Source: Actinomycetota bacterium (GTDB taxonomy: Bacteria > Actinomycetota > Acidimicrobiia > IMCC26256 > PALSA-610). Taken from it: 52,948 bases of DNA. The stretch is taken from positions 1-52,948 of the forward strand of contig SXHN01000058.1 of NCBI GenBank assembly GCA_005773635.1, written 5' to 3'. The position numbers and the translations under genes are program-made. The notes beneath the pieces were generated by a model that was not told the DNA's origin, searched no databases, and worked only from the letters and a program-made list of their open reading frames with translations. Positions 1 to 52,948 of this stretch are shown here, in pieces. Position 1 is the stretch's first letter; each line of letters opens with the position of its first letter.

Positions 1-2
1 CC

Positions 3-866
3 CGCGCTGCAATCAAAGCACCTGGGAAAGAACAGCACCTGTTGCGTGCCGCGCACCGTGGCGGCCTGACTGAAGTGAAACGCGAATCGGCGCGGGTCCT
101 CGCGGCGGCACGTAGCAGTGAGGAAGAAGCTGCGCTTGCGAAACGGCAACGGGCGGCGCGGTCATTGACCTTCTGGGTCGACGACGAAGGAATGACCTGC
201 GGGAAGTTCCGGCTCGAACCAACAGCAGGGATCGTATTTCGGCGGCGTATCGAAGCCGACGCCAAGAAAATCTTCGATACGGCACGACGCCAGGGTGTTC
301 GCGACACCCAAGAGAACTACGCCGCGGACGCCCTCATCGCACACATCACATCACCAACACCCGCAGCTGAATCAACGTCGGAAATGCCAGTCGTTGCGAA
401 ACCCTCTGCGAATATTGATTTGGTGGTCGTGATCGACTTCGAAGCACTACTACGGGGCGAGTTGAACGACGGTGAACGTTGTGAGATCCCAGGAATCGGG
501 CCAATACCTGTCGTTCAGGCACGCGAGTATCTCCTCGGCGGCGCGTTCCTAAAAGTTTTGATCGCCAAAGGCATAGATATCCGTACCGTCTGTCACTACG
601 GCCGCAACATCCCCGCCGAACTCAAAACCGCACTCACCTACCGCGACCCCACATGCGTCATCGCAGGCTGCCACCGCACCAAAGGCCTCGAACGCCACCA
701 CGTCGTAGCCGTCGCATCCAACGGCCAGACCAGCCTCTACAACCTCCGGCGAGTCTGTAGCCACGACCACGACCTCGTCACCCACCGCGGCTACACCCTC
801 AGCCCCACCAACGAACACGGCAAATGCCAACTCATCCCACCCAAACCACAACCACCCAGCGAATAA
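3..866 (+). CDS. HNH endonuclease domain protein of the DUF222/13E12 type, 5' partial
   Basis: The reading frame is open to the left edge of the window, so the N-terminus is missing; the TTG at 42 is probably internal. The last 75 residues carry an HNH nuclease-like domain: a Cys-x4-Cys pair (CVIAGC), then a His-His pair (LERHH), an Asn in SLYNL, and a final Cys plus His-Asp-His (VCSHDHD). The upstream part is helical and charged, as in the DUF222 half of actinobacterial 13E12-repeat proteins. Those proteins occur in many divergent copies per genome and their role is not settled; DNA nicking or cutting is inferred from the domain only. The third codon positions of the last 250 bases are unusually C-rich compared with the first half. 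Confidence 0.8.
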   Translation, partial: RAAIKAPGKEQHLLRAAHRGGLTEVKRESARVLAAARSSEEEAALAKRQRAARSLTFWVDDEGMTCGKFRLEPTAGIVFRRRIEADAKKIFDTARRQGVRDTQENYAADALIAHITSPTPAAESTSEMPVVAKPSANIDLVVVIDFEALLRGELNDGERCEIPGIGPIPVVQAREYLLGGAFLKVLIAKGIDIRTVCHYGRNIPAELKTALTYRDPTCVIAGCHRTKGLERHHVVAVASNGQTSLYNLRRVCSHDHDLVTHRGYTLSPTNEHGKCQLIPPKPQPPSE

Positions 867-943
867 CCGCGACGGTCGAGCTCTCGCATGGCCACATCAA
901 CACGTTTACAACGACGCTAAAGACGCACCATTCCCAATGCCCG

Positions 944-965
944 GTCCGCGATCGCCGCCGCGGAC
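944..965. terminator. GC-rich hairpin between HNH gene and tRNA-Val
   Basis: GTCCGCG at 944-950 pairs perfectly with CGCGGAC at 959-965 around an 8-base loop. It lies 22 bases beyond the 3' end of the minus-strand tRNA-Val and 77 bases beyond the HNH stop. No T-run follows on either strand, so a role as a terminator or as a 3'-processing boundary of the tRNA is only an inference. Confidence 0.3.
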
Positions 966-986
966 GGAGTAGCCGCTGAAAACAAG

Positions 987-1060
987 TGGGCGGTAGAGGA
1001 CTCGAACCTCCGACCTCGTCGGTGTGAACGACGCGCTCTAACCAACTGAGCTAACCGCCC
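987..1060 (-). tRNA. tRNA-Val (CAC)
   Basis: On the minus strand a complete 74-base cloverleaf can be folded. The acceptor stem GGGCGGT pairs with ACCGCCC and is followed by discriminator A. The D arm is GCTC/GAGC, the anticodon stem is CGTCG/CGACG around the loop TTCACAC, the variable region is AGGTC, and the T arm is GGAGG/CCTCT with the loop TTCGAGT. The anticodon read from the loop is CAC, which decodes the Val codon GTG. CCA is not encoded. Confidence 0.95.
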
Positions 1061-1117
1061 CTTATGGGAGCCGGGACTGTAGCGCCCGGTCCGGTGTCAC
1101 TTCGAACACGCGATCTG

Positions 1118-1123
1118 TAGTGT
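1118..1123 (+). promoter_or_regulatory. -10 box TAGTGT for the EthD-like gene
   Basis: TAGTGT ends 8 bases before the ATG at 1132, and no Shine-Dalgarno sequence lies between. This fits the leaderless TAnnnT arrangement seen repeatedly in this window and supports the ATG at 1132 over the upstream GTG at 1120. Confidence 0.45.
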
Positions 1124-1131
1124 GCCGAGCT

Positions 1132-1857
1132 ATGGAAAAGCTGATGTACCTCGTTTGGCTCGATCCAGAGGTCAGCCCAACGGCAGTGCGAACAACGATG
1201 TTGGATGTTGTGGCACCACAGATCCTTGCTCTGGGAGTGCACGGCCTGACGATGGATCTTGATGATGAGGACGCGCAGATTCCTCCGCTGATGCCGCCAC
1301 CGCAGGGCGAGCCGCAGGTGCGGGCCATCGTTTCGGTTTGGGTGGACGCGTACGATTATCGCGGCGATATCGAAGCGGTGTTGGGAGCACATGCCCCGCG
1401 CCTTGCTGGCTATCAGGCCGTGGAGTCGCTATATCGCGACTATGGCGGCAATGCATGGTCAGCGCCTCGAAACTGGGCCGATGGCGAGAGATCTCCCGGC
1501 GTTTTAACCGTCTCGCTCATTGAGCAGAAACGCGGGATGGAGTTCGAAGACTGGATCCGATTCTGGCATGACAAACAGTCGCCAATGTCTGAGGCGATCC
1601 AACCTCGGTGTCGCTATGTGCGCAACGCGATCTTTCGCTCGATCACTCCCGACGCGCCACCGTTTCGAGCGATCGTCGAGGAAGGTTGGCCTACAACCGA
1701 TCATGTGACTGATCCGATGAAGTTCTATTGCGCCAACGGCAGCGCCGAAACGATGAATGCCAACATCAACACGATGATGGAACACGTCGGCACATTTATC
1801 GACTTTGATTCGTTTCGAAATCTCACGCTCAGCGAATGGATTCTGAAAAGCGTTTGA
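1132..1857 (+). CDS. EthD-like dimeric alpha/beta-barrel protein
   Basis: The 241-residue protein has a C-terminal half with the stretch WHDKQSPMSE followed by a QPR and RYVRN pattern, which resembles EthD-domain proteins of the dimeric alpha/beta-barrel (ferredoxin-like) class. Such proteins bind or turn over small ligands; EthD itself accompanies a P450 in ether degradation. The N-terminal half looks like a second divergent copy of the same fold. No signal peptide or membrane segment is visible. The gene stands alone between tRNA-Val and the convergent amidohydrolase gene. The ATG at 1132 was chosen because of the -10 box just before it. The substrate is unknown. Confidence 0.7.
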   Translation: MEKLMYLVWLDPEVSPTAVRTTMLDVVAPQILALGVHGLTMDLDDEDAQIPPLMPPPQGEPQVRAIVSVWVDAYDYRGDIEAVLGAHAPRLAGYQAVESLYRDYGGNAWSAPRNWADGERSPGVLTVSLIEQKRGMEFEDWIRFWHDKQSPMSEAIQPRCRYVRNAIFRSITPDAPPFRAIVEEGWPTTDHVTDPMKFYCANGSAETMNANINTMMEHVGTFIDFDSFRNLTLSEWILKSV

Positions 1858-1867
1858 ACGCGACGTC

Positions 1868-3070
1868 TTAGTTCGCGAGGTAGTCAAGGGCGATCGCCGC
1901 ATACATCGCAATGCCGTTGCGCATCGCGGTTTCATCGATCGTCATGCGATTCGAATGGCATCCATGGGCTTTTGAAGGCGACTCCCCGGCCGGACACACG
2001 CCGAGGTAGGCGAAGGCACCCGGTCGTTCGTTCAGCAGGTAGGAAAAGTCTTCTGCGCCCATCACCGGTGCTGGCATTTCAAAAGCGCCGCGATCGCCGA
2101 ACAGTTTGTGGGCTACGTCGAGGGTAAAGGTCGCAAACTCCGCATTGTTCACCACAACGGGGTAACCAGGTGCGTTAGTGAAATCGGCAATCATTTCGTG
2201 GGCGGCTGCAATGTTGGTGACGATTCGCTCGATTCCTGCGAGTGCCTGCATGCGACTCTTTTCGGACACTGATCGCAGCGTTCCTTCCAGTGTGACAGTT
2301 TCGGGGATCACGTTGTTGGTAGTGCCGCCGCGGACCTTCGTAATGCTGATAACGACAGGATCGAAGGTATTAATGCGGCGAGTGACCATCACTTGCAATG
2401 CGGTGATGATCTCGGCGGCCACGGGCATCGGATCGTTCGCCAAGTAAGGACTCGACGCATGCCCACCCATTCCCGTGACCGTGATGCGCAACACATTGGC
2501 CGCGGCCATGATTGGCCCTGGTTTCGTACCGATGACACCCGTAGGTGCGTTAGGTGTGATGTGCAACGCAAATACGGCATCGACGTTGGGGTCGTCGAGC
2601 ACTCCTTCTTCCAGCATGACGCGCGCTCCGAAATATCCCTCTTCTCCAGGCTGAAACATAAATCGAACGTTGCCGGCGAAGGTATTGCGACGATCGGCGA
2701 GCAGCCGCGCCGCGCCCGCGAGCATCGCGGTGTGGGCGTCGTGCCCGCACGCGTGCATCGACCCAGCGACCTCGCTAGCAAATTCAAGACCTGTGTCTTC
2801 GGGCATCGGGAGCGCGTCCATGTCGCCACGCAGCAATATCGTCTTGCCTGCGCCAGCAGCTCCGCGAAGATCTGCGGTCACCGAAGTCAAACTCGTTCCA
2901 GTCGTTACTTCGAGATCAAGCGGGCGCAGCGCTTCGAGCACCGCGGCTTGTGTTCTCGGCAACTGCAGGCCTTGTTCAGGGTATTGGTGGATCTTGCGCC
3001 GCAGCGCGATCGCATCGGGCAACAGCGCTTCAGCACTTGCGAGTAGTTCGTCCACTACATATGGGGCCAT
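1868..3070 (-). CDS. M20-family amidohydrolase (hippurate/N-acyl-amino-acid hydrolase type)
   Basis: The 400-residue protein has the metal-site motifs of M20D amidohydrolases. These include RGDMDALP near residue 81, HACGHDAH with Cys108, His110 and His113, the PGEEG motif with Glu143-Glu144, GAEDFSYL late in the protein, and a C-terminal GCHSN segment carrying the last metal His. Family members remove acyl groups from N-acyl amino acids or auxin-like conjugates in the cytosol using two divalent metals. Length and motif order match the family. The gene starts 9 bases after the paaX-like gene on the same strand, so the two are probably one transcript and the regulator may respond to its substrate or product. 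The exact substrate cannot be read from the sequence. Confidence 0.9.
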   Translation of the reverse strand: MAPYVVDELLASAEALLPDAIALRRKIHQYPEQGLQLPRTQAAVLEALRPLDLEVTTGTSLTSVTADLRGAAGAGKTILLRGDMDALPMPEDTGLEFASEVAGSMHACGHDAHTAMLAGAARLLADRRNTFAGNVRFMFQPGEEGYFGARVMLEEGVLDDPNVDAVFALHITPNAPTGVIGTKPGPIMAAANVLRITVTGMGGHASSPYLANDPMPVAAEIITALQVMVTRRINTFDPVVISITKVRGGTTNNVIPETVTLEGTLRSVSEKSRMQALAGIERIVTNIAAAHEMIADFTNAPGYPVVVNNAEFATFTLDVAHKLFGDRGAFEMPAPVMGAEDFSYLLNERPGAFAYLGVCPAGESPSKAHGCHSNRMTIDETAMRNGIAMYAAIALDYLAN

Positions 3071-3079
3071 GATGGAAAT

Positions 3080-3877
3080 CTACGCCGTCGAGCGGAACCA
3101 CTGCTTCACATCGTTTCCAAACCTGTCGGCCTGGCGTTGGTATTCGCGTCGCAGCGCGTCGCCTGGCCAATCCCTCGCCAACAGCTCGGGTGGAAGAATC
3201 GGATCAGCGCGCAAATGCGCGAGCGCCGCCGTCGACAACAAGAACACGTCGCGTAGCCCCTGGTCGCCATCGACAGTGTCAAGTTGCGCGTAGCCGGTCA
3301 ACATTCGCTTGGCACGGGCGCTCCACCGGGAGGTGTCAAACAGTTCCGACGCAAGCTGGCGAGCATCGTCGCATGGAGTCGCAACCCAAATTCGGCACTG
3401 TCGGACAATTGCAGGCATGGATTCAATGTCAACGTTTTTTGGACGCGTCCACACGCCCTCTCGCTGTTCACAAAAGTGATGACGCTTCATTTCGTGACGC
3501 AGTTGGTTCCGGTCGTCGACAGAGCGATCTTCAGCAGTGATCACGCACACGTACCACGTGCCATCCCACTCGATATGCTGCGGAAATCGAGCGGCTTCGT
3601 GCTCCGCCGACCGATCACGGAGTCGGCCCGCGAGTTCGTAGCTGCCACTTCGATTCGACAGTTCACCGCGTTCCGTCATTCGGCTCAGCGCGACTCGCGT
3701 AGTACCCGGTGGTATATCGAAGAGCGCGCACCATCGCACGAGTTCCGAACCAGATCTGGCGGGCTTCTCCATACCCATGAGCAGCGACGCGATCAGCGAT
3801 CGAGCACCAAGGGGTCGCTCAACGGCGTCGGGGTATTTCAGCGCACGAGGCATTGAGGCATTACGTTTTGCAGACAT
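3080..3877 (-). CDS. PaaX-family transcriptional regulator
   Basis: The 265-residue protein has the PaaX layout: an N-terminal winged helix (GARSLIASLLMGM followed by a wing near GTTRVALSRM), then the PaaX central and C-terminal domains (PQHIEWDGTWYVCVIT, LRHEMKRHHF). PaaX repressors classically sense phenylacetyl-CoA and other aryl-CoA thioesters. Here no paa catabolic cluster adjoins it. Its neighbours are an M20 amidohydrolase downstream and a divergent desaturase, so the ligand may be another acyl-CoA or acyl amide. Autoregulation is likely because the two divergent -10 boxes overlap in the 26-bp gap. A 10-base interrupted palindrome sits there. Confidence 0.85.
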   Translation of the reverse strand: MSAKRNASMPRALKYPDAVERPLGARSLIASLLMGMEKPARSGSELVRWCALFDIPPGTTRVALSRMTERGELSNRSGSYELAGRLRDRSAEHEAARFPQHIEWDGTWYVCVITAEDRSVDDRNQLRHEMKRHHFCEQREGVWTRPKNVDIESMPAIVRQCRIWVATPCDDARQLASELFDTSRWSARAKRMLTGYAQLDTVDGDQGLRDVFLLSTAALAHLRADPILPPELLARDWPGDALRREYQRQADRFGNDVKQWFRSTA

Positions 3878-3887
3878 CTAAAGAAAT

Positions 3888-3897
3888 AGTGTAACAT
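3888..3897. promoter_or_regulatory. overlapping divergent -10 boxes and small palindrome between paaX-like gene and desaturase
   Basis: On the plus strand TAACAT (3892-3897) is followed by exactly 6 bases and the desaturase ATG. On the minus strand TACACT (3893-3888) lies 10 bases before the regulator's ATG at 3877. The interrupted palindrome GTAA-CA-TTAC (3891-3900) covers both. Binding of a repressor there would block both directions. Which protein binds is inference. Confidence 0.45.
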
Positions 3898-3903
3898 TAC
3901 GAA

Positions 3904-4872
3904 ATGGCTGACCTTACGATGCATCCCGAACCCGCGGCCTTGACCCCGATTCGTTCAGAACTGCTCCGAGCCAATGGCAGACCCACCGGAGAACTCCGCG
4001 ACACTCTGCGTCGGATCCCTAATACCAAGAACGCGCTGAGCATCATCAGCGTGTGGAGCCAGACCTGTGGGCTCATCGTCTGTGCGCTGTGGCTGAATAC
4101 TCCGGCGTTTTGGATCCTTGCCTTCTTGCTGATGGGCCGAGCCCATGCGCAATTTGCCGCGCTCATGCATGAGGCTGCACATCGATTGTTATTTCGCAAT
4201 CGACGATTAAACGATTGGGTCGGCCGTTGGGTCGTGGGCTTTGTGGGCTTCACGCCAATTGATCTCTACCGCCGCGGCCACATGGCGCATCACCGCGACG
4301 AGTTCGGGCCCGATGAACCGGATATTCCGATATATCGCGGCTACCCGATCACCAGATCATCGTTCCGGCGCAAACTGTGGAGAGACGCGACCGGCCGTAC
4401 TGGTTGGAAACTGTTTCAAGGGCTACTGCGAGGTGCAAACAGCGAACATGCACTGGTGCGCTCGCAGGCTCGAAGCATCATTGGCTACCACCTTGTGTTG
4501 ATCGCAATCACAGTTGCGTTGGGCTATCCGTGGCTATGGTTCGTAATGTGGCTCGCGCCCCACTTGACGGTCTGGCGGGTCATTAACCGGTTGCGCTCCA
4601 TTGCGGAACACGGCGGGATGCAGCGTTCGTCGGATCGGCGCAATACCACTCACTCAGTGCGACAGCACCGACTGACTCGCTTTTGGCTTGTGCCGAATCA
4701 AATCGGATGGCATCTCGCCCACCATGTCGATTCTGGAGTCCCGATGCGAAACCTCCCTCGCTTGCATCGTGAGCTAACTCGCGCCGGATACGTCAATTCC
4801 GATTTCGAGTATCCGAGCTACCGCGCTTTGTGGCGAGCCCTCAGCGCACGCCCCGAAGCCGAAGAATTATGA
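3904..4872 (+). CDS. membrane fatty-acid desaturase / hydroxylase family protein
   Basis: The 322-residue membrane protein carries the histidine boxes of the FA_desaturase superfamily. HEAAH is at residues 89-93 and HMAHH at 126-130, EHGG lies in the second half, and a final HLAHH lies near residue 275. Hydrophobic segments sit around residues 45-85, 103-120 and 195-215. The boxes bind a diiron centre on the cytosolic face and catalyse O2-dependent desaturation or hydroxylation of acyl chains or terpenoid rings. It is transcribed divergently from the PaaX-like gene from a probable leaderless promoter. Carotenoid ketolase-like activity is an alternative to acyl desaturation. Confidence 0.8.
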   Translation: MADLTMHPEPAALTPIRSELLRANGRPTGELRDTLRRIPNTKNALSIISVWSQTCGLIVCALWLNTPAFWILAFLLMGRAHAQFAALMHEAAHRLLFRNRRLNDWVGRWVVGFVGFTPIDLYRRGHMAHHRDEFGPDEPDIPIYRGYPITRSSFRRKLWRDATGRTGWKLFQGLLRGANSEHALVRSQARSIIGYHLVLIAITVALGYPWLWFVMWLAPHLTVWRVINRLRSIAEHGGMQRSSDRRNTTHSVRQHRLTRFWLVPNQIGWHLAHHVDSGVPMRNLPRLHRELTRAGYVNSDFEYPSYRALWRALSARPEAEEL

Positions 4873-4926
4873 AGATGTCACAACACGGTTCGCGCCGAGG
4901 GAATCCCCTACTACCCTTGACGGAGT

Positions 4927-5598
4927 ATGGGTCAACAATCCACATCGACGCCTGACAACTCGGGGCCGAGAGATGTCGATCCCGCCGTCGCCAACCCACT
5001 GCTCGATCTATTGCGGATCAGCGGCGAACCTCTGAAGCTGCGCCGCGAACCGATTGGCAGCGAAATTCTGGAGGTTTGTCTCGATGCGGCGGCATTGGGG
5101 CACCACCAAACCCCGCGATACGAACTCGTCGTCGTGCAAGATGCGTACCGAAAGCACCAGCTTGCGCGTATTTACCGCCAGGGATGGTCGGTGTATCGGC
5201 GAATCGTGGCCCGGGGCGGATCTTCACTCGAAGCGCGCCAGTGGGAAGCCGATCATTTCGAAGATGTGCCTGTCGTGATCGTCGGATGCGCCAAAGGGCT
5301 GCGACCAGGACTGCCTGCGATTGGCGAGGCCCGCTATTACGCGTCAGTGTTGCCTCCGCTGCACAATCTGATGCTCGTTGCCCGGGGGTTCGGACTATCC
5401 GCGAGTATGTCAACATTGGCAGTCTGGTCGGGTTGGCAGGCTCGCCGGACCCTCGACCTCCCCTATCGGATGACCCCAGTAGCCGTCGTCACACTCGGAT
5501 GGCCCAAAGAACACCTCATACAAGCCCCCGAACGGCGTGGGACCGACTTTGCGGTGCTGGATCATCACGGTACGCCTTTTCCCGTTTCCCCCAAATAG
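4927..5598 (+). CDS. nitroreductase-family flavoprotein
   Basis: The 223-residue protein fits the FMN-dependent nitroreductase fold. Near the start it has a helix that ends in an ILEVCLDAAALGHH segment, then a PRYELVVVQD strand. A central VPVVIVGCAKG strand leads into the dimer-interface helix ending LHNLMLVARGFGLSAS, and there is a late VVTLGWP segment. Family members reduce nitro groups, quinones or flavins, or act in cofactor chemistry, using NAD(P)H. The usual N-terminal RRS or RRT phosphate-binding motif is only weakly present (KLRREP near residue 38), so the substrate is open. It is preceded by a possible TACCCT -10 box 9 bases before ATG. Confidence 0.75.
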   Translation: MGQQSTSTPDNSGPRDVDPAVANPLLDLLRISGEPLKLRREPIGSEILEVCLDAAALGHHQTPRYELVVVQDAYRKHQLARIYRQGWSVYRRIVARGGSSLEARQWEADHFEDVPVVIVGCAKGLRPGLPAIGEARYYASVLPPLHNLMLVARGFGLSASMSTLAVWSGWQARRTLDLPYRMTPVAVVTLGWPKEHLIQAPERRGTDFAVLDHHGTPFPVSPK

Positions 5599-5715
5599 GT
5601 AGCAACTACACAAAAGTCAGGCGCTACGGTCCGGCGAAACGCGTCCGCGTAAGGCATTATGTATGGCTTACGAAATCGTTCATACTCTCTCCCCAGACGC
5701 CCAGGATGGTGAACC

Positions 5716-5931
5716 GTGGCGAGGAAAGGCCGAGCGCGCCGCTTTCGCGAAGCGCGCCAACTCAAACAAGGCTTTGACGACGGTCTGTTCAAAGAAGATG
5801 AGCGCTCATCGCTCGCAGATGTGCCGTGGGAACCCGGTTCCAGCACCGCCGCGGCCGATGACGACTTCGACGACGAAGACGACTGGGACGACGAAGACGA
5901 CGAAGACGAATACGACCCCCTCGATCATTAG
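5716..5931 (+). CDS. small protein with basic head and highly acidic tail
   Basis: This is a 71-residue protein of unknown function. The first 20 residues are rich in Arg and Lys. The last 25 are almost all Asp and Glu with a terminal YDPLDH. The GTG start is supported by an AGGA ribosome-binding sequence 9 bases upstream and by a TACTCT -10 candidate at 5683-5688. The charge split suggests a nucleic-acid or ribosome-binding accessory or an RNA-polymerase-associated peptide, but that is inference. An alternative frame from 5663 covers the same DNA; there the GAC/GAA repeats read as Thr/Lys-rich low complexity, which looks less like a protein. Confidence 0.55.
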   Translation: MARKGRARRFREARQLKQGFDDGLFKEDERSSLADVPWEPGSSTAAADDDFDDEDDWDDEDDEDEYDPLDH

Positions 5932-5956
5932 CCAGCCTCAACCCGCGCCAGTGGGC

Positions 5957-5970
5957 AGTCCGTCCGGACT
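5957..5970. terminator. short hairpin between convergent small gene and aceE
   Basis: AGTCC and GGACT form a 5-bp stem around GTCC in the 87-base gap between the ends of two convergent genes. A GC-rich block follows but no T-run. It may end transcription weakly in both directions. Confidence 0.25.
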
Positions 5971-6018
5971 CCCCCGGGCGGGACGAGGCGTCAGTGTGCA
6001 GTTCGGGGCTCGCTGCGG

Positions 6019-8712
6019 CTAACGCCGACGAGGATCTTCGGCTTCAGTGTCGATCTCGAATCGGCGAATCGCGCTGTCGACGACATCTGCTGTGACCAAA
6101 CCGAGTTGTGCCAACCCGTCGAGCGTTGCAACGACGATATGGGCGGCGTCGATTTCGAAATATCGACGTAGCGATTCTCGCATATCGGAAGCGCCGAATC
6201 CGTCGGTACCCAACGGCACGAATGGCTGTGGCATAAAGCGGGCAATTTGATCCGGGACCGACTTTTGAAAGTCTGTGACCGCCACAATCGGACCGTCGGT
6301 GTGGGCAAACATGCGCGTCACGTACGGGGTGCGCGGCGGCTCGTAGGGATGCAGACGATTCCATCGCTCGCATTCCAACGCCTCTTCTCGCAGCGCCTTG
6401 TAACTCGTCACGCTCCACACGTCTGCGGCAACGTCAAAATCTGAGGCCAATATCGCTTGCGCGTCAAGCGCGGCGCGCACCAGCGGGCCACTACCGAGCA
6501 GTTGTGCTCGATGCGTGCGCGGTTGCTGGGCAGCCTGATACAGATACGCGCCCTGGATGATCCCCTCCTCAATGCCCAGTACGTCCGGCATTGCGGGCAT
6601 CTCGTAGTTCTCGTTATACAGCGTGATGTAATAGAAACAATCGACCGGATCAGCGCCGTACATCGCGCGAATACCGTCACGCACGATCACAGCCACTTCA
6701 TAGGCGAATGCAGGGTCATACGCTCGACAATTCGGCACGGTCGAAGCCAATACGTGTGAGTGGCCGTCGCAATGCTGCAGACCCTCTCCACTCAGCGTCG
6801 TTCTCCCGGCGGTAGCGCCCATCAGAAACCCTTTACCGCGCTGGTCTCCGAAGGCCCACACGAGATCGCCGATCCGCTGAAAACCGAACATTGAATAGAA
6901 GACAAAGAACGGAATCATTGGCTGACTCCAAGTGGCATACGCCGTGCCCGCCGCAGTGAACGACCCCATCGCACCGGCCTCAGTAATGCCTTCTTCGAGA
7001 ATTCTTCCGTCGGTTGCCTCGCGATACGACAACAGAAGACCAGCGTCGACGGGCTCATACTGCTGGCCGTGCGAGGCATAGATCTTGACATCATTAAACA
7101 GCGAGTCCATCCCGAAGGTACGCCCTTCATCGGGGATGATCGGAACGACTCGGTGCCCCCATTCGGGCTCTTTGATCAGTTGCTTCAATAGCCGAGTGAA
7201 TGCCGTTGTGGTCGACGCGTGCACCTTCGGGCCAGTGCCCGCTGCAAGCTGGTCGATGACCGAATCTGCTGGAAAAATTACAGTTTTCGAGCGTTCAACC
7301 CGTTCCGGTAGAAACCCATGCAAGGCGCGGCGCCGCTCCATCAGGTACTCGAACTCCGGCGATTTGTAGCCCGGATGAAAATACGGGGCAATCCCATCAG
7401 CAAACGCCGCATCTGCAATGTCTAGGTGCAATCGGTCACGCAGGGTTGTGAGCTGTCCGGTTGTCATTTTTTTAATCTGATGAGTTGCGTTGCGAGCCTC
7501 AATGTCGGACCCGAGCGTCCAACCTTTCACGGTCTTCGCCAGTACCACAGTCGGCGCACCGACGTTTTCGGTGGCGGCCTTATACGCGGCGTACAGCTTC
7601 TTATAGTCATGACCGCCGCGCGGCAAGGTTTCAAGCTGTTGATCGGTGAGGTGTTCGACCATCGCTCGTAGACGCGCATCCGGACCAAAGAAGTTTTCGC
7701 GGATGTACGCACCAGACTCGACGGCAAACTTCTGAAACGCACCATCGACAGTTGCATTCATCTGCGCAACCAAGACGCCGTCAATGTCGTCGGCAAGCAA
7801 TGCGTCCCATTCGGTGCCCCATACCACCTTGATCACGTTCCAACCCGCACCTCGAAACGTCATCTCAAGTTCTTGCATAACTTTGCTATTACCGCGAACC
7901 GGGCCATCGAGGCGCTGCAAGTTGCAATTCACGACGAAGATGAGATTGTCGAGGCGCTCGCGTGCGGCGAGGCTGAGCGCAGCCTTCGATTCGGGTTCGT
8001 CCATCTCGCCATCGCCGACGAAACACCACACCTTCGACGCGCTCGTATCCGCGATGCGCTGATGCTCCAAATAGCGATTGAATCGCGCTTGATAGATGGC
8101 GTTCAGTGGACCCAACCCCATCGACACCGTCGGGAACTCCCAAAAGTTGGGCATGCGGCGAGGGTGGGGATAGCTCGACAGACCCCGGCCATCGGTTTCG
8201 CGACGAAAATGGTCAAGTTGATCCTCGGTCAGGCGGCCTTCCAGAAACGCTCGTGCGTACATGCCCGGCGCAGCGTGACCTTGGATCCAAAGGAGGTCGC
8301 CAGTAGTGCCATCGGCTTTGCCGCGAAAGAAATGGTTGAATCCGACTTCGTACAATGACGCTGCACTCGCATAGGTAGAGAGGTGGCCACCAAGACCGTC
8401 GAAGCGATGGTTCGCACGATCGACCATCGCCACCGCGTTCCATCGCACGAAAGCACGGATTCTCCGCTCGATGAATTCGTCACCGGGGAACCACGGTTCG
8501 TCGGCCGCTGGGATCGTGTTGATGTAGTCGGTCTGCACCATCGCAGGGACCGATACGCCCTTGTCGCGGGCACGTTCAAGCAAGCGAGCCAAGATGTAAT
8601 GCGCCCGAGATTCACCTTTCACGTCAATGACTGCGTCGAGGCTCTCAAGCCATTCTTGGGTTTCGCCGGCGTCGATGTCGGGGAGTTGGCGAATATGGGC
8701 ATCTAGAAACAC
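6019..8712 (-). CDS. aceE: pyruvate dehydrogenase E1 component, homodimeric type
   Basis: The 897-residue protein matches the single-chain E1 of the pyruvate dehydrogenase complex in length and motifs. The thiamine diphosphate motif starts at GDGEMDEPES near residue 230 and reaches NCNLQRLDGPV. HATSTGR-like substrate-loop and transketolase pyrimidine-domain features follow (DEGRTFGMDSLF, and GITEAGAMGSF). It decarboxylates pyruvate and passes the acetyl group to lipoyl-E2. The GTG start at 8712 has an AGGAG ribosome site 5 bases upstream. A TACGCT -10 candidate lies at 8755-8760. E2 and E3 genes are not adjacent, which is common for actinobacterial aceE. The 250-base gap to the next gene holds nothing else I can support. 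Confidence 0.95.
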   Translation of the reverse strand: MFLDAHIRQLPDIDAGETQEWLESLDAVIDVKGESRAHYILARLLERARDKGVSVPAMVQTDYINTIPAADEPWFPGDEFIERRIRAFVRWNAVAMVDRANHRFDGLGGHLSTYASAASLYEVGFNHFFRGKADGTTGDLLWIQGHAAPGMYARAFLEGRLTEDQLDHFRRETDGRGLSSYPHPRRMPNFWEFPTVSMGLGPLNAIYQARFNRYLEHQRIADTSASKVWCFVGDGEMDEPESKAALSLAARERLDNLIFVVNCNLQRLDGPVRGNSKVMQELEMTFRGAGWNVIKVVWGTEWDALLADDIDGVLVAQMNATVDGAFQKFAVESGAYIRENFFGPDARLRAMVEHLTDQQLETLPRGGHDYKKLYAAYKAATENVGAPTVVLAKTVKGWTLGSDIEARNATHQIKKMTTGQLTTLRDRLHLDIADAAFADGIAPYFHPGYKSPEFEYLMERRRALHGFLPERVERSKTVIFPADSVIDQLAAGTGPKVHASTTTAFTRLLKQLIKEPEWGHRVVPIIPDEGRTFGMDSLFNDVKIYASHGQQYEPVDAGLLLSYREATDGRILEEGITEAGAMGSFTAAGTAYATWSQPMIPFFVFYSMFGFQRIGDLVWAFGDQRGKGFLMGATAGRTTLSGEGLQHCDGHSHVLASTVPNCRAYDPAFAYEVAVIVRDGIRAMYGADPVDCFYYITLYNENYEMPAMPDVLGIEEGIIQGAYLYQAAQQPRTHRAQLLGSGPLVRAALDAQAILASDFDVAADVWSVTSYKALREEALECERWNRLHPYEPPRTPYVTRMFAHTDGPIVAVTDFQKSVPDQIARFMPQPFVPLGTDGFGASDMRESLRRYFEIDAAHIVVATLDGLAQLGLVTADVVDSAIRRFEIDTEAEDPRRR

Positions 8713-8962
8713 AGGCGCTCCTACGGTCGACGATTCGAATGACCGAACGCCATGAGCGTACGGCCGCGGTGCGCTACGAGTGGGTCATGTTGACAACGAA
8801 AGTAGTTGCAAACCGCGTCAAGTGAGCTACAGCGCGAATCGCCTTTACCGACGGCCGCGAGGCAAACGATTCGTCACAGCCGCGCCACCTGTAGGGACAT
8901 TCGCCGCGGTGATGGCGGCCGAGCGGGATCGACTTTCTGCAGTTGTGAATCGCGCTGCGTGG

Positions 8963-10132
8963 CTATGTAAACGACTCGCTCGCCACGCCGAAGTAGTTCT
9001 GATAGCTCTGAGCACGATCACGCCATTCATCGCGATCCAAGCCCGTCGCCTCCCAGGTGTAGTGATGTCGACCGTGCTCATCCTGTCCGTGCGCTGCAAG
9101 AAATTTTCGCATTCGATCTTCGGCGGAGGTAGTGAACGACAACCCGAGTTGATCGTAAATCGCTGCGATGGCCACGAAAGGATCGTTCATGAATTGATCG
9201 AAATTCACATCAACAACTCGCTTGGGGTCGACCACGCCCGATCGTCGGGCATTCACCGATCGGTCGAATCCTTCCATCGTCCATTCCGCCCAATCGCCAG
9301 CAATATCGGCAATATCTGTGGTATCGCTTCCTAGCTTGCGTAGAACTGCTTGCAACGACGAAACCGACGCGATTACCCGCAACGGATCGCGATGAGTTTG
9401 GACGAGTATTGCTTCGGGATACTCCGCGAGCAACGCTTCAAGACACCAAATGTGGCCGGGAGTTTTGAGCAACCATCGTTCGCCATAATGCCGAGCTTGC
9501 AGGTGTTGCAGAAACATGCGGTGCCACCGGTACGCCGGGGCCATGTCCGCTTCGTACAAGAGCCACCTGCCGTACGACGGCATCCGATACACCGTAGGAA
9601 ACATCACGCTTCGAAACGCCGAAGCTGTGATCGTCACACATTCCTGGCCTAAACGAGCGCCCATCGGGTGAATCGCACGAAAGCCCGGAATGATCATGTC
9701 GGTCGCAGCGCTCGATGCCTCGACGATGTCAATGCGGGGATCGGTCTCGTAGGTCGCGGTCTCGGGCGGTGGCGACGGCATGTCAACCTCCCAAGTGCGA
9801 GGCACACGCACTGCGGGGTCCTGAGCCAAAAGATCGAAGAGAATCGTGGTTCCAGTCCGCGCTTGTCCGACTATGACAATCGGCGGCGTAATGTCTCGAG
9901 TTGCGATCTCGGGGTGCGTCTTTCGATACTCAACGATATTGAGGCGGTTGGCGAGGAACTGAACAGTCGTGGATTCGACCATGACCCGTCCGATATCGTT
10001 GAGATTGCTTTCGTGATGCCACGCCTCAATCATTCGATCGAGCGCCTCACGCCATTCCATTGTTTCGAAATCGTCATAGCCCGTTGCGGCGATGGCTTGC
10101 TCGATAAGGTGCTCGGCGACGATTGGTTCCAC
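8963..10132 (-). CDS. sulfotransferase-family protein
   Basis: The chosen GTG gives 389 residues. It follows GAGGA in the correct position and lies 25 bases after the stop of the preceding gene; a longer reading frame would overlap that gene by over 100 bases. The PAPS-binding 5' loop GQARTGTT lies at about residues 90-97 and the 3'-phosphate segment THRDPLRVIAS near 265. These proteins move a sulfo group from PAPS to a hydroxyl or amine, often on lipids, sterols or small metabolites. It is the last gene of a five-gene minus-strand operon that contains a second family member of similar architecture at 11315-12562. The acceptor is unknown. Confidence 0.85.
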   Translation of the reverse strand: MEPIVAEHLIEQAIAATGYDDFETMEWREALDRMIEAWHHESNLNDIGRVMVESTTVQFLANRLNIVEYRKTHPEIATRDITPPIVIVGQARTGTTILFDLLAQDPAVRVPRTWEVDMPSPPPETATYETDPRIDIVEASSAATDMIIPGFRAIHPMGARLGQECVTITASAFRSVMFPTVYRMPSYGRWLLYEADMAPAYRWHRMFLQHLQARHYGERWLLKTPGHIWCLEALLAEYPEAILVQTHRDPLRVIASVSSLQAVLRKLGSDTTDIADIAGDWAEWTMEGFDRSVNARRSGVVDPKRVVDVNFDQFMNDPFVAIAAIYDQLGLSFTTSAEDRMRKFLAAHGQDEHGRHHYTWEATGLDRDEWRDRAQSYQNYFGVASESFT

Positions 10133-10157
10133 GGGGTCCTCGGAGATTCTTCGGCAG

Positions 10158-11318
10158 CTAACGGGTGACGACAGATTTACGACGACGACGCAGGACAGCT
10201 TCGCGTTCGGATGTGGTGGTCGAGGGATGACTCTTTGGTACAACAGTACGAAGTTGGTCAAGTCGCACTACAACCGATTCCGGTACTGGCTTCGTGCGAG
10301 TGCCGACGTAGCGATACACCAACAGCCCTTCTGGCAGACTTCCAACGTCGATCCAGTTAGGCACTCCAGGGTCGGTCGCACTCACGACGATCCGCACCAA
10401 CCCGTCGTCATCGACGAATACCTGGCGGTGGTTCAGGCTCGTTTGGCGATTCGCGAAGTCGCCCGAATCAAGCCAGAACCGAGTGTGAAGAGTCCATGAC
10501 CAATAGTCGGCGTCTGGCACTTCGCTGGTGATCACCAGCGCCAGCCCATCTTGTAGCGACCACCAACCGGCTCCGTACGCAATGTTCGCAGCACCTCCGG
10601 GTGGAGTGGTGGGCGCACCGAATGTATTCGCTTGCATCGCGGAGCGCGCGCCGTCGACGTAGTTACGCCAAAACGTCAATGATTGCTCTACCCAATGCAT
10701 GGCGGCATCGAGTTGTTGAGCCATGGTAACGCCGGAATCCTGAGCCGCACCTTGTTGCCCGGCTTCGTCGAGACGCTCGATAAACAATTTCGCAGGCACT
10801 TCATTGTCCCAGTCACTCAAGTATTGACGAATCAGCAACATCGTGGCGGTCGGATGCATCGGAATCCAATTACTTGGTTGCTCTTGCGGCGAAATCACAA
10901 CCTCCAGCAACCTGTCGGGCCCGATCTCAAACTCGTTCAGTGTCTTTTCATTGAACACTCCGAAATGCCCTAGGTGCATATCGCCATCAACAACCGAAAC
11001 AATGGCGTTGTCGATGGTTGCCACATCACCGGACAGCCGATAGGTCCCAAGTGGATCGATCGCGCAGCGCTGGTACACGTTGTCCGGGTTCGGCCCGCCC
11101 CACTGCAGCCAGGGTTGTTCGTAGGTATGCAATGTCGGGCGGCGCGGATCGCCAAATTCAAGGTTCGACTGCAGCGCCATCACTACTTGGCGTGTCACAT
11201 GTCGAACGCCGTGCGCTTGGGCAGCGTCGTCACCCGGAAAACCAGGTCCGTCGAGCACATCGGCCAACAAACTCAACCGGCGCGAGAAGTCGCGGAGTCC
11301 TTCGACGGCGCTCGTCAC
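10158..11318 (-). CDS. DUF1214-domain protein
   Basis: The 386-residue soluble protein contains the beta-rich DUF1214 fold in its second half (PDADYWSWTLHTRFW, then a SLNHRQVFVDDDG strand and PGVPNWIDVGSLPEG). The N-terminal half is helical. Its biochemical role is not established. Genes of this kind recur beside sulfotransferases in actinobacteria, as here. Translation starts at a GTG that overlaps the stop of the upstream sulfotransferase (GTGA), preceded by a strong GGAGGTGAT ribosome site, so the pair is coupled. The C-terminus is very basic (LRRRRKS). Confidence 0.75.
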   Translation of the reverse strand: MTSAVEGLRDFSRRLSLLADVLDGPGFPGDDAAQAHGVRHVTRQVVMALQSNLEFGDPRRPTLHTYEQPWLQWGGPNPDNVYQRCAIDPLGTYRLSGDVATIDNAIVSVVDGDMHLGHFGVFNEKTLNEFEIGPDRLLEVVISPQEQPSNWIPMHPTATMLLIRQYLSDWDNEVPAKLFIERLDEAGQQGAAQDSGVTMAQQLDAAMHWVEQSLTFWRNYVDGARSAMQANTFGAPTTPPGGAANIAYGAGWWSLQDGLALVITSEVPDADYWSWTLHTRFWLDSGDFANRQTSLNHRQVFVDDDGLVRIVVSATDPGVPNWIDVGSLPEGLLVYRYVGTRTKPVPESVVVRLDQLRTVVPKSHPSTTTSEREAVLRRRRKSVVTR

Positions 11319-12562
11319 TGGATCACCTCCAAAGGTAAGTCGAACTGCTGCATGTAGCGGCTAAAGCGGTGTCGCGTTTCGTCGTAATCAAGGCCAGTTT
11401 CAGCGAATGAATAGTCATGCGACGGCTGCGAGGAACGCGTGGCATTGCGCTGCGCCACATAGCGCTTCATCGCCGTCAGGGCACCTGGCGTGAGTTCGCG
11501 ATCAAGATCTCGATAGACAGTGCGCACCGCACTGATCGGATCCGCGACAAGATCGCAATACCGAACGTCGTGGACTTGGCTCGCGGGCAATGTGCCATCA
11601 TTTCGCCAACGGTCAACCAATTCGAACACGAGTGCGGTTCCCGTCGCCACCGTTGTAACAATGCGTTGGTAATCCACATCGTCGGTCTTTTGCCACTGCA
11701 ACGTCGCCATGAGATCCGTGATCGAGCCGAGAACGCGCAGAGGATCCCGGTGAGTCACAATCACGTGGGCATCCGGGTACACCGCAAAAAAGGCAATGAG
11801 TTGCGATAAATGCGACGGGGCTTTCAAGAGCCAGTTCACACGCTCATCCGAACCCTGGAGATACTGCAAAAACTTCTTGTGAAACCTGAAGCTTTCCTTC
11901 CGGTCCGCTCGCGCAAGCCAACCGCCGTACGAGGGCGTCGGGAATGTACCCATCCAGTGATCTGACACGAACGTCGGCTTCGTCATGAAAATACATTCGT
12001 TGGGATGGTCTCCCCCGTTTTCGTGCATCGACTGATACTCAGGCGTAACAACGTTCCAAAAGGTGGCATCTCGATGCGCGTCCTGCAACGCCAGTGGGCC
12101 GCGAGCCTGATCGTGCACCGACTCCGGGTATTGCATTTCCCACGTCAACGGCGCACGCATGTGCGGATCGCAATTCAGCAATTCAAGCAGCAGCGAGGTA
12201 CCAGATCTGCCAGTCCCGGTTACGAGCGTCGGCGCCGACACCGAGCGAGACTCGATTGCGGGATCACGTTGCCATGTATCGATGAGATACAGGCGGTTGA
12301 TCAAGGTTCGCACCAACTCGGAACGCGCCAGCAACTTCCCTGTTGTATGCAGATTTCCTTCGTCGTTCAAACTCGATAGAAATACGCGAAACGGAACCAG
12401 CCAGTCGTCGCCACCGAAGTCTTGGAGTTCAGCCGTCGAAATTGCCGACTCCAGCAGTGACGCCTCGTCGAGCGCCACCAGCAAGGATTGGTCACCGCTA
12501 TTGCGGCCCATCGCATTCAGCTCTTCAACCCACAATGGCCGAGGCCGAGGTTGCCACGTCAC
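11315..12562 (-). CDS. sulfotransferase-family protein
   Basis: The 415-residue protein has the 5' PAPS loop GTGRSGTS at about residues 116-123 and the 3'-phosphate segment THRDPLRVLGS in the second half. It resembles the downstream sulfotransferase (HKKFLQYLQ and LLKAPSHL match RMFLQHLQ and LLKTPGHI), so the two are paralogues. I chose the GTG at 12562 because it overlaps the previous stop as GTGA, like other joints in this operon. An ATG 13 codons upstream would overlap by 43 bases. Possibly the two enzymes act on related acceptors. Confidence 0.85.
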   Translation of the reverse strand: MTWQPRPRPLWVEELNAMGRNSGDQSLLVALDEASLLESAISTAELQDFGGDDWLVPFRVFLSSLNDEGNLHTTGKLLARSELVRTLINRLYLIDTWQRDPAIESRSVSAPTLVTGTGRSGTSLLLELLNCDPHMRAPLTWEMQYPESVHDQARGPLALQDAHRDATFWNVVTPEYQSMHENGGDHPNECIFMTKPTFVSDHWMGTFPTPSYGGWLARADRKESFRFHKKFLQYLQGSDERVNWLLKAPSHLSQLIAFFAVYPDAHVIVTHRDPLRVLGSITDLMATLQWQKTDDVDYQRIVTTVATGTALVFELVDRWRNDGTLPASQVHDVRYCDLVADPISAVRTVYRDLDRELTPGALTAMKRYVAQRNATRSSQPSHDYSFAETGLDYDETRHRFSRYMQQFDLPLEVIQ

Positions 12563-13581
12563 TGCGGAACGAGCTTTGTGTAACGCCCGCCGATCAGCCA
12601 CTCCGCCACATAGATGTTGCCGGCCGAGTCAACACACACACCATGGGGGCTATGAAACCGATTATCTACGAGATCAGCAGATCTCGAAACGCGATCATGG
12701 GCATCCACGGCATTAGGCCAACCTTTGACTCTGCAAACGTCGCCGTTCTCGCCAACGTAACCAACCAGTTGATCGCGCACGTCGAGCACGGCAAGCCGGG
12801 CGTTGAGCTCGGCAATCAACATCCAGTCGCCTCGGACCGCAAACGAGCTCGGGCTGTTGCAGACACCTTCGATGGTTCGCGAGAAATTGCCATCCATGTC
12901 AAACACCACAAGTCGTTGGTTGTTGCGGTCGGCGACATATAGCTCTGGAGAAGCCTTACGCCGATCAATAAACACTGCATGAGGACAGCTGAACCGAGAC
13001 CCATCTTCTGGTCCATCCATGGTTGCGATGTGCGCGCCGCTGGCGTCGAACCGGTGAAGCTGGCTACTTCCGTAGCCATCTGCAACCCAGACATCGCCGG
13101 TCCCCCCATAGCGAACCTCATTCACTGCGACGCTGGTCGGAGCGTAAAAGGCAACGCCGGGTGGAGTATCCAGCTGCTGCACAATGTCGCCGTCAAGTGT
13201 GGTGACAACGACGCGCGGCGAGTGCGCGAATCCGGTGCTCAAAGCGTCGTGCAACGTCTTGACATCGTTGCTTCCGTGCACTGTGATGCCCCAACTGCCG
13301 TCCAGCATTGGCGACATGCAAAAGCCCGGGTCTGCAATCCACAGGAATTCAACACCCGTTTCATCCCTGACAAGTGTGATTTGGTGCCCTTCGCTCAATA
13401 CTTTCTTTCCGACGAAACTCAACGTCCCGTCGCGACTAAATCGCACCACCTGACCCGCGTGGACTCCGACGATCTCGTCAATACCGGTGACCGCGAGCCC
13501 ATGATGCGCCCAACTCTCGCTCGCTCCCGGGACCGCTGCGACGTCCGCCCAGTTGTTGTGCCATACCCATTTCAACGCCAC
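12559..13581 (-). CDS. NHL-repeat beta-propeller protein
   Basis: The protein has 340 residues and repeated NHL/YWTD-like blades such as FSCPHAVFIDRR, LYVADRNNQRLVVFD, HSPHGVCVDSAGNIYVAEW and DVWVADGYGSSQLHRFD. This resembles the propeller of peptidyl-alpha-hydroxyglycine lyase-like proteins. Such propellers serve as lyases, lactonases or binding platforms. The GTG at 13581 was chosen because AAAGGA lies 6 bases upstream; a TTG at 13608 would overlap the SDR stop but has no good ribosome site. No signal peptide is visible, so it is probably cytosolic. Its place between an SDR and a sulfotransferase suggests a shared small-molecule pathway. Confidence 0.75.
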   Translation of the reverse strand: MALKWVWHNNWADVAAVPGASESWAHHGLAVTGIDEIVGVHAGQVVRFSRDGTLSFVGKKVLSEGHQITLVRDETGVEFLWIADPGFCMSPMLDGSWGITVHGSNDVKTLHDALSTGFAHSPRVVVTTLDGDIVQQLDTPPGVAFYAPTSVAVNEVRYGGTGDVWVADGYGSSQLHRFDASGAHIATMDGPEDGSRFSCPHAVFIDRRKASPELYVADRNNQRLVVFDMDGNFSRTIEGVCNSPSSFAVRGDWMLIAELNARLAVLDVRDQLVGYVGENGDVCRVKGWPNAVDAHDRVSRSADLVDNRFHSPHGVCVDSAGNIYVAEWLIGGRYTKLVPQ

Positions 13582-13604
13582 GCGATGTCCTTTGCGGGAA
13601 ACTG

Positions 13605-14567
13605 TCAACTCACAAATCTAGTGGCGGTGAGATGCTCCGAGACTTCCCACAATCGCTGTGCATAGCTTGCATCGCGGGCCCAAGGCTCGGCGGTAGCGAT
13701 TGCACAGTCGCTGCAATACGCGCCGCCATGCGTGTCGAGCTCCGGTGCAATACAAGCCCAAATTGTTGTGGCTGCCCCTTGCGGAATCGATTTGAATGAT
13801 GGCATTCCAGTTGCCGGCCTATCGGAGTCGTCGTCGACGCCATCGTGCGTCGCTCGCGACTGTGCGCGTTCGATCAAACGGTTGAAATCCTCGGTGTCCA
13901 TATGGCGAGCGAGATCGGTAGCAATCATTCCCGGATGCAACGAAAACGAATGCAGACCGCGGTCTTGGTATCGACGATCGAGTTCCGTTGCAAATAGCAC
14001 ATTGGCCGTCTTCGACTGGCCGTAGCCAACAAACTTGTCATACTCCCGTCGGTCAAAGTTCGGGTCGTCGAAGTCAACGCCGCTCATTGCGTGGCCCGCC
14101 GAACTCACGTTGACGACGCGAGGCTCCCGTGCGCCAAGCAACAAGGGCAACAGCCCAGCAGTCGTCACGAAGTGACCGAGATGATTCGTGCCGAATTGCA
14201 GTTCGAAGCCGTCGTCTGTGCGCGTCAGCGGAGGGAACATCACACCTGCGTTGTTGACCAACAAGTCAAGCGGCACGTCACGGCGCCGAAGTCGTTCACA
14301 AAATTCTCGAATGTTCTGTAACGACGCGAGGTCAAGGGCTTCCTGATCGACCTGGGCATCGGGCAGCTCCGAAAGGATCGCGGCGACGGCAGCTGCGCCT
14401 TTTGCCGGATCGCGCACTGCGATGGTCACGTTGGCACCTGCCGCAGCCAATACGCGCGCGGTTTCGAGGCCTATCCCGCCGGACGCTCCGGTGACAACCG
14501 CGTTGCGGCCATCAAGGCGAAGCGGGCCGATGACGTCGGTGGCGGTCGCGGTGGCTCCTTGGCTCAT
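13605..14567 (-). CDS. short-chain dehydrogenase/reductase (retinol-dehydrogenase-like)
   Basis: This 320-residue classical/extended SDR has the nucleotide loop TGASGGIG at residues 26-33, NNAG near residue 110, a Ser in VVNVSSAGH and the catalytic YGQSK. The long insertion between Ser and Tyr and the SLHPGMIATDLARHM tail are typical of the retinol dehydrogenase/WW-oxidoreductase group. It oxidises or reduces an alcohol or ketone with NAD(P). It is the first gene of the operon 14567 to 8963 and its stop lies 23 bases before the NHL-protein start. No clear Shine-Dalgarno sequence precedes the ATG. Confidence 0.85.
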   Translation of the reverse strand: MSQGATATATDVIGPLRLDGRNAVVTGASGGIGLETARVLAAAGANVTIAVRDPAKGAAAVAAILSELPDAQVDQEALDLASLQNIREFCERLRRRDVPLDLLVNNAGVMFPPLTRTDDGFELQFGTNHLGHFVTTAGLLPLLLGAREPRVVNVSSAGHAMSGVDFDDPNFDRREYDKFVGYGQSKTANVLFATELDRRYQDRGLHSFSLHPGMIATDLARHMDTEDFNRLIERAQSRATHDGVDDDSDRPATGMPSFKSIPQGAATTIWACIAPELDTHGGAYCSDCAIATAEPWARDASYAQRLWEVSEHLTATRFVS

Positions 14568-14631
14568 GCCATGTGCTTAGCCGCCCGCATCCCTCCATGT
14601 CGACCCGCCGTCGCCGCCAAAGCATCGGCAC

Positions 14632-14679
14632 GTTGTAAACAACTTGACACAGTTTAATATGATGTTATATGTTGACAAC
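14632..14679 (+). promoter_or_regulatory. promoter and candidate operator of the type VII-like module
   Basis: An AT-rich island in otherwise GC-rich DNA contains TTGACA (14644-14649) and TATATG (14666-14671) with a 16-base spacer, a good sigma70-type promoter. It is flanked by two small inverted repeats with the same GTTG...CAAC ends: GTTGTAAACAAC at 14632-14643, directly before the -35, and GTTGACAAC at 14671-14679, around the predicted start site. A regulator bound at both would cover the promoter. Confidence 0.55.
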
Positions 14680-14710
14680 GCAGTCTCAAACCTACGCAAA
14701 GGAGTCCAAC

Positions 14711-15004
14711 GTGTCGCAGATCAAGGTCACCTCAGAAGATCTCATTTCCACGGCCCAGTCGCTCAGTTCGGGGGCCTCACACGTCGCCGACGAACTCGCC
14801 AGCTTGCGATCCAAAGTCGAATCGCTCATTGGAGCGCAATGGAATGGCGCGGCATCTCAGTCGTTTCACGAGTTGTGGCAGAAATGGCACCAAGGCGCGG
14901 CGCAAGTCCACGATGCTCTCGATGGCATTTCACAAATGCTCAGTGGTGCGGCTCGCGTATATCAAGACACCGAAGACCAGCTCGCGACCAACCTCCGCGG
15001 GTAG
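14711..15004 (+). CDS. WXG100-family (ESAT-6-like) protein
   Basis: The protein has 97 residues, two predicted helices, and the WNG turn at Trp44-Gly46, the WXG hallmark. A Tyr-x3-Glu (YQDTE) near the C-terminus matches the type VII secretion signal YxxxD/E. The GTG start follows AAAGGAG by 6 bases; reading further upstream would include the promoter. WXG100 proteins are exported as helical hairpin dimers by an FtsK/SpoIIIE ATPase, and such an ATPase closes this cluster. It is the first and probably most strongly translated gene of the module. Confidence 0.9.
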   Translation: MSQIKVTSEDLISTAQSLSSGASHVADELASLRSKVESLIGAQWNGAASQSFHELWQKWHQGAAQVHDALDGISQMLSGAARVYQDTEDQLATNLRG

Positions 15005-15015
15005 GTGCATCCGCG

Positions 15016-15303
15016 ATGAGCCTCACGATCGTCGACCTACAACGACTCCAAGAATTGCGACGACAGTGTTCGGTGCTGAACGATGCTTTCGCGTCGCGTG
15101 ACCACACGATCGACTCCTACGCAGACGACATTGGCTCGCCGCGCCTCACGAACACGATCCGCAACTTCGAGTCGCACTGGAACGACGGGCACAGCAAAAT
15201 CCGTAACCACCTCGACGCGATGTTAGCCAGGCTCGATACTGCCATCGCGGCCTATCGAGATTGTGAAACCGCGCTCATCGAACAAGTCCGAGCCTCGCGA
15301 TGA
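15016..15303 (+). CDS. small helical partner of the WXG100 protein
   Basis: The protein has 95 residues, is almost entirely helical, and has a Trp-Asn-Asp-Gly turn (Trp55) midway, so it resembles a divergent WXG100 protein lacking the strict Gly spacing. An AGGTG ribosome site precedes the ATG, 11 bases after the WXG100 stop. Its TGA overlaps the next ATG. Size, position and helical build suggest it forms a heterodimer with the WXG100 protein, as CFP-10 does with ESAT-6. That pairing is inference. Confidence 0.65.
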   Translation: MSLTIVDLQRLQELRRQCSVLNDAFASRDHTIDSYADDIGSPRLTNTIRNFESHWNDGHSKIRNHLDAMLARLDTAIAAYRDCETALIEQVRASR

Positions 15304-16535
15304 CACCGCAAGCATCATCGATTGACGGGGTTCCCATCCTCGTCAACCTCGTCCCCATCCAGAGCATTCAGTATTCGTATGAAGCCACGGAACACAACGC
15401 AACCGAAATTGCGCACGCGTTGAGATCGCTCCTTACCCATAGCGATCCGTCACTATGGTCTGGATCAGCGGCCGACGCGTTTGTTCGTCATTGCGAAGAG
15501 CTGCCGAAATTGGTCGACAAAGTTTCGCGGTCGTATCACGATGCCGCGTACGCACTCGCAACACTTGCAAGCGCCGTAGTCGAGCTCGATCCCCGCAGGA
15601 GGGCAGCGACATACGGATTGGAATTCGAACGCGTCACGGCGTCGAACGCACGAAGTGCCGCTCAGGCAGCACCCAACGACGCTGCCCTAGCCGAGGCTGA
15701 TCAGCAAGCGCAGGTCGCGCTCCGTCGCAGACAATCAACCGCGAACGATATCCACAGCGAATATTTGTTCGCTGAGGCCCGATGCATCAATGCACTCGAA
15801 CTCGCCCGAAACGAAGCAATCCCGCCTTTGACGTGGTGGCAGAACGCGATACGTGTCGCCGCGCGCATCGTCAGTGTTGCAATAAAGGTCGTGGCCGTGA
15901 TCGCAACCGTCTTTGCTGCTATCTGCGTGGTCGCATTGGTGTGCGCAAGCCCGACTGTGCTGCTCTTGCTTGCTGCGGCACAAGGCGCAATTCTTTCGGC
16001 AACGACAGCGGCCGCGACAACGCTCGGCCTTGCGTACCTGGGTCTACGCGTTCTCGACAGAACCACCATCAACGACGAGCGCAGTCCTAAATACGGCCAA
16101 CTTGCTACCGAGACGGCTTTCACCTTCGGTCCGTCAATCGCTGGAAAGCACTTGCTTCGCCACAGCGGTGGAATCATCGCTCGATTCAACGTCGCTCGAA
16201 CCGGCGTCCGGTTCCAACGGACGGCGACCCCAATCATTGCGTTGCGATACAGCGCCACCGCCGTTTCCAATCCTGGCGAGCGATACATTGCTCTGGCTGC
16301 CCTCACGGGCATGCCGACGCGAGCGATGCGGGCACTCAGGATTCAAGACGACATTGAACAAATGGTGAGTCGAGATTTTCCTGATGCAATCGCCAAGCTC
16401 CTCGCACGACACAAAGACATCGTCGCTGTCGTGGCACTCGCTCAAGCCGCGCCTGGCGTGACGGGGTTTTGCATCTCGATTCCCAACAACTCGATACGCA
16501 ACCAGTCGATTCCCGATCGCGAGAAGCAACAATGA
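15300..16535 (+). CDS. large WXG-type membrane protein of the type VII-like module
   Basis: This is a 411-residue protein. Residues 20-130 form a helical region with a WSG turn at Trp53-Gly55 (LWSGSAADAF), as in WXG100 domains. A charged helical stretch follows to about 175. Two or three strongly hydrophobic segments lie between about 180 and 250 (VAVIATVFAAICVVALV and LLLLAAAQGAIL). The remaining 160 residues are soluble and not recognised. The build (WXG domain, then membrane segments, then a variable tail) fits a secreted effector or a membrane component of the secretion machine. Its start overlaps the previous stop (ATGA), and its stop overlaps the next start. Confidence 0.6.
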   Translation: MTPQASSIDGVPILVNLVPIQSIQYSYEATEHNATEIAHALRSLLTHSDPSLWSGSAADAFVRHCEELPKLVDKVSRSYHDAAYALATLASAVVELDPRRRAATYGLEFERVTASNARSAAQAAPNDAALAEADQQAQVALRRRQSTANDIHSEYLFAEARCINALELARNEAIPPLTWWQNAIRVAARIVSVAIKVVAVIATVFAAICVVALVCASPTVLLLLAAAQGAILSATTAAATTLGLAYLGLRVLDRTTINDERSPKYGQLATETAFTFGPSIAGKHLLRHSGGIIARFNVARTGVRFQRTATPIIALRYSATAVSNPGERYIALAALTGMPTRAMRALRIQDDIEQMVSRDFPDAIAKLLARHKDIVAVVALAQAAPGVTGFCISIPNNSIRNQSIPDREKQQ

Positions 16536-17092
16536 GCGCCGGTAGTTTTTGGATTGGGCTGCCCGATGGTTGGAATCGCACCGCACTCGACCCGGAATAT
16601 CAACAACGGGTCCGCACCACACTCGCTGACACTGAGCGCGCGCTGCCACAACTCGCATCGCAGTGCGCGACGTTGCAGGACCTCCTCAATGAGGCTGCTT
16701 CACACGACACCGAAGGAGTGCTGTTTGCGGCCGAATATTTTGCAAGCCCGGAGGCGGGCCAATGCATCCACTGTGTGCTGGCAATTTCGTACCTACCTGC
16801 CGACGAGCTTCCAAACATCGAACCCAATTGGTTCGATACGTCAGGCGATGAAGAGGACGCGAAGACCAAAATACGGGCTCATCGATTGATTGGTCGCCGA
16901 ACATCGTTTGAGACTGGCGCCGAAAACCTCGGCATCGACACAACCGCAACGGTTCAATACTTCGTGGAATCCCCTGATACATGCGACGCCCTTGTGATCT
17001 CGTTTAGCAGCACCTCGGTTGGTTACTGGGCCGAACTACTCGAAGTCTTCGACGCCATCGTCAGCACCGTGGATTTCATCGGTGCACGCTGA
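16532..17092 (+). CDS. uncharacterised type VII-module protein
   Basis: The 186-residue protein starts at an ATG overlapping the preceding TGA. It opens with FWIGLPDGW, then a helix (LADTERALPQLASQCATLQDLL), then a beta-rich domain ending FDAIVSTVDFIGAR. No signal peptide or membrane segment is visible. The pattern of an LPDGW opening, one helix and a beta sheet ending in a helix recalls Mog1/PsbP-like folds such as LpqN-type proteins, but the likeness is too weak for a name. Tight coupling inside the module suggests a cytosolic chaperone or adaptor for the substrates. Confidence 0.6.
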   Translation: MSAGSFWIGLPDGWNRTALDPEYQQRVRTTLADTERALPQLASQCATLQDLLNEAASHDTEGVLFAAEYFASPEAGQCIHCVLAISYLPADELPNIEPNWFDTSGDEEDAKTKIRAHRLIGRRTSFETGAENLGIDTTATVQYFVESPDTCDALVISFSSTSVGYWAELLEVFDAIVSTVDFIGAR

Positions 17093-17114
17093 GACCGATC
17101 CAAGGACTTCACGG

Positions 17115-20100
17115 ATGCGCTTCGATGTGACGATGAGAAACGCTGCTGGCGATCTCAACGTGTTGGTGGACTGCGACCCATCGTCCCCAGTGCTCAATCT
17201 TGTCGAGCGGCTCGTTGGCGAGGCGCTCGCGCACGTACTCATCGACGGTAAGCAAAGGTCACTCGACCACGCGACAGTTGATGAGATCCTGCACCATGGG
17301 TCGATCATCTCGATCGCACCCGCGACGATGCGCCACGAAACCGGCTCCCGCCCCGACGAACTCGACGTGGTCGAAGTGGTCGTGACCCAAGGCGTTCAGT
17401 GTGGGGCCACAGCGATGCTCGGCGTCCAGGATTCCATGGTGATCGGGAGCGCGCCAGATTGCGATTTCGTTGTGTCCAACAGCCATATCGCGCCTCAGCA
17501 TCTACGATTGGCAACCTTCAACGGTGCACTCGTCGCCGTCCATCTCGCACCTGGTTTCTCAAGTTCGATCAACAACACGCCGCTACAAAGTGGATCACCA
17601 GTAATGGTCGAAATGGGCGACCAGATCCAAGTAGGACCAAGCGCGATCACCGTGCAATCGGGCAAAAACGCTTGCGACCCCCACTGCACCCTTGCGCCGA
17701 CCCGTAACGGGCGGTTGGTGTTCAATCGGCCGCCGCACCTGCGACCGATTGCGCGCAGCGTAACGGTAACGATGCCGCAAACACCCCCTAATGAAGAACG
17801 ATCAGAGTTTCCGTGGATGCAATGCTTGTTGCCGCTGGTGCTGGCTCTCGTTGCAGCGTGGCTCTTCGGCCGACCGGAAATGCTGTTGTTTGCATTGATG
17901 AGCCCGGTGCTGACACTGACCAACGCCGTGGGTACCCGCCGGCTCGCACGACGGAGAGGGCGAATGGCTCGAACGACCTACGACGGGCAGGTGATCGCCG
18001 CGCACGCTCGCATTGATGAGATTGCGCGGCATGAGGTCGCGACCCAGGCCCTTTTCCACCCGCGCTTCGATGAACTTTTGGATTGGGCGGCGCAACGATC
18101 AGAGCGCCTTTGGGAACGACGCATCACTGACGACGACGCACTCGCGGTGCGGGTCGGAATCCATGACCGCCGTTCGCACATCGTGGTCGAGCCCGCAGCA
18201 CAGAGAGACTCTGCGCAGATTCCCTGGCTACATGGTGTAGCAGCGACGCTCGATCTTCGGGCCTGTGGGGTTGTCGGCGTTTGTGGGCCAGCCAAGGTGG
18301 CCACGGCTCATGTGAGTGCGCTCCTTGGCTCGCTCGCGGCGTTGCTGCCTCCCAGCGAACTTCGGTACGTGCTGTTGTCTGACGCCGAACAATCCGAGTG
18401 TTGGAGTTGGTTGCAATGGCTCCCACACGTGTCGAACGACTCCGCGCAGACACCGTTCAATATCGGCAACACAGACGCAGCAATCAGCGCTCGACTTGAC
18501 GAGCTAGATGAAATCATCGCGGCGCGCTCAGCGATCGCCAACGGAGCGGATCGTGTACCGGCGTTGATCGTGGTCCTTGATCATTGTGCCGCTCGGAGTA
18601 ACGACAGACGCATGCGGGCCATCTTCGAGCGCGGACCAGCCGTGGGCGTGCATCTGATTTCCATTGAAGATGCGGCATGCGACTTACCGCAGGAAGCGTT
18701 GGCGATACTGCGACACCTCGATACGAAAGGGTCATTCAGCCTCGAGATCGATGCCCAGGCGCACGACGACACTGTTATTCCCGATCTTGCAAGCGCGCAA
18801 TGGTGTGAACGTATCGCTCGGGCACTCGCTCGAATCACCCACCAACCAGAAGATCACGCAACGGTGCTACCGGACGCGACTGCGCTTGTCGAACTCCTGA
18901 AGATCGACTTCACCTCACCAACTGAGGTCGCGAACCATTGGAGTCAAACGTCTCCTTCAACCGTTGCGGCCGTCGGCGTAGGCTTCGACGGCGCGTTCAC
19001 GATCGACTTGCAACGCGACGGTCCACACGCGTTGGTTGCGGGAACTACGGGCTCAGGAAAGAGCGAATTTCTCCAGACGCTCATCGCAAGTTTGGCTGCA
19101 ACCAACCCACCCGACATGCTGAATTTCGTCCTTGTCGACTTCAAAGGAGGCTCGGCGTTCTCGCTATGTGCGCGGCTTCCCCACACTGTCGGCATGGTGA
19201 CCAATCTGGATCAGCAACTCACTCAACGAGCGCTCGCAAGCCTCGACGCAGAACTTAAGCGTCGCGAGGCCGCACTCGCCACGCTGGCCGTACCGGATGT
19301 TGATCGTGCGTGGCTATCTCATCCCGAGCAAGCCGCGCGCGAAGGCTTAGCTCGCCTTGTGATCGTGATCGACGAATTCGCGGAGTTAGCGATGGAACTT
19401 CCGGCGTTTGTTTCCGGCCTGGTGCGCATCGCCCGCGTCGGGCGATCGCTCGGTATCCATCTCGTGCTCGCAACCCAGCGTCCAGCCGGCGTGATTACTC
19501 CAGAAATTCGTGCGAATACAAGTTTACGAATCGCGCTGCGCGTCGAAGATTCTCAAGACTCCCAGGAAGTGATCGGTTGCGACAACGCGGCGTCCATCGA
19601 TCGCACCAAACCCGGACGAGCCTTCGCAAAGCTTGGCGGCGCGCGCACCATTGTCGAGTTTCAAAGCGGACGAGTGGCTGGGTCGACTGCGCCCAGAAGT
19701 CCCAGCGATGAGATCTTCCTCAAAGCCCGCGAATGGAACACGATTGCGGCACCGGTCGCTTTCGGCATCCAAGTTGGGACACCCGGGCCCGCGATTGCCG
19801 ACATCGAGGTGTTAGTCGACACGTTGACTGCTGCCTCAGTGATGACGAATCGACTCGCAACCCATCGACCCTGGCTCGAACCCTTGAGGGCCCGCTACGT
19901 CAGCGACGACGCAACAATCGCGATCATCGACCTCCCACCGCAGCAGGCGCAATGGCCGGTTGTGTTTTCACTTGATGATCCTGAGCACTGGCTCATCGCG
20001 GGCGCAAGCCGCAGCGGACGCACAACAGCGTTGCGAGCAGTCTGCGCGGCGATCGCTCGAACTGTTGGGCCCGACGACTGCCACCTCTATGTATTCGACG

Positions 20101-21437
20101 CTGGCGGTGGAGCGTTGCACCCCGTTTGTGATCTCGCTCACTGCGGCACCTCAGTGCGCTGCGGCACCGATGATCCGCTGCGGATCGAACGCCTCGCACA
20201 GCGCCTCGCCGAGGAGGTGCGGAAGCGACTGACAACGTTGGCGAACGAGGGATACGGCACGATCGCGGAGCAAAGAACCGCAGCGGCGCCAACCGATCGA
20301 ATGCCCTTCATCAGCGTATGCATAGACCGCTGGGACACACTGGCCGCACAATTCCCTGCACACGGCGGATCCGAGCTGATCGACAATCTGCACCGAGTCG
20401 CACGCGACGGCGCGTCGGTAGGAATCCGCATGTTCCTAACCGGTGACCGGTCGATTCTGGGCGACCGCATCACAAGTTGCATGTCACGACGTTTCGTACT
20501 GCGACTGAATGATGCAAACGACTACCGCATGGCAGACATCAATCCGCGCTTGGTTCCGGCGGAGATTCTGCCGGGCCGCGCCATCGAAGCTGGCTCACAC
20601 GCAGAGGTGCAATTCGCGCTGCTCGACGAACAGGCCACGACTACGGCACAGCTCCAACAGCTTTGTCAGGTTGCCCGACGCAGCCACGACACAGCCAATG
20701 GGCTCAAACCATTTCGCGTCGACGCGCTTCCCGAGTTCATTGAGTTCAAGGGGTTGTCAATCGCACTCCAAGATCACAGTTACCGTGACGGGCTCACCAT
20801 CGGAGTCACAGGCGACGAACTTGCAACCGTCCGGTTTGATCTCGATGACATGGCAGGAATCATCATCGCAGGCCCTCGAAGCTCGGGGCGATCAAACGCG
20901 ATCCTGGTGTTCGCGCAAGCCGCCAGCTCCGCCGGCCTCGCGACAGTGATCATCGCTCCGAAGCTGGCACGCGGCACACGCTGCAATAACGAGCGGACCA
21001 CGGTTGTAACTGGCGACACCGCTTCCGATCTTGACAACGTGCGCAGCGCGATCCTCGCTGATCGTTGTCTCGTGCTCATCGATGACGCCGCCGAGATCGC
21101 GCGCAGCCCACTCGACGATTGGCTACTAGAGCAGGTGTCGTCTCACAGTAGCCACATCGCCGGAATTGCCGTTGCTGGTGCTGTCGAATACATCCGCAAC
21201 GAAACGCGCGGTGTCGTGGGTTGGTCAAAACGAGCGCAGTGCGGCCTGCTCCTGAGCCCCGCATCGACCCTGGACGGCGATCTCCTCGGTACGCGCCTCG
21301 ACCGTTCGCATCTCGGCGGTATCGCGGGCCGAGGGATCTACAAGAACACAAGCGGTGTACACATCGTCCAGATGTTCCACAGTACGCTCCGCTACGCGGC
21401 TCCGCTGCGTGATTTCTCGCACAATGCCGCGTCGTGA
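17115..21437 (+). CDS. FHA-like / FtsK-SpoIIIE type VII secretion ATPase (EccC/EssC-like)
   Basis: The chosen ATG (AAGGA 8 bases upstream) gives 1440 residues. In order: a ubiquitin-like or FHA-like N-terminal domain (1-75), an FHA-like domain (about 95-175) without the usual phosphothreonine-binding Arg, two membrane helices (about 233-275), a region with a degenerate loop and a WSWLQWLPH motif as in EssC (about 385-450), then three FtsK domains. The first has a complete Walker A, GTTGSGKS at 643-650, and Walker B, LVIVIDE near 750. The second (GASRSGRTT near 963) and third (GPRSSGRSN near 1253) have Arg in place of the Walker Lys, so probably only the first hydrolyses ATP. The N-terminal FHA build resembles Firmicutes EssC and some actinobacterial FHA-FtsK proteins more than mycobacterial EccC. 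Confidence 0.9.
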   Translation: MRFDVTMRNAAGDLNVLVDCDPSSPVLNLVERLVGEALAHVLIDGKQRSLDHATVDEILHHGSIISIAPATMRHETGSRPDELDVVEVVVTQGVQCGATAMLGVQDSMVIGSAPDCDFVVSNSHIAPQHLRLATFNGALVAVHLAPGFSSSINNTPLQSGSPVMVEMGDQIQVGPSAITVQSGKNACDPHCTLAPTRNGRLVFNRPPHLRPIARSVTVTMPQTPPNEERSEFPWMQCLLPLVLALVAAWLFGRPEMLLFALMSPVLTLTNAVGTRRLARRRGRMARTTYDGQVIAAHARIDEIARHEVATQALFHPRFDELLDWAAQRSERLWERRITDDDALAVRVGIHDRRSHIVVEPAAQRDSAQIPWLHGVAATLDLRACGVVGVCGPAKVATAHVSALLGSLAALLPPSELRYVLLSDAEQSECWSWLQWLPHVSNDSAQTPFNIGNTDAAISARLDELDEIIAARSAIANGADRVPALIVVLDHCAARSNDRRMRAIFERGPAVGVHLISIEDAACDLPQEALAILRHLDTKGSFSLEIDAQAHDDTVIPDLASAQWCERIARALARITHQPEDHATVLPDATALVELLKIDFTSPTEVANHWSQTSPSTVAAVGVGFDGAFTIDLQRDGPHALVAGTTGSGKSEFLQTLIASLAATNPPDMLNFVLVDFKGGSAFSLCARLPHTVGMVTNLDQQLTQRALASLDAELKRREAALATLAVPDVDRAWLSHPEQAAREGLARLVIVIDEFAELAMELPAFVSGLVRIARVGRSLGIHLVLATQRPAGVITPEIRANTSLRIALRVEDSQDSQEVIGCDNAASIDRTKPGRAFAKLGGARTIVEFQSGRVAGSTAPRSPSDEIFLKAREWNTIAAPVAFGIQVGTPGPAIADIEVLVDTLTAASVMTNRLATHRPWLEPLRARYVSDDATIAIIDLPPQQAQWPVVFSLDDPEHWLIAGASRSGRTTALRAVCAAIARTVGPDDCHLYVFDAGGGALHPVCDLAHCGTSVRCGTDDPLRIERLAQRLAEEVRKRLTTLANEGYGTIAEQRTAAAPTDRMPFISVCIDRWDTLAAQFPAHGGSELIDNLHRVARDGASVGIRMFLTGDRSILGDRITSCMSRRFVLRLNDANDYRMADINPRLVPAEILPGRAIEAGSHAEVQFALLDEQATTTAQLQQLCQVARRSHDTANGLKPFRVDALPEFIEFKGLSIALQDHSYRDGLTIGVTGDELATVRFDLDDMAGIIIAGPRSSGRSNAILVFAQAASSAGLATVIIAPKLARGTRCNNERTTVVTGDTASDLDNVRSAILADRCLVLIDDAAEIARSPLDDWLLEQVSSHSSHIAGIAVAGAVEYIRNETRGVVGWSKRAQCGLLLSPASTLDGDLLGTRLDRSHLGGIAGRGIYKNTSGVHIVQMFHSTLRYAAPLRDFSHNAAS

Positions 21438-21445
21438 GTTGGTCG

Positions 21446-21451
21446 TAGTCT
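21446..21451 (+). promoter_or_regulatory. -10 box TAGTCT for the DUF5522 gene
   Basis: TAGTCT is followed by exactly 6 bases and the GTG at 21458, the leaderless spacing used elsewhere in this window. It lies just after the stop of the secretion ATPase, so the small gene probably has its own promoter. Confidence 0.4.
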
Positions 21452-21457
21452 CAAGTG

Positions 21458-21685
21458 GTGAGCGAACTTTCGAGACGCAGTTTGCATGAGCCGCACGTGG
21501 ATCGGCTCCCAATCAGTCATCGCTACCGCGACGAGATCCTGGCAGCACATACCGTTGCAATGAACGACACCCGAGAGGGTTACCTTGATCCTGGCACTGG
21601 CGCGTTCGTATTCACGGCCAAGTACCTGGCCGAACGAGGCAACTGCTGCAACACCAGGTGCCGACACTGCCCATACGCGAGCTAG
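21458..21685 (+). CDS. DUF5522-family small Cys-rich protein
   Basis: The 75-residue protein has the DUF5522 pattern: PHVDRLP, then RRDEI-like (YRDEILAAH), then GYLDPGTGAFVFTA and a C-terminal cysteine cluster, CCNTRCRHCPY. The four Cys residues suggest a metal-binding or [Fe-S]-like site. Function is not known to me. The GTG at 21458 was preferred to the GTG one codon earlier because it lies 6 bases after a -10 box. Confidence 0.8.
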   Translation: MSELSRRSLHEPHVDRLPISHRYRDEILAAHTVAMNDTREGYLDPGTGAFVFTAKYLAERGNCCNTRCRHCPYAS

Positions 21686-21767
21686 TGACCGCGTGGCACA
21701 TACGTAGGGATACCGCGCACACATGGGACCCAATACCTGCGATCGAGCTTGACAGGTACCCCTTTGG

Positions 21768-21839
21768 AGGCGGCGATGGGATTCGAACCCATGTACAAGG
21801 TTTTGCAAACCTCTGCCTGAACCACTCGGCTACGCCGCC
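21768..21839 (-). tRNA. tRNA-Cys (GCA)
   Basis: On the minus strand the acceptor stem GGCGGCG pairs with CGCCGCC, followed by discriminator T and an encoded CCA in the next three bases (21767-21765). The anticodon stem GAGGT/ACCTT encloses the loop TTGCAAA, giving anticodon GCA. The T arm is TGGG(T)/(C)CCA around TTCGAAT. Length is 72 bases without CCA. Confidence 0.93.
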
Positions 21840-21894
21840 AGAAGAGCGCACGTTACTGGAACACCCACTCGCGATCTCCAACTGTTGCGCTGAG

Positions 21895-21900
21895 TAGCAT
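21895..21900 (+). promoter_or_regulatory. -10 box TAGCAT for the HMGCS/DUF35 operon
   Basis: TAGCAT ends 7 bases before the ATG at 21908, with no ribosome site between. This predicts a leaderless transcript for the four-gene operon that follows. Confidence 0.5.
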
Positions 21901-21907
21901 CGACGCG

Positions 21908-23317
21908 ATGGCTGTCTATATCCATTCAGTGGGAGTAGGAGTACCCTCCCGTCGACTAGCAGTCGCGGACATCAACTCCGCATGGAATCGCACGGGCGGT
22001 CGCGGCACCGTGGCCGTCTGCGCCGACGACGAAGACGCACTCACCTTGGCCTGGTCAGCAGCTAATTCGGCGATGCAAGCTGCGGAAATCGAACCGGGAA
22101 GTGTCGACGGACTCTGGTGGGGCGTGACCCGCGCTCCGTTTGCCGAAGGTCCATCACACTCAATCTTGGCGGCATCCCTGAGCCTGCGGCCCACTGCCGC
22201 AGGTGCGCTGACCAGCGGGTCGACACATTGCGGCATCGATGCGCTCTTCGCCGCAGCCGACGCCGTCGCAGCCGGCACAGCCAGAATCGCTGTGGTTGTC
22301 GTCTCCGATGCGCTCCGTGCTGGTTTGGGGACTGCGTCCGAAACTCGGTGCGGCGCGGCGGCTGCCGCGTTCATATTGCGCAGCGACGAAGGCCCCGCCG
22401 CGCTCGGTGCGCGAACAACGCATAGCCAACCGTTGCTCGACCGGTATCGCGGCGACACCGAAAACGACACGAGAGACCTCTACGACGGACGGCTCTTTCG
22501 CGAGGAGATCTTTGTACCCATCGTCAGCGAAGTCGCTGGCAGGTTGGCGACGTCGAAACCAACGGCATGGTCGCTCCCCGACCCCGACGGTCGTTTGGCT
22601 GCAGCGGTGGCCAAGAACGCGAGTGTTCCGCCCGACTCCATCACCTCGTCGAACGTCTTCGCCACGCTCGGGGACACCGGCGCCGCCGCGTGCCTCTTGG
22701 GGTCGGTGGGCGCATTCACGCGGGTAGGCAACGTCGCCGTCGTTGCCTACGGCGGAGGCCGAGCAAGCGGCATAACTATCGACGTCAACCGTGCAATACC
22801 TGGCGCGGAAACTGCAGCCCGCGACTTACAGAGCGACAACGCCTCGTCAAGCTATGCAGATGTTTTGCGCTTCCGTCGCCAGCTCACCCCGACCGGCGAG
22901 ACAATCGCGATGGGAGTACCTCCAGAGGCTGCACTGTTCACGCGTGGCGCGAATGAAATGCTCCAGCTCCTAGGAGGCCGATGTGACGATTGCGGAACCA
23001 TCAACACGCCGCCGTCAATCCACCCGCATTGCATCGCCTGTGGTGGACCGAAGATGGAACCGGTCGAGTTAGCTCGGACCGGAATCGTGCATACGTTCGT
23101 CATCAATTACACGATGCCAGCGCCGTTCGTAGCGCCGCTTCCGATCGCAGTGATTGATCTCGACGACGGCTCACGCGTCATGTTGCAAGTTGCCGATGAC
23201 GGAAGCAACGTTGAAATCGGCGCTCGCATGCAGCTCCTACTACGACGCTACGCATACGAACGCGGCGCTCCCGTCTACGGCTTTAAGGCCGTGCCGGTCC
23301 GAAAGGAATCCTTGTGA
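21908..23317 (+). CDS. HMG-CoA-synthase-like enzyme fused to a DUF35 zinc-ribbon/OB domain
   Basis: The 469-residue protein is a fusion. Residues 1-340 have the thiolase fold of the HMG-CoA synthase/KAS III group, with a candidate nucleophile Cys108 in GSTHCGIDAL. Residues 340-469 are a DUF35 domain: a zinc ribbon with Cys359, Cys362 and a second CxxC near 375-378, then an OB fold (ELARTGIVHTFVINY). In archaea a separate DUF35 protein bridges thiolase and HMG-CoA synthase. Here the bridge is fused to the synthase and the thiolase gene follows with a 4-base overlap. By my alignment the usual catalytic His position is not His and the Asn of GN is Asp (LGDTG), so classic HMG-CoA synthesis is doubtful. 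No other mevalonate gene is present. Confidence 0.8.
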   Translation: MAVYIHSVGVGVPSRRLAVADINSAWNRTGGRGTVAVCADDEDALTLAWSAANSAMQAAEIEPGSVDGLWWGVTRAPFAEGPSHSILAASLSLRPTAAGALTSGSTHCGIDALFAAADAVAAGTARIAVVVVSDALRAGLGTASETRCGAAAAAFILRSDEGPAALGARTTHSQPLLDRYRGDTENDTRDLYDGRLFREEIFVPIVSEVAGRLATSKPTAWSLPDPDGRLAAAVAKNASVPPDSITSSNVFATLGDTGAAACLLGSVGAFTRVGNVAVVAYGGGRASGITIDVNRAIPGAETAARDLQSDNASSSYADVLRFRRQLTPTGETIAMGVPPEAALFTRGANEMLQLLGGRCDDCGTINTPPSIHPHCIACGGPKMEPVELARTGIVHTFVINYTMPAPFVAPLPIAVIDLDDGSRVMLQVADDGSNVEIGARMQLLLRRYAYERGAPVYGFKAVPVRKESL

Positions 23318-24489
23318 GCTGGAACAAAGTTGCCGTCGTCGGCGCCGGTCTCATCAAGATGGGCGAGCTCTTCGATCAAAGTTACGAAACGATGGCAGCC
23401 GGCGCATTCGCGGCGTGTGTCGAATCGGTTGACAAGGGCTTCGACCCTTCGCAAGTAGAGGCAGCATTTGTAGCAACCCAACGCGGAACGCTGTGGGGCC
23501 AAGAAGGAATTGGGGGCAACACCATTCCTACCGCGATTGGGCTGGTCGGCATTGCGTGCACCCGCATTGAAAACGCGTGTCCGTCTGGCTCCGACGCATT
23601 TCGAGTCGGCGCGATGGCGGTCGCCAGCGGCGTCCACGACGTGGTGCTGGTGATCGGCGTCGAGAAGATGCGCGATAAATCCACCGAAGAAGGGCTTCTA
23701 TCTCGAGCCGCGGCAGGCCACCCAATTTTCACGCGCGGAGAAACTGCCCCAGTTCTGTTCGCCCCGTTCGCAACCCGCCACATGGCCGAGTTCGGCACCA
23801 CCCGCGAAATGTTGGCCAGCGTCGCGGTGAAGAACCATTTCAACGGCGCCCGCGATCCGTACGCGCACTTCCAGAACGAGATCACCATCGAGCAAGTGCT
23901 CGCATCGGCACCCGTGTGTCATCCGTTGCACCTCCTCGACTGCTGTCCGCAAACCGATGGAGCCGCGGCCGTACTGCTGGTCAACGCCGATCGGGCTCAT
24001 GAATTCACCGACAAGCCAGTGTTTGTTGCCGGTTTCGGCCTTGCGACGGACCATCCCTACCTTCATGAAAAAGCAAGTTTCACCGAAATTAAGGCTACGG
24101 GTATGGCCGCTGAACGCGCCTACGCGATGGCGGGCATCTCACCGACCGATATCGATTGTGCCGAAGTCCATGACTGCTTCACTATCACCGAGATTCTCGA
24201 TATTGAAGACCTTGGGTTCTTCGCCAAAGGTGACGGCGGTCGGGCATCACTCGAAGGCGACACTGCGCTGGCGGGGCGAATTCCTGTAAACACGAGTGGC
24301 GGGTTGCTCGCGAAAGGCCACCCGATTGGCGCGACCGGAGTCGCACAAATCACCGAATGCTGGTGGCAACTACGAGGTCAAGCCGATAAACGCCAAGTTG
24401 AGATCCGCAACGGGTATGCGCTGCAACACAACGCCGGTGGGCGCGGCAGCGGCGTTGCAGTCGTGAACATCCTGACGAATCGAAGGTAG
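23314..24489 (+). CDS. SCP-x-type thiolase
   Basis: The 391-residue protein is an SCP2/SCP-x-type thiolase. It has the nucleophile Cys89 in ENACPSGSDA, HDCF near residue 286 and GHPIGATG near 336, which supplies the second-half catalytic His. The bulky Pro after the nucleophile Cys is unusual, since most thiolases have Ala or Gly there. This branch includes thiolases and retro-aldolases that work with DUF35 partners, for example in steroid side-chain removal. The GTG start overlaps the stop of the HMGCS/DUF35 gene (GTGA), which implies a 1:1 complex. It probably makes or breaks a carbon-carbon bond next to a CoA thioester. Confidence 0.88.
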   Translation: MSWNKVAVVGAGLIKMGELFDQSYETMAAGAFAACVESVDKGFDPSQVEAAFVATQRGTLWGQEGIGGNTIPTAIGLVGIACTRIENACPSGSDAFRVGAMAVASGVHDVVLVIGVEKMRDKSTEEGLLSRAAAGHPIFTRGETAPVLFAPFATRHMAEFGTTREMLASVAVKNHFNGARDPYAHFQNEITIEQVLASAPVCHPLHLLDCCPQTDGAAAVLLVNADRAHEFTDKPVFVAGFGLATDHPYLHEKASFTEIKATGMAAERAYAMAGISPTDIDCAEVHDCFTITEILDIEDLGFFAKGDGGRASLEGDTALAGRIPVNTSGGLLAKGHPIGATGVAQITECWWQLRGQADKRQVEIRNGYALQHNAGGRGSGVAVVNILTNRR

Positions 24490-24493
24490 CGAT

Positions 24494-25297
24494 ATGGACG
24501 ACGAACTCCAAGTCACCATCTCAACCAATGGGGTCATGCACATTCAGCTCAGTCGGCCCGATGCCAAGAATGCGCTCACCATCGCCATGCGCGACGGCAT
24601 TGTCGAAGCACTCACAACCGCGCGCAGCAACTCTGAGGTGCGTGCGATATTGATTTCCGGCGTGGGCGACGCATTCTGTGCCGGCATGGACCTCTCTGCT
24701 TCAACGGTCATGCAAGCCGGCCGTGACGATTTTCGGCCTCGAATGACCAGCGAAGCGCTTCGCGTCGGAGTCCAATCCTTCATCAAATCATTGTGGGAAC
24801 TCGACAAACCAACAGTCGCAGCAGTTCACGGAGCGGCGGTTGGCCCCGGCGCACATTTGGCGTTGGCCTGCGATTTTGTAATCGTCCAGCCCCGCACAAA
24901 GTTTGTGTGGACGTTTCCTAAGTGGGGTCTGGTAGTCGATGCGGGCGGAGCGTATCTACTGCCGCGTCTCGTCGGTCTCGCCAAGGCCAAAGCACTTGTG
25001 ATGTTGGGAGAGTCGATCAACGGCGAAGACGCAGTCAACCTTGGATTGGCGTACGAATGTGTATCCATCGATGCCGTCGCAGCCACGGCACAGCAGCTTG
25101 CATCCCGGCTCGCAGCAGGCCCAACAAGGTCACTCGGTCTTTCGAAGCGTCTACTCAATGCCAGCTTCGAGACGAACCTCAACGCATCGTTGGAACTCGA
25201 AGGTCACTTTCAGGCACTTGCGACTACGAGTCCGGATCTCCTTGAAGGTATGGCCGCGTTTCGCGAGAAGCGCGACGCAACGTTCAGCGGGGACTGA
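24494..25297 (+). CDS. crotonase-family enoyl-CoA hydratase/isomerase (PaaG-like active site)
   Basis: The 267-residue protein has the crotonase fold with the CoA/oxyanion segments CAGMDL (62-67) and HGAAVGPGAH (112-121). The two catalytic Glu of ordinary hydratases are absent (FPKWG replaces the PE motif). Asp149 in GLVVDAGG matches the single catalytic Asp of PaaG-type isomerases. It is therefore more likely an isomerase shifting a double bond or opening an oxepin-like ring than a hydratase. An AAGG ribosome site precedes the ATG and the gene starts 4 bases after the thiolase. Confidence 0.85.
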   Translation: MDDELQVTISTNGVMHIQLSRPDAKNALTIAMRDGIVEALTTARSNSEVRAILISGVGDAFCAGMDLSASTVMQAGRDDFRPRMTSEALRVGVQSFIKSLWELDKPTVAAVHGAAVGPGAHLALACDFVIVQPRTKFVWTFPKWGLVVDAGGAYLLPRLVGLAKAKALVMLGESINGEDAVNLGLAYECVSIDAVAATAQQLASRLAAGPTRSLGLSKRLLNASFETNLNASLELEGHFQALATTSPDLLEGMAAFREKRDATFSGD

Positions 25298-25300
25298 CCA

Positions 25301-25747
25301 ATGTTTCGCGATCAGGATGGTCGAGTCCAACGAGTCGCGGCCTATGCCGTGTGCGACAACCCACGTCGCGAGCTATTGCTCTGCCGACTCAACGACAGCA
25401 CTTTGAACCCTGGAGCATGGACGTTGCCCGGCGGCGGAATCGAATTTGGCGAGCATCCCGATGTAGCGGTAGTGCGCGAATGTGAAGAGGAAACCGGGCT
25501 CGTCGTTGCAGTGCGAGAGTTGCTGACGATCGATTCGTTACAACGATCCATGCACAGCATCGGCGGAGATGCAGTGGTGCCGTATCACGCGGTACGGATC
25601 TTGTACCGGGTTGAAGTCGTGGGCGGCGAGCTCCGCCATGAGATGGACAACTCCACGGACATGGCGGCGTGGCACAGTGCCGAATCCATGGGAGCTATTC
25701 GTCGCACCGACGTCGCAGACCTTGGGCGGTCCTTCACCACCATCTGA
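25301..25747 (+). CDS. NUDIX hydrolase
   Basis: The 148-residue protein holds a complete Nudix box from Gly45 to Leu67 (G-x5-E-x7-RE-C-x-EE-x-GL). Such enzymes cleave nucleoside diphosphates linked to another group, including CoA and NAD derivatives. It follows the crotonase by 3 bases and closes this operon, so a CoA or acyl-CoA pyrophosphatase role is a reasonable guess, although the CoA-specific NuCoA motif is not visible. Confidence 0.9.
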   Translation: MFRDQDGRVQRVAAYAVCDNPRRELLLCRLNDSTLNPGAWTLPGGGIEFGEHPDVAVVRECEEETGLVVAVRELLTIDSLQRSMHSIGGDAVVPYHAVRILYRVEVVGGELRHEMDNSTDMAAWHSAESMGAIRRTDVADLGRSFTTI

Positions 25748-25828
25748 GGTTTCACAAATTCACAACGCGACATCCTTCAGGGCTCCCGCTCCCACGAACC
25801 AGAGGCCTTAGCGTCGCGAACCCGAATT

Positions 25829-25845
25829 TGAGTAACCGTTACTCA
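25829..25845. promoter_or_regulatory. perfect 17-bp operator-like palindrome
   Basis: TGAGTAAC and GTTACTCA are perfect 8-bp inverted arms around a single C. The site lies 67 bases before the start of the small protein at 25913 and directly upstream of a GATACT -10 candidate (25867-25872). Size and symmetry fit a TetR-type or similar dimeric repressor. No regulator gene of that kind is in this window. Confidence 0.6.
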
Positions 25846-25912
25846 GGACAAGCCCAACGGGCTACGTGATACTGCTAGCAAGCCGCCACGGTCGGCATCA
25901 AGGGAGCACATC

Positions 25913-26320
25913 ATGGGTTTGTTCAAGCAAATGAAGGACATGAAAAACGTCGTCGCAGCTGCGCCAGAAATGATCAGCAACGCGCAGGCCCTTGCCGGCC
26001 AGGCACAACAGCTCCAACAAGCACAAATGGCAGCCATGCAAACCGGTTCGATGCCAGGCATGGCGGGAATGGGAACCCCAGTCGATCCAGCTCAGCTGAC
26101 ACCGATTTCCGGAGTGAGCATTGAACTCTACGCACAACTGTCCAAAACCATCGGCGAACAGCGACTCGACGCCGACGGTATTACAAGGCTGCTAACGACG
26201 CAGGGGCTTACTTACGGCCAGTGGGACGAGGCGTACACGGTTTGGAATGAGCGATTCAAAGCCAACATGGCGTTGTCGGCTCATTTCGCAATGTTGTTCC
26301 AGCAAACGACCGCGCTCTAA
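25913..26320 (+). CDS. uncharacterised small protein, first of a related pair
   Basis: The 135-residue protein begins MGLFKQMKDMKN, continues with a helical, Gln/Met/Ala-rich linker (AQQLQQAQMAAMQ, GSMPGMAGMG), and ends in a helical domain (GVSIELYAQLSKTIGEQ and YGQWDEAYTVWNERF). An AGGGAG ribosome site sits 6 bases before the ATG. It resembles the next gene in its first 30 residues (MG-aromatic/Leu-FK opening, then amphipathic helix). No membrane segment is present; the amphipathic start could bind membranes. Function unknown. Expression is probably controlled by the palindrome upstream. Confidence 0.7.
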   Translation: MGLFKQMKDMKNVVAAAPEMISNAQALAGQAQQLQQAQMAAMQTGSMPGMAGMGTPVDPAQLTPISGVSIELYAQLSKTIGEQRLDADGITRLLTTQGLTYGQWDEAYTVWNERFKANMALSAHFAMLFQQTTAL

Positions 26321-26346
26321 TCAGCACCTGATCGGACCACCCACCT

Positions 26347-26748
26347 ATGGGTTTTTTCAAAGACCTCAACAAATTGAATAAGCAAGCCAAACAGATCTCA
26401 CAAGACTGGGACCCTGCAGCGCAGATGCGCCAAGGCATGGCGTCGATGCAACAGGCGTCGGACATGATGGCACAGCAAACAGTTGCGGCATCGCTGGCGG
26501 GGAGCGGCACTGCCGAACGCGCCAGTGCACAGATCACCGCCACGCGCGACACCGGAATGCTTATGAACCTCCAACCAGTGCTGGAGATCAACTTGCTGGT
26601 ATTTCGGGAAGGATTACCTCCCTACCCAGTGACGTTGCGCCAGTCCGTTGCTATGGCGGCTCTCGCGCGTATCACACCGGGTGCCACAGTTTCGGTTGAC
26701 CTCGATCCAGTAAACCCAGAGACTGTGGTCCTCAACACGTTGTTGTAA
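26347..26748 (+). CDS. uncharacterised small protein, second of a related pair
   Basis: The 133-residue protein opens MGFFKDLNKLNKQAKQ, a likely amphipathic helix, followed by a Met/Gln-rich linker (MASMQQASDMMAQQ) like its upstream neighbour. The C-terminal 60 residues form a beta-type domain (LEINLLVFREGLPPYPVTLRQ, then a VSVDLDPVNPETVVLN end). That end resembles small barrel domains found in actinobacterial SHOCT-type or OB-like proteins, but I cannot assign a family. It lies 26 bases after its neighbour with no strong ribosome site, so translation may depend on the upstream gene. Confidence 0.65.
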   Translation: MGFFKDLNKLNKQAKQISQDWDPAAQMRQGMASMQQASDMMAQQTVAASLAGSGTAERASAQITATRDTGMLMNLQPVLEINLLVFREGLPPYPVTLRQSVAMAALARITPGATVSVDLDPVNPETVVLNTLL

Positions 26749-26763
26749 CTCACAACAAGATCT

Positions 26764-26836
26764 GGTGCCGGGCGGCACTCGCGGATTTGACCATTGCCCC
26801 GGTCAGGTGCGACGACCGCGATCAACGCCCGGCACC
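26764..26836 (+). ncRNA. strongly folded leader RNA candidate upstream of an SDR gene
   Basis: Three nested perfect stems can be drawn: 26764-26774 with 26826-26836 (11 bp), 26779-26784 with 26816-26821 (6 bp), and 26788-26792 with 26801-26805 (5 bp, 8-base loop). The whole occupies 73 bases of the 156-base gap before the SDR. The outer left arm with two more bases (26762-26774) recurs exactly at 26939-26951, inside the SDR's glycine-rich-loop codons. The right arm could therefore pair with either copy; the second pairing would place the ribosome site and ATG in a loop. No T-run follows. A cis-regulatory leader is the favoured reading; a plain transcription-end structure is the alternative. 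Confidence 0.5.
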
Positions 26837-26904
26837 TGAACCAAGTTGCCGCGAGCGGCCCATGTCTGTTCAACTTCGTGAACATCGAAGTTCCGAGGAG
26901 TGTC

Positions 26905-27825
26905 ATGGGTCGATTCGAAGGCAAAGTTGCGATTGTTACTGGTGCCGGGCGCGGTATTGGTCGCGCCCATTCGCTGCTGCTCGCCTCTGAAGGCGCGTGC
27001 GTGGTTGTCAACGACTTCGGCGGCGGCATGGCTGGAGAGGGCAACGACGCCACGCCGGCACAGCAGGTGGTCAACGAGATCACCACGGCGGGCGGGACTG
27101 CAGTGGCCAATTTTGCGTCGGTATCGAATTGGGCCGAAGCAGAGGCGATGATCGCTCAGGCTGTCACCACATTTGGCAGGCTCGACATCCTTGTAAACAA
27201 CGCGGGGATATTGCGCGACCGCATGAGTTTCTCGATGACCGAGCAGGAGTTCGACTCCGTCATCGACGTTCATCTCAAAGGCCACTTTGCACCTTCGCGC
27301 TTCGCAGCCGCGTATTGGCGTGAACAGTTCAAAGCCACCAACGCGCCGGTCAACGCCAAGATCGTCAATACCGCCTCAGAATCAGGCCTGTACGGCAACG
27401 GCGGCCAGGCGAATTACGCCGCAGCTAAGGCTGGCATTGCATCAATGACCATCGTGATGGCCCGCGAACTTGAACGCCTGGGTGTTCGGGTCAACGCGAT
27501 CGCGCCGGTCGCGCGCACTCGCCTCACCGAGGCCACGCCCGGGGCTGGCGAATACATGGCGAAAAAGGACGGGCTACCAGATCAGTTTGCCCCAGAAAAT
27601 GTCGCCGCGGTCATGGGTTGGCTCGCGTCGGATCTGTCAGCCGGCGTTACAGGCCAGGTGTTTAAGGTGATGGGTGGCATGGTGCAATTGCTAAAGGGCT
27701 GGCGACCAATCACGCAGTCCAGCGATGAAATGGAATGGTCGATTGACTCGATCGACTCGGCTTCGGCCACACTCTTCGATGGTCAACCGCGCGGCGTTCC
27801 ACCGTTCATGCCCGACATTGAGTAG
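26905..27825 (+). CDS. short-chain dehydrogenase, 3-hydroxyacyl-CoA dehydrogenase type
   Basis: The 306-residue protein begins at the ATG that follows GAGGAG by 4 bases; a longer frame would include the folded leader. The Rossmann loop GAGRGIG is at residues 13-19, NNAG near 96, and Ser plus YAAAK near 150-177. The long form with an aspartate-terminated cofactor strand (VVVNDFGG) and a C-terminal extension resembles the dehydrogenase unit of peroxisomal multifunctional enzyme 2/17-beta-HSD type 4. It should oxidise (3R)-hydroxyacyl-CoA or a steroid alcohol with NAD. The context of thiolase, crotonase and P450 genes supports lipid or steroid breakdown. Confidence 0.88.
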   Translation: MGRFEGKVAIVTGAGRGIGRAHSLLLASEGACVVVNDFGGGMAGEGNDATPAQQVVNEITTAGGTAVANFASVSNWAEAEAMIAQAVTTFGRLDILVNNAGILRDRMSFSMTEQEFDSVIDVHLKGHFAPSRFAAAYWREQFKATNAPVNAKIVNTASESGLYGNGGQANYAAAKAGIASMTIVMARELERLGVRVNAIAPVARTRLTEATPGAGEYMAKKDGLPDQFAPENVAAVMGWLASDLSAGVTGQVFKVMGGMVQLLKGWRPITQSSDEMEWSIDSIDSASATLFDGQPRGVPPFMPDIE

Positions 27826-27833
27826 CCAACGAA

Positions 27834-28826
27834 CTAGTTCATCGCAGTAGCGCTACTGCCACCTTGAAAGGTGTCGGGTGGAGTTTGACCCGAACTCGAT
27901 GCAGTTGCGATCAGACACAGCCAGTCAAGAGCAAGCGTCGCGGCGGCCAACGCGGTGATTTCGGAATGGTCAAACGGAGGCGACACCTCCACAATGTCCA
28001 TCCCAACGAAGTCGATTCCTTGTAAGCCGTACAAAATCGCTTGAGCCTGAGCAGTGGTCAAACCGCCGACAACGGGCGTGCCAGTGCCGGGCGCATACGC
28101 GGGATCAAGACAGTCGATATCAAAGGTGAGGTACGACTTCGTGGATCCGACGCGATCACGCACAAACGAAGCGACCGCTGCCGCACCGTGTTGATGGACC
28201 CATGGTGCCGTGAGAATCGCCATGCCCCAGTCATCTTCATTAAAGGTTCGTAGCCCGATGTGCACGGAGTGCTCAACGTCGATCAATCCTTCGCGGATCG
28301 CGGTCAGGAACATCGTGCCGTGGTGTTCATGATCGTCGTCCCACGTATCAGAATGCGCGTCGAAATGCACCAAAGCAATGGCGCCATGCTGCGCGGCGTA
28401 CGCCCGCAACAACGGCAGCGTCACGTAGTGGTCACCGCCCATCGTGAGCATCTTCTTGCCCGCGGCGACGATCGCGCTCGCATGAGCTTCGAGCACGGCA
28501 CTCATTGTCTGCCAGTTACCTTCCGGAAACGTGACATCGCCCCAATCGATCACCGCAAGTGTCTCAAACGGATCAATGTTCCAGGGCCAGACTCGACCGA
28601 AACACAGATTCGCTGACGCTTGGCGAATCGCTCGCGGCCCAAGCCGAGCGCCAGGCCGGTACGTCGTGGATCCGTCCCAAGGGATTCCGCTCACGACGAT
28701 ATCGGCATCGGTGAAGTCGCGGGTATAGCGCCGGCGGGCAAAACTGTTCGCGCCGGCAAATACCAATTCGGGGGCACTGCCTTTGAGTTCGCCAGTGAAC
28801 GCGTTATCTCCGACAGTCGATTCCAT
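27834..28826 (-). CDS. agmatinase/arginase-family ureohydrolase
   Basis: The 330-residue protein has all dimanganese ligands of ureohydrolases: GGDH with His133, FDAHSD with Asp156, His158 and Asp160, and FDIDCLDP in the 230s. The family hydrolyses guanidino compounds (agmatine, guanidinobutyrate, arginine) to urea and an amine. The CxxPAYAPGTGTP stretch and lack of arginase-type residues favour agmatinase or guanidinobutyrase. The ATG follows a TAGCGT box by 6 bases, so the mRNA is probably leaderless. It converges with the SDR gene only 8 bases away. Confidence 0.9.
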   Translation of the reverse strand: MESTVGDNAFTGELKGSAPELVFAGANSFARRRYTRDFTDADIVVSGIPWDGSTTYRPGARLGPRAIRQASANLCFGRVWPWNIDPFETLAVIDWGDVTFPEGNWQTMSAVLEAHASAIVAAGKKMLTMGGDHYVTLPLLRAYAAQHGAIALVHFDAHSDTWDDDHEHHGTMFLTAIREGLIDVEHSVHIGLRTFNEDDWGMAILTAPWVHQHGAAAVASFVRDRVGSTKSYLTFDIDCLDPAYAPGTGTPVVGGLTTAQAQAILYGLQGIDFVGMDIVEVSPPFDHSEITALAAATLALDWLCLIATASSSGQTPPDTFQGGSSATAMN

Positions 28827-28832
28827 ACGGCG

Positions 28833-28838
28833 ACGCTA
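28833..28838 (-). promoter_or_regulatory. -10 box TAGCGT for the ureohydrolase gene
   Basis: On the minus strand TAGCGT is followed by exactly 6 bases and the ATG at 28826. The same hexamer sits before fbiC, the LOG-like gene, the SCP2-like gene and the MFS gene in this window. Confidence 0.5.
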
Positions 28839-28859
28839 TCTTCGCCGTCGGCACTCGCA

Positions 28860-30023
28860 CTACGTTTCTTGCAGCGAGACCTTTCGCTGGGCGCGTGTAG
28901 CGCCCACCGCACAACCCAAAACGCACATCGCAAGGCCGGACCACACAACCTTGGCGCCAAACTGCCCATACAGCGGAGCGGCGACACCAGCCGAGATCGC
29001 GGCCACAAGTAGTCCGATGCCTTCGAGTAACCCTTGGCTTGCGGCCAACAGCTCTTCAGGGACCGAGCGTGCGACTTGGCTTTGGCTCGATGGCACCACA
29101 CCCGCATCAAATGTCGAGTGAAAAAAGGCCAACGCAGCGATGAACCAGACGTTGTGCATAAATGCGTACCCGAAAACAAATGGTGCGCTACCTAACAACG
29201 ACAATGCGCCAATCTTTGCCGGGCCAACGCGGTCGGCGAGACGGCCGGCCGCGCCGGAAAAGATGATGATTGGGAGTCCGAAAATTGTCAGGCTGACACC
29301 CACAAACTTCGTCGAGGCTCCGAGGTCTTTCAGAAACCGGGCCCATAGCGAGTCGTAGACGCCGATGCTGACGGTCATACCCACACCAATCCACACGCCC
29401 ACGCGCACTCCCGGATTGCGAATGAGAGCCCGCAACACCGCAGGATGAGGTTCGTGGATCGAACCCGGCACGGCGAAGCGAAACACTGTCGGCGTCATTG
29501 CGGTCATTGCCACCGCGAGCGCCGCGAAGGGCACCCACAAAGCGGTGGCCTCGGCAAGGTACGCGGCGAACGGTGGGCCTAACAGGAACCCTGCGGTTTG
29601 CGCCGCACCGAGCCGCCCTAAGGCAGCGCCGACCGCACCAGGATTGCGGAGAATCACCACGCGCCGAGCCGCAGGAAGAAAAATCCCTTCGCCGATTCCC
29701 AACACGACCCGCCCGGCGAGGAGCACCACGAGGCTGTTGGCGAGCGCCACTGCAACACACCCAGCGATTGCCAACATAATTCCGAAGCGCAACATGAATT
29801 GTCCGTAGCCCTGGTCTGCGTACTTGGCGAACCCCATCTGGACAACAAATCCTGCGGCGAACGCGGCGGCAGTGATCGCTCCGAGCCACCCGTCGGAGAA
29901 ACCAAGTTTGTCTTGGAGATCTGCAAGCAACCCGAAGATCGCGCCGAAGCTGATCGTCACTACTGCACTCGATAACAGCAACGACACCGGCACGTGGGCC
30001 CGAGTCTCGGTTGTGGTTGCCAT
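28860..30023 (-). CDS. MFS transporter
   Basis: The 387-residue protein has about twelve hydrophobic segments in the two-bundle MFS pattern. The loop-2/3 motif A is degenerate (AKYADQGYG), and a motif-C-like GIGEGIFLPAARR lies in TM5. DHA-type MFS drug or metabolite exporters are the nearest group. The start at 30023 has AAGGCG 4-6 bases upstream; ATGs further up overlap the -10 box TAGCGT at 30060-30055. Divergent to the P450 gene, so it may export the product or substrate of that enzyme. Confidence 0.85.
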   Translation of the reverse strand: MATTTETRAHVPVSLLLSSAVVTISFGAIFGLLADLQDKLGFSDGWLGAITAAAFAAGFVVQMGFAKYADQGYGQFMLRFGIMLAIAGCVAVALANSLVVLLAGRVVLGIGEGIFLPAARRVVILRNPGAVGAALGRLGAAQTAGFLLGPPFAAYLAEATALWVPFAALAVAMTAMTPTVFRFAVPGSIHEPHPAVLRALIRNPGVRVGVWIGVGMTVSIGVYDSLWARFLKDLGASTKFVGVSLTIFGLPIIIFSGAAGRLADRVGPAKIGALSLLGSAPFVFGYAFMHNVWFIAALAFFHSTFDAGVVPSSQSQVARSVPEELLAASQGLLEGIGLLVAAISAGVAAPLYGQFGAKVVWSGLAMCVLGCAVGATRAQRKVSLQET

Positions 30024-30054
30024 CGTTACGCCTTGGTTCAGTGCTTCGCTCCTA

Positions 30055-30073
30055 ACGCTACCCGTCATAGTGT
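30055..30073. promoter_or_regulatory. back-to-back -10 boxes of MFS and P450 genes
   Basis: TAGCGT on the minus strand (30060-30055) points to the MFS gene and TAGTGT on the plus strand (30068-30073) to the P450 gene; the two hexamers are 7 bases apart. Both genes then have short leaders with ribosome sites. Binding of one regulator here would affect both. Confidence 0.45.
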
Positions 30074-30103
30074 GCCCGGACCTCGCCAATATTTGGAGAA
30101 TCA

Positions 30104-31390
30104 ATGCACACGCCAACTACGGACCTAGCAATCGACGACATTCACCTCGGGTCGACCGATATTTTGCTGCGGCCCGATCGCGATGCCATCTTCGCCAAAC
30201 TTCGCGACGAACGCCCGGTGAGCTTCCACGCGGAAATGTACCCAATTGGCTATGACGAGAGTAACTCCATGTTGCCATTGGGCCCCGGGTTTTGGGCACT
30301 TACCCGCCACGAAGACGTCATGAAGGTGTCGCGCGATGCCGATAATTTTCGCTCCGCACCCAGTACCAACATCTTGGACATACCTGCAGAAATCGCCGAG
30401 TGGCTCGGTTCGATGATCAACATGGATTCGCCGAAACACACGCGCATGCGCTTGATCGTTAATCGTGGTTTTACACCTCGGCGCGTCGCTCAGATTGAAG
30501 AAAATGTGCGGACTCAGGCTCGCGACATAGTGAGACGAGTTGCTCCACTTGGGCACTGCGATTTTGTGAGTGAGATCGCCGCGGCGCTTCCACTCGGAAT
30601 CATCTGCGACATGATGGGCATACCTCGCGAGGATCATCATCGCATCTATGAACTCACCAACATCATCCTTGGCGTGGGCGACCCCGAATATGCAGCAACC
30701 ATAGAAAAGCTCATGGCTGCAGGTATGGAACTCTTTCAATATGGGCTCGCGCTCGCAGAATCGCGGTTAAGCCACCCGACCGATGACATTGCATCGTCGC
30801 TGGTGAACGCCGAAATTCCCGATGAAAACGGCGAGCTGCACAGCCTCACACCAAGCGAACTCGGATCATTCTTCTTGCTCCTTGTGGCTGCGGGCAACGA
30901 AACCACTCGCAACGCGATCAGCCACGGTATGCGTGCGCTGACTGACCATCCCGAGCAACGAGCACTCTTGATGAACGACTTTGAAAACGTTGCGCCCACC
31001 GCCGTTGAGGAAATTGTGCGTTGGGCGACACCGGTGATTCATTTTCGACGCACTGCACTCGCCGACGCCGAAGTTGGGGGCCAGCTCATCAAAGCTGGTG
31101 ACAAAGTCGTTATGTTCTACAACTCCGCGAACCGTGACGAGCGCAAGTTCGCGGACCCCTATACGTTTGATGTGACCCGCTCACCCAACGAACACGTTGG
31201 TTTCGGAGCAGGCGGCCCCCACTTCTGTCTTGGTGCAAACTTGGCGCGGCGCGAAATCACGGTCATGTTCGATGAGCTATTGCACGCGCTCCCCGATATT
31301 CACATCAGCGGCGACGCCGACATGCTCCAAAGCGGCTTCATCCACGGCATCAAACGAATGCCAGCAGAATGGACCCCCCGCACTCTGTAA
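30104..31390 (+). CDS. cytochrome P450 (CYP125/CYP124/CYP142-like)
   Basis: The 428-residue soluble P450 has all hallmarks: I-helix AGNETTR, the ExxR motif EIVR, and the heme-binding loop FGAGGPHFCLG with proximal Cys375. The segment INMDSPKHTRMRL and the FTPRRV that follows are typical of the clade that hydroxylates the terminal methyl of sterol side chains or branched fatty acids in mycobacteria and relatives. GGAG lies 5 bases before the ATG. No ferredoxin gene is adjacent. Nearby thiolase, SDR, ACAD and SCP2 genes fit a sterol/branched lipid role, but the substrate is inferred. Confidence 0.92.
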   Translation: MHTPTTDLAIDDIHLGSTDILLRPDRDAIFAKLRDERPVSFHAEMYPIGYDESNSMLPLGPGFWALTRHEDVMKVSRDADNFRSAPSTNILDIPAEIAEWLGSMINMDSPKHTRMRLIVNRGFTPRRVAQIEENVRTQARDIVRRVAPLGHCDFVSEIAAALPLGIICDMMGIPREDHHRIYELTNIILGVGDPEYAATIEKLMAAGMELFQYGLALAESRLSHPTDDIASSLVNAEIPDENGELHSLTPSELGSFFLLLVAAGNETTRNAISHGMRALTDHPEQRALLMNDFENVAPTAVEEIVRWATPVIHFRRTALADAEVGGQLIKAGDKVVMFYNSANRDERKFADPYTFDVTRSPNEHVGFGAGGPHFCLGANLARREITVMFDELLHALPDIHISGDADMLQSGFIHGIKRMPAEWTPRTL

Positions 31391-31416
31391 CAACAAAGCG
31401 AGCGTCACGGACGGGC

Positions 31417-31486
31417 ACCGCGTCGGCGCGTTTGTGTACCGCCCGCGGTCGACTAACGCGCCATCGGTCGGGACCGCGTCGGAGCG
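31417..31486. repeat. imperfect direct repeat in the P450/ABC-F gap
   Basis: ACCGCGTCGGCGCG at 31417-31430 recurs with one change at 31473-31486, in the 114-base gap between two convergent genes. GGCGCG/CGCGCC can also pair. It may be part of a bidirectional transcription end; nothing else is visible in the gap. Confidence 0.3.
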
Positions 31487-31504
31487 GGTCGAGTTTCACC
31501 TGGT

Positions 31505-33196
31505 CTAGTCGGCTGGGGCGTCGGCGATGATCTTGCCGTCACGAAGTTCGATTCGGCGCGTGAGTGAGAGCGACTCCAACAGCCTTCGGTCGTGGCTCAC
31601 CACGATGACGGTGCCGGCGAAGGATTCCATTGCTTGTTCGAGCTGTTCAATGGCGATCAGATCGAGGTGATTGGTTGGCTCATCGAGCACGATGCAATTC
31701 ACGCCGCGTGCCATGAGCAACGCAAGTTCGGCGCGCGTACGTTCACCGGGCGACAACGTCGCGGCCGAACGCAACACGTGTTCCGACGTTAACGAAAACT
31801 TCGCAAGGAGCGCTCGCGCCTCGTTGATCACGAACCCGGTCTCGGCTATGAAACCGTCGAGCAACGTTGCAGCCCCGAATCGCGAACGCGATTGTGCAAG
31901 CGTGCCGAGTACGACGCCAGGGCCGAGGTACCGACCGCCACCATCAAGTGGCAGCGTGCCAAGTACGGCACCCAGCAGGGTTGTTTTGCCCGAACCATTT
32001 TCGCCCAGGATCGCGACGCGTTCTCCGGTTGAAATCTCTAATGAAATCGGACCGAGTGAGAACTCTCCTAGTCGCACGATGGCCGCGTCGAGTCGAGCGG
32101 TCACCGCGCCAGCCCGCGGCGCGGCAAGTATTTCGAAGCGAAGGTCCCAGCCTTCCCACGGTTTCTCGACCGCTTCCAGGCGATCAATCATCTGTTCCGT
32201 ACGCTTGGCTTTGCCCGCAAGTTGTTCACTCGAGGCGGTTTTGAAGGCCTTGATGAATTTGTCCGTCTCGCCACTCTTTTTAACCTTGTTCACGCCCTGG
32301 GTAGCCCACTGCCGCTCCCGCTGAGCACGCCCTAACAACGACGAACGCTGGTCTGTATAGGTGGCATAGGCCTCCTCCTCGTGACGTCTGGACGTGGCGC
32401 GTTCTTCGAGATAGGCCAACCAGCCTCCGCCGTATTCTTTCGCGGTATGCGTGTGATCATCAATTTCCAACACCGCGTTAATAGTGCGTTCGAGAAACGC
32501 GCGGTCGTGGGAGACGATTGCCACCGCGACCGGGAGTTGCCGCACAAATGTCTCCAACATTTCGAGCCCTGCGAAATCGAGGTCATTGGTTGGTTCGTCG
32601 AGGAGGAACACATCGAATCGCGACAACAACACGCTCGCAAGCGACGCGCGTGCAGCTTGGCCGCCCGACAACGCATTCATCGGCACTCTCAGCAACTCGA
32701 CATCGAGGCCAACTTCCGCGCAAACCTCACCCGCGCGAGCATCAAACTCCGCGGCTCCAAGTGCGAGAAATCTCTCCAGCGCGTCGGAGTACCGGTCTTC
32801 GGCACCGTCCACACCCTTGCCCAATTCAATCGTCGATGTTTCGAATTCGACGGTGGCGGCTGCGATCCCCGTTCGACGGCGCAAGAACTCTTCAACAGTT
32901 TCATCGTCTCGACGGTCCGGCTCCTGTTCCAGATAGCCAACTGTGGCCGTGAGCGGAGCCCGTTCGATCTTGCCGCTATCGGCAACATCAGATCCTGAGA
33001 GCAACCGCAGCAGTGTGCTCTTGCCGGTGCCGTTGGCAGCGACGATGCCAACTTTGCGACCCTCCGCAAGGAGCAACGACACATCGTGCAATACCTGGTG
33101 CGGACCAAAACTTTTGCTGACGTTGCGGGCCGACAGTGTGGCGCCATCACGCGGTCGCACAGGTCGAGCATCAGAATTGCGGGATTGGGGAGCCAT
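31505..33196 (-). CDS. ABC-F family ATPase
   Basis: The 563-residue protein has two ABC domains in one chain and no membrane segment, the ABC-F build. First domain: Walker A ANGTGKST near residue 54-61, signature LSGGQAAR, Walker B with DEPTNDLD. Second domain: Walker A GENGSGKTT, signature LSPGERTR, DEPTNHLD. A charged linker lies between. ABC-F proteins act on ribosomes, as translation factors or antibiotic protection proteins. GAGGTG lies 7 bases before the ATG at 33196; a GTG five codons upstream overlaps that ribosome site. The 216-base divergent gap upstream contains an 11-bp inverted repeat that may fold in its leader. Confidence 0.92.
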   Translation of the reverse strand: MAPQSRNSDARPVRPRDGATLSARNVSKSFGPHQVLHDVSLLLAEGRKVGIVAANGTGKSTLLRLLSGSDVADSGKIERAPLTATVGYLEQEPDRRDDETVEEFLRRRTGIAAATVEFETSTIELGKGVDGAEDRYSDALERFLALGAAEFDARAGEVCAEVGLDVELLRVPMNALSGGQAARASLASVLLSRFDVFLLDEPTNDLDFAGLEMLETFVRQLPVAVAIVSHDRAFLERTINAVLEIDDHTHTAKEYGGGWLAYLEERATSRRHEEEAYATYTDQRSSLLGRAQRERQWATQGVNKVKKSGETDKFIKAFKTASSEQLAGKAKRTEQMIDRLEAVEKPWEGWDLRFEILAAPRAGAVTARLDAAIVRLGEFSLGPISLEISTGERVAILGENGSGKTTLLGAVLGTLPLDGGGRYLGPGVVLGTLAQSRSRFGAATLLDGFIAETGFVINEARALLAKFSLTSEHVLRSAATLSPGERTRAELALLMARGVNCIVLDEPTNHLDLIAIEQLEQAMESFAGTVIVVSHDRRLLESLSLTRRIELRDGKIIADAPAD

Positions 33197-33238
33197 ATAG
33201 ATACACCTCACGCCAATGTGCCGCGGTCATCACGACGG

Positions 33239-33335
33239 GCACCGGTCGATTTGAACTCTTTGCAAACATCGCTGTTTGGGTGTGAATCAACCTGCCACGA
33301 CGGAGACTGTAATCCAGACAACCGTCGACCGGTGC
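33239..33335 (-). promoter_or_regulatory. long-range inverted repeat in the ABC-F leader region
   Basis: GCACCGGTCGA (33239-33249) and TCGACCGGTGC (33325-33335) are perfect 11-bp inverted arms, 75 bases apart. A small inner stem, CAAAC/GTTTG (33262-33266 with 33273-33277), lies within. On the minus strand this is 43 bases before the ABC-F start. Antibiotic-responsive ABC-F genes often have attenuating leaders; a similar role here is inference. Each arm also contains ACCGGT, so a protein operator pair is possible. Confidence 0.35.
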
Positions 33336-33399
33336 ACCTTTACCAATCGACCCAATCCGAGGCAAATATTGCGAGGGCGATCGTATGCGGGCGACCGGG

Positions 33400-33405
33400 T
33401 AGCGT
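33400..33405 (+). promoter_or_regulatory. -10 box TAGCGT for fbiC
   Basis: TAGCGT is followed by 7 bases and a GTG at 33413. There is no ribosome site and no ATG in the frame between the ABC-F gene and the first conserved residues. This decides the start of fbiC. Confidence 0.5.
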
Positions 33406-33412
33406 GCGCGGC

Positions 33413-35800
33413 GTGCTGCACGCATCCGACTTTGCCGAACTCGTGAATACCCCGACCGCGCAGGTTTTGGAGCGAGCCGGTGCGATTCGAACGGCCACGT
33501 TTGGGCATCGCGTCACGTTTTCTCCGAAGGTGTTCATACCCCTCACGATGTTGTGCCGAGACCGGTGTGGTTACTGCACATTTGCGAAACCGCCCGCGCG
33601 CCTCGACAGCCCGTATCTGAGCCCCGACGAAGTTCTCGCGATTGCCCGGCGGGGTGCGGCGATGGGCTGCCACGAAGCACTATTTACCCTTGGAGAGGCA
33701 CCCGAGGATCGCTATCCGCAAGCGGCTGAATGGCTCGCCGCGCACGGCTACGCCGACACAGTCGAATACCTGGTCGCGATGGCCAAGCTGGTTGTCGAAG
33801 AAACCGGGTTACTCCCCCACGCGAACCCTGGAGCATTGTCCGAAGATCAACTCCGAGCGCTACGGCGTTGGTCGCCGAGCCAAGGCATGATGATCGAAAC
33901 CCTCGCCGACCGACTGCACGACGTCGGAGGCGCCCATCACGGCGCGCCCGACAAGACTGCGGCCCGGCGCCTCGCCACACTCGAAGCGGCCGGGCGCGCG
34001 CGCGTGCCGTACACAACCGGGATTCTCTGTGGCATCGGCGAGACTCGACAGGAGCGCATCGAGGCACTCGTCGCGATCGCTAACAGTCATCAAGTGCACG
34101 GCCATATCCAAGAGGTCATCGTGCAGAATTTCCTGCCCAAAGCCGGAACCTCGATGCACAAGGCCGAACCCTGCAGCCACGACGATTTCCTCTGGTCGAT
34201 CGCGGTTGCGCGTATCATTTTGCCTACCGCGATTCATCTCCAGGCTCCGCCCAATTTGAGCGACCCCGATCAGCTCGCCGATTTGCTGCACGCAGGTATA
34301 GATGATTGGGGCGGCGTTTCACCGGTCACTATCGACCACGTGAATCCCGAACGACCCTGGCCCGCGCTCGAAGCCCTGCGCGATGCGACAGAAGATTGCG
34401 GACATGTGCTCGCGCCGAGGCTCACCATCTACCCCGAGTTCGTGCGCGACCCCCAACAATGGATCGAGCCCGATCTGCAATTTTCCGTCCTGTTGCGCAG
34501 CGACATGGAAGGGCTAGCTCGCGACGACCATTGGTCGTCAGGAGGCGAACAAGAGCCCTCCACCATTTTGCCGTTCGACCGAAAAGCCTCTCCCACCGAG
34601 ACTGTCGCAAACGTGCTGGCAAGAGTTGCGCAGGGCGATGAAATCGACGCGGCCGGCATCGTCACGCTGCTCAGCGCCCACGGTAGCGATGTGGCGGCTG
34701 TCTGCGAATTCGCGGATCAACTCCGTCGCGATGTTGTCGGCGACGAAGTGACGTTCGTGCGCAACCGCAACATCAACTACACCAACGTCTGCACGTTCAA
34801 ATGCAAGTTCTGCGCGTTTAGTAAAGGCCCGCTCTCGTTGAACTTGCGCGGAAAGCCGTACTTGCTCGAGCTTGAAGAGGTACAGCGCCGAGTCGTCGAA
34901 GCGGTCGAATGTGGCGCTACCGAAGTGTGTCTCCAAGGTGGAATTCATCCAAGTTTCGACGGCGACTTCTACGTGCACGTCGCGGAGTCGATCAAGGCTG
35001 TGACCCCCAACATTCATATTCATGGCTTCACTGCGCTTGAAGTCACTGAAGGCGCTCGGCGCCTCGACATGCCATTACCCCAATATCTCGAGCGCCTGAA
35101 AGCAGCGGGCCTTGCGACGCTGCCCGGTACCGCAGCTGAGATTCTCGACGATGATGTGCGGGCCGTACTTTGCCCCGACAAGATCAATACACAGCAATGG
35201 CTCGATGCCCACGAAGCCGCGCATTCGGTAGGTCTCCGTAGCAATGTGACAATCATGTTCGGGTCGATCGAACGCCCGGAACACGTTGCCAACCACCTCG
35301 TGCGCACTCGCGAGCTGCAGAAACGAACGGGTGGCTTTACCGAATTTGTTCCCTTGCCTTTCGTGCATATGGCTACTCCGATTTTCTTACAGCACATCGC
35401 TCGCCCTGGGCCGACGTTCCGCGAGGTACTGCTGATCCATGCCGTGGGCCGCATCGCGTACCACGGTTGGATTCACAACGTTCAGGCTTCCTGGGTCAAG
35501 GCGGGAGTCCACGGTGCCCAACAAATTCTGCAGGCGGGCGCCAACGACCTCGGCGGCACACTGATGGACGAAAACATCTCCCGCGCGGCGGGCGCAAACC
35601 ACGGACAAGAGCTTGACGACACCGAGTTCAGTGCCATCGTGGAGCCGATTGGGCGCAGGCTCGTGCAACGCACCACCCTGTACGGCCGCACCCAGACGGT
35701 GGGCAAACGACTGCGCCCAATCGACGACGACGGGCTAATCGCCCGTGACGAGGTACACACCGTGTCCTTGATCGCGAAACCTCAAACCCTTCCCGTCTAG
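33413..35800 (+). CDS. fbiC: FO synthase, fused CofG-CofH (7,8-didemethyl-8-hydroxy-5-deazariboflavin synthase)
   Basis: The 795-residue protein joins two radical-SAM enzymes. The CofG half has the cluster motif Cys48-x3-Cys52-x2-Cys55 (CRDRCGYC). The CofH half has Cys460-x3-Cys464-x2-Cys467 (CTFKCKFC). Together they make the deazaflavin FO from tyrosine and a ribitylaminouracil precursor, the first committed step to coenzyme F420. The fused form is typical of actinobacteria. The start at GTG 33413 is inferred from the -10 box 7 bases before it; it is somewhat shorter at the N-terminus than mycobacterial FbiC but keeps all conserved parts. The PfkB kinase gene follows by 28 bases and may be cotranscribed. 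Confidence 0.95.
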   Translation: MLHASDFAELVNTPTAQVLERAGAIRTATFGHRVTFSPKVFIPLTMLCRDRCGYCTFAKPPARLDSPYLSPDEVLAIARRGAAMGCHEALFTLGEAPEDRYPQAAEWLAAHGYADTVEYLVAMAKLVVEETGLLPHANPGALSEDQLRALRRWSPSQGMMIETLADRLHDVGGAHHGAPDKTAARRLATLEAAGRARVPYTTGILCGIGETRQERIEALVAIANSHQVHGHIQEVIVQNFLPKAGTSMHKAEPCSHDDFLWSIAVARIILPTAIHLQAPPNLSDPDQLADLLHAGIDDWGGVSPVTIDHVNPERPWPALEALRDATEDCGHVLAPRLTIYPEFVRDPQQWIEPDLQFSVLLRSDMEGLARDDHWSSGGEQEPSTILPFDRKASPTETVANVLARVAQGDEIDAAGIVTLLSAHGSDVAAVCEFADQLRRDVVGDEVTFVRNRNINYTNVCTFKCKFCAFSKGPLSLNLRGKPYLLELEEVQRRVVEAVECGATEVCLQGGIHPSFDGDFYVHVAESIKAVTPNIHIHGFTALEVTEGARRLDMPLPQYLERLKAAGLATLPGTAAEILDDDVRAVLCPDKINTQQWLDAHEAAHSVGLRSNVTIMFGSIERPEHVANHLVRTRELQKRTGGFTEFVPLPFVHMATPIFLQHIARPGPTFREVLLIHAVGRIAYHGWIHNVQASWVKAGVHGAQQILQAGANDLGGTLMDENISRAAGANHGQELDDTEFSAIVEPIGRRLVQRTTLYGRTQTVGKRLRPIDDDGLIARDEVHTVSLIAKPQTLPV

Positions 35801-35828
35801 CAACCACTTCCACGAAAGATTGCCATCT

Positions 35829-36821
35829 ATGACTGCTCGTTTTGATGTTGTTGCGATTGGCAACGCGCTTGTCGATGTGATCTCCCACGAATCCTTCGAA
35901 ACGGTCGCTTCACTTGGCCTCGAACTCGGATCGATGAGCCTCGTAGACGCCGATCGCGTCGCAGAGTTGTACACCTACCTCGCGCCTTCCACCGAGGCGT
36001 CGGGTGGATCCGCGGCCAACACGATTGCGGGAGTCGCCAGCTTTGGCGGCACGGCCGCGTTCATTGGCCGAGTGGCTGATGACGACTTTGGTCACATTTA
36101 CGCGCATGATTTGCGGGCGATCGGCGTGCACTTCGACGCCGTCGCCGCTCCGCAGGGAAGCACGCCAACTGGCCGTTGCCTTGTGATGGTCACTCCCGAT
36201 GCAGAACGCACGATGAGCACATTCCTCGGCGCAGGCACCGACCTCGATCCCACTTACGTCGATGAGTCGGTTATCGGCGACGCGCAGGTGCTGTATCTCG
36301 AAGGGTACCTGTGGGATCAGCCCGCGGCGATGGAAGCATTTCGCCTCGCAGCTTCGGTGGCTCACGGGGCAGGTCGCAAGGTGTCGTTGAGCTTGTCGGA
36401 TTCTTTTTGCGTAGATCGTCACCGCGCGGCGTTTCTCGAACTGATCGCCGACGACGTCGACATTTTGTTTGCCAACGAGAGCGAAGTTCTGGCGCTGTAT
36501 CAAACCGATGATTTCGAAACCGCAATCAAACACGTTCGCGGACACTGCGAAATCGCCGCGATCACACGTGGCGCAGACGGGTCGGTTGTTATCACCGCGG
36601 ATGCCGTTATCGCAGTGCCCGCGGCAGCGGTAGACCAAGTCGTCGATACCACTGGCGCTGGTGACTTATACGCAGCCGGTTTCTTGTATGGCTACACCCA
36701 CGGCAAAAGCATGGAAACCTGCGCCGTGCTTGGCGGAATCGCCGCCGCCGAGGTGATTTCACATATCGGGGCGCGCCCCCACGTCGCCCTCGAAACACTG
36801 GCGATACCCCACCTCACATGA
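35829..36821 (+). CDS. PfkB-family carbohydrate/nucleoside kinase
   Basis: The 330-residue protein opens with VVAIGNALVDVI, has the GGSAANTIAG motif near residue 60 and the C-terminal DTTGAGD with the catalytic Asp. The overall look is that of adenosine kinase or ribokinase-like enzymes, which phosphorylate a sugar or nucleoside with ATP. The HAD phosphatase gene that follows overlaps its stop by 4 bases, so kinase and phosphatase are made together. The ATG at 35829 was chosen over a TTG three codons earlier. Confidence 0.88.
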   Translation: MTARFDVVAIGNALVDVISHESFETVASLGLELGSMSLVDADRVAELYTYLAPSTEASGGSAANTIAGVASFGGTAAFIGRVADDDFGHIYAHDLRAIGVHFDAVAAPQGSTPTGRCLVMVTPDAERTMSTFLGAGTDLDPTYVDESVIGDAQVLYLEGYLWDQPAAMEAFRLAASVAHGAGRKVSLSLSDSFCVDRHRAAFLELIADDVDILFANESEVLALYQTDDFETAIKHVRGHCEIAAITRGADGSVVITADAVIAVPAAAVDQVVDTTGAGDLYAAGFLYGYTHGKSMETCAVLGGIAAAEVISHIGARPHVALETLAIPHLT

Positions 36822-37522
36822 GCCCGATCAACCTGGTCTGTCTCGACGCTGACGACACATTGTGGCGCAACGAGATCTACTTTCGAGCGGTCGAAGCCGA
36901 CGTGGCCGTGCTGCTCTCGCAATGGACTGACTCCTCGAACGTGGCATCGCATCTCCTCGATGTCGAACGCGCAAATATTGTCCGATACGGATTTGGCGTC
37001 AAAGCATTCGCGCTTTCGCTTATCCAGACCGGCCTCGAACTCAGCGGTGGCGATATCTCGGCGGCGACCATCGGCGAAATCTTGCGCCTCACCAACACCA
37101 TCCTTGATCAACCAGTAGAACTTCTCGACGATGTAGTGGATGCCGTCGAAATCTTGAGCGCCCAATGGCCGTTGGTGCTTGTCACCAAGGGCGACATCGT
37201 GCATCAAGAGGCGAAGATCATGGAGAGTGGTCTTTCCCACCACTTCCGGAGCATCGAAATCGTCGCGCACAAGGACCGCGGCACGTACGAACGAATCTTC
37301 AGGCGGCACGGCGTTGATCCAGGCGCGGTCGTCATGGTTGGCAACTCCGTAAAGTCCGACATTCTGCCAATCGTGGAACTCGGCGGATTCGGGATCCATG
37401 TACCGCATGACCACGGTTGGGCACTCGAACATGCAGAACTTCCCGAACATCCTCGGGTGTACCACGTTGACAGATTTGCGGCAGTCGCCGGGGCGCTGCA
37501 GCAGATCTTGACCAGCACCTGA
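36818..37522 (+). CDS. HAD-superfamily hydrolase
   Basis: The 234-residue protein has HAD motif I DADDTLW with nucleophile Asp10 and acid Asp12, motif II in LVTKGD, a Lys in the middle and motif IV in MVGNSVKSD. The cap is helical and inserted after motif I, as in phosphoglycolate-phosphatase-like or nucleotidase-like members. Phosphoglycolate phosphatase would fit the glycolate oxidase genes 1.5 kb away, but this is inference. It is translationally coupled to the PfkB kinase. Confidence 0.88.
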   Translation: MSPINLVCLDADDTLWRNEIYFRAVEADVAVLLSQWTDSSNVASHLLDVERANIVRYGFGVKAFALSLIQTGLELSGGDISAATIGEILRLTNTILDQPVELLDDVVDAVEILSAQWPLVLVTKGDIVHQEAKIMESGLSHHFRSIEIVAHKDRGTYERIFRRHGVDPGAVVMVGNSVKSDILPIVELGGFGIHVPHDHGWALEHAELPEHPRVYHVDRFAAVAGALQQILTST

Positions 37523-37535
37523 CGCTTGCACCCCA

Positions 37536-37541
37536 TAGCGT
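37536..37541 (+). promoter_or_regulatory. -10 box TAGCGT for the LOG-like gene
   Basis: TAGCGT is followed by exactly 6 bases and the ATG at 37548, in the 25-base gap after the HAD gene. It indicates a separate, leaderless transcript. Confidence 0.5.
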
Positions 37542-37547
37542 GACGCA

Positions 37548-38582
37548 ATGGAACGAATGCCCCGGTACCGCACTGGCGACCCGCAACTCGATGAACGCAT
37601 TGTGGATCTCATCAATTCGATGGGTGAGGTCGCAGACCCCGACCTCATCTTTGAGATGATGGTCTCGGCGGCCCGATTAGCTCGCGAACGCGCAAACCGC
37701 GGCGACCTCAAGATCGCCAACGCAGCGCTCAAAGAAATGCGGCATGCGTTCGACGTGTTCGCGCCCTACTACTCCACCCGCAAGGCCGCGATTTTCGGAT
37801 CCGCGCGCACCAAACGAGACGACCCGTTGTACGAACAGACGGCCAAAGTCGCCCGCAAACTCGCCGAAAACGACTGGATGGTCATCACTGGCGCAGGCCC
37901 CGGCATCATGGAGGCAGGTATCGAAGGCGCGGGCGCCGACAACAGCTTCGGAGCCGGCATCAGGCTGCCATTCGAGGCCGCAACGACACAGTTCCTCGCC
38001 GATGATCCAAAGCTTGTGATGTTTCGCTACTTCTTCACGCGCAAAGTGACGTTCATCAAAGAAGCCGATGGGTTCGTGCTGCTGCCTGGCGGATTCGGCA
38101 CACTCGATGAAACATTCGAATTGCTCACCTTGATCCAAACGGGCAAAGCCCAAGCCGGGCCAATCGTGCTTCTCGATGTACCGGGAGGCACCTATTGGAA
38201 GACGTGGATCGAATTCGTGCAATCAGAGCTCGGGGCCCGCAACTACATCAGTGATCATGATCTAGCCCTTGTGAAAATCACCGACGACTGTGACGAAGCG
38301 GTTGCAGAGGTCTGTGGATTCTTTCGCAACTACCACTCGCAACGGTATGTCGACGGCAATCTCGTGATGCGCATGGAACGACCACCAGACGCCGACGAGT
38401 TAGCCCGTGTGAATATCGAATTCGCTGACATCGTCGAACGCGGGGCTATCGAACGCGGTGCCCCATCGAAAGCCGAACTGAAAGAACGCGACGTGCATGA
38501 ACACGCGCGGCTTCGATTTCGCTTCGACCGTCGGAGCCATGCACGATTGCGAATGCTGATCAACGAAGTTAATCGTTGGTGA
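37548..38582 (+). CDS. LOG-family Rossmann-fold protein, extended form
   Basis: The 344-residue protein has the LOG core: GSARTKRDD, then TGAGPGIMEA and the PGGFGTLDE motif near residues 181-189 with the catalytic Arg/Glu context. The family hydrolyses nucleoside 5'-monophosphates at the N-glycosidic bond (cytokinin-activating or pyrimidine/purine nucleosidase-like). Here about 70 extra residues precede the core and about 90 follow (a charged helical tail with RLRFRFDRRSH). Such long forms are nearer to PpnN-like nucleosidases. Its 3' end overlaps the convergent small gene by 14 bases. Confidence 0.85.
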   Translation: MERMPRYRTGDPQLDERIVDLINSMGEVADPDLIFEMMVSAARLARERANRGDLKIANAALKEMRHAFDVFAPYYSTRKAAIFGSARTKRDDPLYEQTAKVARKLAENDWMVITGAGPGIMEAGIEGAGADNSFGAGIRLPFEAATTQFLADDPKLVMFRYFFTRKVTFIKEADGFVLLPGGFGTLDETFELLTLIQTGKAQAGPIVLLDVPGGTYWKTWIEFVQSELGARNYISDHDLALVKITDDCDEAVAEVCGFFRNYHSQRYVDGNLVMRMERPPDADELARVNIEFADIVERGAIERGAPSKAELKERDVHEHARLRFRFDRRSHARLRMLINEVNRW

Positions 38583-38781
38583 CGATACCTAACAGCGTCT
38601 GGCGTGCCTTGGCCACCGCTCGCCGTGCGGAAACCAACGCTCGTTCCTCTGCTTTGATATTCGCGGCTCCGTCCGCGTCGGGGTCACGCGCAAGTGATCG
38701 AAGCCGCTCGTAACCAACATCGGCGAGTTCTTCTTCGATTGCTTCGAGCTTGTCGGTGATGTGTTCGTAGGGCGCATTCAT
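38569..38781 (-). CDS. small helical protein downstream of glcF
   Basis: The 70-residue protein is of unknown function and is predicted as a helical hairpin: HITDKLEAIEEELADVGYERLRSLA, split by a DPDADGA turn, then AEERALVSARRAVAKARQ. AAGG lies 6 bases before the ATG, which overlaps the stop of glcF by 4 bases (ATGA). Coupling to the glycolate oxidase operon suggests an accessory subunit or an assembly factor for that enzyme. Confidence 0.65.
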   Translation of the reverse strand: MNAPYEHITDKLEAIEEELADVGYERLRSLARDPDADGAANIKAEERALVSARRAVAKARQTLLGIVTND

Positions 38782-39998
38782 CGCGGACCTTCCTTCAAAG
38801 CGTCGCGCAGCAACTCGGCGGGATGTTGTACTGAAAAACCGGCTTGGGTGAGCTGCATCGCACATCCAGGGTTCGCGCTACATACCAACACACCGGGACG
38901 ATCCGCACCCGCGGCCCGCAGTGCCGCCGATTTGCGCATCGCGATTTCACGGCTCAGATCGGGTTGCAACACCGAATACGCGCCACCCGCTCCGCAGCAC
39001 AGGCCATCATCGTCGGTATCAACCAATTCGTAGCCATCGCTCAACAGCGACCGAACCGCCATGTGCGACTTTTGCACGTGCCGAAGGTGGCACGGATCTT
39101 GTACGACAACTGTTCGCCCAGTGGCTCGTGTTGCTGGCACGCCACGCTGCACCACAAACTCGCTGAAATCGAACACGCGTCGTGAAAAATCTGTGGCAGC
39201 TTCGGTGCCGAGAAGCCGACCGTACTGTTTCAATGCGGCCCCACACCCGGCAGAATCGACAACGATCGGCGCGTCACCTGGCATTGACTGCATCACTTTG
39301 CGCGCAAGGTGCTGGGCCTCTGCTCGACGGCCCGCGTGCTCATGCAATGCACCACAACAATCGCCCCCGCGTCCCGGCACTGCAACCCGCAATCCTGTCG
39401 CCTGTAGTACTTGCAACGCCGCAAGATGCGTCGGCCGTTGCCATGCGTCCATCACACAACCAGTAAAAAGCCACGCGTCGCCAAGCGCGCCGCTCGACAC
39501 ATCAAGTTTCGTCATAAGTGAGGAGCGAGTTAGCAATGGCGGCCCGAAACGCTGGGGTCCAAAGCGCTTTGGAACAAGGTGCAATCGCTGTGCGACAAGC
39601 AACAGCCACGATAACGCAATCAGCACCCGGTGGTTGGGAAGCACCACTCGGTACCCGATCCACTCGAGCCCGCGTCGAACTCGCGCTGCCAGAGCAGTCG
39701 GTCGTGAAGCGGCATTTAATTCGAGTGCCGCGCGAGTGTCTTCCATCAGATGGCCAAATGGCACTCCCGAGGGGCACGCAGCTTCACAGCCTCGGCATTG
39801 CACACACTCCTGCATGGCATCAACAAACGGGGCGTCTATCGGCGCGACTCCAGTTTCGACGGCACGCATCGCTGCGATCCGGCCACGCGGCGACGCGATC
39901 TCCAACCCGGTGACGCGATATGTGGGGCAATGCGGCAGACACAAGCCGCAGCCAACACACGAAATCAGTTCGTCGTCATCGAGCCCGAGAATATTCAC
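38778..39998 (-). CDS. glcF: glycolate oxidase iron-sulfur subunit
   Basis: The 406-residue protein has two 4Fe-4S ferredoxin motifs at the N-terminus (Cys14, 17, 20, 24 and Cys65, 68, 71, 75) and two CCG domains (DCCGALHEH and LCCGAGGAY), the GlcF build. It passes electrons from the flavin subunits to the membrane quinone pool. The GTG at 39998 overlaps the glcE stop (GTGA); a longer frame would run deep into glcE. It is the third gene of the glcDEF operon. Confidence 0.92.
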   Translation of the reverse strand: MNILGLDDDELISCVGCGLCLPHCPTYRVTGLEIASPRGRIAAMRAVETGVAPIDAPFVDAMQECVQCRGCEAACPSGVPFGHLMEDTRAALELNAASRPTALAARVRRGLEWIGYRVVLPNHRVLIALSWLLLVAQRLHLVPKRFGPQRFGPPLLTRSSLMTKLDVSSGALGDAWLFTGCVMDAWQRPTHLAALQVLQATGLRVAVPGRGGDCCGALHEHAGRRAEAQHLARKVMQSMPGDAPIVVDSAGCGAALKQYGRLLGTEAATDFSRRVFDFSEFVVQRGVPATRATGRTVVVQDPCHLRHVQKSHMAVRSLLSDGYELVDTDDDGLCCGAGGAYSVLQPDLSREIAMRKSAALRAAGADRPGVLVCSANPGCAMQLTQAGFSVQHPAELLRDALKEGPR

Positions 39999-41020
39999 AC
40001 GTCCACCATTCGTCCCGGAGACAACTTTCCGAGCGGATCGAACGCGAGCCGTACCCGTTCGGATAAGGCAGGATTCGCGATGTTGCTCCCGAATCCACCG
40101 AATCCTGGTGGCCCACCGCATTCCCGCAACATCCATCCACCTTCGGCAACGGCTGCCGCGCGTGCGGCAACGAATGCAAGGTCCTCGTCGGCGGCAATGT
40201 GCACTGTACCGACGCCAAATTCGGCGACGAAGCGAACGCCATCAAGACCGCCCAGCCGCTGAGTTAACGCAGCCAGACGACGAGGATCCACCGATATCCG
40301 GCCCCGATTGGCGCCGTTTGGAAACAGCGGTGGCGATGACAGCATGCCATCGAGATCTGCGGATTTCGATTCGCTCGCGATGTCGTCGGAGTATCCCTCC
40401 AGCAACACAGACGTGGACGTGCCATCCCAGAGCACAGCCGACGGGCGAAACAACTTTCGCCGCAAGTACGAAGGTGTTTCGCTCGAACAAAACCACTGCT
40501 GTTGTGCAGGCGCCGGACGGCACCGCAGTGTGGCCTGCAGAATCACGCCGAGCGTCCCAAATGAACCCACAACGAGCCGGGGCAGGTCGTAGCCCGTGAC
40601 GTTTTTGACAACCGGCCCTCCGCCTTTTACCAACGTGCCGCGCCCGTCGATGAGGCGTACCTCCAACACAGTGTCGCGGATCGGCCCTAAGCGCAGCCGC
40701 CGAATACCGGAGAGTCCGCACGCCAGCACTCCACCCAGCGTCGCCGCATCATTGCGAGGATCCAGCGATACTTCCTGACGGTGCCCGCACAACACGCGAT
40801 TCAACTCCGCGATAGGGGTGCCCGCGAATGCAGTGATCGTCATGTCGTTCGGGTCGTAGGAAACGATCCCATTTGGAATACGAATCTCGTCGCAGCCGTC
40901 GGCCACCGGATTCGCAACCTCGCGATGCGTTCCAGCTCCGATCGGAACGACGCCAACTTTGGCATCTTCGACCGCGCCGCGCACGATTGCAGCGACATCA
41001 TGCAAGTCCATCAGATCCAT
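39995..41020 (-). CDS. glcE: glycolate oxidase FAD-binding subunit
   Basis: The 341-residue protein has the FAD-binding type 4 fold: PIGAGTH near residue 30, FAGTPIAELN, then the TLGGVLACGLSGIRRLR pyrophosphate loop and NVTGYDLPRLVVGSFGTLG. It is shorter than GlcD and lacks the C-terminal glycolate-oxidase domain's metal site, as usual for GlcE. The ATG at 41020 overlaps the end of glcD by 10 bases; another ATG at 41011 overlaps as TGATG. Either gives a coupled start. Confidence 0.88.
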   Translation of the reverse strand: MDLMDLHDVAAIVRGAVEDAKVGVVPIGAGTHREVANPVADGCDEIRIPNGIVSYDPNDMTITAFAGTPIAELNRVLCGHRQEVSLDPRNDAATLGGVLACGLSGIRRLRLGPIRDTVLEVRLIDGRGTLVKGGGPVVKNVTGYDLPRLVVGSFGTLGVILQATLRCRPAPAQQQWFCSSETPSYLRRKLFRPSAVLWDGTSTSVLLEGYSDDIASESKSADLDGMLSSPPLFPNGANRGRISVDPRRLAALTQRLGGLDGVRFVAEFGVGTVHIAADEDLAFVAARAAAVAEGGWMLRECGGPPGFGGFGSNIANPALSERVRLAFDPLGKLSPGRMVDV

Positions 41021-42450
41021 GTGTCGTCCGGAATCGTGCCACCACGCTGTTGCACTTCGCCACATCGCCATCCGTGCGGCAACACCTTGCGCGGGTTCGC
41101 AAGACCGTCGGGGTCGAAGGCGTCGACCAATCGACCCTGCGCCGCTAAGTCGTCGGACGAAAACTGCAACGGCATCAGATCGCGTTTCTCCATTCCGACA
41201 CCATGTTCTCCCGAGAGCACTCCACCCGCGTCGATGCAGGTGTGCAGGATGCGCGAGCCGGCTTCGTGCACACGTTCCCAAATTCCAGGCTCACGACTAT
41301 CAAACACGATGAGTGGGTGCAGATTGCCATCGCCGGCGTGAAACACATTCATCATCGTCAGTTGTTCTGCTCGCGCAATGGCATACACAGACTCGAGCAC
41401 TTGCACGAGCTTCGTACGCGGCACGACTGCGTCATGCAAGTAGTAGTCGGGTGCGATGCGAGCGATAGCACCAAATGCGGACTTACGCCCTTTCCACAGC
41501 AACTGCCGTTCAGCTTCGGTCTGCGCTATGCGCACCGACCGTGCGCCATGGCTTTGTGCGATACGGCGTACCTCCGAGACTTGGTAATCGACTCCTTCTA
41601 TGAGGCCATCAATCTCACAAAGCAGCACGGCGGCCGCGTCCCTCGGGTAACCAGCCCCAACGAAATCTTCGACTGCCCGGGTAATTTCGGCATCCATCAT
41701 CTCCAACGCAGCCGGAACGACACCCGCAGCGATCATCGCACTGACCGTTGCACCCGCGGCTTCCACGCTCATGAAATCGAGCAGCATCGTTCGCACTAGC
41801 GGAGGGTTCGGCATCAGCCTCACCGCCACCTTGGTACAAATGCCCATGGTGCCTTCGCTGCCCACGAAGGCACCTCGCAAGTCGTAGCCCGGCGTATCGG
41901 GAGCGAGGCTTCCAAGCTCCGCAATGTCGCCGGTCGGCAATACCGCTTCGACCATGAGCACATGCGCAGACGTCACGCCCGACGATAAGCAGTGCGGCCC
42001 GCCGGCATTCGTGCCAACGTTGCCGCCAATGGAACAGGCCTGCTGCGACGAAGGATCGGGGGCATAGTGCAGCCCCTGGGGTCGAGTGTGGCGCGACAAG
42101 TCGAGATTGAGCACACCCGGTTCGACGATCGCAATACGTTCATCGATATCGACTTCCAGAACGCGGTTCATCTGGGTCGTGACAATCACAAGCGCGTCAT
42201 CAAGCGGAGTCGCACCTCCTGCGAGCCCTGTACCGCTGCCGCGCGCAACGTACGGAACACCGTGCACGCGAGCCGCGCGTACCGCGGCCGCTGCATCGGA
42301 TGCGCTTCTCGGGAAACACACCGCCGACGCGCTCCCAGATTGCACACCAGCATCACGGCCGTACAGCGCGAGTTCCAACGGTTCGCTACGAGCACGATCC
42401 GCACCGAGGTCGCGTTGGAGATCTTCGAGAAGTTTCGTAATTGTGCCGAT
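41011..42450 (-). CDS. glcD: glycolate oxidase FAD-linked catalytic subunit
   Basis: The chosen start gives 479 residues. The FAD-binding half has ARGSGTGLAGGA and SIGGNVGTNAGGPHCL. The C-terminal half has the FAD-oxidase metal and substrate residues, HAGDGNLHP and GEHGVGMEK. It oxidises glycolate (or D-lactate) to glyoxylate. No ATG, GTG or TTG exists in frame between the upstream stop and the TTG at 42378, which would remove 24 conserved-looking residues (ITKLLEDLQRDLG). A TAGTGT box is followed by exactly 6 bases and an in-frame ATC at 42450, the same spacing as other leaderless genes here, so ATC is the likely start. Confidence 0.88.
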   Translation of the reverse strand: MGTITKLLEDLQRDLGADRARSEPLELALYGRDAGVQSGSASAVCFPRSASDAAAAVRAARVHGVPYVARGSGTGLAGGATPLDDALVIVTTQMNRVLEVDIDERIAIVEPGVLNLDLSRHTRPQGLHYAPDPSSQQACSIGGNVGTNAGGPHCLSSGVTSAHVLMVEAVLPTGDIAELGSLAPDTPGYDLRGAFVGSEGTMGICTKVAVRLMPNPPLVRTMLLDFMSVEAAGATVSAMIAAGVVPAALEMMDAEITRAVEDFVGAGYPRDAAAVLLCEIDGLIEGVDYQVSEVRRIAQSHGARSVRIAQTEAERQLLWKGRKSAFGAIARIAPDYYLHDAVVPRTKLVQVLESVYAIARAEQLTMMNVFHAGDGNLHPLIVFDSREPGIWERVHEAGSRILHTCIDAGGVLSGEHGVGMEKRDLMPLQFSSDDLAAQGRLVDAFDPDGLANPRKVLPHGWRCGEVQQRGGTIPDDTWI

Positions 42451-42456
42451 GAACGC

Positions 42457-42462
42457 ACACTA
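42457..42462 (-). promoter_or_regulatory. -10 box TAGTGT for glcD
   Basis: On the minus strand TAGTGT is followed by 6 bases and then the ATC triplet at 42450-42448. The spacing equals that of the ureohydrolase, LOG-like and polyprenyl synthase genes. Confidence 0.5.
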
Positions 42463-42487
42463 TTCGCATCGGTTGCTGTATGTTCAC

Positions 42488-43297
42488 ATGCGAACCGCTA
42501 GCGCGAAACGAAAGGTCGATCCGTTGACAGAACTTGTGCGTGAATGGGTGACCATCGCGGTACCTGGCAAAGAGCGCAAACGCTGGCAGATCGACGTCAC
42601 GTTCATGACTTCTAGTTATCAGTGCATTTATGGGTGCGGGTGCCAAGGCATTCTTACCGAACCCACACCAGACTTAGTCGAAGGCTGCTGCTCATATGGA
42701 GCCCATGCGGACGACGAAGTCGACAAAAAGCACGTAGAAAAGACGGCGAAAAAGCTCCTGCCAGAAGAATGGCAATTCAAAGCGATCGGTGACAAGAAGG
42801 GCGTCTGGGCAAAGCTGGGCAAGGAGTCGTGGCGTACCCGCCTCGTCGATGACGCCTGCATTTTCCTGAATCGGCCAGGCTTCGAAGCTGGCCCGGGGTG
42901 TGCATTGCATCTACTCGCGTTGCGCAACGACGTACATTTCTCACAAACCAAACCAACGGTGTGCTGGCAGGTGCCGTTGCGGGCTATACCCAAAGACGAA
43001 GACGACTCATCAGAGACGTGGGTGCTCACCGAATTCGCGCGCGACGGGTGGGGCGAAGGCGGCGAGGAATTCGCGTGGTGGTGCACCGAAGACCCGGCCG
43101 CTTTCACCGGCGGCGACCCGGTGTACAAATCTATGGAGCCCGAAATCCGCCTGATGGTCGGTGATGCCGTATACGAACAGATGGCCGATTACCTCGACCG
43201 CCGCATGAAGACCGACACGCGCGTCGCACACCCTGGTGAAATTCCGATCACGCTCGGTAAACGCAAGACACGACAACTCCCCCACAATTTCGGCTAG
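42488..43297 (+). CDS. Cys-rich protein of the DUF3109/YkgJ-like type
   Basis: The 269-residue protein has an N-terminal cluster Cys46, Cys50, Cys52 and Cys67-Cys68 (SSYQCIYGCGCQG, then EGCCSYGAH). Later come GCALHLLAL and KPTVCWQVPLR. This Cys and His spacing matches zinc- or iron-chelating YkgJ/DUF3109-like proteins, whose role is not settled. It is divergent from glcD with only 37 bases between the starts. A TATGTT hexamer lies 3 bases before the ATG at 42488; an upstream ATG at 42449 would overlap glcD's first codon. Confidence 0.75.
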   Translation: MRTASAKRKVDPLTELVREWVTIAVPGKERKRWQIDVTFMTSSYQCIYGCGCQGILTEPTPDLVEGCCSYGAHADDEVDKKHVEKTAKKLLPEEWQFKAIGDKKGVWAKLGKESWRTRLVDDACIFLNRPGFEAGPGCALHLLALRNDVHFSQTKPTVCWQVPLRAIPKDEDDSSETWVLTEFARDGWGEGGEEFAWWCTEDPAAFTGGDPVYKSMEPEIRLMVGDAVYEQMADYLDRRMKTDTRVAHPGEIPITLGKRKTRQLPHNFG

Positions 43298-43521
43298 CTG
43301 CGGACGCGGCAAACCACGTGTGCGGTCGAACGCTTGATGCGGGCGAGGTGCACTGGTGCACTTCTCGTGGGCCCGGCCCGCGGCCGCGACAGTATCTACG
43401 CACTCGGTCGCTCGGTTGTCCCGACCCGATGCCAGCGCAACAATCGAGCAATTGCCTCCAGACATCCCAATAACTTGCATAACGAGCGCGGACCGGGCAT
43501 GCTCGACGTATTACTCAGAAC
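43298..43521. other. non-coding stretch with a short palindrome
   Basis: I see no convincing gene here. GTGCAC is repeated in inverted form around TG at 43348-43361, followed by a GC-rich block (GGGCCCGGCCCGCGGCC). It may end the transcript of the Cys-rich protein gene or be an operator; short frames here lack ribosome sites and family features. Confidence 0.4.
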
Positions 43522-43668
43522 GTGTTGATACTTGGTTGTGGGCGTAGTGGTTCGTCGATTTTCGGTGAACTATTCGATGCATTACCTGGATTCCGCTATT
43601 TCTCTGAGCCTGCTCTCCACGAGATTGTGCAACCTGAGGATGGCGATGCAGTCGCGGTCACGTCTGAA
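43522..43668 (+). pseudogene. 5' remnant of a sulfotransferase gene
   Basis: From a GTG at 43522 the frame reads a sulfotransferase-like opening: the PAPS 5' loop GCGRSGSS, then FGELFDALPGFRYFSEP and LHEI, a typical continuation. After about 45 residues the likeness ends, close to where the convergent SDR gene's 3' end begins (43669); the frame then only runs antisense through that gene. The rest of a normal 300-residue sulfotransferase is missing, so this is probably a truncated relic. It could mark a recombination joint. Confidence 0.6.
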
Positions 43669-44436
43669 CTACAGCAACGTGCCGCCGTCGATCACGACGG
43701 TTTCGCCGGTCATCCAACTCGACGCGTCGCTGCACAAAAACAACGCCAAAGATGCAATGTCGTCGGGGAGGCCGAGACGTTTCAACGCATGCATATTCGC
43801 GGCTGCTGCTTCGTTAGGTTCCCAAAGCGCACGTGCCATATCAGTTTTTACCAATGCTGGCGCAAGTGCATTCACCCGCACGTTAGGAGCCAGTTCCAAA
43901 GCGAGCTGCTTCGTGAGATGAATCAATGCGGCTTTCGAAACGTTGTACGCACCGATGTGCGATGACACCTTGATCCCGCCCACTGAAACAACGTTGAGGA
44001 TGTTGCCACCGCGTTCGCGCATTGTTTGTGCCCATGCCTGCTGCGCAAAACGCAACGGACCTGCGATGTTTACGTCCCAAACCTTCGCAACGGTTGCCAT
44101 CTCGGCATCGATCAACGGACCGAATTGAGGATTGGTCGCCGCATTGTTGACCAAGATATCGAGACCACCGTGCGTCGCAACACAATGCCCAACGCCCGCC
44201 ACAGCAACCTCTGACTCACCAGCAGATCCCCGAAACGCTGATGCACATCCAGCACCGCCGATCGCTTCAAGCGCTGCGACTGTCTCTTCGAGTTCATCGG
44301 ATTTGCGTGCGTTCACACACACTTGCGCTCCCGCAGCAACGAATCCTTGCGCAATCGCCCGCCCGATCCCACGAGTCCCGCCAGTAACGAACGCGACTTT
44401 CCCATCGAGGCGAAGCATCGTTGCAGGATCAATCAT
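43669..44436 (-). CDS. short-chain dehydrogenase/reductase
   Basis: This 255-residue classical SDR has the loop TGGTRGIG at residues 18-25, NNAAT near 98, a Ser in VVSVGG, YNVSK near residue 164 and the C-terminal ETVVIDGG. The length and C-terminus match FabG-like/3-oxoacyl or alcohol dehydrogenases. GAGGG lies just before the ATG. It follows the GroES-like gene by 39 bases on the same strand. A small inverted repeat, GATAC-TTC-GTATC, lies in that gap (44464-44476). Confidence 0.85.
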   Translation of the reverse strand: MIDPATMLRLDGKVAFVTGGTRGIGRAIAQGFVAAGAQVCVNARKSDELEETVAALEAIGGAGCASAFRGSAGESEVAVAGVGHCVATHGGLDILVNNAATNPQFGPLIDAEMATVAKVWDVNIAGPLRFAQQAWAQTMRERGGNILNVVSVGGIKVSSHIGAYNVSKAALIHLTKQLALELAPNVRVNALAPALVKTDMARALWEPNEAAAANMHALKRLGLPDDIASLALFLCSDASSWMTGETVVIDGGTLL

Positions 44437-44475
44437 GAAACCCTCGTTTTGTGTTCATTCGCGGATACTTCGTAT

Positions 44476-44805
44476 CTACAGGTACAAACCGGTGCCGCCT
44501 TCGGCTTTTCCACTCGCGACCGCGTGCACGTCGCGTTCGCGTAGGATGAGATACTCCTCGGAACGTATCTCCACCTCGAATCCGGTGTCAGGCGAAAATA
44601 ACACGTTGTCATTCGATTCGATGTTGCGTACCGTTGGCCCCACCGCGATCACTTCGGCCCACATCAGCCGCTTGCTCACTTCGGCGGTAGCCGGAATCAA
44701 TATCCCTGACCGCGACTTGCGTTCACCCATTTCTTTCGACGGGCGTACCAAGAGACGATCGGCCGTCATACGAATGGACTGTTTGACATCATCATCTGCG
44801 GTCAT
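44476..44805 (-). CDS. GroES/Cpn10-like protein without a GroEL neighbour
   Basis: The 109-residue protein has the Cpn10 fold: ADRLLVRPSKE at the start, the mobile loop with SGILIPATA, then AEVIAVGP and EYLILRERDVHAV. It carries about 12 extra N-terminal and 10 extra C-terminal residues. No groEL, CIRCE element or HrcA site is near, so it is not the main chaperonin operon. A TAGCCT hexamer lies 9 bases before the ATG. It may be a specialised co-chaperonin or have another role. Confidence 0.8.
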   Translation of the reverse strand: MTADDDVKQSIRMTADRLLVRPSKEMGERKSRSGILIPATAEVSKRLMWAEVIAVGPTVRNIESNDNVLFSPDTGFEVEIRSEEYLILRERDVHAVASGKAEGGTGLYL

Positions 44806-44924
44806 GCGGCCGGGAGGCTACCGGCGATGGCAACGGCGAAGCGAATGACATCGCCCACTGTGATCTCTCACCAACCGTAACCATTCCGGGCAGGCCCGAT
44901 GCCTTAGCCCATGTGGTCGATCAG

Positions 44925-44930
44925 TAGCCT
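44925..44930 (+). promoter_or_regulatory. -10 box TAGCCT for the cupredoxin-ctaB operon
   Basis: TAGCCT would start a transcript near 44937, giving a leader of about 55 bases with a good AAAGGA ribosome site before the cupredoxin ATG. Confidence 0.35.
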
Positions 44931-44991
44931 CGGAGAACAAGATCACGACCCCACGCAATGCCCCACGCCCCGCTTTGTAAAGGACCATTCA

Positions 44992-45393
44992 ATGCGCAAC
45001 GTTGCTCTTCGTACAGCAGCTACCCGGCTTGGTTTCGCAGCCGCGTTGCTGATGGTCACCGCAGGCGCGAGCGCCTGTTCCAGCGACTCCGCCAAGGCCG
45101 AACCCTGCCCGGCCGACGACCAAATCAATGTCGAAATCAACGCCCTCGACAAGTTTCGTTTTGACCCTGCGGCGCTCGAAGCCAAGGAAGGCAAATTCGT
45201 GGTGAAACTCCTGGAAGATGGATCACTTCCCCATAACTTCCGCATCAAGGGGTTAGACGGCGTCGCGACCGTCGACGCAAGCACCAAGTCGGCCTGTGCC
45301 ACGTTTTCACTCGCCAAGGGTAGCTACACCTACTACTGCAGCATTTCGGGCCACGAAACTGCCGGAATGAAGGGCACGCTCACCGTCTCGTGA
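44992..45393 (+). CDS. cupredoxin-domain lipoprotein
   Basis: The 133-residue protein has a signal peptide with a lipobox-like end, AGASAC, making Cys29 the probable lipid anchor. The mature part is a cupredoxin with all four type-1 copper ligands: His81 (LPHNF), Cys116, His121 and Met126 in YYCSISGHETAGM. It should sit outside the cell membrane and carry electrons or copper. AAAGGA is 8 bases before the ATG. The heme O synthase gene overlaps its stop by 4 bases, so a link to terminal oxidase assembly or electron supply is likely. Confidence 0.88.
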   Translation: MRNVALRTAATRLGFAAALLMVTAGASACSSDSAKAEPCPADDQINVEINALDKFRFDPAALEAKEGKFVVKLLEDGSLPHNFRIKGLDGVATVDASTKSACATFSLAKGSYTYYCSISGHETAGMKGTLTVS

Positions 45394-46298
45394 GTGCAAC
45401 CGCAGGCATAGTGCCCATCGCCGACACATCAGCGCGAGCGCGAATCGGCGCGTACATACGGCTCACGAAACCGCGCGTGGTTGAACTGCTACTAGTCACG
45501 ACGGTTCCTTCCATGGTCCTCGCCGCACAAGGTTGGCCGAGCACCTGGCTGGTAATCGCAGTCGTGTTTGGCGGCGCACTTGCCGCCGGCGGCGCGAACA
45601 CGATCAATTCCTACATTGAGCGCGACCGCGACAAACTCATGAAGCGCACCGCAGATCGACCAATTCCCACAGGGCTGATCGCTCCGACCCACGCCCTCAT
45701 CTTTGGTATTGGGCTCAACGTTATTGCGTTCGTTATTATCACCGCTGTCGCGAACCTGTTGGCCGCGTTGCTCACGCTGAGCGCCACGTTGTTTTATGTG
45801 TTCGTCTACACAATTTGGCTCAAACCGCGAACGCAACAGAACATTGTGATCGGCGGTGCCGCCGGCGCGGTGCCGGTTCTTGTCGGGTGGGCTGCAGTAA
45901 CGGGGCACGTAGCCGCGGCCGCATGGGTAATGTTCGCGATCATTTTCACGTGGACGCCTGCACATTTCTGGGCGCTAGCGATGAAGTACCGCGACGATTA
46001 CGCAGCAGCAGACTTCCCAATGCTGTCGGTGTTGCGGAGCCCTCGCGAAACCGCTCAACAAATCACGATCTATGCAGTCTTCACCGCGGCCGTTACGTTG
46101 CTATTAGGCATGGCGATCGAGGTTGGCCCCGTATATCTCGTTAGCGCAGCCGTACTTGGTGCCGCGTTCATTTTGCGAGCGTTGCGCCTCGTCAAACGCC
46201 CCGACCCAACCCTTGCGATCAAGTTCTTTTCGTTCTCGAATGTCTATTTGATGTTGGTGTTCTTCGCCGCGATGGCCGACGTATTCGTGCGCAACTAA
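45390..46298 (+). CDS. ctaB: protoheme IX farnesyltransferase (heme O synthase)
   Basis: The 302-residue integral membrane UbiA-family prenyltransferase has the first Asp motif from Asn73 to Asp81 (NSYIERDRD) with RPIPTG after it. The second motif is AMKYRDDYAAADFPML. It adds farnesyl to heme B to make heme O for cytochrome oxidases. About nine hydrophobic segments are visible. The GTG start overlaps the cupredoxin stop, and the thioredoxin-like gene follows after 8 bases, giving an oxidase-assembly operon. Confidence 0.95.
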   Translation: MSATAGIVPIADTSARARIGAYIRLTKPRVVELLLVTTVPSMVLAAQGWPSTWLVIAVVFGGALAAGGANTINSYIERDRDKLMKRTADRPIPTGLIAPTHALIFGIGLNVIAFVIITAVANLLAALLTLSATLFYVFVYTIWLKPRTQQNIVIGGAAGAVPVLVGWAAVTGHVAAAAWVMFAIIFTWTPAHFWALAMKYRDDYAAADFPMLSVLRSPRETAQQITIYAVFTAAVTLLLGMAIEVGPVYLVSAAVLGAAFILRALRLVKRPDPTLAIKFFSFSNVYLMLVFFAAMADVFVRN

Positions 46299-46306
46299 CG
46301 AATTTT

Positions 46307-46840
46307 ATGAAACGTGGTGCCATCGTTGTGCTGCTCGCCAGCGCCATTACCCTCGCCGGGGCAACCGCGTACGTCGTGACCCAAGATGACACCGATGCGG
46401 ATCCAACAACATCGAGCCCCCGCGTCGGCACGGTTGCGCCGAATTGGACCCTCAACACCATCGACGATGCTCCCATCACGCTCAGCGACACATTGGGGCA
46501 ACCCGTGGTGTTGGCCTTTGGCGCCTCGTGGTGCGAACCGTGTCGCAAGGAATACCCGATGTTGGAGCGGGCACGGCGAACGCACGCGGAATTGCGCATC
46601 GTAGGAGTGATCGAAAAAGATTTACCCGCAAAGATGCGCCGGTTCATGAACAGCCTTGGCGCATCATGGCCGGTCGCCAACGACCAAACCGGTGACGTTG
46701 CCGCGCAGTATTTGGTGAAGGGCCTACCTGAAACGTTTTTCATTCATCGTGACGGCACTATTCAGTCGCACATCATTGGCGAAATGTCGCAAGATGTACT
46801 CGATAAACACCTTGCTGCGATCCTCGCCCAGGTACCGTAA
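46307..46840 (+). CDS. membrane-anchored TlpA/ResA-like thioredoxin
   Basis: The 177-residue protein has an N-terminal signal anchor (residues 5-24), then a thioredoxin domain with the active site WCEPC (Cys76, Cys79) and the cis-Pro in KGLPETFF near residue 139. It should reduce disulfides outside the membrane, as ResA/CcsX or TlpA do for cytochrome c or the CuA site of cytochrome oxidase. Position after a cupredoxin and ctaB favours oxidase CuA maturation. Confidence 0.88.
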   Translation: MKRGAIVVLLASAITLAGATAYVVTQDDTDADPTTSSPRVGTVAPNWTLNTIDDAPITLSDTLGQPVVLAFGASWCEPCRKEYPMLERARRTHAELRIVGVIEKDLPAKMRRFMNSLGASWPVANDQTGDVAAQYLVKGLPETFFIHRDGTIQSHIIGEMSQDVLDKHLAAILAQVP

Positions 46841-46848
46841 CGCTCCGC

Positions 46849-47715
46849 ATGATGATGCATATCGCGGTCTTGTCGGCGACCGCCGTCTCGGTTGCCACCA
46901 CAGTCGTTTCGCTCACCCTCGCATTCGGTTCAGCAATCGCCAACGGCGTCGGCGCCGCATTCCAGGGTGCCGGAGCCAAGAAAACTGAAAACGACACCGC
47001 AGGCGCGCGCGGAATGCTTGCAATTCTCCGCCACCCGTTTTCGATACTCGGCTTGTTCCTCGATTTTGTTGCGTGGGTCCTATCTCGCCTCGCATTGCGC
47101 AGCCTGCCGTTGTTCACCGTCCAAACTATTCTCGCGGGCAGCCTCGCCTTCACTGTGGTGCTGTCGCATCGCCTGTTGGGCACACCGAAACGCCACAACG
47201 ACATCTACGCAATTGCTGCCACAGCGGTGGGCCTCGTTTTGGTTGGGGCCGCAGCCGAGTCGCAACTTGCTGATCCCCCATCAGTGCACTTCAAGGTAGT
47301 TCTCTGGGCACTGCTGCCCATCCTGAGTCTCGCCGGGTTGCTGTGCATCGAACGCAAAGTTGCACCGGCGGTGTTGGGCGCGTTGGGCGGCACCGCGTTC
47401 GGCTGTAGCGCCCTCGCGGCACGGGCGATTGTCGACGTCGATGGAATCATGGACCTTGTGCAGCACCCCCTCGTCTACGTCATGTTGATGAATGCCGGGT
47501 TGGGGATAATCTTTTTCCTACGCGGCGTCGAACGTGGTCATGTGGGGTCGGTGACCGCAGCAATGTGGGCAGCGGAGATCATCCCGGCGAGCATCGTTGG
47601 ATTCGTCGTGTTGGGCGATTCAGTCCGCCCTGGTTGGGCGGTACCAGCCGTAGTTGGCATGATCATCACGCTCGCAGCCACTATCACCTTGGCCAGACCC
47701 GTCGAGATTCCCTAG
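46849..47715 (+). CDS. DMT-superfamily integral membrane protein
   Basis: The 288-residue protein has about nine hydrophobic segments and a duplicated EamA-like build (first half to about 120, second from 128; WAAEIIPASIVGFVVLGD matches the usual EamA end). Such proteins move small metabolites or metal ions. Three ATG codons in a row could start it; the first is used. It begins 8 bases after the thioredoxin-like gene and may share its transcript, which would make copper or heme precursor transport a possible role. Confidence 0.75.
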   Translation: MMMHIAVLSATAVSVATTVVSLTLAFGSAIANGVGAAFQGAGAKKTENDTAGARGMLAILRHPFSILGLFLDFVAWVLSRLALRSLPLFTVQTILAGSLAFTVVLSHRLLGTPKRHNDIYAIAATAVGLVLVGAAAESQLADPPSVHFKVVLWALLPILSLAGLLCIERKVAPAVLGALGGTAFGCSALAARAIVDVDGIMDLVQHPLVYVMLMNAGLGIIFFLRGVERGHVGSVTAAMWAAEIIPASIVGFVVLGDSVRPGWAVPAVVGMIITLAATITLARPVEIP

Positions 47716-47734
47716 CGGATCCGCGACACGCGGT

Positions 47735-48478
47735 TCACTCTTCCCAGCGAAACAGCCGCGCCGCAAGTGTTGGCAGCACAATCGCCCAAACGGTCAACAT
47801 CACGAGGCTTCCAGTAGGAAATCCACGCCCCGCGGGACCATTGAGAACGCCGTGCAGGCATTCTGACAGCGAAGCGGCTGGCAACGCCTTGGCAAGATCA
47901 CGAAGAAAGGTTGGCAGCGCGTCGAGCGGATACGCCATGCCGCCGAGAAACATCAGCACTAAAAAGATTCCATTCGCAAGAGCCAGCGTCGCTTCAGCCC
48001 GCAACGTCCCCGCCAACAGCATTCCGAAACCGGCAAACGCAATCGTGCCGAGCAGCATCACACCGACCGCACCGATCAAACCGCTCCCGGATGGCTCCCA
48101 ATCCAACGCGATACCGACGCCAACGATGACTGCAAACTGAATCGCTTCGATGCCCACCACCATCGCAGTCTTCGCGACGATAAGCCCTGTACGCGAGAGC
48201 GGAGTGGCTCCGAGTCGCTTCAATACGCCGTACCGACGCTCGAATCCGGTTGCAATGGCAAGCGACACCATTGCTGCAGACATCACAGCGAGCGCCAATA
48301 CTCCCGGCGCCAAAAAATCGACCGACTTCGTGTACCCCGTTGGGATTGCAGTATTGATCTTCGTGAAAAACACGAGCACGCCGACAGGAATCCCCAATGT
48401 GACCAACAAGCTTTCGCCCCGTCGAAGGGTCAGCGCCAATTCTGTGCGAGTTTGTGCAACTACTGCTTTGAATTTCAA
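47735..48478 (-). CDS. ABC-2-type transporter permease
   Basis: The 247-residue protein has about six hydrophobic segments and the ABC-2 membrane pattern (FERRYGVLKRLGATPLSRTGL after the second segment, GMAYPLDALPTFLRDLAKALPA before the last). It pairs with the upstream ATPase, whose stop overlaps its start by 4 bases. Together they form an exporter for a lipid, drug or polymer. It ends 20 bases from the convergent DMT-protein gene. Confidence 0.9.
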   Translation of the reverse strand: MKFKAVVAQTRTELALTLRRGESLLVTLGIPVGVLVFFTKINTAIPTGYTKSVDFLAPGVLALAVMSAAMVSLAIATGFERRYGVLKRLGATPLSRTGLIVAKTAMVVGIEAIQFAVIVGVGIALDWEPSGSGLIGAVGVMLLGTIAFAGFGMLLAGTLRAEATLALANGIFLVLMFLGGMAYPLDALPTFLRDLAKALPAASLSECLHGVLNGPAGRGFPTGSLVMLTVWAIVLPTLAARLFRWEE

Positions 48479-49458
48479 CGCCGACCTCGCCGGGTTCTGC
48501 GTGCCGGTTGGGTTTCAGTGGCCGCGATCACTTCGCTCTCGGCTGTTATTTGCAAGAAGACGGATTCAAGCGACCGTTCGTTGGCATGCAACGTACCAAT
48601 CTCTACCTGATTGCGTTCGAGAAACGCCGCCAGTTGGGCGATGAGCCGCGGAGACCCTTGGGCACGAATCTCGTAACGGCCATCGCCTGCGGGGATCACC
48701 AACTGACGGTCAAGTTGGAGTTCGCGGGCGAGAGCAAGTGTGTCGACGGGCATATTCGCAGTAAACAACACGTCGGTGGTGACACTTCGGCTCATGAGTT
48801 CGCGCGGCGACCCGATTGCGGCCAAAGCGCCACGTGTCATGATCACGACTCGATCACAAAGCGCCTCTACTTCGTCAAGCAAATGAGTCGTGAGGACGAC
48901 GGTCGTACCTGTTGCTTTGAGGTCACGGATGAACTCCCAAGTAGTGCTGCGGGCTTGAGGATCCATACCCGCAGTTGGTTCGTCGAGGAACACCAATTCC
49001 GGTTTTCCGATAAGCGCTGCGGCCAAACTAAGACGCTGCTGCTGACCGCCAGAAAGCCGTCGAACTGTGGTCTTCATCGACGGATCGAGGCCAACGCGGC
49101 TCAGCAATTCGGTCGGATCGAGCGCGTCGTCATAGAAGGCTGCGAACAGTCGAAGTACTTCAATTGGTCGCAACCCCGGATACAACCCGCCCTCCTGCAA
49201 CATCACGCCGATGCGGGTGCGCAGCGCTTCGCCCTGTCGGTGCGGATCGAGGCCGAGCACACGGATCTTGCCGGCATCGGCACGGCGATACCCCTCAAGC
49301 ACCTCAAGCGTTGTTGTTTTGCCGGCGCCGTTCGGGCCAAGCAAAGCAAAGATCTCTCCGGGCGCAACTTCGAAACTCAACCCGTCGACTGCGCGCGCCG
49401 CTCCGTAGTGCTTCTCAAGGCCAACGACGGAAATCGCGGACGTATCGCCAAGCGTCAT
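48475..49458 (-). CDS. ABC transporter ATP-binding protein
   Basis: The 327-residue protein has Walker A GPNGAGKTT, a Q-loop in GVMLQEGGLYPGL, signature LSGGQQQR and Walker B VFLDEPTAGMD, followed by the H-loop in LTTHLLDE. The C-terminal 100 residues form the extra domain typical of DrrA/CcmA-like exporters. The ATG at 49458 overlaps the stop of the polyprenyl synthase gene (ATGA). An upstream GTG/ATG would overlap more. Confidence 0.92.
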   Translation of the reverse strand: MTLGDTSAISVVGLEKHYGAARAVDGLSFEVAPGEIFALLGPNGAGKTTTLEVLEGYRRADAGKIRVLGLDPHRQGEALRTRIGVMLQEGGLYPGLRPIEVLRLFAAFYDDALDPTELLSRVGLDPSMKTTVRRLSGGQQQRLSLAAALIGKPELVFLDEPTAGMDPQARSTTWEFIRDLKATGTTVVLTTHLLDEVEALCDRVVIMTRGALAAIGSPRELMSRSVTTDVLFTANMPVDTLALARELQLDRQLVIPAGDGRYEIRAQGSPRLIAQLAAFLERNQVEIGTLHANERSLESVFLQITAESEVIAATETQPARRTRRGRR

Positions 49459-50519
49459 GCGTCGCGCCACGCAACATAATTCGATAACTCGAGCAAAATG
49501 TCGTTTGCGGGCGCGCCGAGACCAGCATCGGCGATGTTGTGCTTGGCAAGATCTACCTGAGCTTGGATCGATCGCTCAATTTCGCGACGCGCTCCCGTGG
49601 TCTCAAACAGCTCTTGGAGATGTTTGATTTCCACATCATCCAGTTCGGGGTCGCCGACCCGGCGCAGCAAGGCAAGCCCCGCGGCGTCGGCATTCTTCGC
49701 AGCAATCGCGAGCAATGGTGTCGGCTTTCCCTCGCGGAGATCGTCGCCCACTGGTTTACCGGTCACCGTTGACTCACCGAAGACTCCCAAAATGTCATCG
49801 CGCATTTGGAACGCTGAGCCAAGCGGAATGCCGATAGCCGACAGCGGTTCACGCAACGCGTCGAGCTGGCCGCCAATCGCGGCGCCAAGATGCAGCGGCC
49901 GTTCGATCGTGTATTTTGCCGATTTGTATCTCGCAATCCGATGCGCGAACTCTAAGTCGGTACTACGGCGAGCCGCACCGATGAGATCCAGTGACTGCCC
50001 GACACAAAGTTCGATGCGCATCTCATCCCAAAGTGCGATTGCTTCTGCAGACGCCGCACGCATCAGTACGTCGGCGTAGACAAAGGCGAAATCGCCGACC
50101 AAAATCGCAATGCCTTCACCGAATCGCCGCGTTTCACCGCGTAGTCCCTGCTGACGGTGTTCGGATTCGAAGCGGGCGTGGACAGCTGGCATCCCTCGCC
50201 GAGTACTCGACCCGTCCATGACATCGTCGTGCACCAACGCGAAGGTGTGCAGCAACTCAAGTGCCGCGGCCGCGTCGACCAACCCATGGGCATCCAACGA
50301 CCCTCCCGCCGCAAGTACCCCAGCCGCACAGAACGCTGGGCGGAGTCGTTTGCCGCCTGCAAGCACCAGGGCAGTGAGCGAATCGAGCGGACCCGTTAGC
50401 ACCGTGTCGACCGCGGACCAACGGGTTTGCTCGGCCGACAACAGCGCCTCGATTCGCAATTCGGCTTGCTGTGCGACGTCGTTCAGAATCGCCGGAAAAG
50501 TGGCAGGAACGCGCGGCAT
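49455..50519 (-). CDS. polyprenyl diphosphate synthase (GGPP-synthase type)
   Basis: The 354-residue protein has GGKRLRP near residue 55-61, the first Asp-rich motif DDVMD at 98-102 and the second DDILG near 240, the isoprenyl synthase hallmarks. It condenses IPP with allylic diphosphates. The two residues before the first motif (Val96-His97) are not bulky aromatic stops, so a medium to long chain (C20 or more) is possible. The ATG at 50519 follows a TACCCT box by 6 bases. Coupling to an ABC exporter suggests that a prenyl product or lipid carrier is exported. Confidence 0.9.
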   Translation of the reverse strand: MPRVPATFPAILNDVAQQAELRIEALLSAEQTRWSAVDTVLTGPLDSLTALVLAGGKRLRPAFCAAGVLAAGGSLDAHGLVDAAAALELLHTFALVHDDVMDGSSTRRGMPAVHARFESEHRQQGLRGETRRFGEGIAILVGDFAFVYADVLMRAASAEAIALWDEMRIELCVGQSLDLIGAARRSTDLEFAHRIARYKSAKYTIERPLHLGAAIGGQLDALREPLSAIGIPLGSAFQMRDDILGVFGESTVTGKPVGDDLREGKPTPLLAIAAKNADAAGLALLRRVGDPELDDVEIKHLQELFETTGARREIERSIQAQVDLAKHNIADAGLGAPANDILLELSNYVAWRDA

Positions 50520-50525
50520 CGCCCA

Positions 50526-50531
50526 AGGGTA
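50526..50531 (-). promoter_or_regulatory. -10 box TACCCT for the polyprenyl synthase operon
   Basis: On the minus strand TACCCT is followed by exactly 6 bases and the ATG at 50519; no ribosome site is present, so a leaderless transcript is likely. A second such box for the divergent gene lies 36 bases away. Confidence 0.45.
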
Positions 50532-50567
50532 GGGCGAGCCACCGGACTGCCTCCCACCCGCCCCGTG

Positions 50568-50573
50568 TAGCGT
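50568..50573 (+). promoter_or_regulatory. -10 box TAGCGT for the SCP2/ACAD operon
   Basis: TAGCGT ends 8 bases before the GTG at 50582; there is no ribosome site. Confidence 0.45.
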
Positions 50574-50581
50574 CCCCAAAC

Positions 50582-51082
50582 GTGGCCGATTTCTTATCTG
50601 ATGCTTGGTTCGTAGCAGTCAACGAACGACTCACTCAGGCGGCGCCAACCTTGGGGTCATCCGCTGCGAGATCATCGCGGAAAGCCCCGAAGGGTCTCAC
50701 GCTGCCGATTGTCGTGGCAATTGAACTCAGCGACCATCTCGGTGTCGCCACCGACCCAGACGAAACCGAACCCAACGAAGCGCAGCCCGGGATTGCGGGT
50801 GTGAGATCGTGGCATCTTCGCATCGACGAGGATGGTGCTCGAATGGCGCCTGGAGTGCCGGAAGATCTCCGGCCGACAATCACGATATTCACCGATACCG
50901 CGACTAGTCGTGCACTTGCATCCAGCAAGACCAACGCTCAACGCTCAATTGATACGGGCCGGTTACGAGTGCGCGGCGACCTCAATGCGCTGGCGGCCAT
51001 GACATCGGTCATCGAACAACTCGGTACGATCCCGATCGATGTAACCCATACTTCCACCTCGGAGACAGGTAGCCGAAAATGA
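50582..51082 (+). CDS. SCP2 sterol-carrier-like domain protein
   Basis: The 166-residue protein opens ADFLSDAWFVAVNERL and ends with RVRGDLNALAAMTSVIEQL, a pattern of small SCP2-like lipid-binding proteins. A central beta sheet (VVAIELSDHLG, SWHLRIDEDGARM, PTITIFTDTAT) fits the same fold. It may bind fatty acyl or sterol-CoA. Its stop overlaps the acyl-CoA dehydrogenase start by 4 bases. GTG at 50582 was chosen for the box 8 bases upstream. Confidence 0.75.
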   Translation: MADFLSDAWFVAVNERLTQAAPTLGSSAARSSRKAPKGLTLPIVVAIELSDHLGVATDPDETEPNEAQPGIAGVRSWHLRIDEDGARMAPGVPEDLRPTITIFTDTATSRALASSKTNAQRSIDTGRLRVRGDLNALAAMTSVIEQLGTIPIDVTHTSTSETGSRK

Positions 51083-52302
51083 CGATTTCTCTCGAAGTAT
51101 TTCGCAACGAGGCACTGGCGTTTTTCGAAGCGAACTGCGAGCGCAGGGTCGAAGAAGCCGCATTCGTATGGGGACGCGGCGCCGACTCAGTCGCGATGTT
51201 CGAAGAAATGAGCAAGGAAGCCGAAGCCGCGATGGTCGCGTCGGCGAAAAGATGGCGTTCAACAATGTTTGACGCGGGCTTTGGTTGGATTACCGGCCCC
51301 ACTGAGTACGGCGGCCGCGGCCTCAGTTCTGAGTACCAGCGGGCCTTCGGCGAAACCGCCACTGACTTTCGAATTCCCAACGAATCGCCATTCACCATCG
51401 GTTTGGGAATGGTTGCACCAACGATCTTGGCCCATGGCATAGATGAAGTGCGCGACGCTTACCTCACAGCGCTCTGGCGAGGCGACATCGTTGGCTGTCA
51501 ACTCTTCTCTGAGCCAGTCGCCGGGTCCGACCTTGCGGGTATCCAAACCAAGGCCGAACGCGACGGCGACGAATGGGTCATCAACGGTCAGAAAGTGTGG
51601 ACGTCAGGTGCGCAGTATTCCGACATCGGTGAAATCATCACGCGCACATCTCTTGACAAACCCAAACACAAGGGCATGACGATGTTCCTGATCGACATGC
51701 ACGCGCCTGGTGTAGAGATCCGCCCATTGCGCCAAATGACAGGCGGCGCCTCATTTAACGAGGTGTTCCTCACCGATGTCCGTGTGCATGACTCACATCG
51801 TCTCGGCGGGGTCGATGAGGGGTGGGGCGTTGCACTCACCACACTCATGAATGAACGTATGGCAATCGGTGCCGGTGGCGGAGGAAGCGCCTCGGGAAAT
51901 CGCGGCGTCGAGCGGATTCTACAAATGGCCCAACATTTCGACGTGCACGCCGATCCAGTAGTGCGCCAAAAGATCGCCAACTATTACGTACATTCACGCG
52001 CCGCAGCGCTCACCAACCTGCGCGCAGTGAGCAAGATCAAAGCCGGACAAACACCAGGGCCTGAGCTTTCCATTGCAAAACTCGCTGGCACCAACAACAT
52101 GCTTCGCCTTGGTCAGCTTGTCAGCGATGTGCTCGGCCCGAGATTGGTTGCCAATACTGGCGAATGGGGAACGTTCTCTTGGAGTGAAATGATCACCGGC
52201 ACCCCGGGAGCCAGAGTTGCGGGCGGTACCGATGAGGTCATGCGCAACATTCTCGGAGAACGAGTTCTGGGCCTCCCCAAAGACCCAAGTCACCAAAAGT
52301 AA
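51079..52302 (+). CDS. acyl-CoA dehydrogenase
   Basis: The 407-residue protein has the ACAD flavin motifs CQLFSEPVAGSDL and WVINGQKVWTSGA in the middle and the C-terminal GGTDEVMRNILGERVLGLP. It introduces a 2,3-double bond into an acyl-CoA and passes electrons to ETF. The residue before GGT is Ala, not the catalytic Glu of medium-chain enzymes, so the base must sit elsewhere, as in isovaleryl or FadE-type subgroups, or the protein may work as part of a hetero-oligomer. The start overlaps the SCP2-like gene, so carrier and enzyme are coupled. Confidence 0.9.
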   Translation: MTISLEVFRNEALAFFEANCERRVEEAAFVWGRGADSVAMFEEMSKEAEAAMVASAKRWRSTMFDAGFGWITGPTEYGGRGLSSEYQRAFGETATDFRIPNESPFTIGLGMVAPTILAHGIDEVRDAYLTALWRGDIVGCQLFSEPVAGSDLAGIQTKAERDGDEWVINGQKVWTSGAQYSDIGEIITRTSLDKPKHKGMTMFLIDMHAPGVEIRPLRQMTGGASFNEVFLTDVRVHDSHRLGGVDEGWGVALTTLMNERMAIGAGGGGSASGNRGVERILQMAQHFDVHADPVVRQKIANYYVHSRAAALTNLRAVSKIKAGQTPGPELSIAKLAGTNNMLRLGQLVSDVLGPRLVANTGEWGTFSWSEMITGTPGARVAGGTDEVMRNILGERVLGLPKDPSHQK

Positions 52303-52320
52303 CGACAGGACCGGCGACCA

Positions 52321-52948
52321 ATGGGAAGTCCATTCGAGTGGCTGCGCTCAGTAGCGCGCGGTCGCAGCGACGAGGATCACCTACCGAGCGAAGCTGCATC
52401 AGCACTGGCTTCCCTGGCTCACGACCCTGCGCAGCTCGTTGTCGCATGCCGGCGTCTCCTCGACCACCACCGGTCGAACGGCGCACTGTGGTGGGTCGCT
52501 TCGCACATGCTCTCATCACCCGAGCCAGCCATCGCGGCTCGACGATGTCACGACCTGCTCACTAGCGACCGCACTGCATCTCGGCTTCGGGATGCGCTGC
52601 CGTTGTGCAACGAAGGCGAAACCGTTGGCGCAGTCGGATGGGCAGCAACGATTGGCACGGCGCTGGAGGAACGATTCGACATCGACGTGGTTGCAATCGT
52701 CGACCAAGACCACCATGTTGCCCGGCGGCAAGCCCGCGAGCGAGCCGCGCTGATCGAACCCTGGCAACTCGTCACTTCGCAGACAACGCTTTTGTTGGTC
52801 TCGGCTCTCGCCGCGACCCCAACGCAGCTGTTGGTTTCACGCGATGCGCAAGAGGCGATCATCGAAGCACCGTCGGCGGACGTGTGGGTGATCATGAGTG
52901 TCGGTCGCCTCGTGGCACCTCGAATATTCGAAGCTATTGGTTGCGCAA
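52321..52948 (+). CDS. uncharacterised protein, 3' partial
   Basis: A frame without stop runs from an ATG at 52321 to the window edge (209 codons seen). It starts GSPFEWLRSVARGRSD, has a helical region (SEAASALASLAHDPAQLVVA, LLDHHRSNGALWWVASHML), and then a Rossmann-like alternation (FDIDVVAIVDQD, TTLLLVSALAATPTQLLVS, ADVWVIMSVGRLV). This recalls the ligand-binding half of eIF2B/ribose isomerase-like folds only in outline, so I do not name it. It lies 18 bases after the acyl-CoA dehydrogenase and may share its transcript. Confidence 0.7.
   Translation, partial: MGSPFEWLRSVARGRSDEDHLPSEAASALASLAHDPAQLVVACRRLLDHHRSNGALWWVASHMLSSPEPAIAARRCHDLLTSDRTASRLRDALPLCNEGETVGAVGWAATIGTALEERFDIDVVAIVDQDHHVARRQARERAALIEPWQLVTSQTTLLLVSALAATPTQLLVSRDAQEAIIEAPSADVWVIMSVGRLVAPRIFEAIGCA

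Follow-up and report, generated by a model that had tools for sequence, protein, structure and literature searches.

A fused HMG-CoA-synthase-like/DUF35 protein that has lost the synthase catalytic residues, a putative partner of an SCP2-type thiolase in an actinobacterial genome

What is made by a bacterial locus where an HMG-CoA-synthase-like domain is joined to DUF35 in one chain, directly against a thiolase gene? The question is raised by contig SXHN01000058.1 of the Actinomycetota assembly GCA_005773635.1, from which a stretch of 52,948 nucleotides (the window) was analyzed. A sequence-only reading had described the locus as such a fusion with an overlapping thiolase gene, related to the archaeal complex of thiolase, DUF35 and HMG-CoA synthase, and had proposed a channelled enzyme with two active sites whose Claisen or retro-Claisen step has a CoA ester different from acetoacetyl-CoA as substrate. 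The gene arrangement is indeed as described: a single forward-strand open reading frame for 469 residues (positions 21908..23317) encodes both domains, and the start codon of the 391-residue thiolase gene (23314..24489, same strand) lies inside the fusion stop in a 4-bp GTGA overlap (23314..23317, forward strand). The individual parts and the type of complex are already known. For the fusion itself no characterised case was found in the open-access literature; a 2010 DUF35 paper mentions in general terms DUF35 fusions to members of the thiolase superfamily, and database entries name the fused family “zinc ribbon”, “OB-fold” or “ACP synthase” proteins. So far undescribed, it seems, is a dead HMG-CoA synthase that is fused covalently to DUF35 and in this form is found widely as the partner of thiolases in catabolism.

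The domains were assigned from Pfam, profile and PDB matches. The synthase-like domain covers approximately residues 1-300 of the fusion (21908..22807, forward strand) and matches NF003274 (E 2e-30, residues 2-324) as well as the archaeal HMG-CoA synthase chain 6esq_I (E 2e-8), while scoring below the curated cut-offs for HMG-CoA synthase (106 of 244 bits for NF003274 and 57 of 353 bits for TIGR00748). The DUF35 part (22967..23236, forward strand) consists of a zinc ribbon with all four cysteines in place (Cys359, 362, 375 and 378; PF12172 at 354-384, 25.9 bits against a cut-off of 23.2) and an OB domain (PF01796 at 386-443, 37.1 bits against 27.1), the features by which DUF35 proteins are recognized, and it matches 6esq_E (E 3e-11). 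The best PDB match of the thiolase is 6esq_A, the acetoacetyl-CoA thiolase of the archaeal complex (E 5e-80), so the proposed relationship holds for all three modules, which are encoded together here. An AlphaFold2 monomer model of the fusion, made from a three-sequence alignment, had a pLDDT of 39. Among fusion orthologues the mean identity is 56% for the synthase-like domain, 84% for the zinc ribbon and 69% for the OB domain, and the segments YDGRLFREEIF and PDPDGRL are near-invariant; on these alignments the synthase-like domain is still constrained, though less conserved overall than DUF35. As a separate observation, 13 of 53 aligned fused proteins carry other residues (Asp, Ser, Ser, Gly) at all four zinc-ribbon Cys columns, and DUF35 therefore probably binds no zinc in those 13.

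It is clear from the alignment to 6esq_I that the catalytic residues of the synthase are gone, Glu82, Cys114, His238 and Asn270 of the archaeal enzyme being replaced by Thr74, Thr106, Pro224 and Asp256, respectively. The sequence-only reading had rightly noticed by eye the missing His and the Asp in the place of an expected GN, and a conserved active-site His and Asn were looked for by alignment and not observed; the loss of the Glu had escaped it. It had furthermore taken Cys108 for a retained catalytic residue, and here it was mistaken. In an ungapped alignment Cys114 of 6esq_I (FACKAGT) pairs with Thr106 (GSTHCGI; codon at 22223..22225, forward strand), and Cys108 (codon at 22229..22231, forward strand) lies two residues off register, opposite Ala116. 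The same register was obtained from two further alignments, one with fused homologues and PhlA and one with 61 fused proteins. At position 108 the close orthologues, which share about 60% identity, carry Ala or Ser, and just 2 of the 61 fused relatives, the protein of this contig and that of locus L051, have a Cys no more than two positions away from the nucleophile column. Cys108 was rejected as nucleophile because it is off register with respect to Cys114 and not conserved among the 61 fused homologues.

The 61 aligned proteins come from Actinomycetota, two proteobacteria and six haloarchaea, thus three clades, and none of them has the expected residue in the catalytic Glu, Cys or His column. 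That the method detects intact sites where they are present follows from the positive controls, since a putative true HMG-CoA synthase (L170) and two FabH-like proteins (L162 and L169) keep both Cys and His in the same test. Ascertainment bias from using a dead protein as query was checked by a search with an active archaeal HMG-CoA synthase sequence, and the best actinobacterial matches were again the fused proteins. The separate three-chain versions that were examined (L157/L168, which are one locus, and L163-L167) are also dead; the unfused actinobacterial HMG-CoA-synthase-like proteins of L163-L168 have Ala or Pro at the Cys and Ser or Gly at the His. As judged from these alignments the synthase-like domain is a pseudoenzyme with respect to HMG-CoA synthesis.

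These replacements bear directly on the idea that, as in the archaeal HMG-CoA complex, two active sites perform Claisen-type steps one after the other on a CoA that they share. The homology of all three parts to 6esq speaks for such an enzyme, and so does the retention of R16, the D41-E42-D43 motif, E145, R181 and G255 across the fused family, which shows that the synthase fold is under selection. On the other hand all four catalytic residues are replaced here, three of them in every homologue aligned, the one nearby cysteine is displaced and unconserved, and HMG-CoA reductase was not detected in the source genome, which is 95% complete. We consider this explanation extremely improbable, and the channelled two-site part of the earlier proposal is not upheld. 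In the archaeal complex the synthase is active, the chains are separate and the context is the mevalonate pathway, whereas here the synthase is dead and DUF35 is fused to it, and the two active sites for mevalonate synthesis that characterize the archaeal complex are not found. A mevalonate role was rejected because of the undetected reductase.

The thiolase site, in contrast to that of the synthase, is intact as far as can be judged from its residues. It comprises Cys89, His286-Asp-Cys288-Phe and Gly-His336-Pro, the nucleophile, HDCF and GHP motifs that define SCP2-type thiolases, and all full-length partner thiolases aligned keep them. With the synthase Glu, Cys, His and Asn gone, the thiolase site is thus the sole recognizable active site of the pair. 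A Pro (Pro90) directly follows the nucleophile, as had been pointed out before, and its conservation is restricted to the clade of this thiolase. The earlier label “SCP-x thiolase” stands as far as the SCP2-thiolase type is concerned and falls with respect to SCPx, since Pfam matched no SCP2 lipid-carrier domain in the 391 residues. Like the peroxisomal-type SCP2 thiolase that goes with MFE-2 (SCPx/17beta-HSD4), the present enzyme is of the HDCF type and is encoded near an MFE-2-like dehydrogenase (see below), but it has a fused pseudo-synthase/DUF35 partner and no detected SCP2 domain.

DUF35 docked on a thiolase-fold enzyme is also a feature of the retro-aldolases Ltp2-ChsH2 and Sal-Shy, which act on steroid side chains, and in Shy DUF35 is fused to a MaoC hydratase (PMC12329534). 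A retro-aldolase of this type, cleaving 3-hydroxyacyl-CoA steroids, could be imagined here, as the superfamily and the DUF35 partner are shared and steroid-degradation genes are present in the genome. However, Ltp2 and Sal carry YDHF and YDCY motifs and catalytic residues that differ from those of thiolases (PMC12329534); neither motif is present in our thiolase, which has HDCF, GHP and Cys89, and no aldolase in the literature covered has an HMG-CoA-synthase-like domain. This makes such an activity very improbable, and the aldolase role was rejected on the basis of the thiolase motifs. The benzoylsuccinyl-CoA thiolase BbsAB (7pxp) likewise combines a thiolase and a DUF35 subunit in catabolism, but is devoid of an HMG-CoA-synthase-like domain.

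The closest functional analogue is the monoacetylphloroglucinol acyltransferase PhlACB (5m3k and 5mg5), which likewise consists of an HMG-CoA-synthase-like subunit without Cys and Glu, a zinc-ribbon DUF35 subunit and one active thiolase-type subunit. PhlA lacks the synthase Cys and Glu and catalysis is carried out by residues of PhlC alone, while PhlA and PhlB are both required for the complex and all three subunits line its single cavity (PMC6392133). By sequence the present pair has the same composition of inactive synthase-like part, DUF35 and thiolase with an intact site, and would by this analogy amount to a fused PhlA-PhlB working with a PhlC-like thiolase. PhlACB is a heterododecamer of three separate chains, has phlD as a neighbouring gene and performs a Friedel-Crafts acylation of phloroglucinol in secondary metabolism, whereas DUF35 is fused here and the context is catabolic. 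Because condensation is also within the reach of this type of complex, a biosynthetic role as C-acyltransferase or ketosynthase, forming a C-C bond on a secondary-metabolite acceptor, has to be weighed. It appears improbable, because no polyketide synthase genes (including type III) or tailoring genes were found among the neighbours scanned, the neighbours are beta-oxidation-like in all three clades, and the thiolase is 83-91% identical across the order, unlike a secondary-metabolite gene.

The two genes are also consistently paired and have diverged together. Over 48 loci the distances between fusions and those between the partner thiolases correlate with r 0.95, a value reached in 0 of 2000 permutations and to which shared species history and selection of loci contribute. 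The sister species G004 (L171, G004:C86:54000-73000) has the block from the crotonase to the P450 gene and beyond in the same order at 63-84% identity, but has neither the fusion nor the thiolase in that place; the closest thiolase of this species (45%) is encoded elsewhere, at G004:C40:70748. Haloarchaea have the inverted order with the thiolase gene first, and in the six records read the genes overlap by 1-4 bp. Exact peptide patterns gave two relatives, and searches of whole genomes were used to find more. In this way the fusion was found in 12 of 14 genomes of the same family, the source genome counted, the other eleven being 59-64% identical over the full length, and a full-length fused homologue occurs in at least approximately 42 of 296 sampled actinobacterial genomes, a lower bound as few candidates were scored per genome. 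Fused homologues are also carried on haloarchaeal plasmids and on plasmids of Variovorax and Sphingomonas; one of the haloarchaea with the pair is Haloferax mediterranei (L130). The fusion is thus not unusual, and its full-length recurrence with an adjoining thiolase in three large clades makes it real far beyond chance. A second pair of fused pseudo-synthase/DUF35 and thiolase, 28% identical, is found in the same genome (L065:5977-8616, corresponding to G000:C21:12312-14900) between a wax-ester-synthase/DGAT gene and a GGDEF-EAL gene.

The neighbourhood of the pair is catabolic by its gene content. Downstream and on the same strand follow an operon member of the crotonase fold, PaaG/isomerase-like (24494..25297), a NUDIX gene that is present in some orthologous loci only (25301..25747), a conserved SDR of the (3R)-hydroxyacyl-CoA dehydrogenase/17beta-HSD4 (MFE-2) type (26908..27825, possibly beginning upstream at 26794) and a CYP124/CYP125-like cytochrome P450 (30104..31390). 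Throughout this family, wherever the contig is long enough, the genes for the crotonase, often the NUDIX protein, the MFE-2-like SDR and the CYP124-like P450 come after the pair. The P450 belongs to the conserved block in this one family only; other families of the order retain crotonase and SDR in most loci, and in one of them two acyl-CoA dehydrogenase genes follow the SDR. At locus L112, genes for two CoA ligases and a CoA-transferase-like protein, together with a DUF35/thiolase pair, lie next to the block. In proteobacteria and haloarchaea the fused gene lies beside genes for acyl-CoA dehydrogenase, 3-hydroxyacyl-CoA dehydrogenase, enoyl-CoA hydratase, PaaK or UbiD, and CoA ligase and ring-dioxygenase genes are also among the neighbours there. 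Elsewhere in the window we observed two small tandem genes without Pfam match (25913-26320 and 26347-26748) whose counterparts in the sister species are 66-71% identical, an FHA plus FtsK/SpoIIIE ATPase (17115-21437) that is similar to the type VII secretion protein EccC, lies before the pair on the upstream side and was not seen in homologous loci, a protein with two radical-SAM stretches and a CofH C-terminal region (33404-35800; FbiC-like, F420 biosynthesis), and two Sulfotransfer_3 genes (8963-10132 and 11315-12511) with a DUF1214-like gene between them.

The same genome encodes IpdA and IpdB, with E values of 1e-104 and 3e-75 to their best PDB match 6co6, which we take to be IpdAB, and one genome region has an IpdC/FabK-like protein, an acyl-CoA dehydrogenase and several lipid-transfer-type thiolases. 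IpdA, IpdB and IpdC are steroid C/D-ring enzymes (PMC5380842). IpdA is found in 28 of 30 members of the class that have this thiolase and in 19 of 118 that do not (p 2e-15, uncorrected for phylogeny). Inside the order the association is weaker (p 0.04), and IpdA also occurs without the pair, for instance in G004, so the steroid link is partly phylogenetic.

Collectively, we favour a catabolic thiolase holoenzyme with one active site, where the fused dead synthase serves as scaffold and possibly as part of the pocket, and where a steroid-derived or methyl-branched 3-oxoacyl-CoA is likely to be cleaved; we put the probability of this explanation at roughly two in three. The thiolase would carry out a Claisen-type reaction, most likely in the retro-Claisen direction, with Cys89, His336, His286 and Cys288 cleaving a 3-oxoacyl-CoA by thiolysis. 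By analogy with PhlACB and the archaeal complex, DUF35 is expected to hold the pseudo-synthase against the thiolase and to contribute to the CoA/acyl cavity, and pseudo-synthase and DUF35 together would hold the complex and probably provide part of the acyl/CoA pocket. Complex formation, this scaffold or pocket role, the direction of the reaction and the substrate are what we infer. The retro-Claisen option of the earlier suggestion, with a CoA ester that is not acetoacetyl-CoA, gains support from the neighbourhood, which resembles steroid or branched-lipid catabolism, and from the undetected HMG-CoA reductase.

The enzymes encoded nearby, the crotonase and the MFE-2-like dehydrogenase, joined in this family by the CYP124-like P450, could take part in producing the likely substrate, a steroid-derived or methyl-branched (isoprenoid-like) 3-oxoacyl-CoA. 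A sterol side-chain or methyl-branched acyl-CoA is our leading guess because of CYP124, the MFE-2-like SDR and IpdAB. The same thiolase with the same dead partner might instead act on a substrate unrelated to steroids and branched lipids, such as an alicyclic or aromatic-derived acyl-CoA, which differs from the favoured explanation in the substrate only. Related pairs do adjoin ring-hydroxylating dioxygenase, PaaK, UbiD and benzoate-CoA ligase genes; in this family, however, the conserved neighbours are the CYP124-like P450 and the MFE-2-like SDR, and the thiolase co-occurs with IpdA. We consider such an alternative substrate rather unlikely.

More broadly, and only tentatively, the fused proteins and their thiolases may form a large catabolic cousin of the archaeal HMG-CoA complex, spread across domains, where the synthase died, was fused to DUF35 and became a pocket subunit, and where bulky (steroid, branched or cyclic) acyl-CoAs reach the one thiolase site through the old synthase cavity. 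If the favoured explanation is true, a family found in actinobacteria, proteobacteria and haloarchaea would receive a name and a role that can be tested. The explanation would then also provide an example of a catalytic subunit retained as a dead binding partner, and add a thiolase type for the breakdown of steroids or branched lipids in a poorly studied actinobacterial class.
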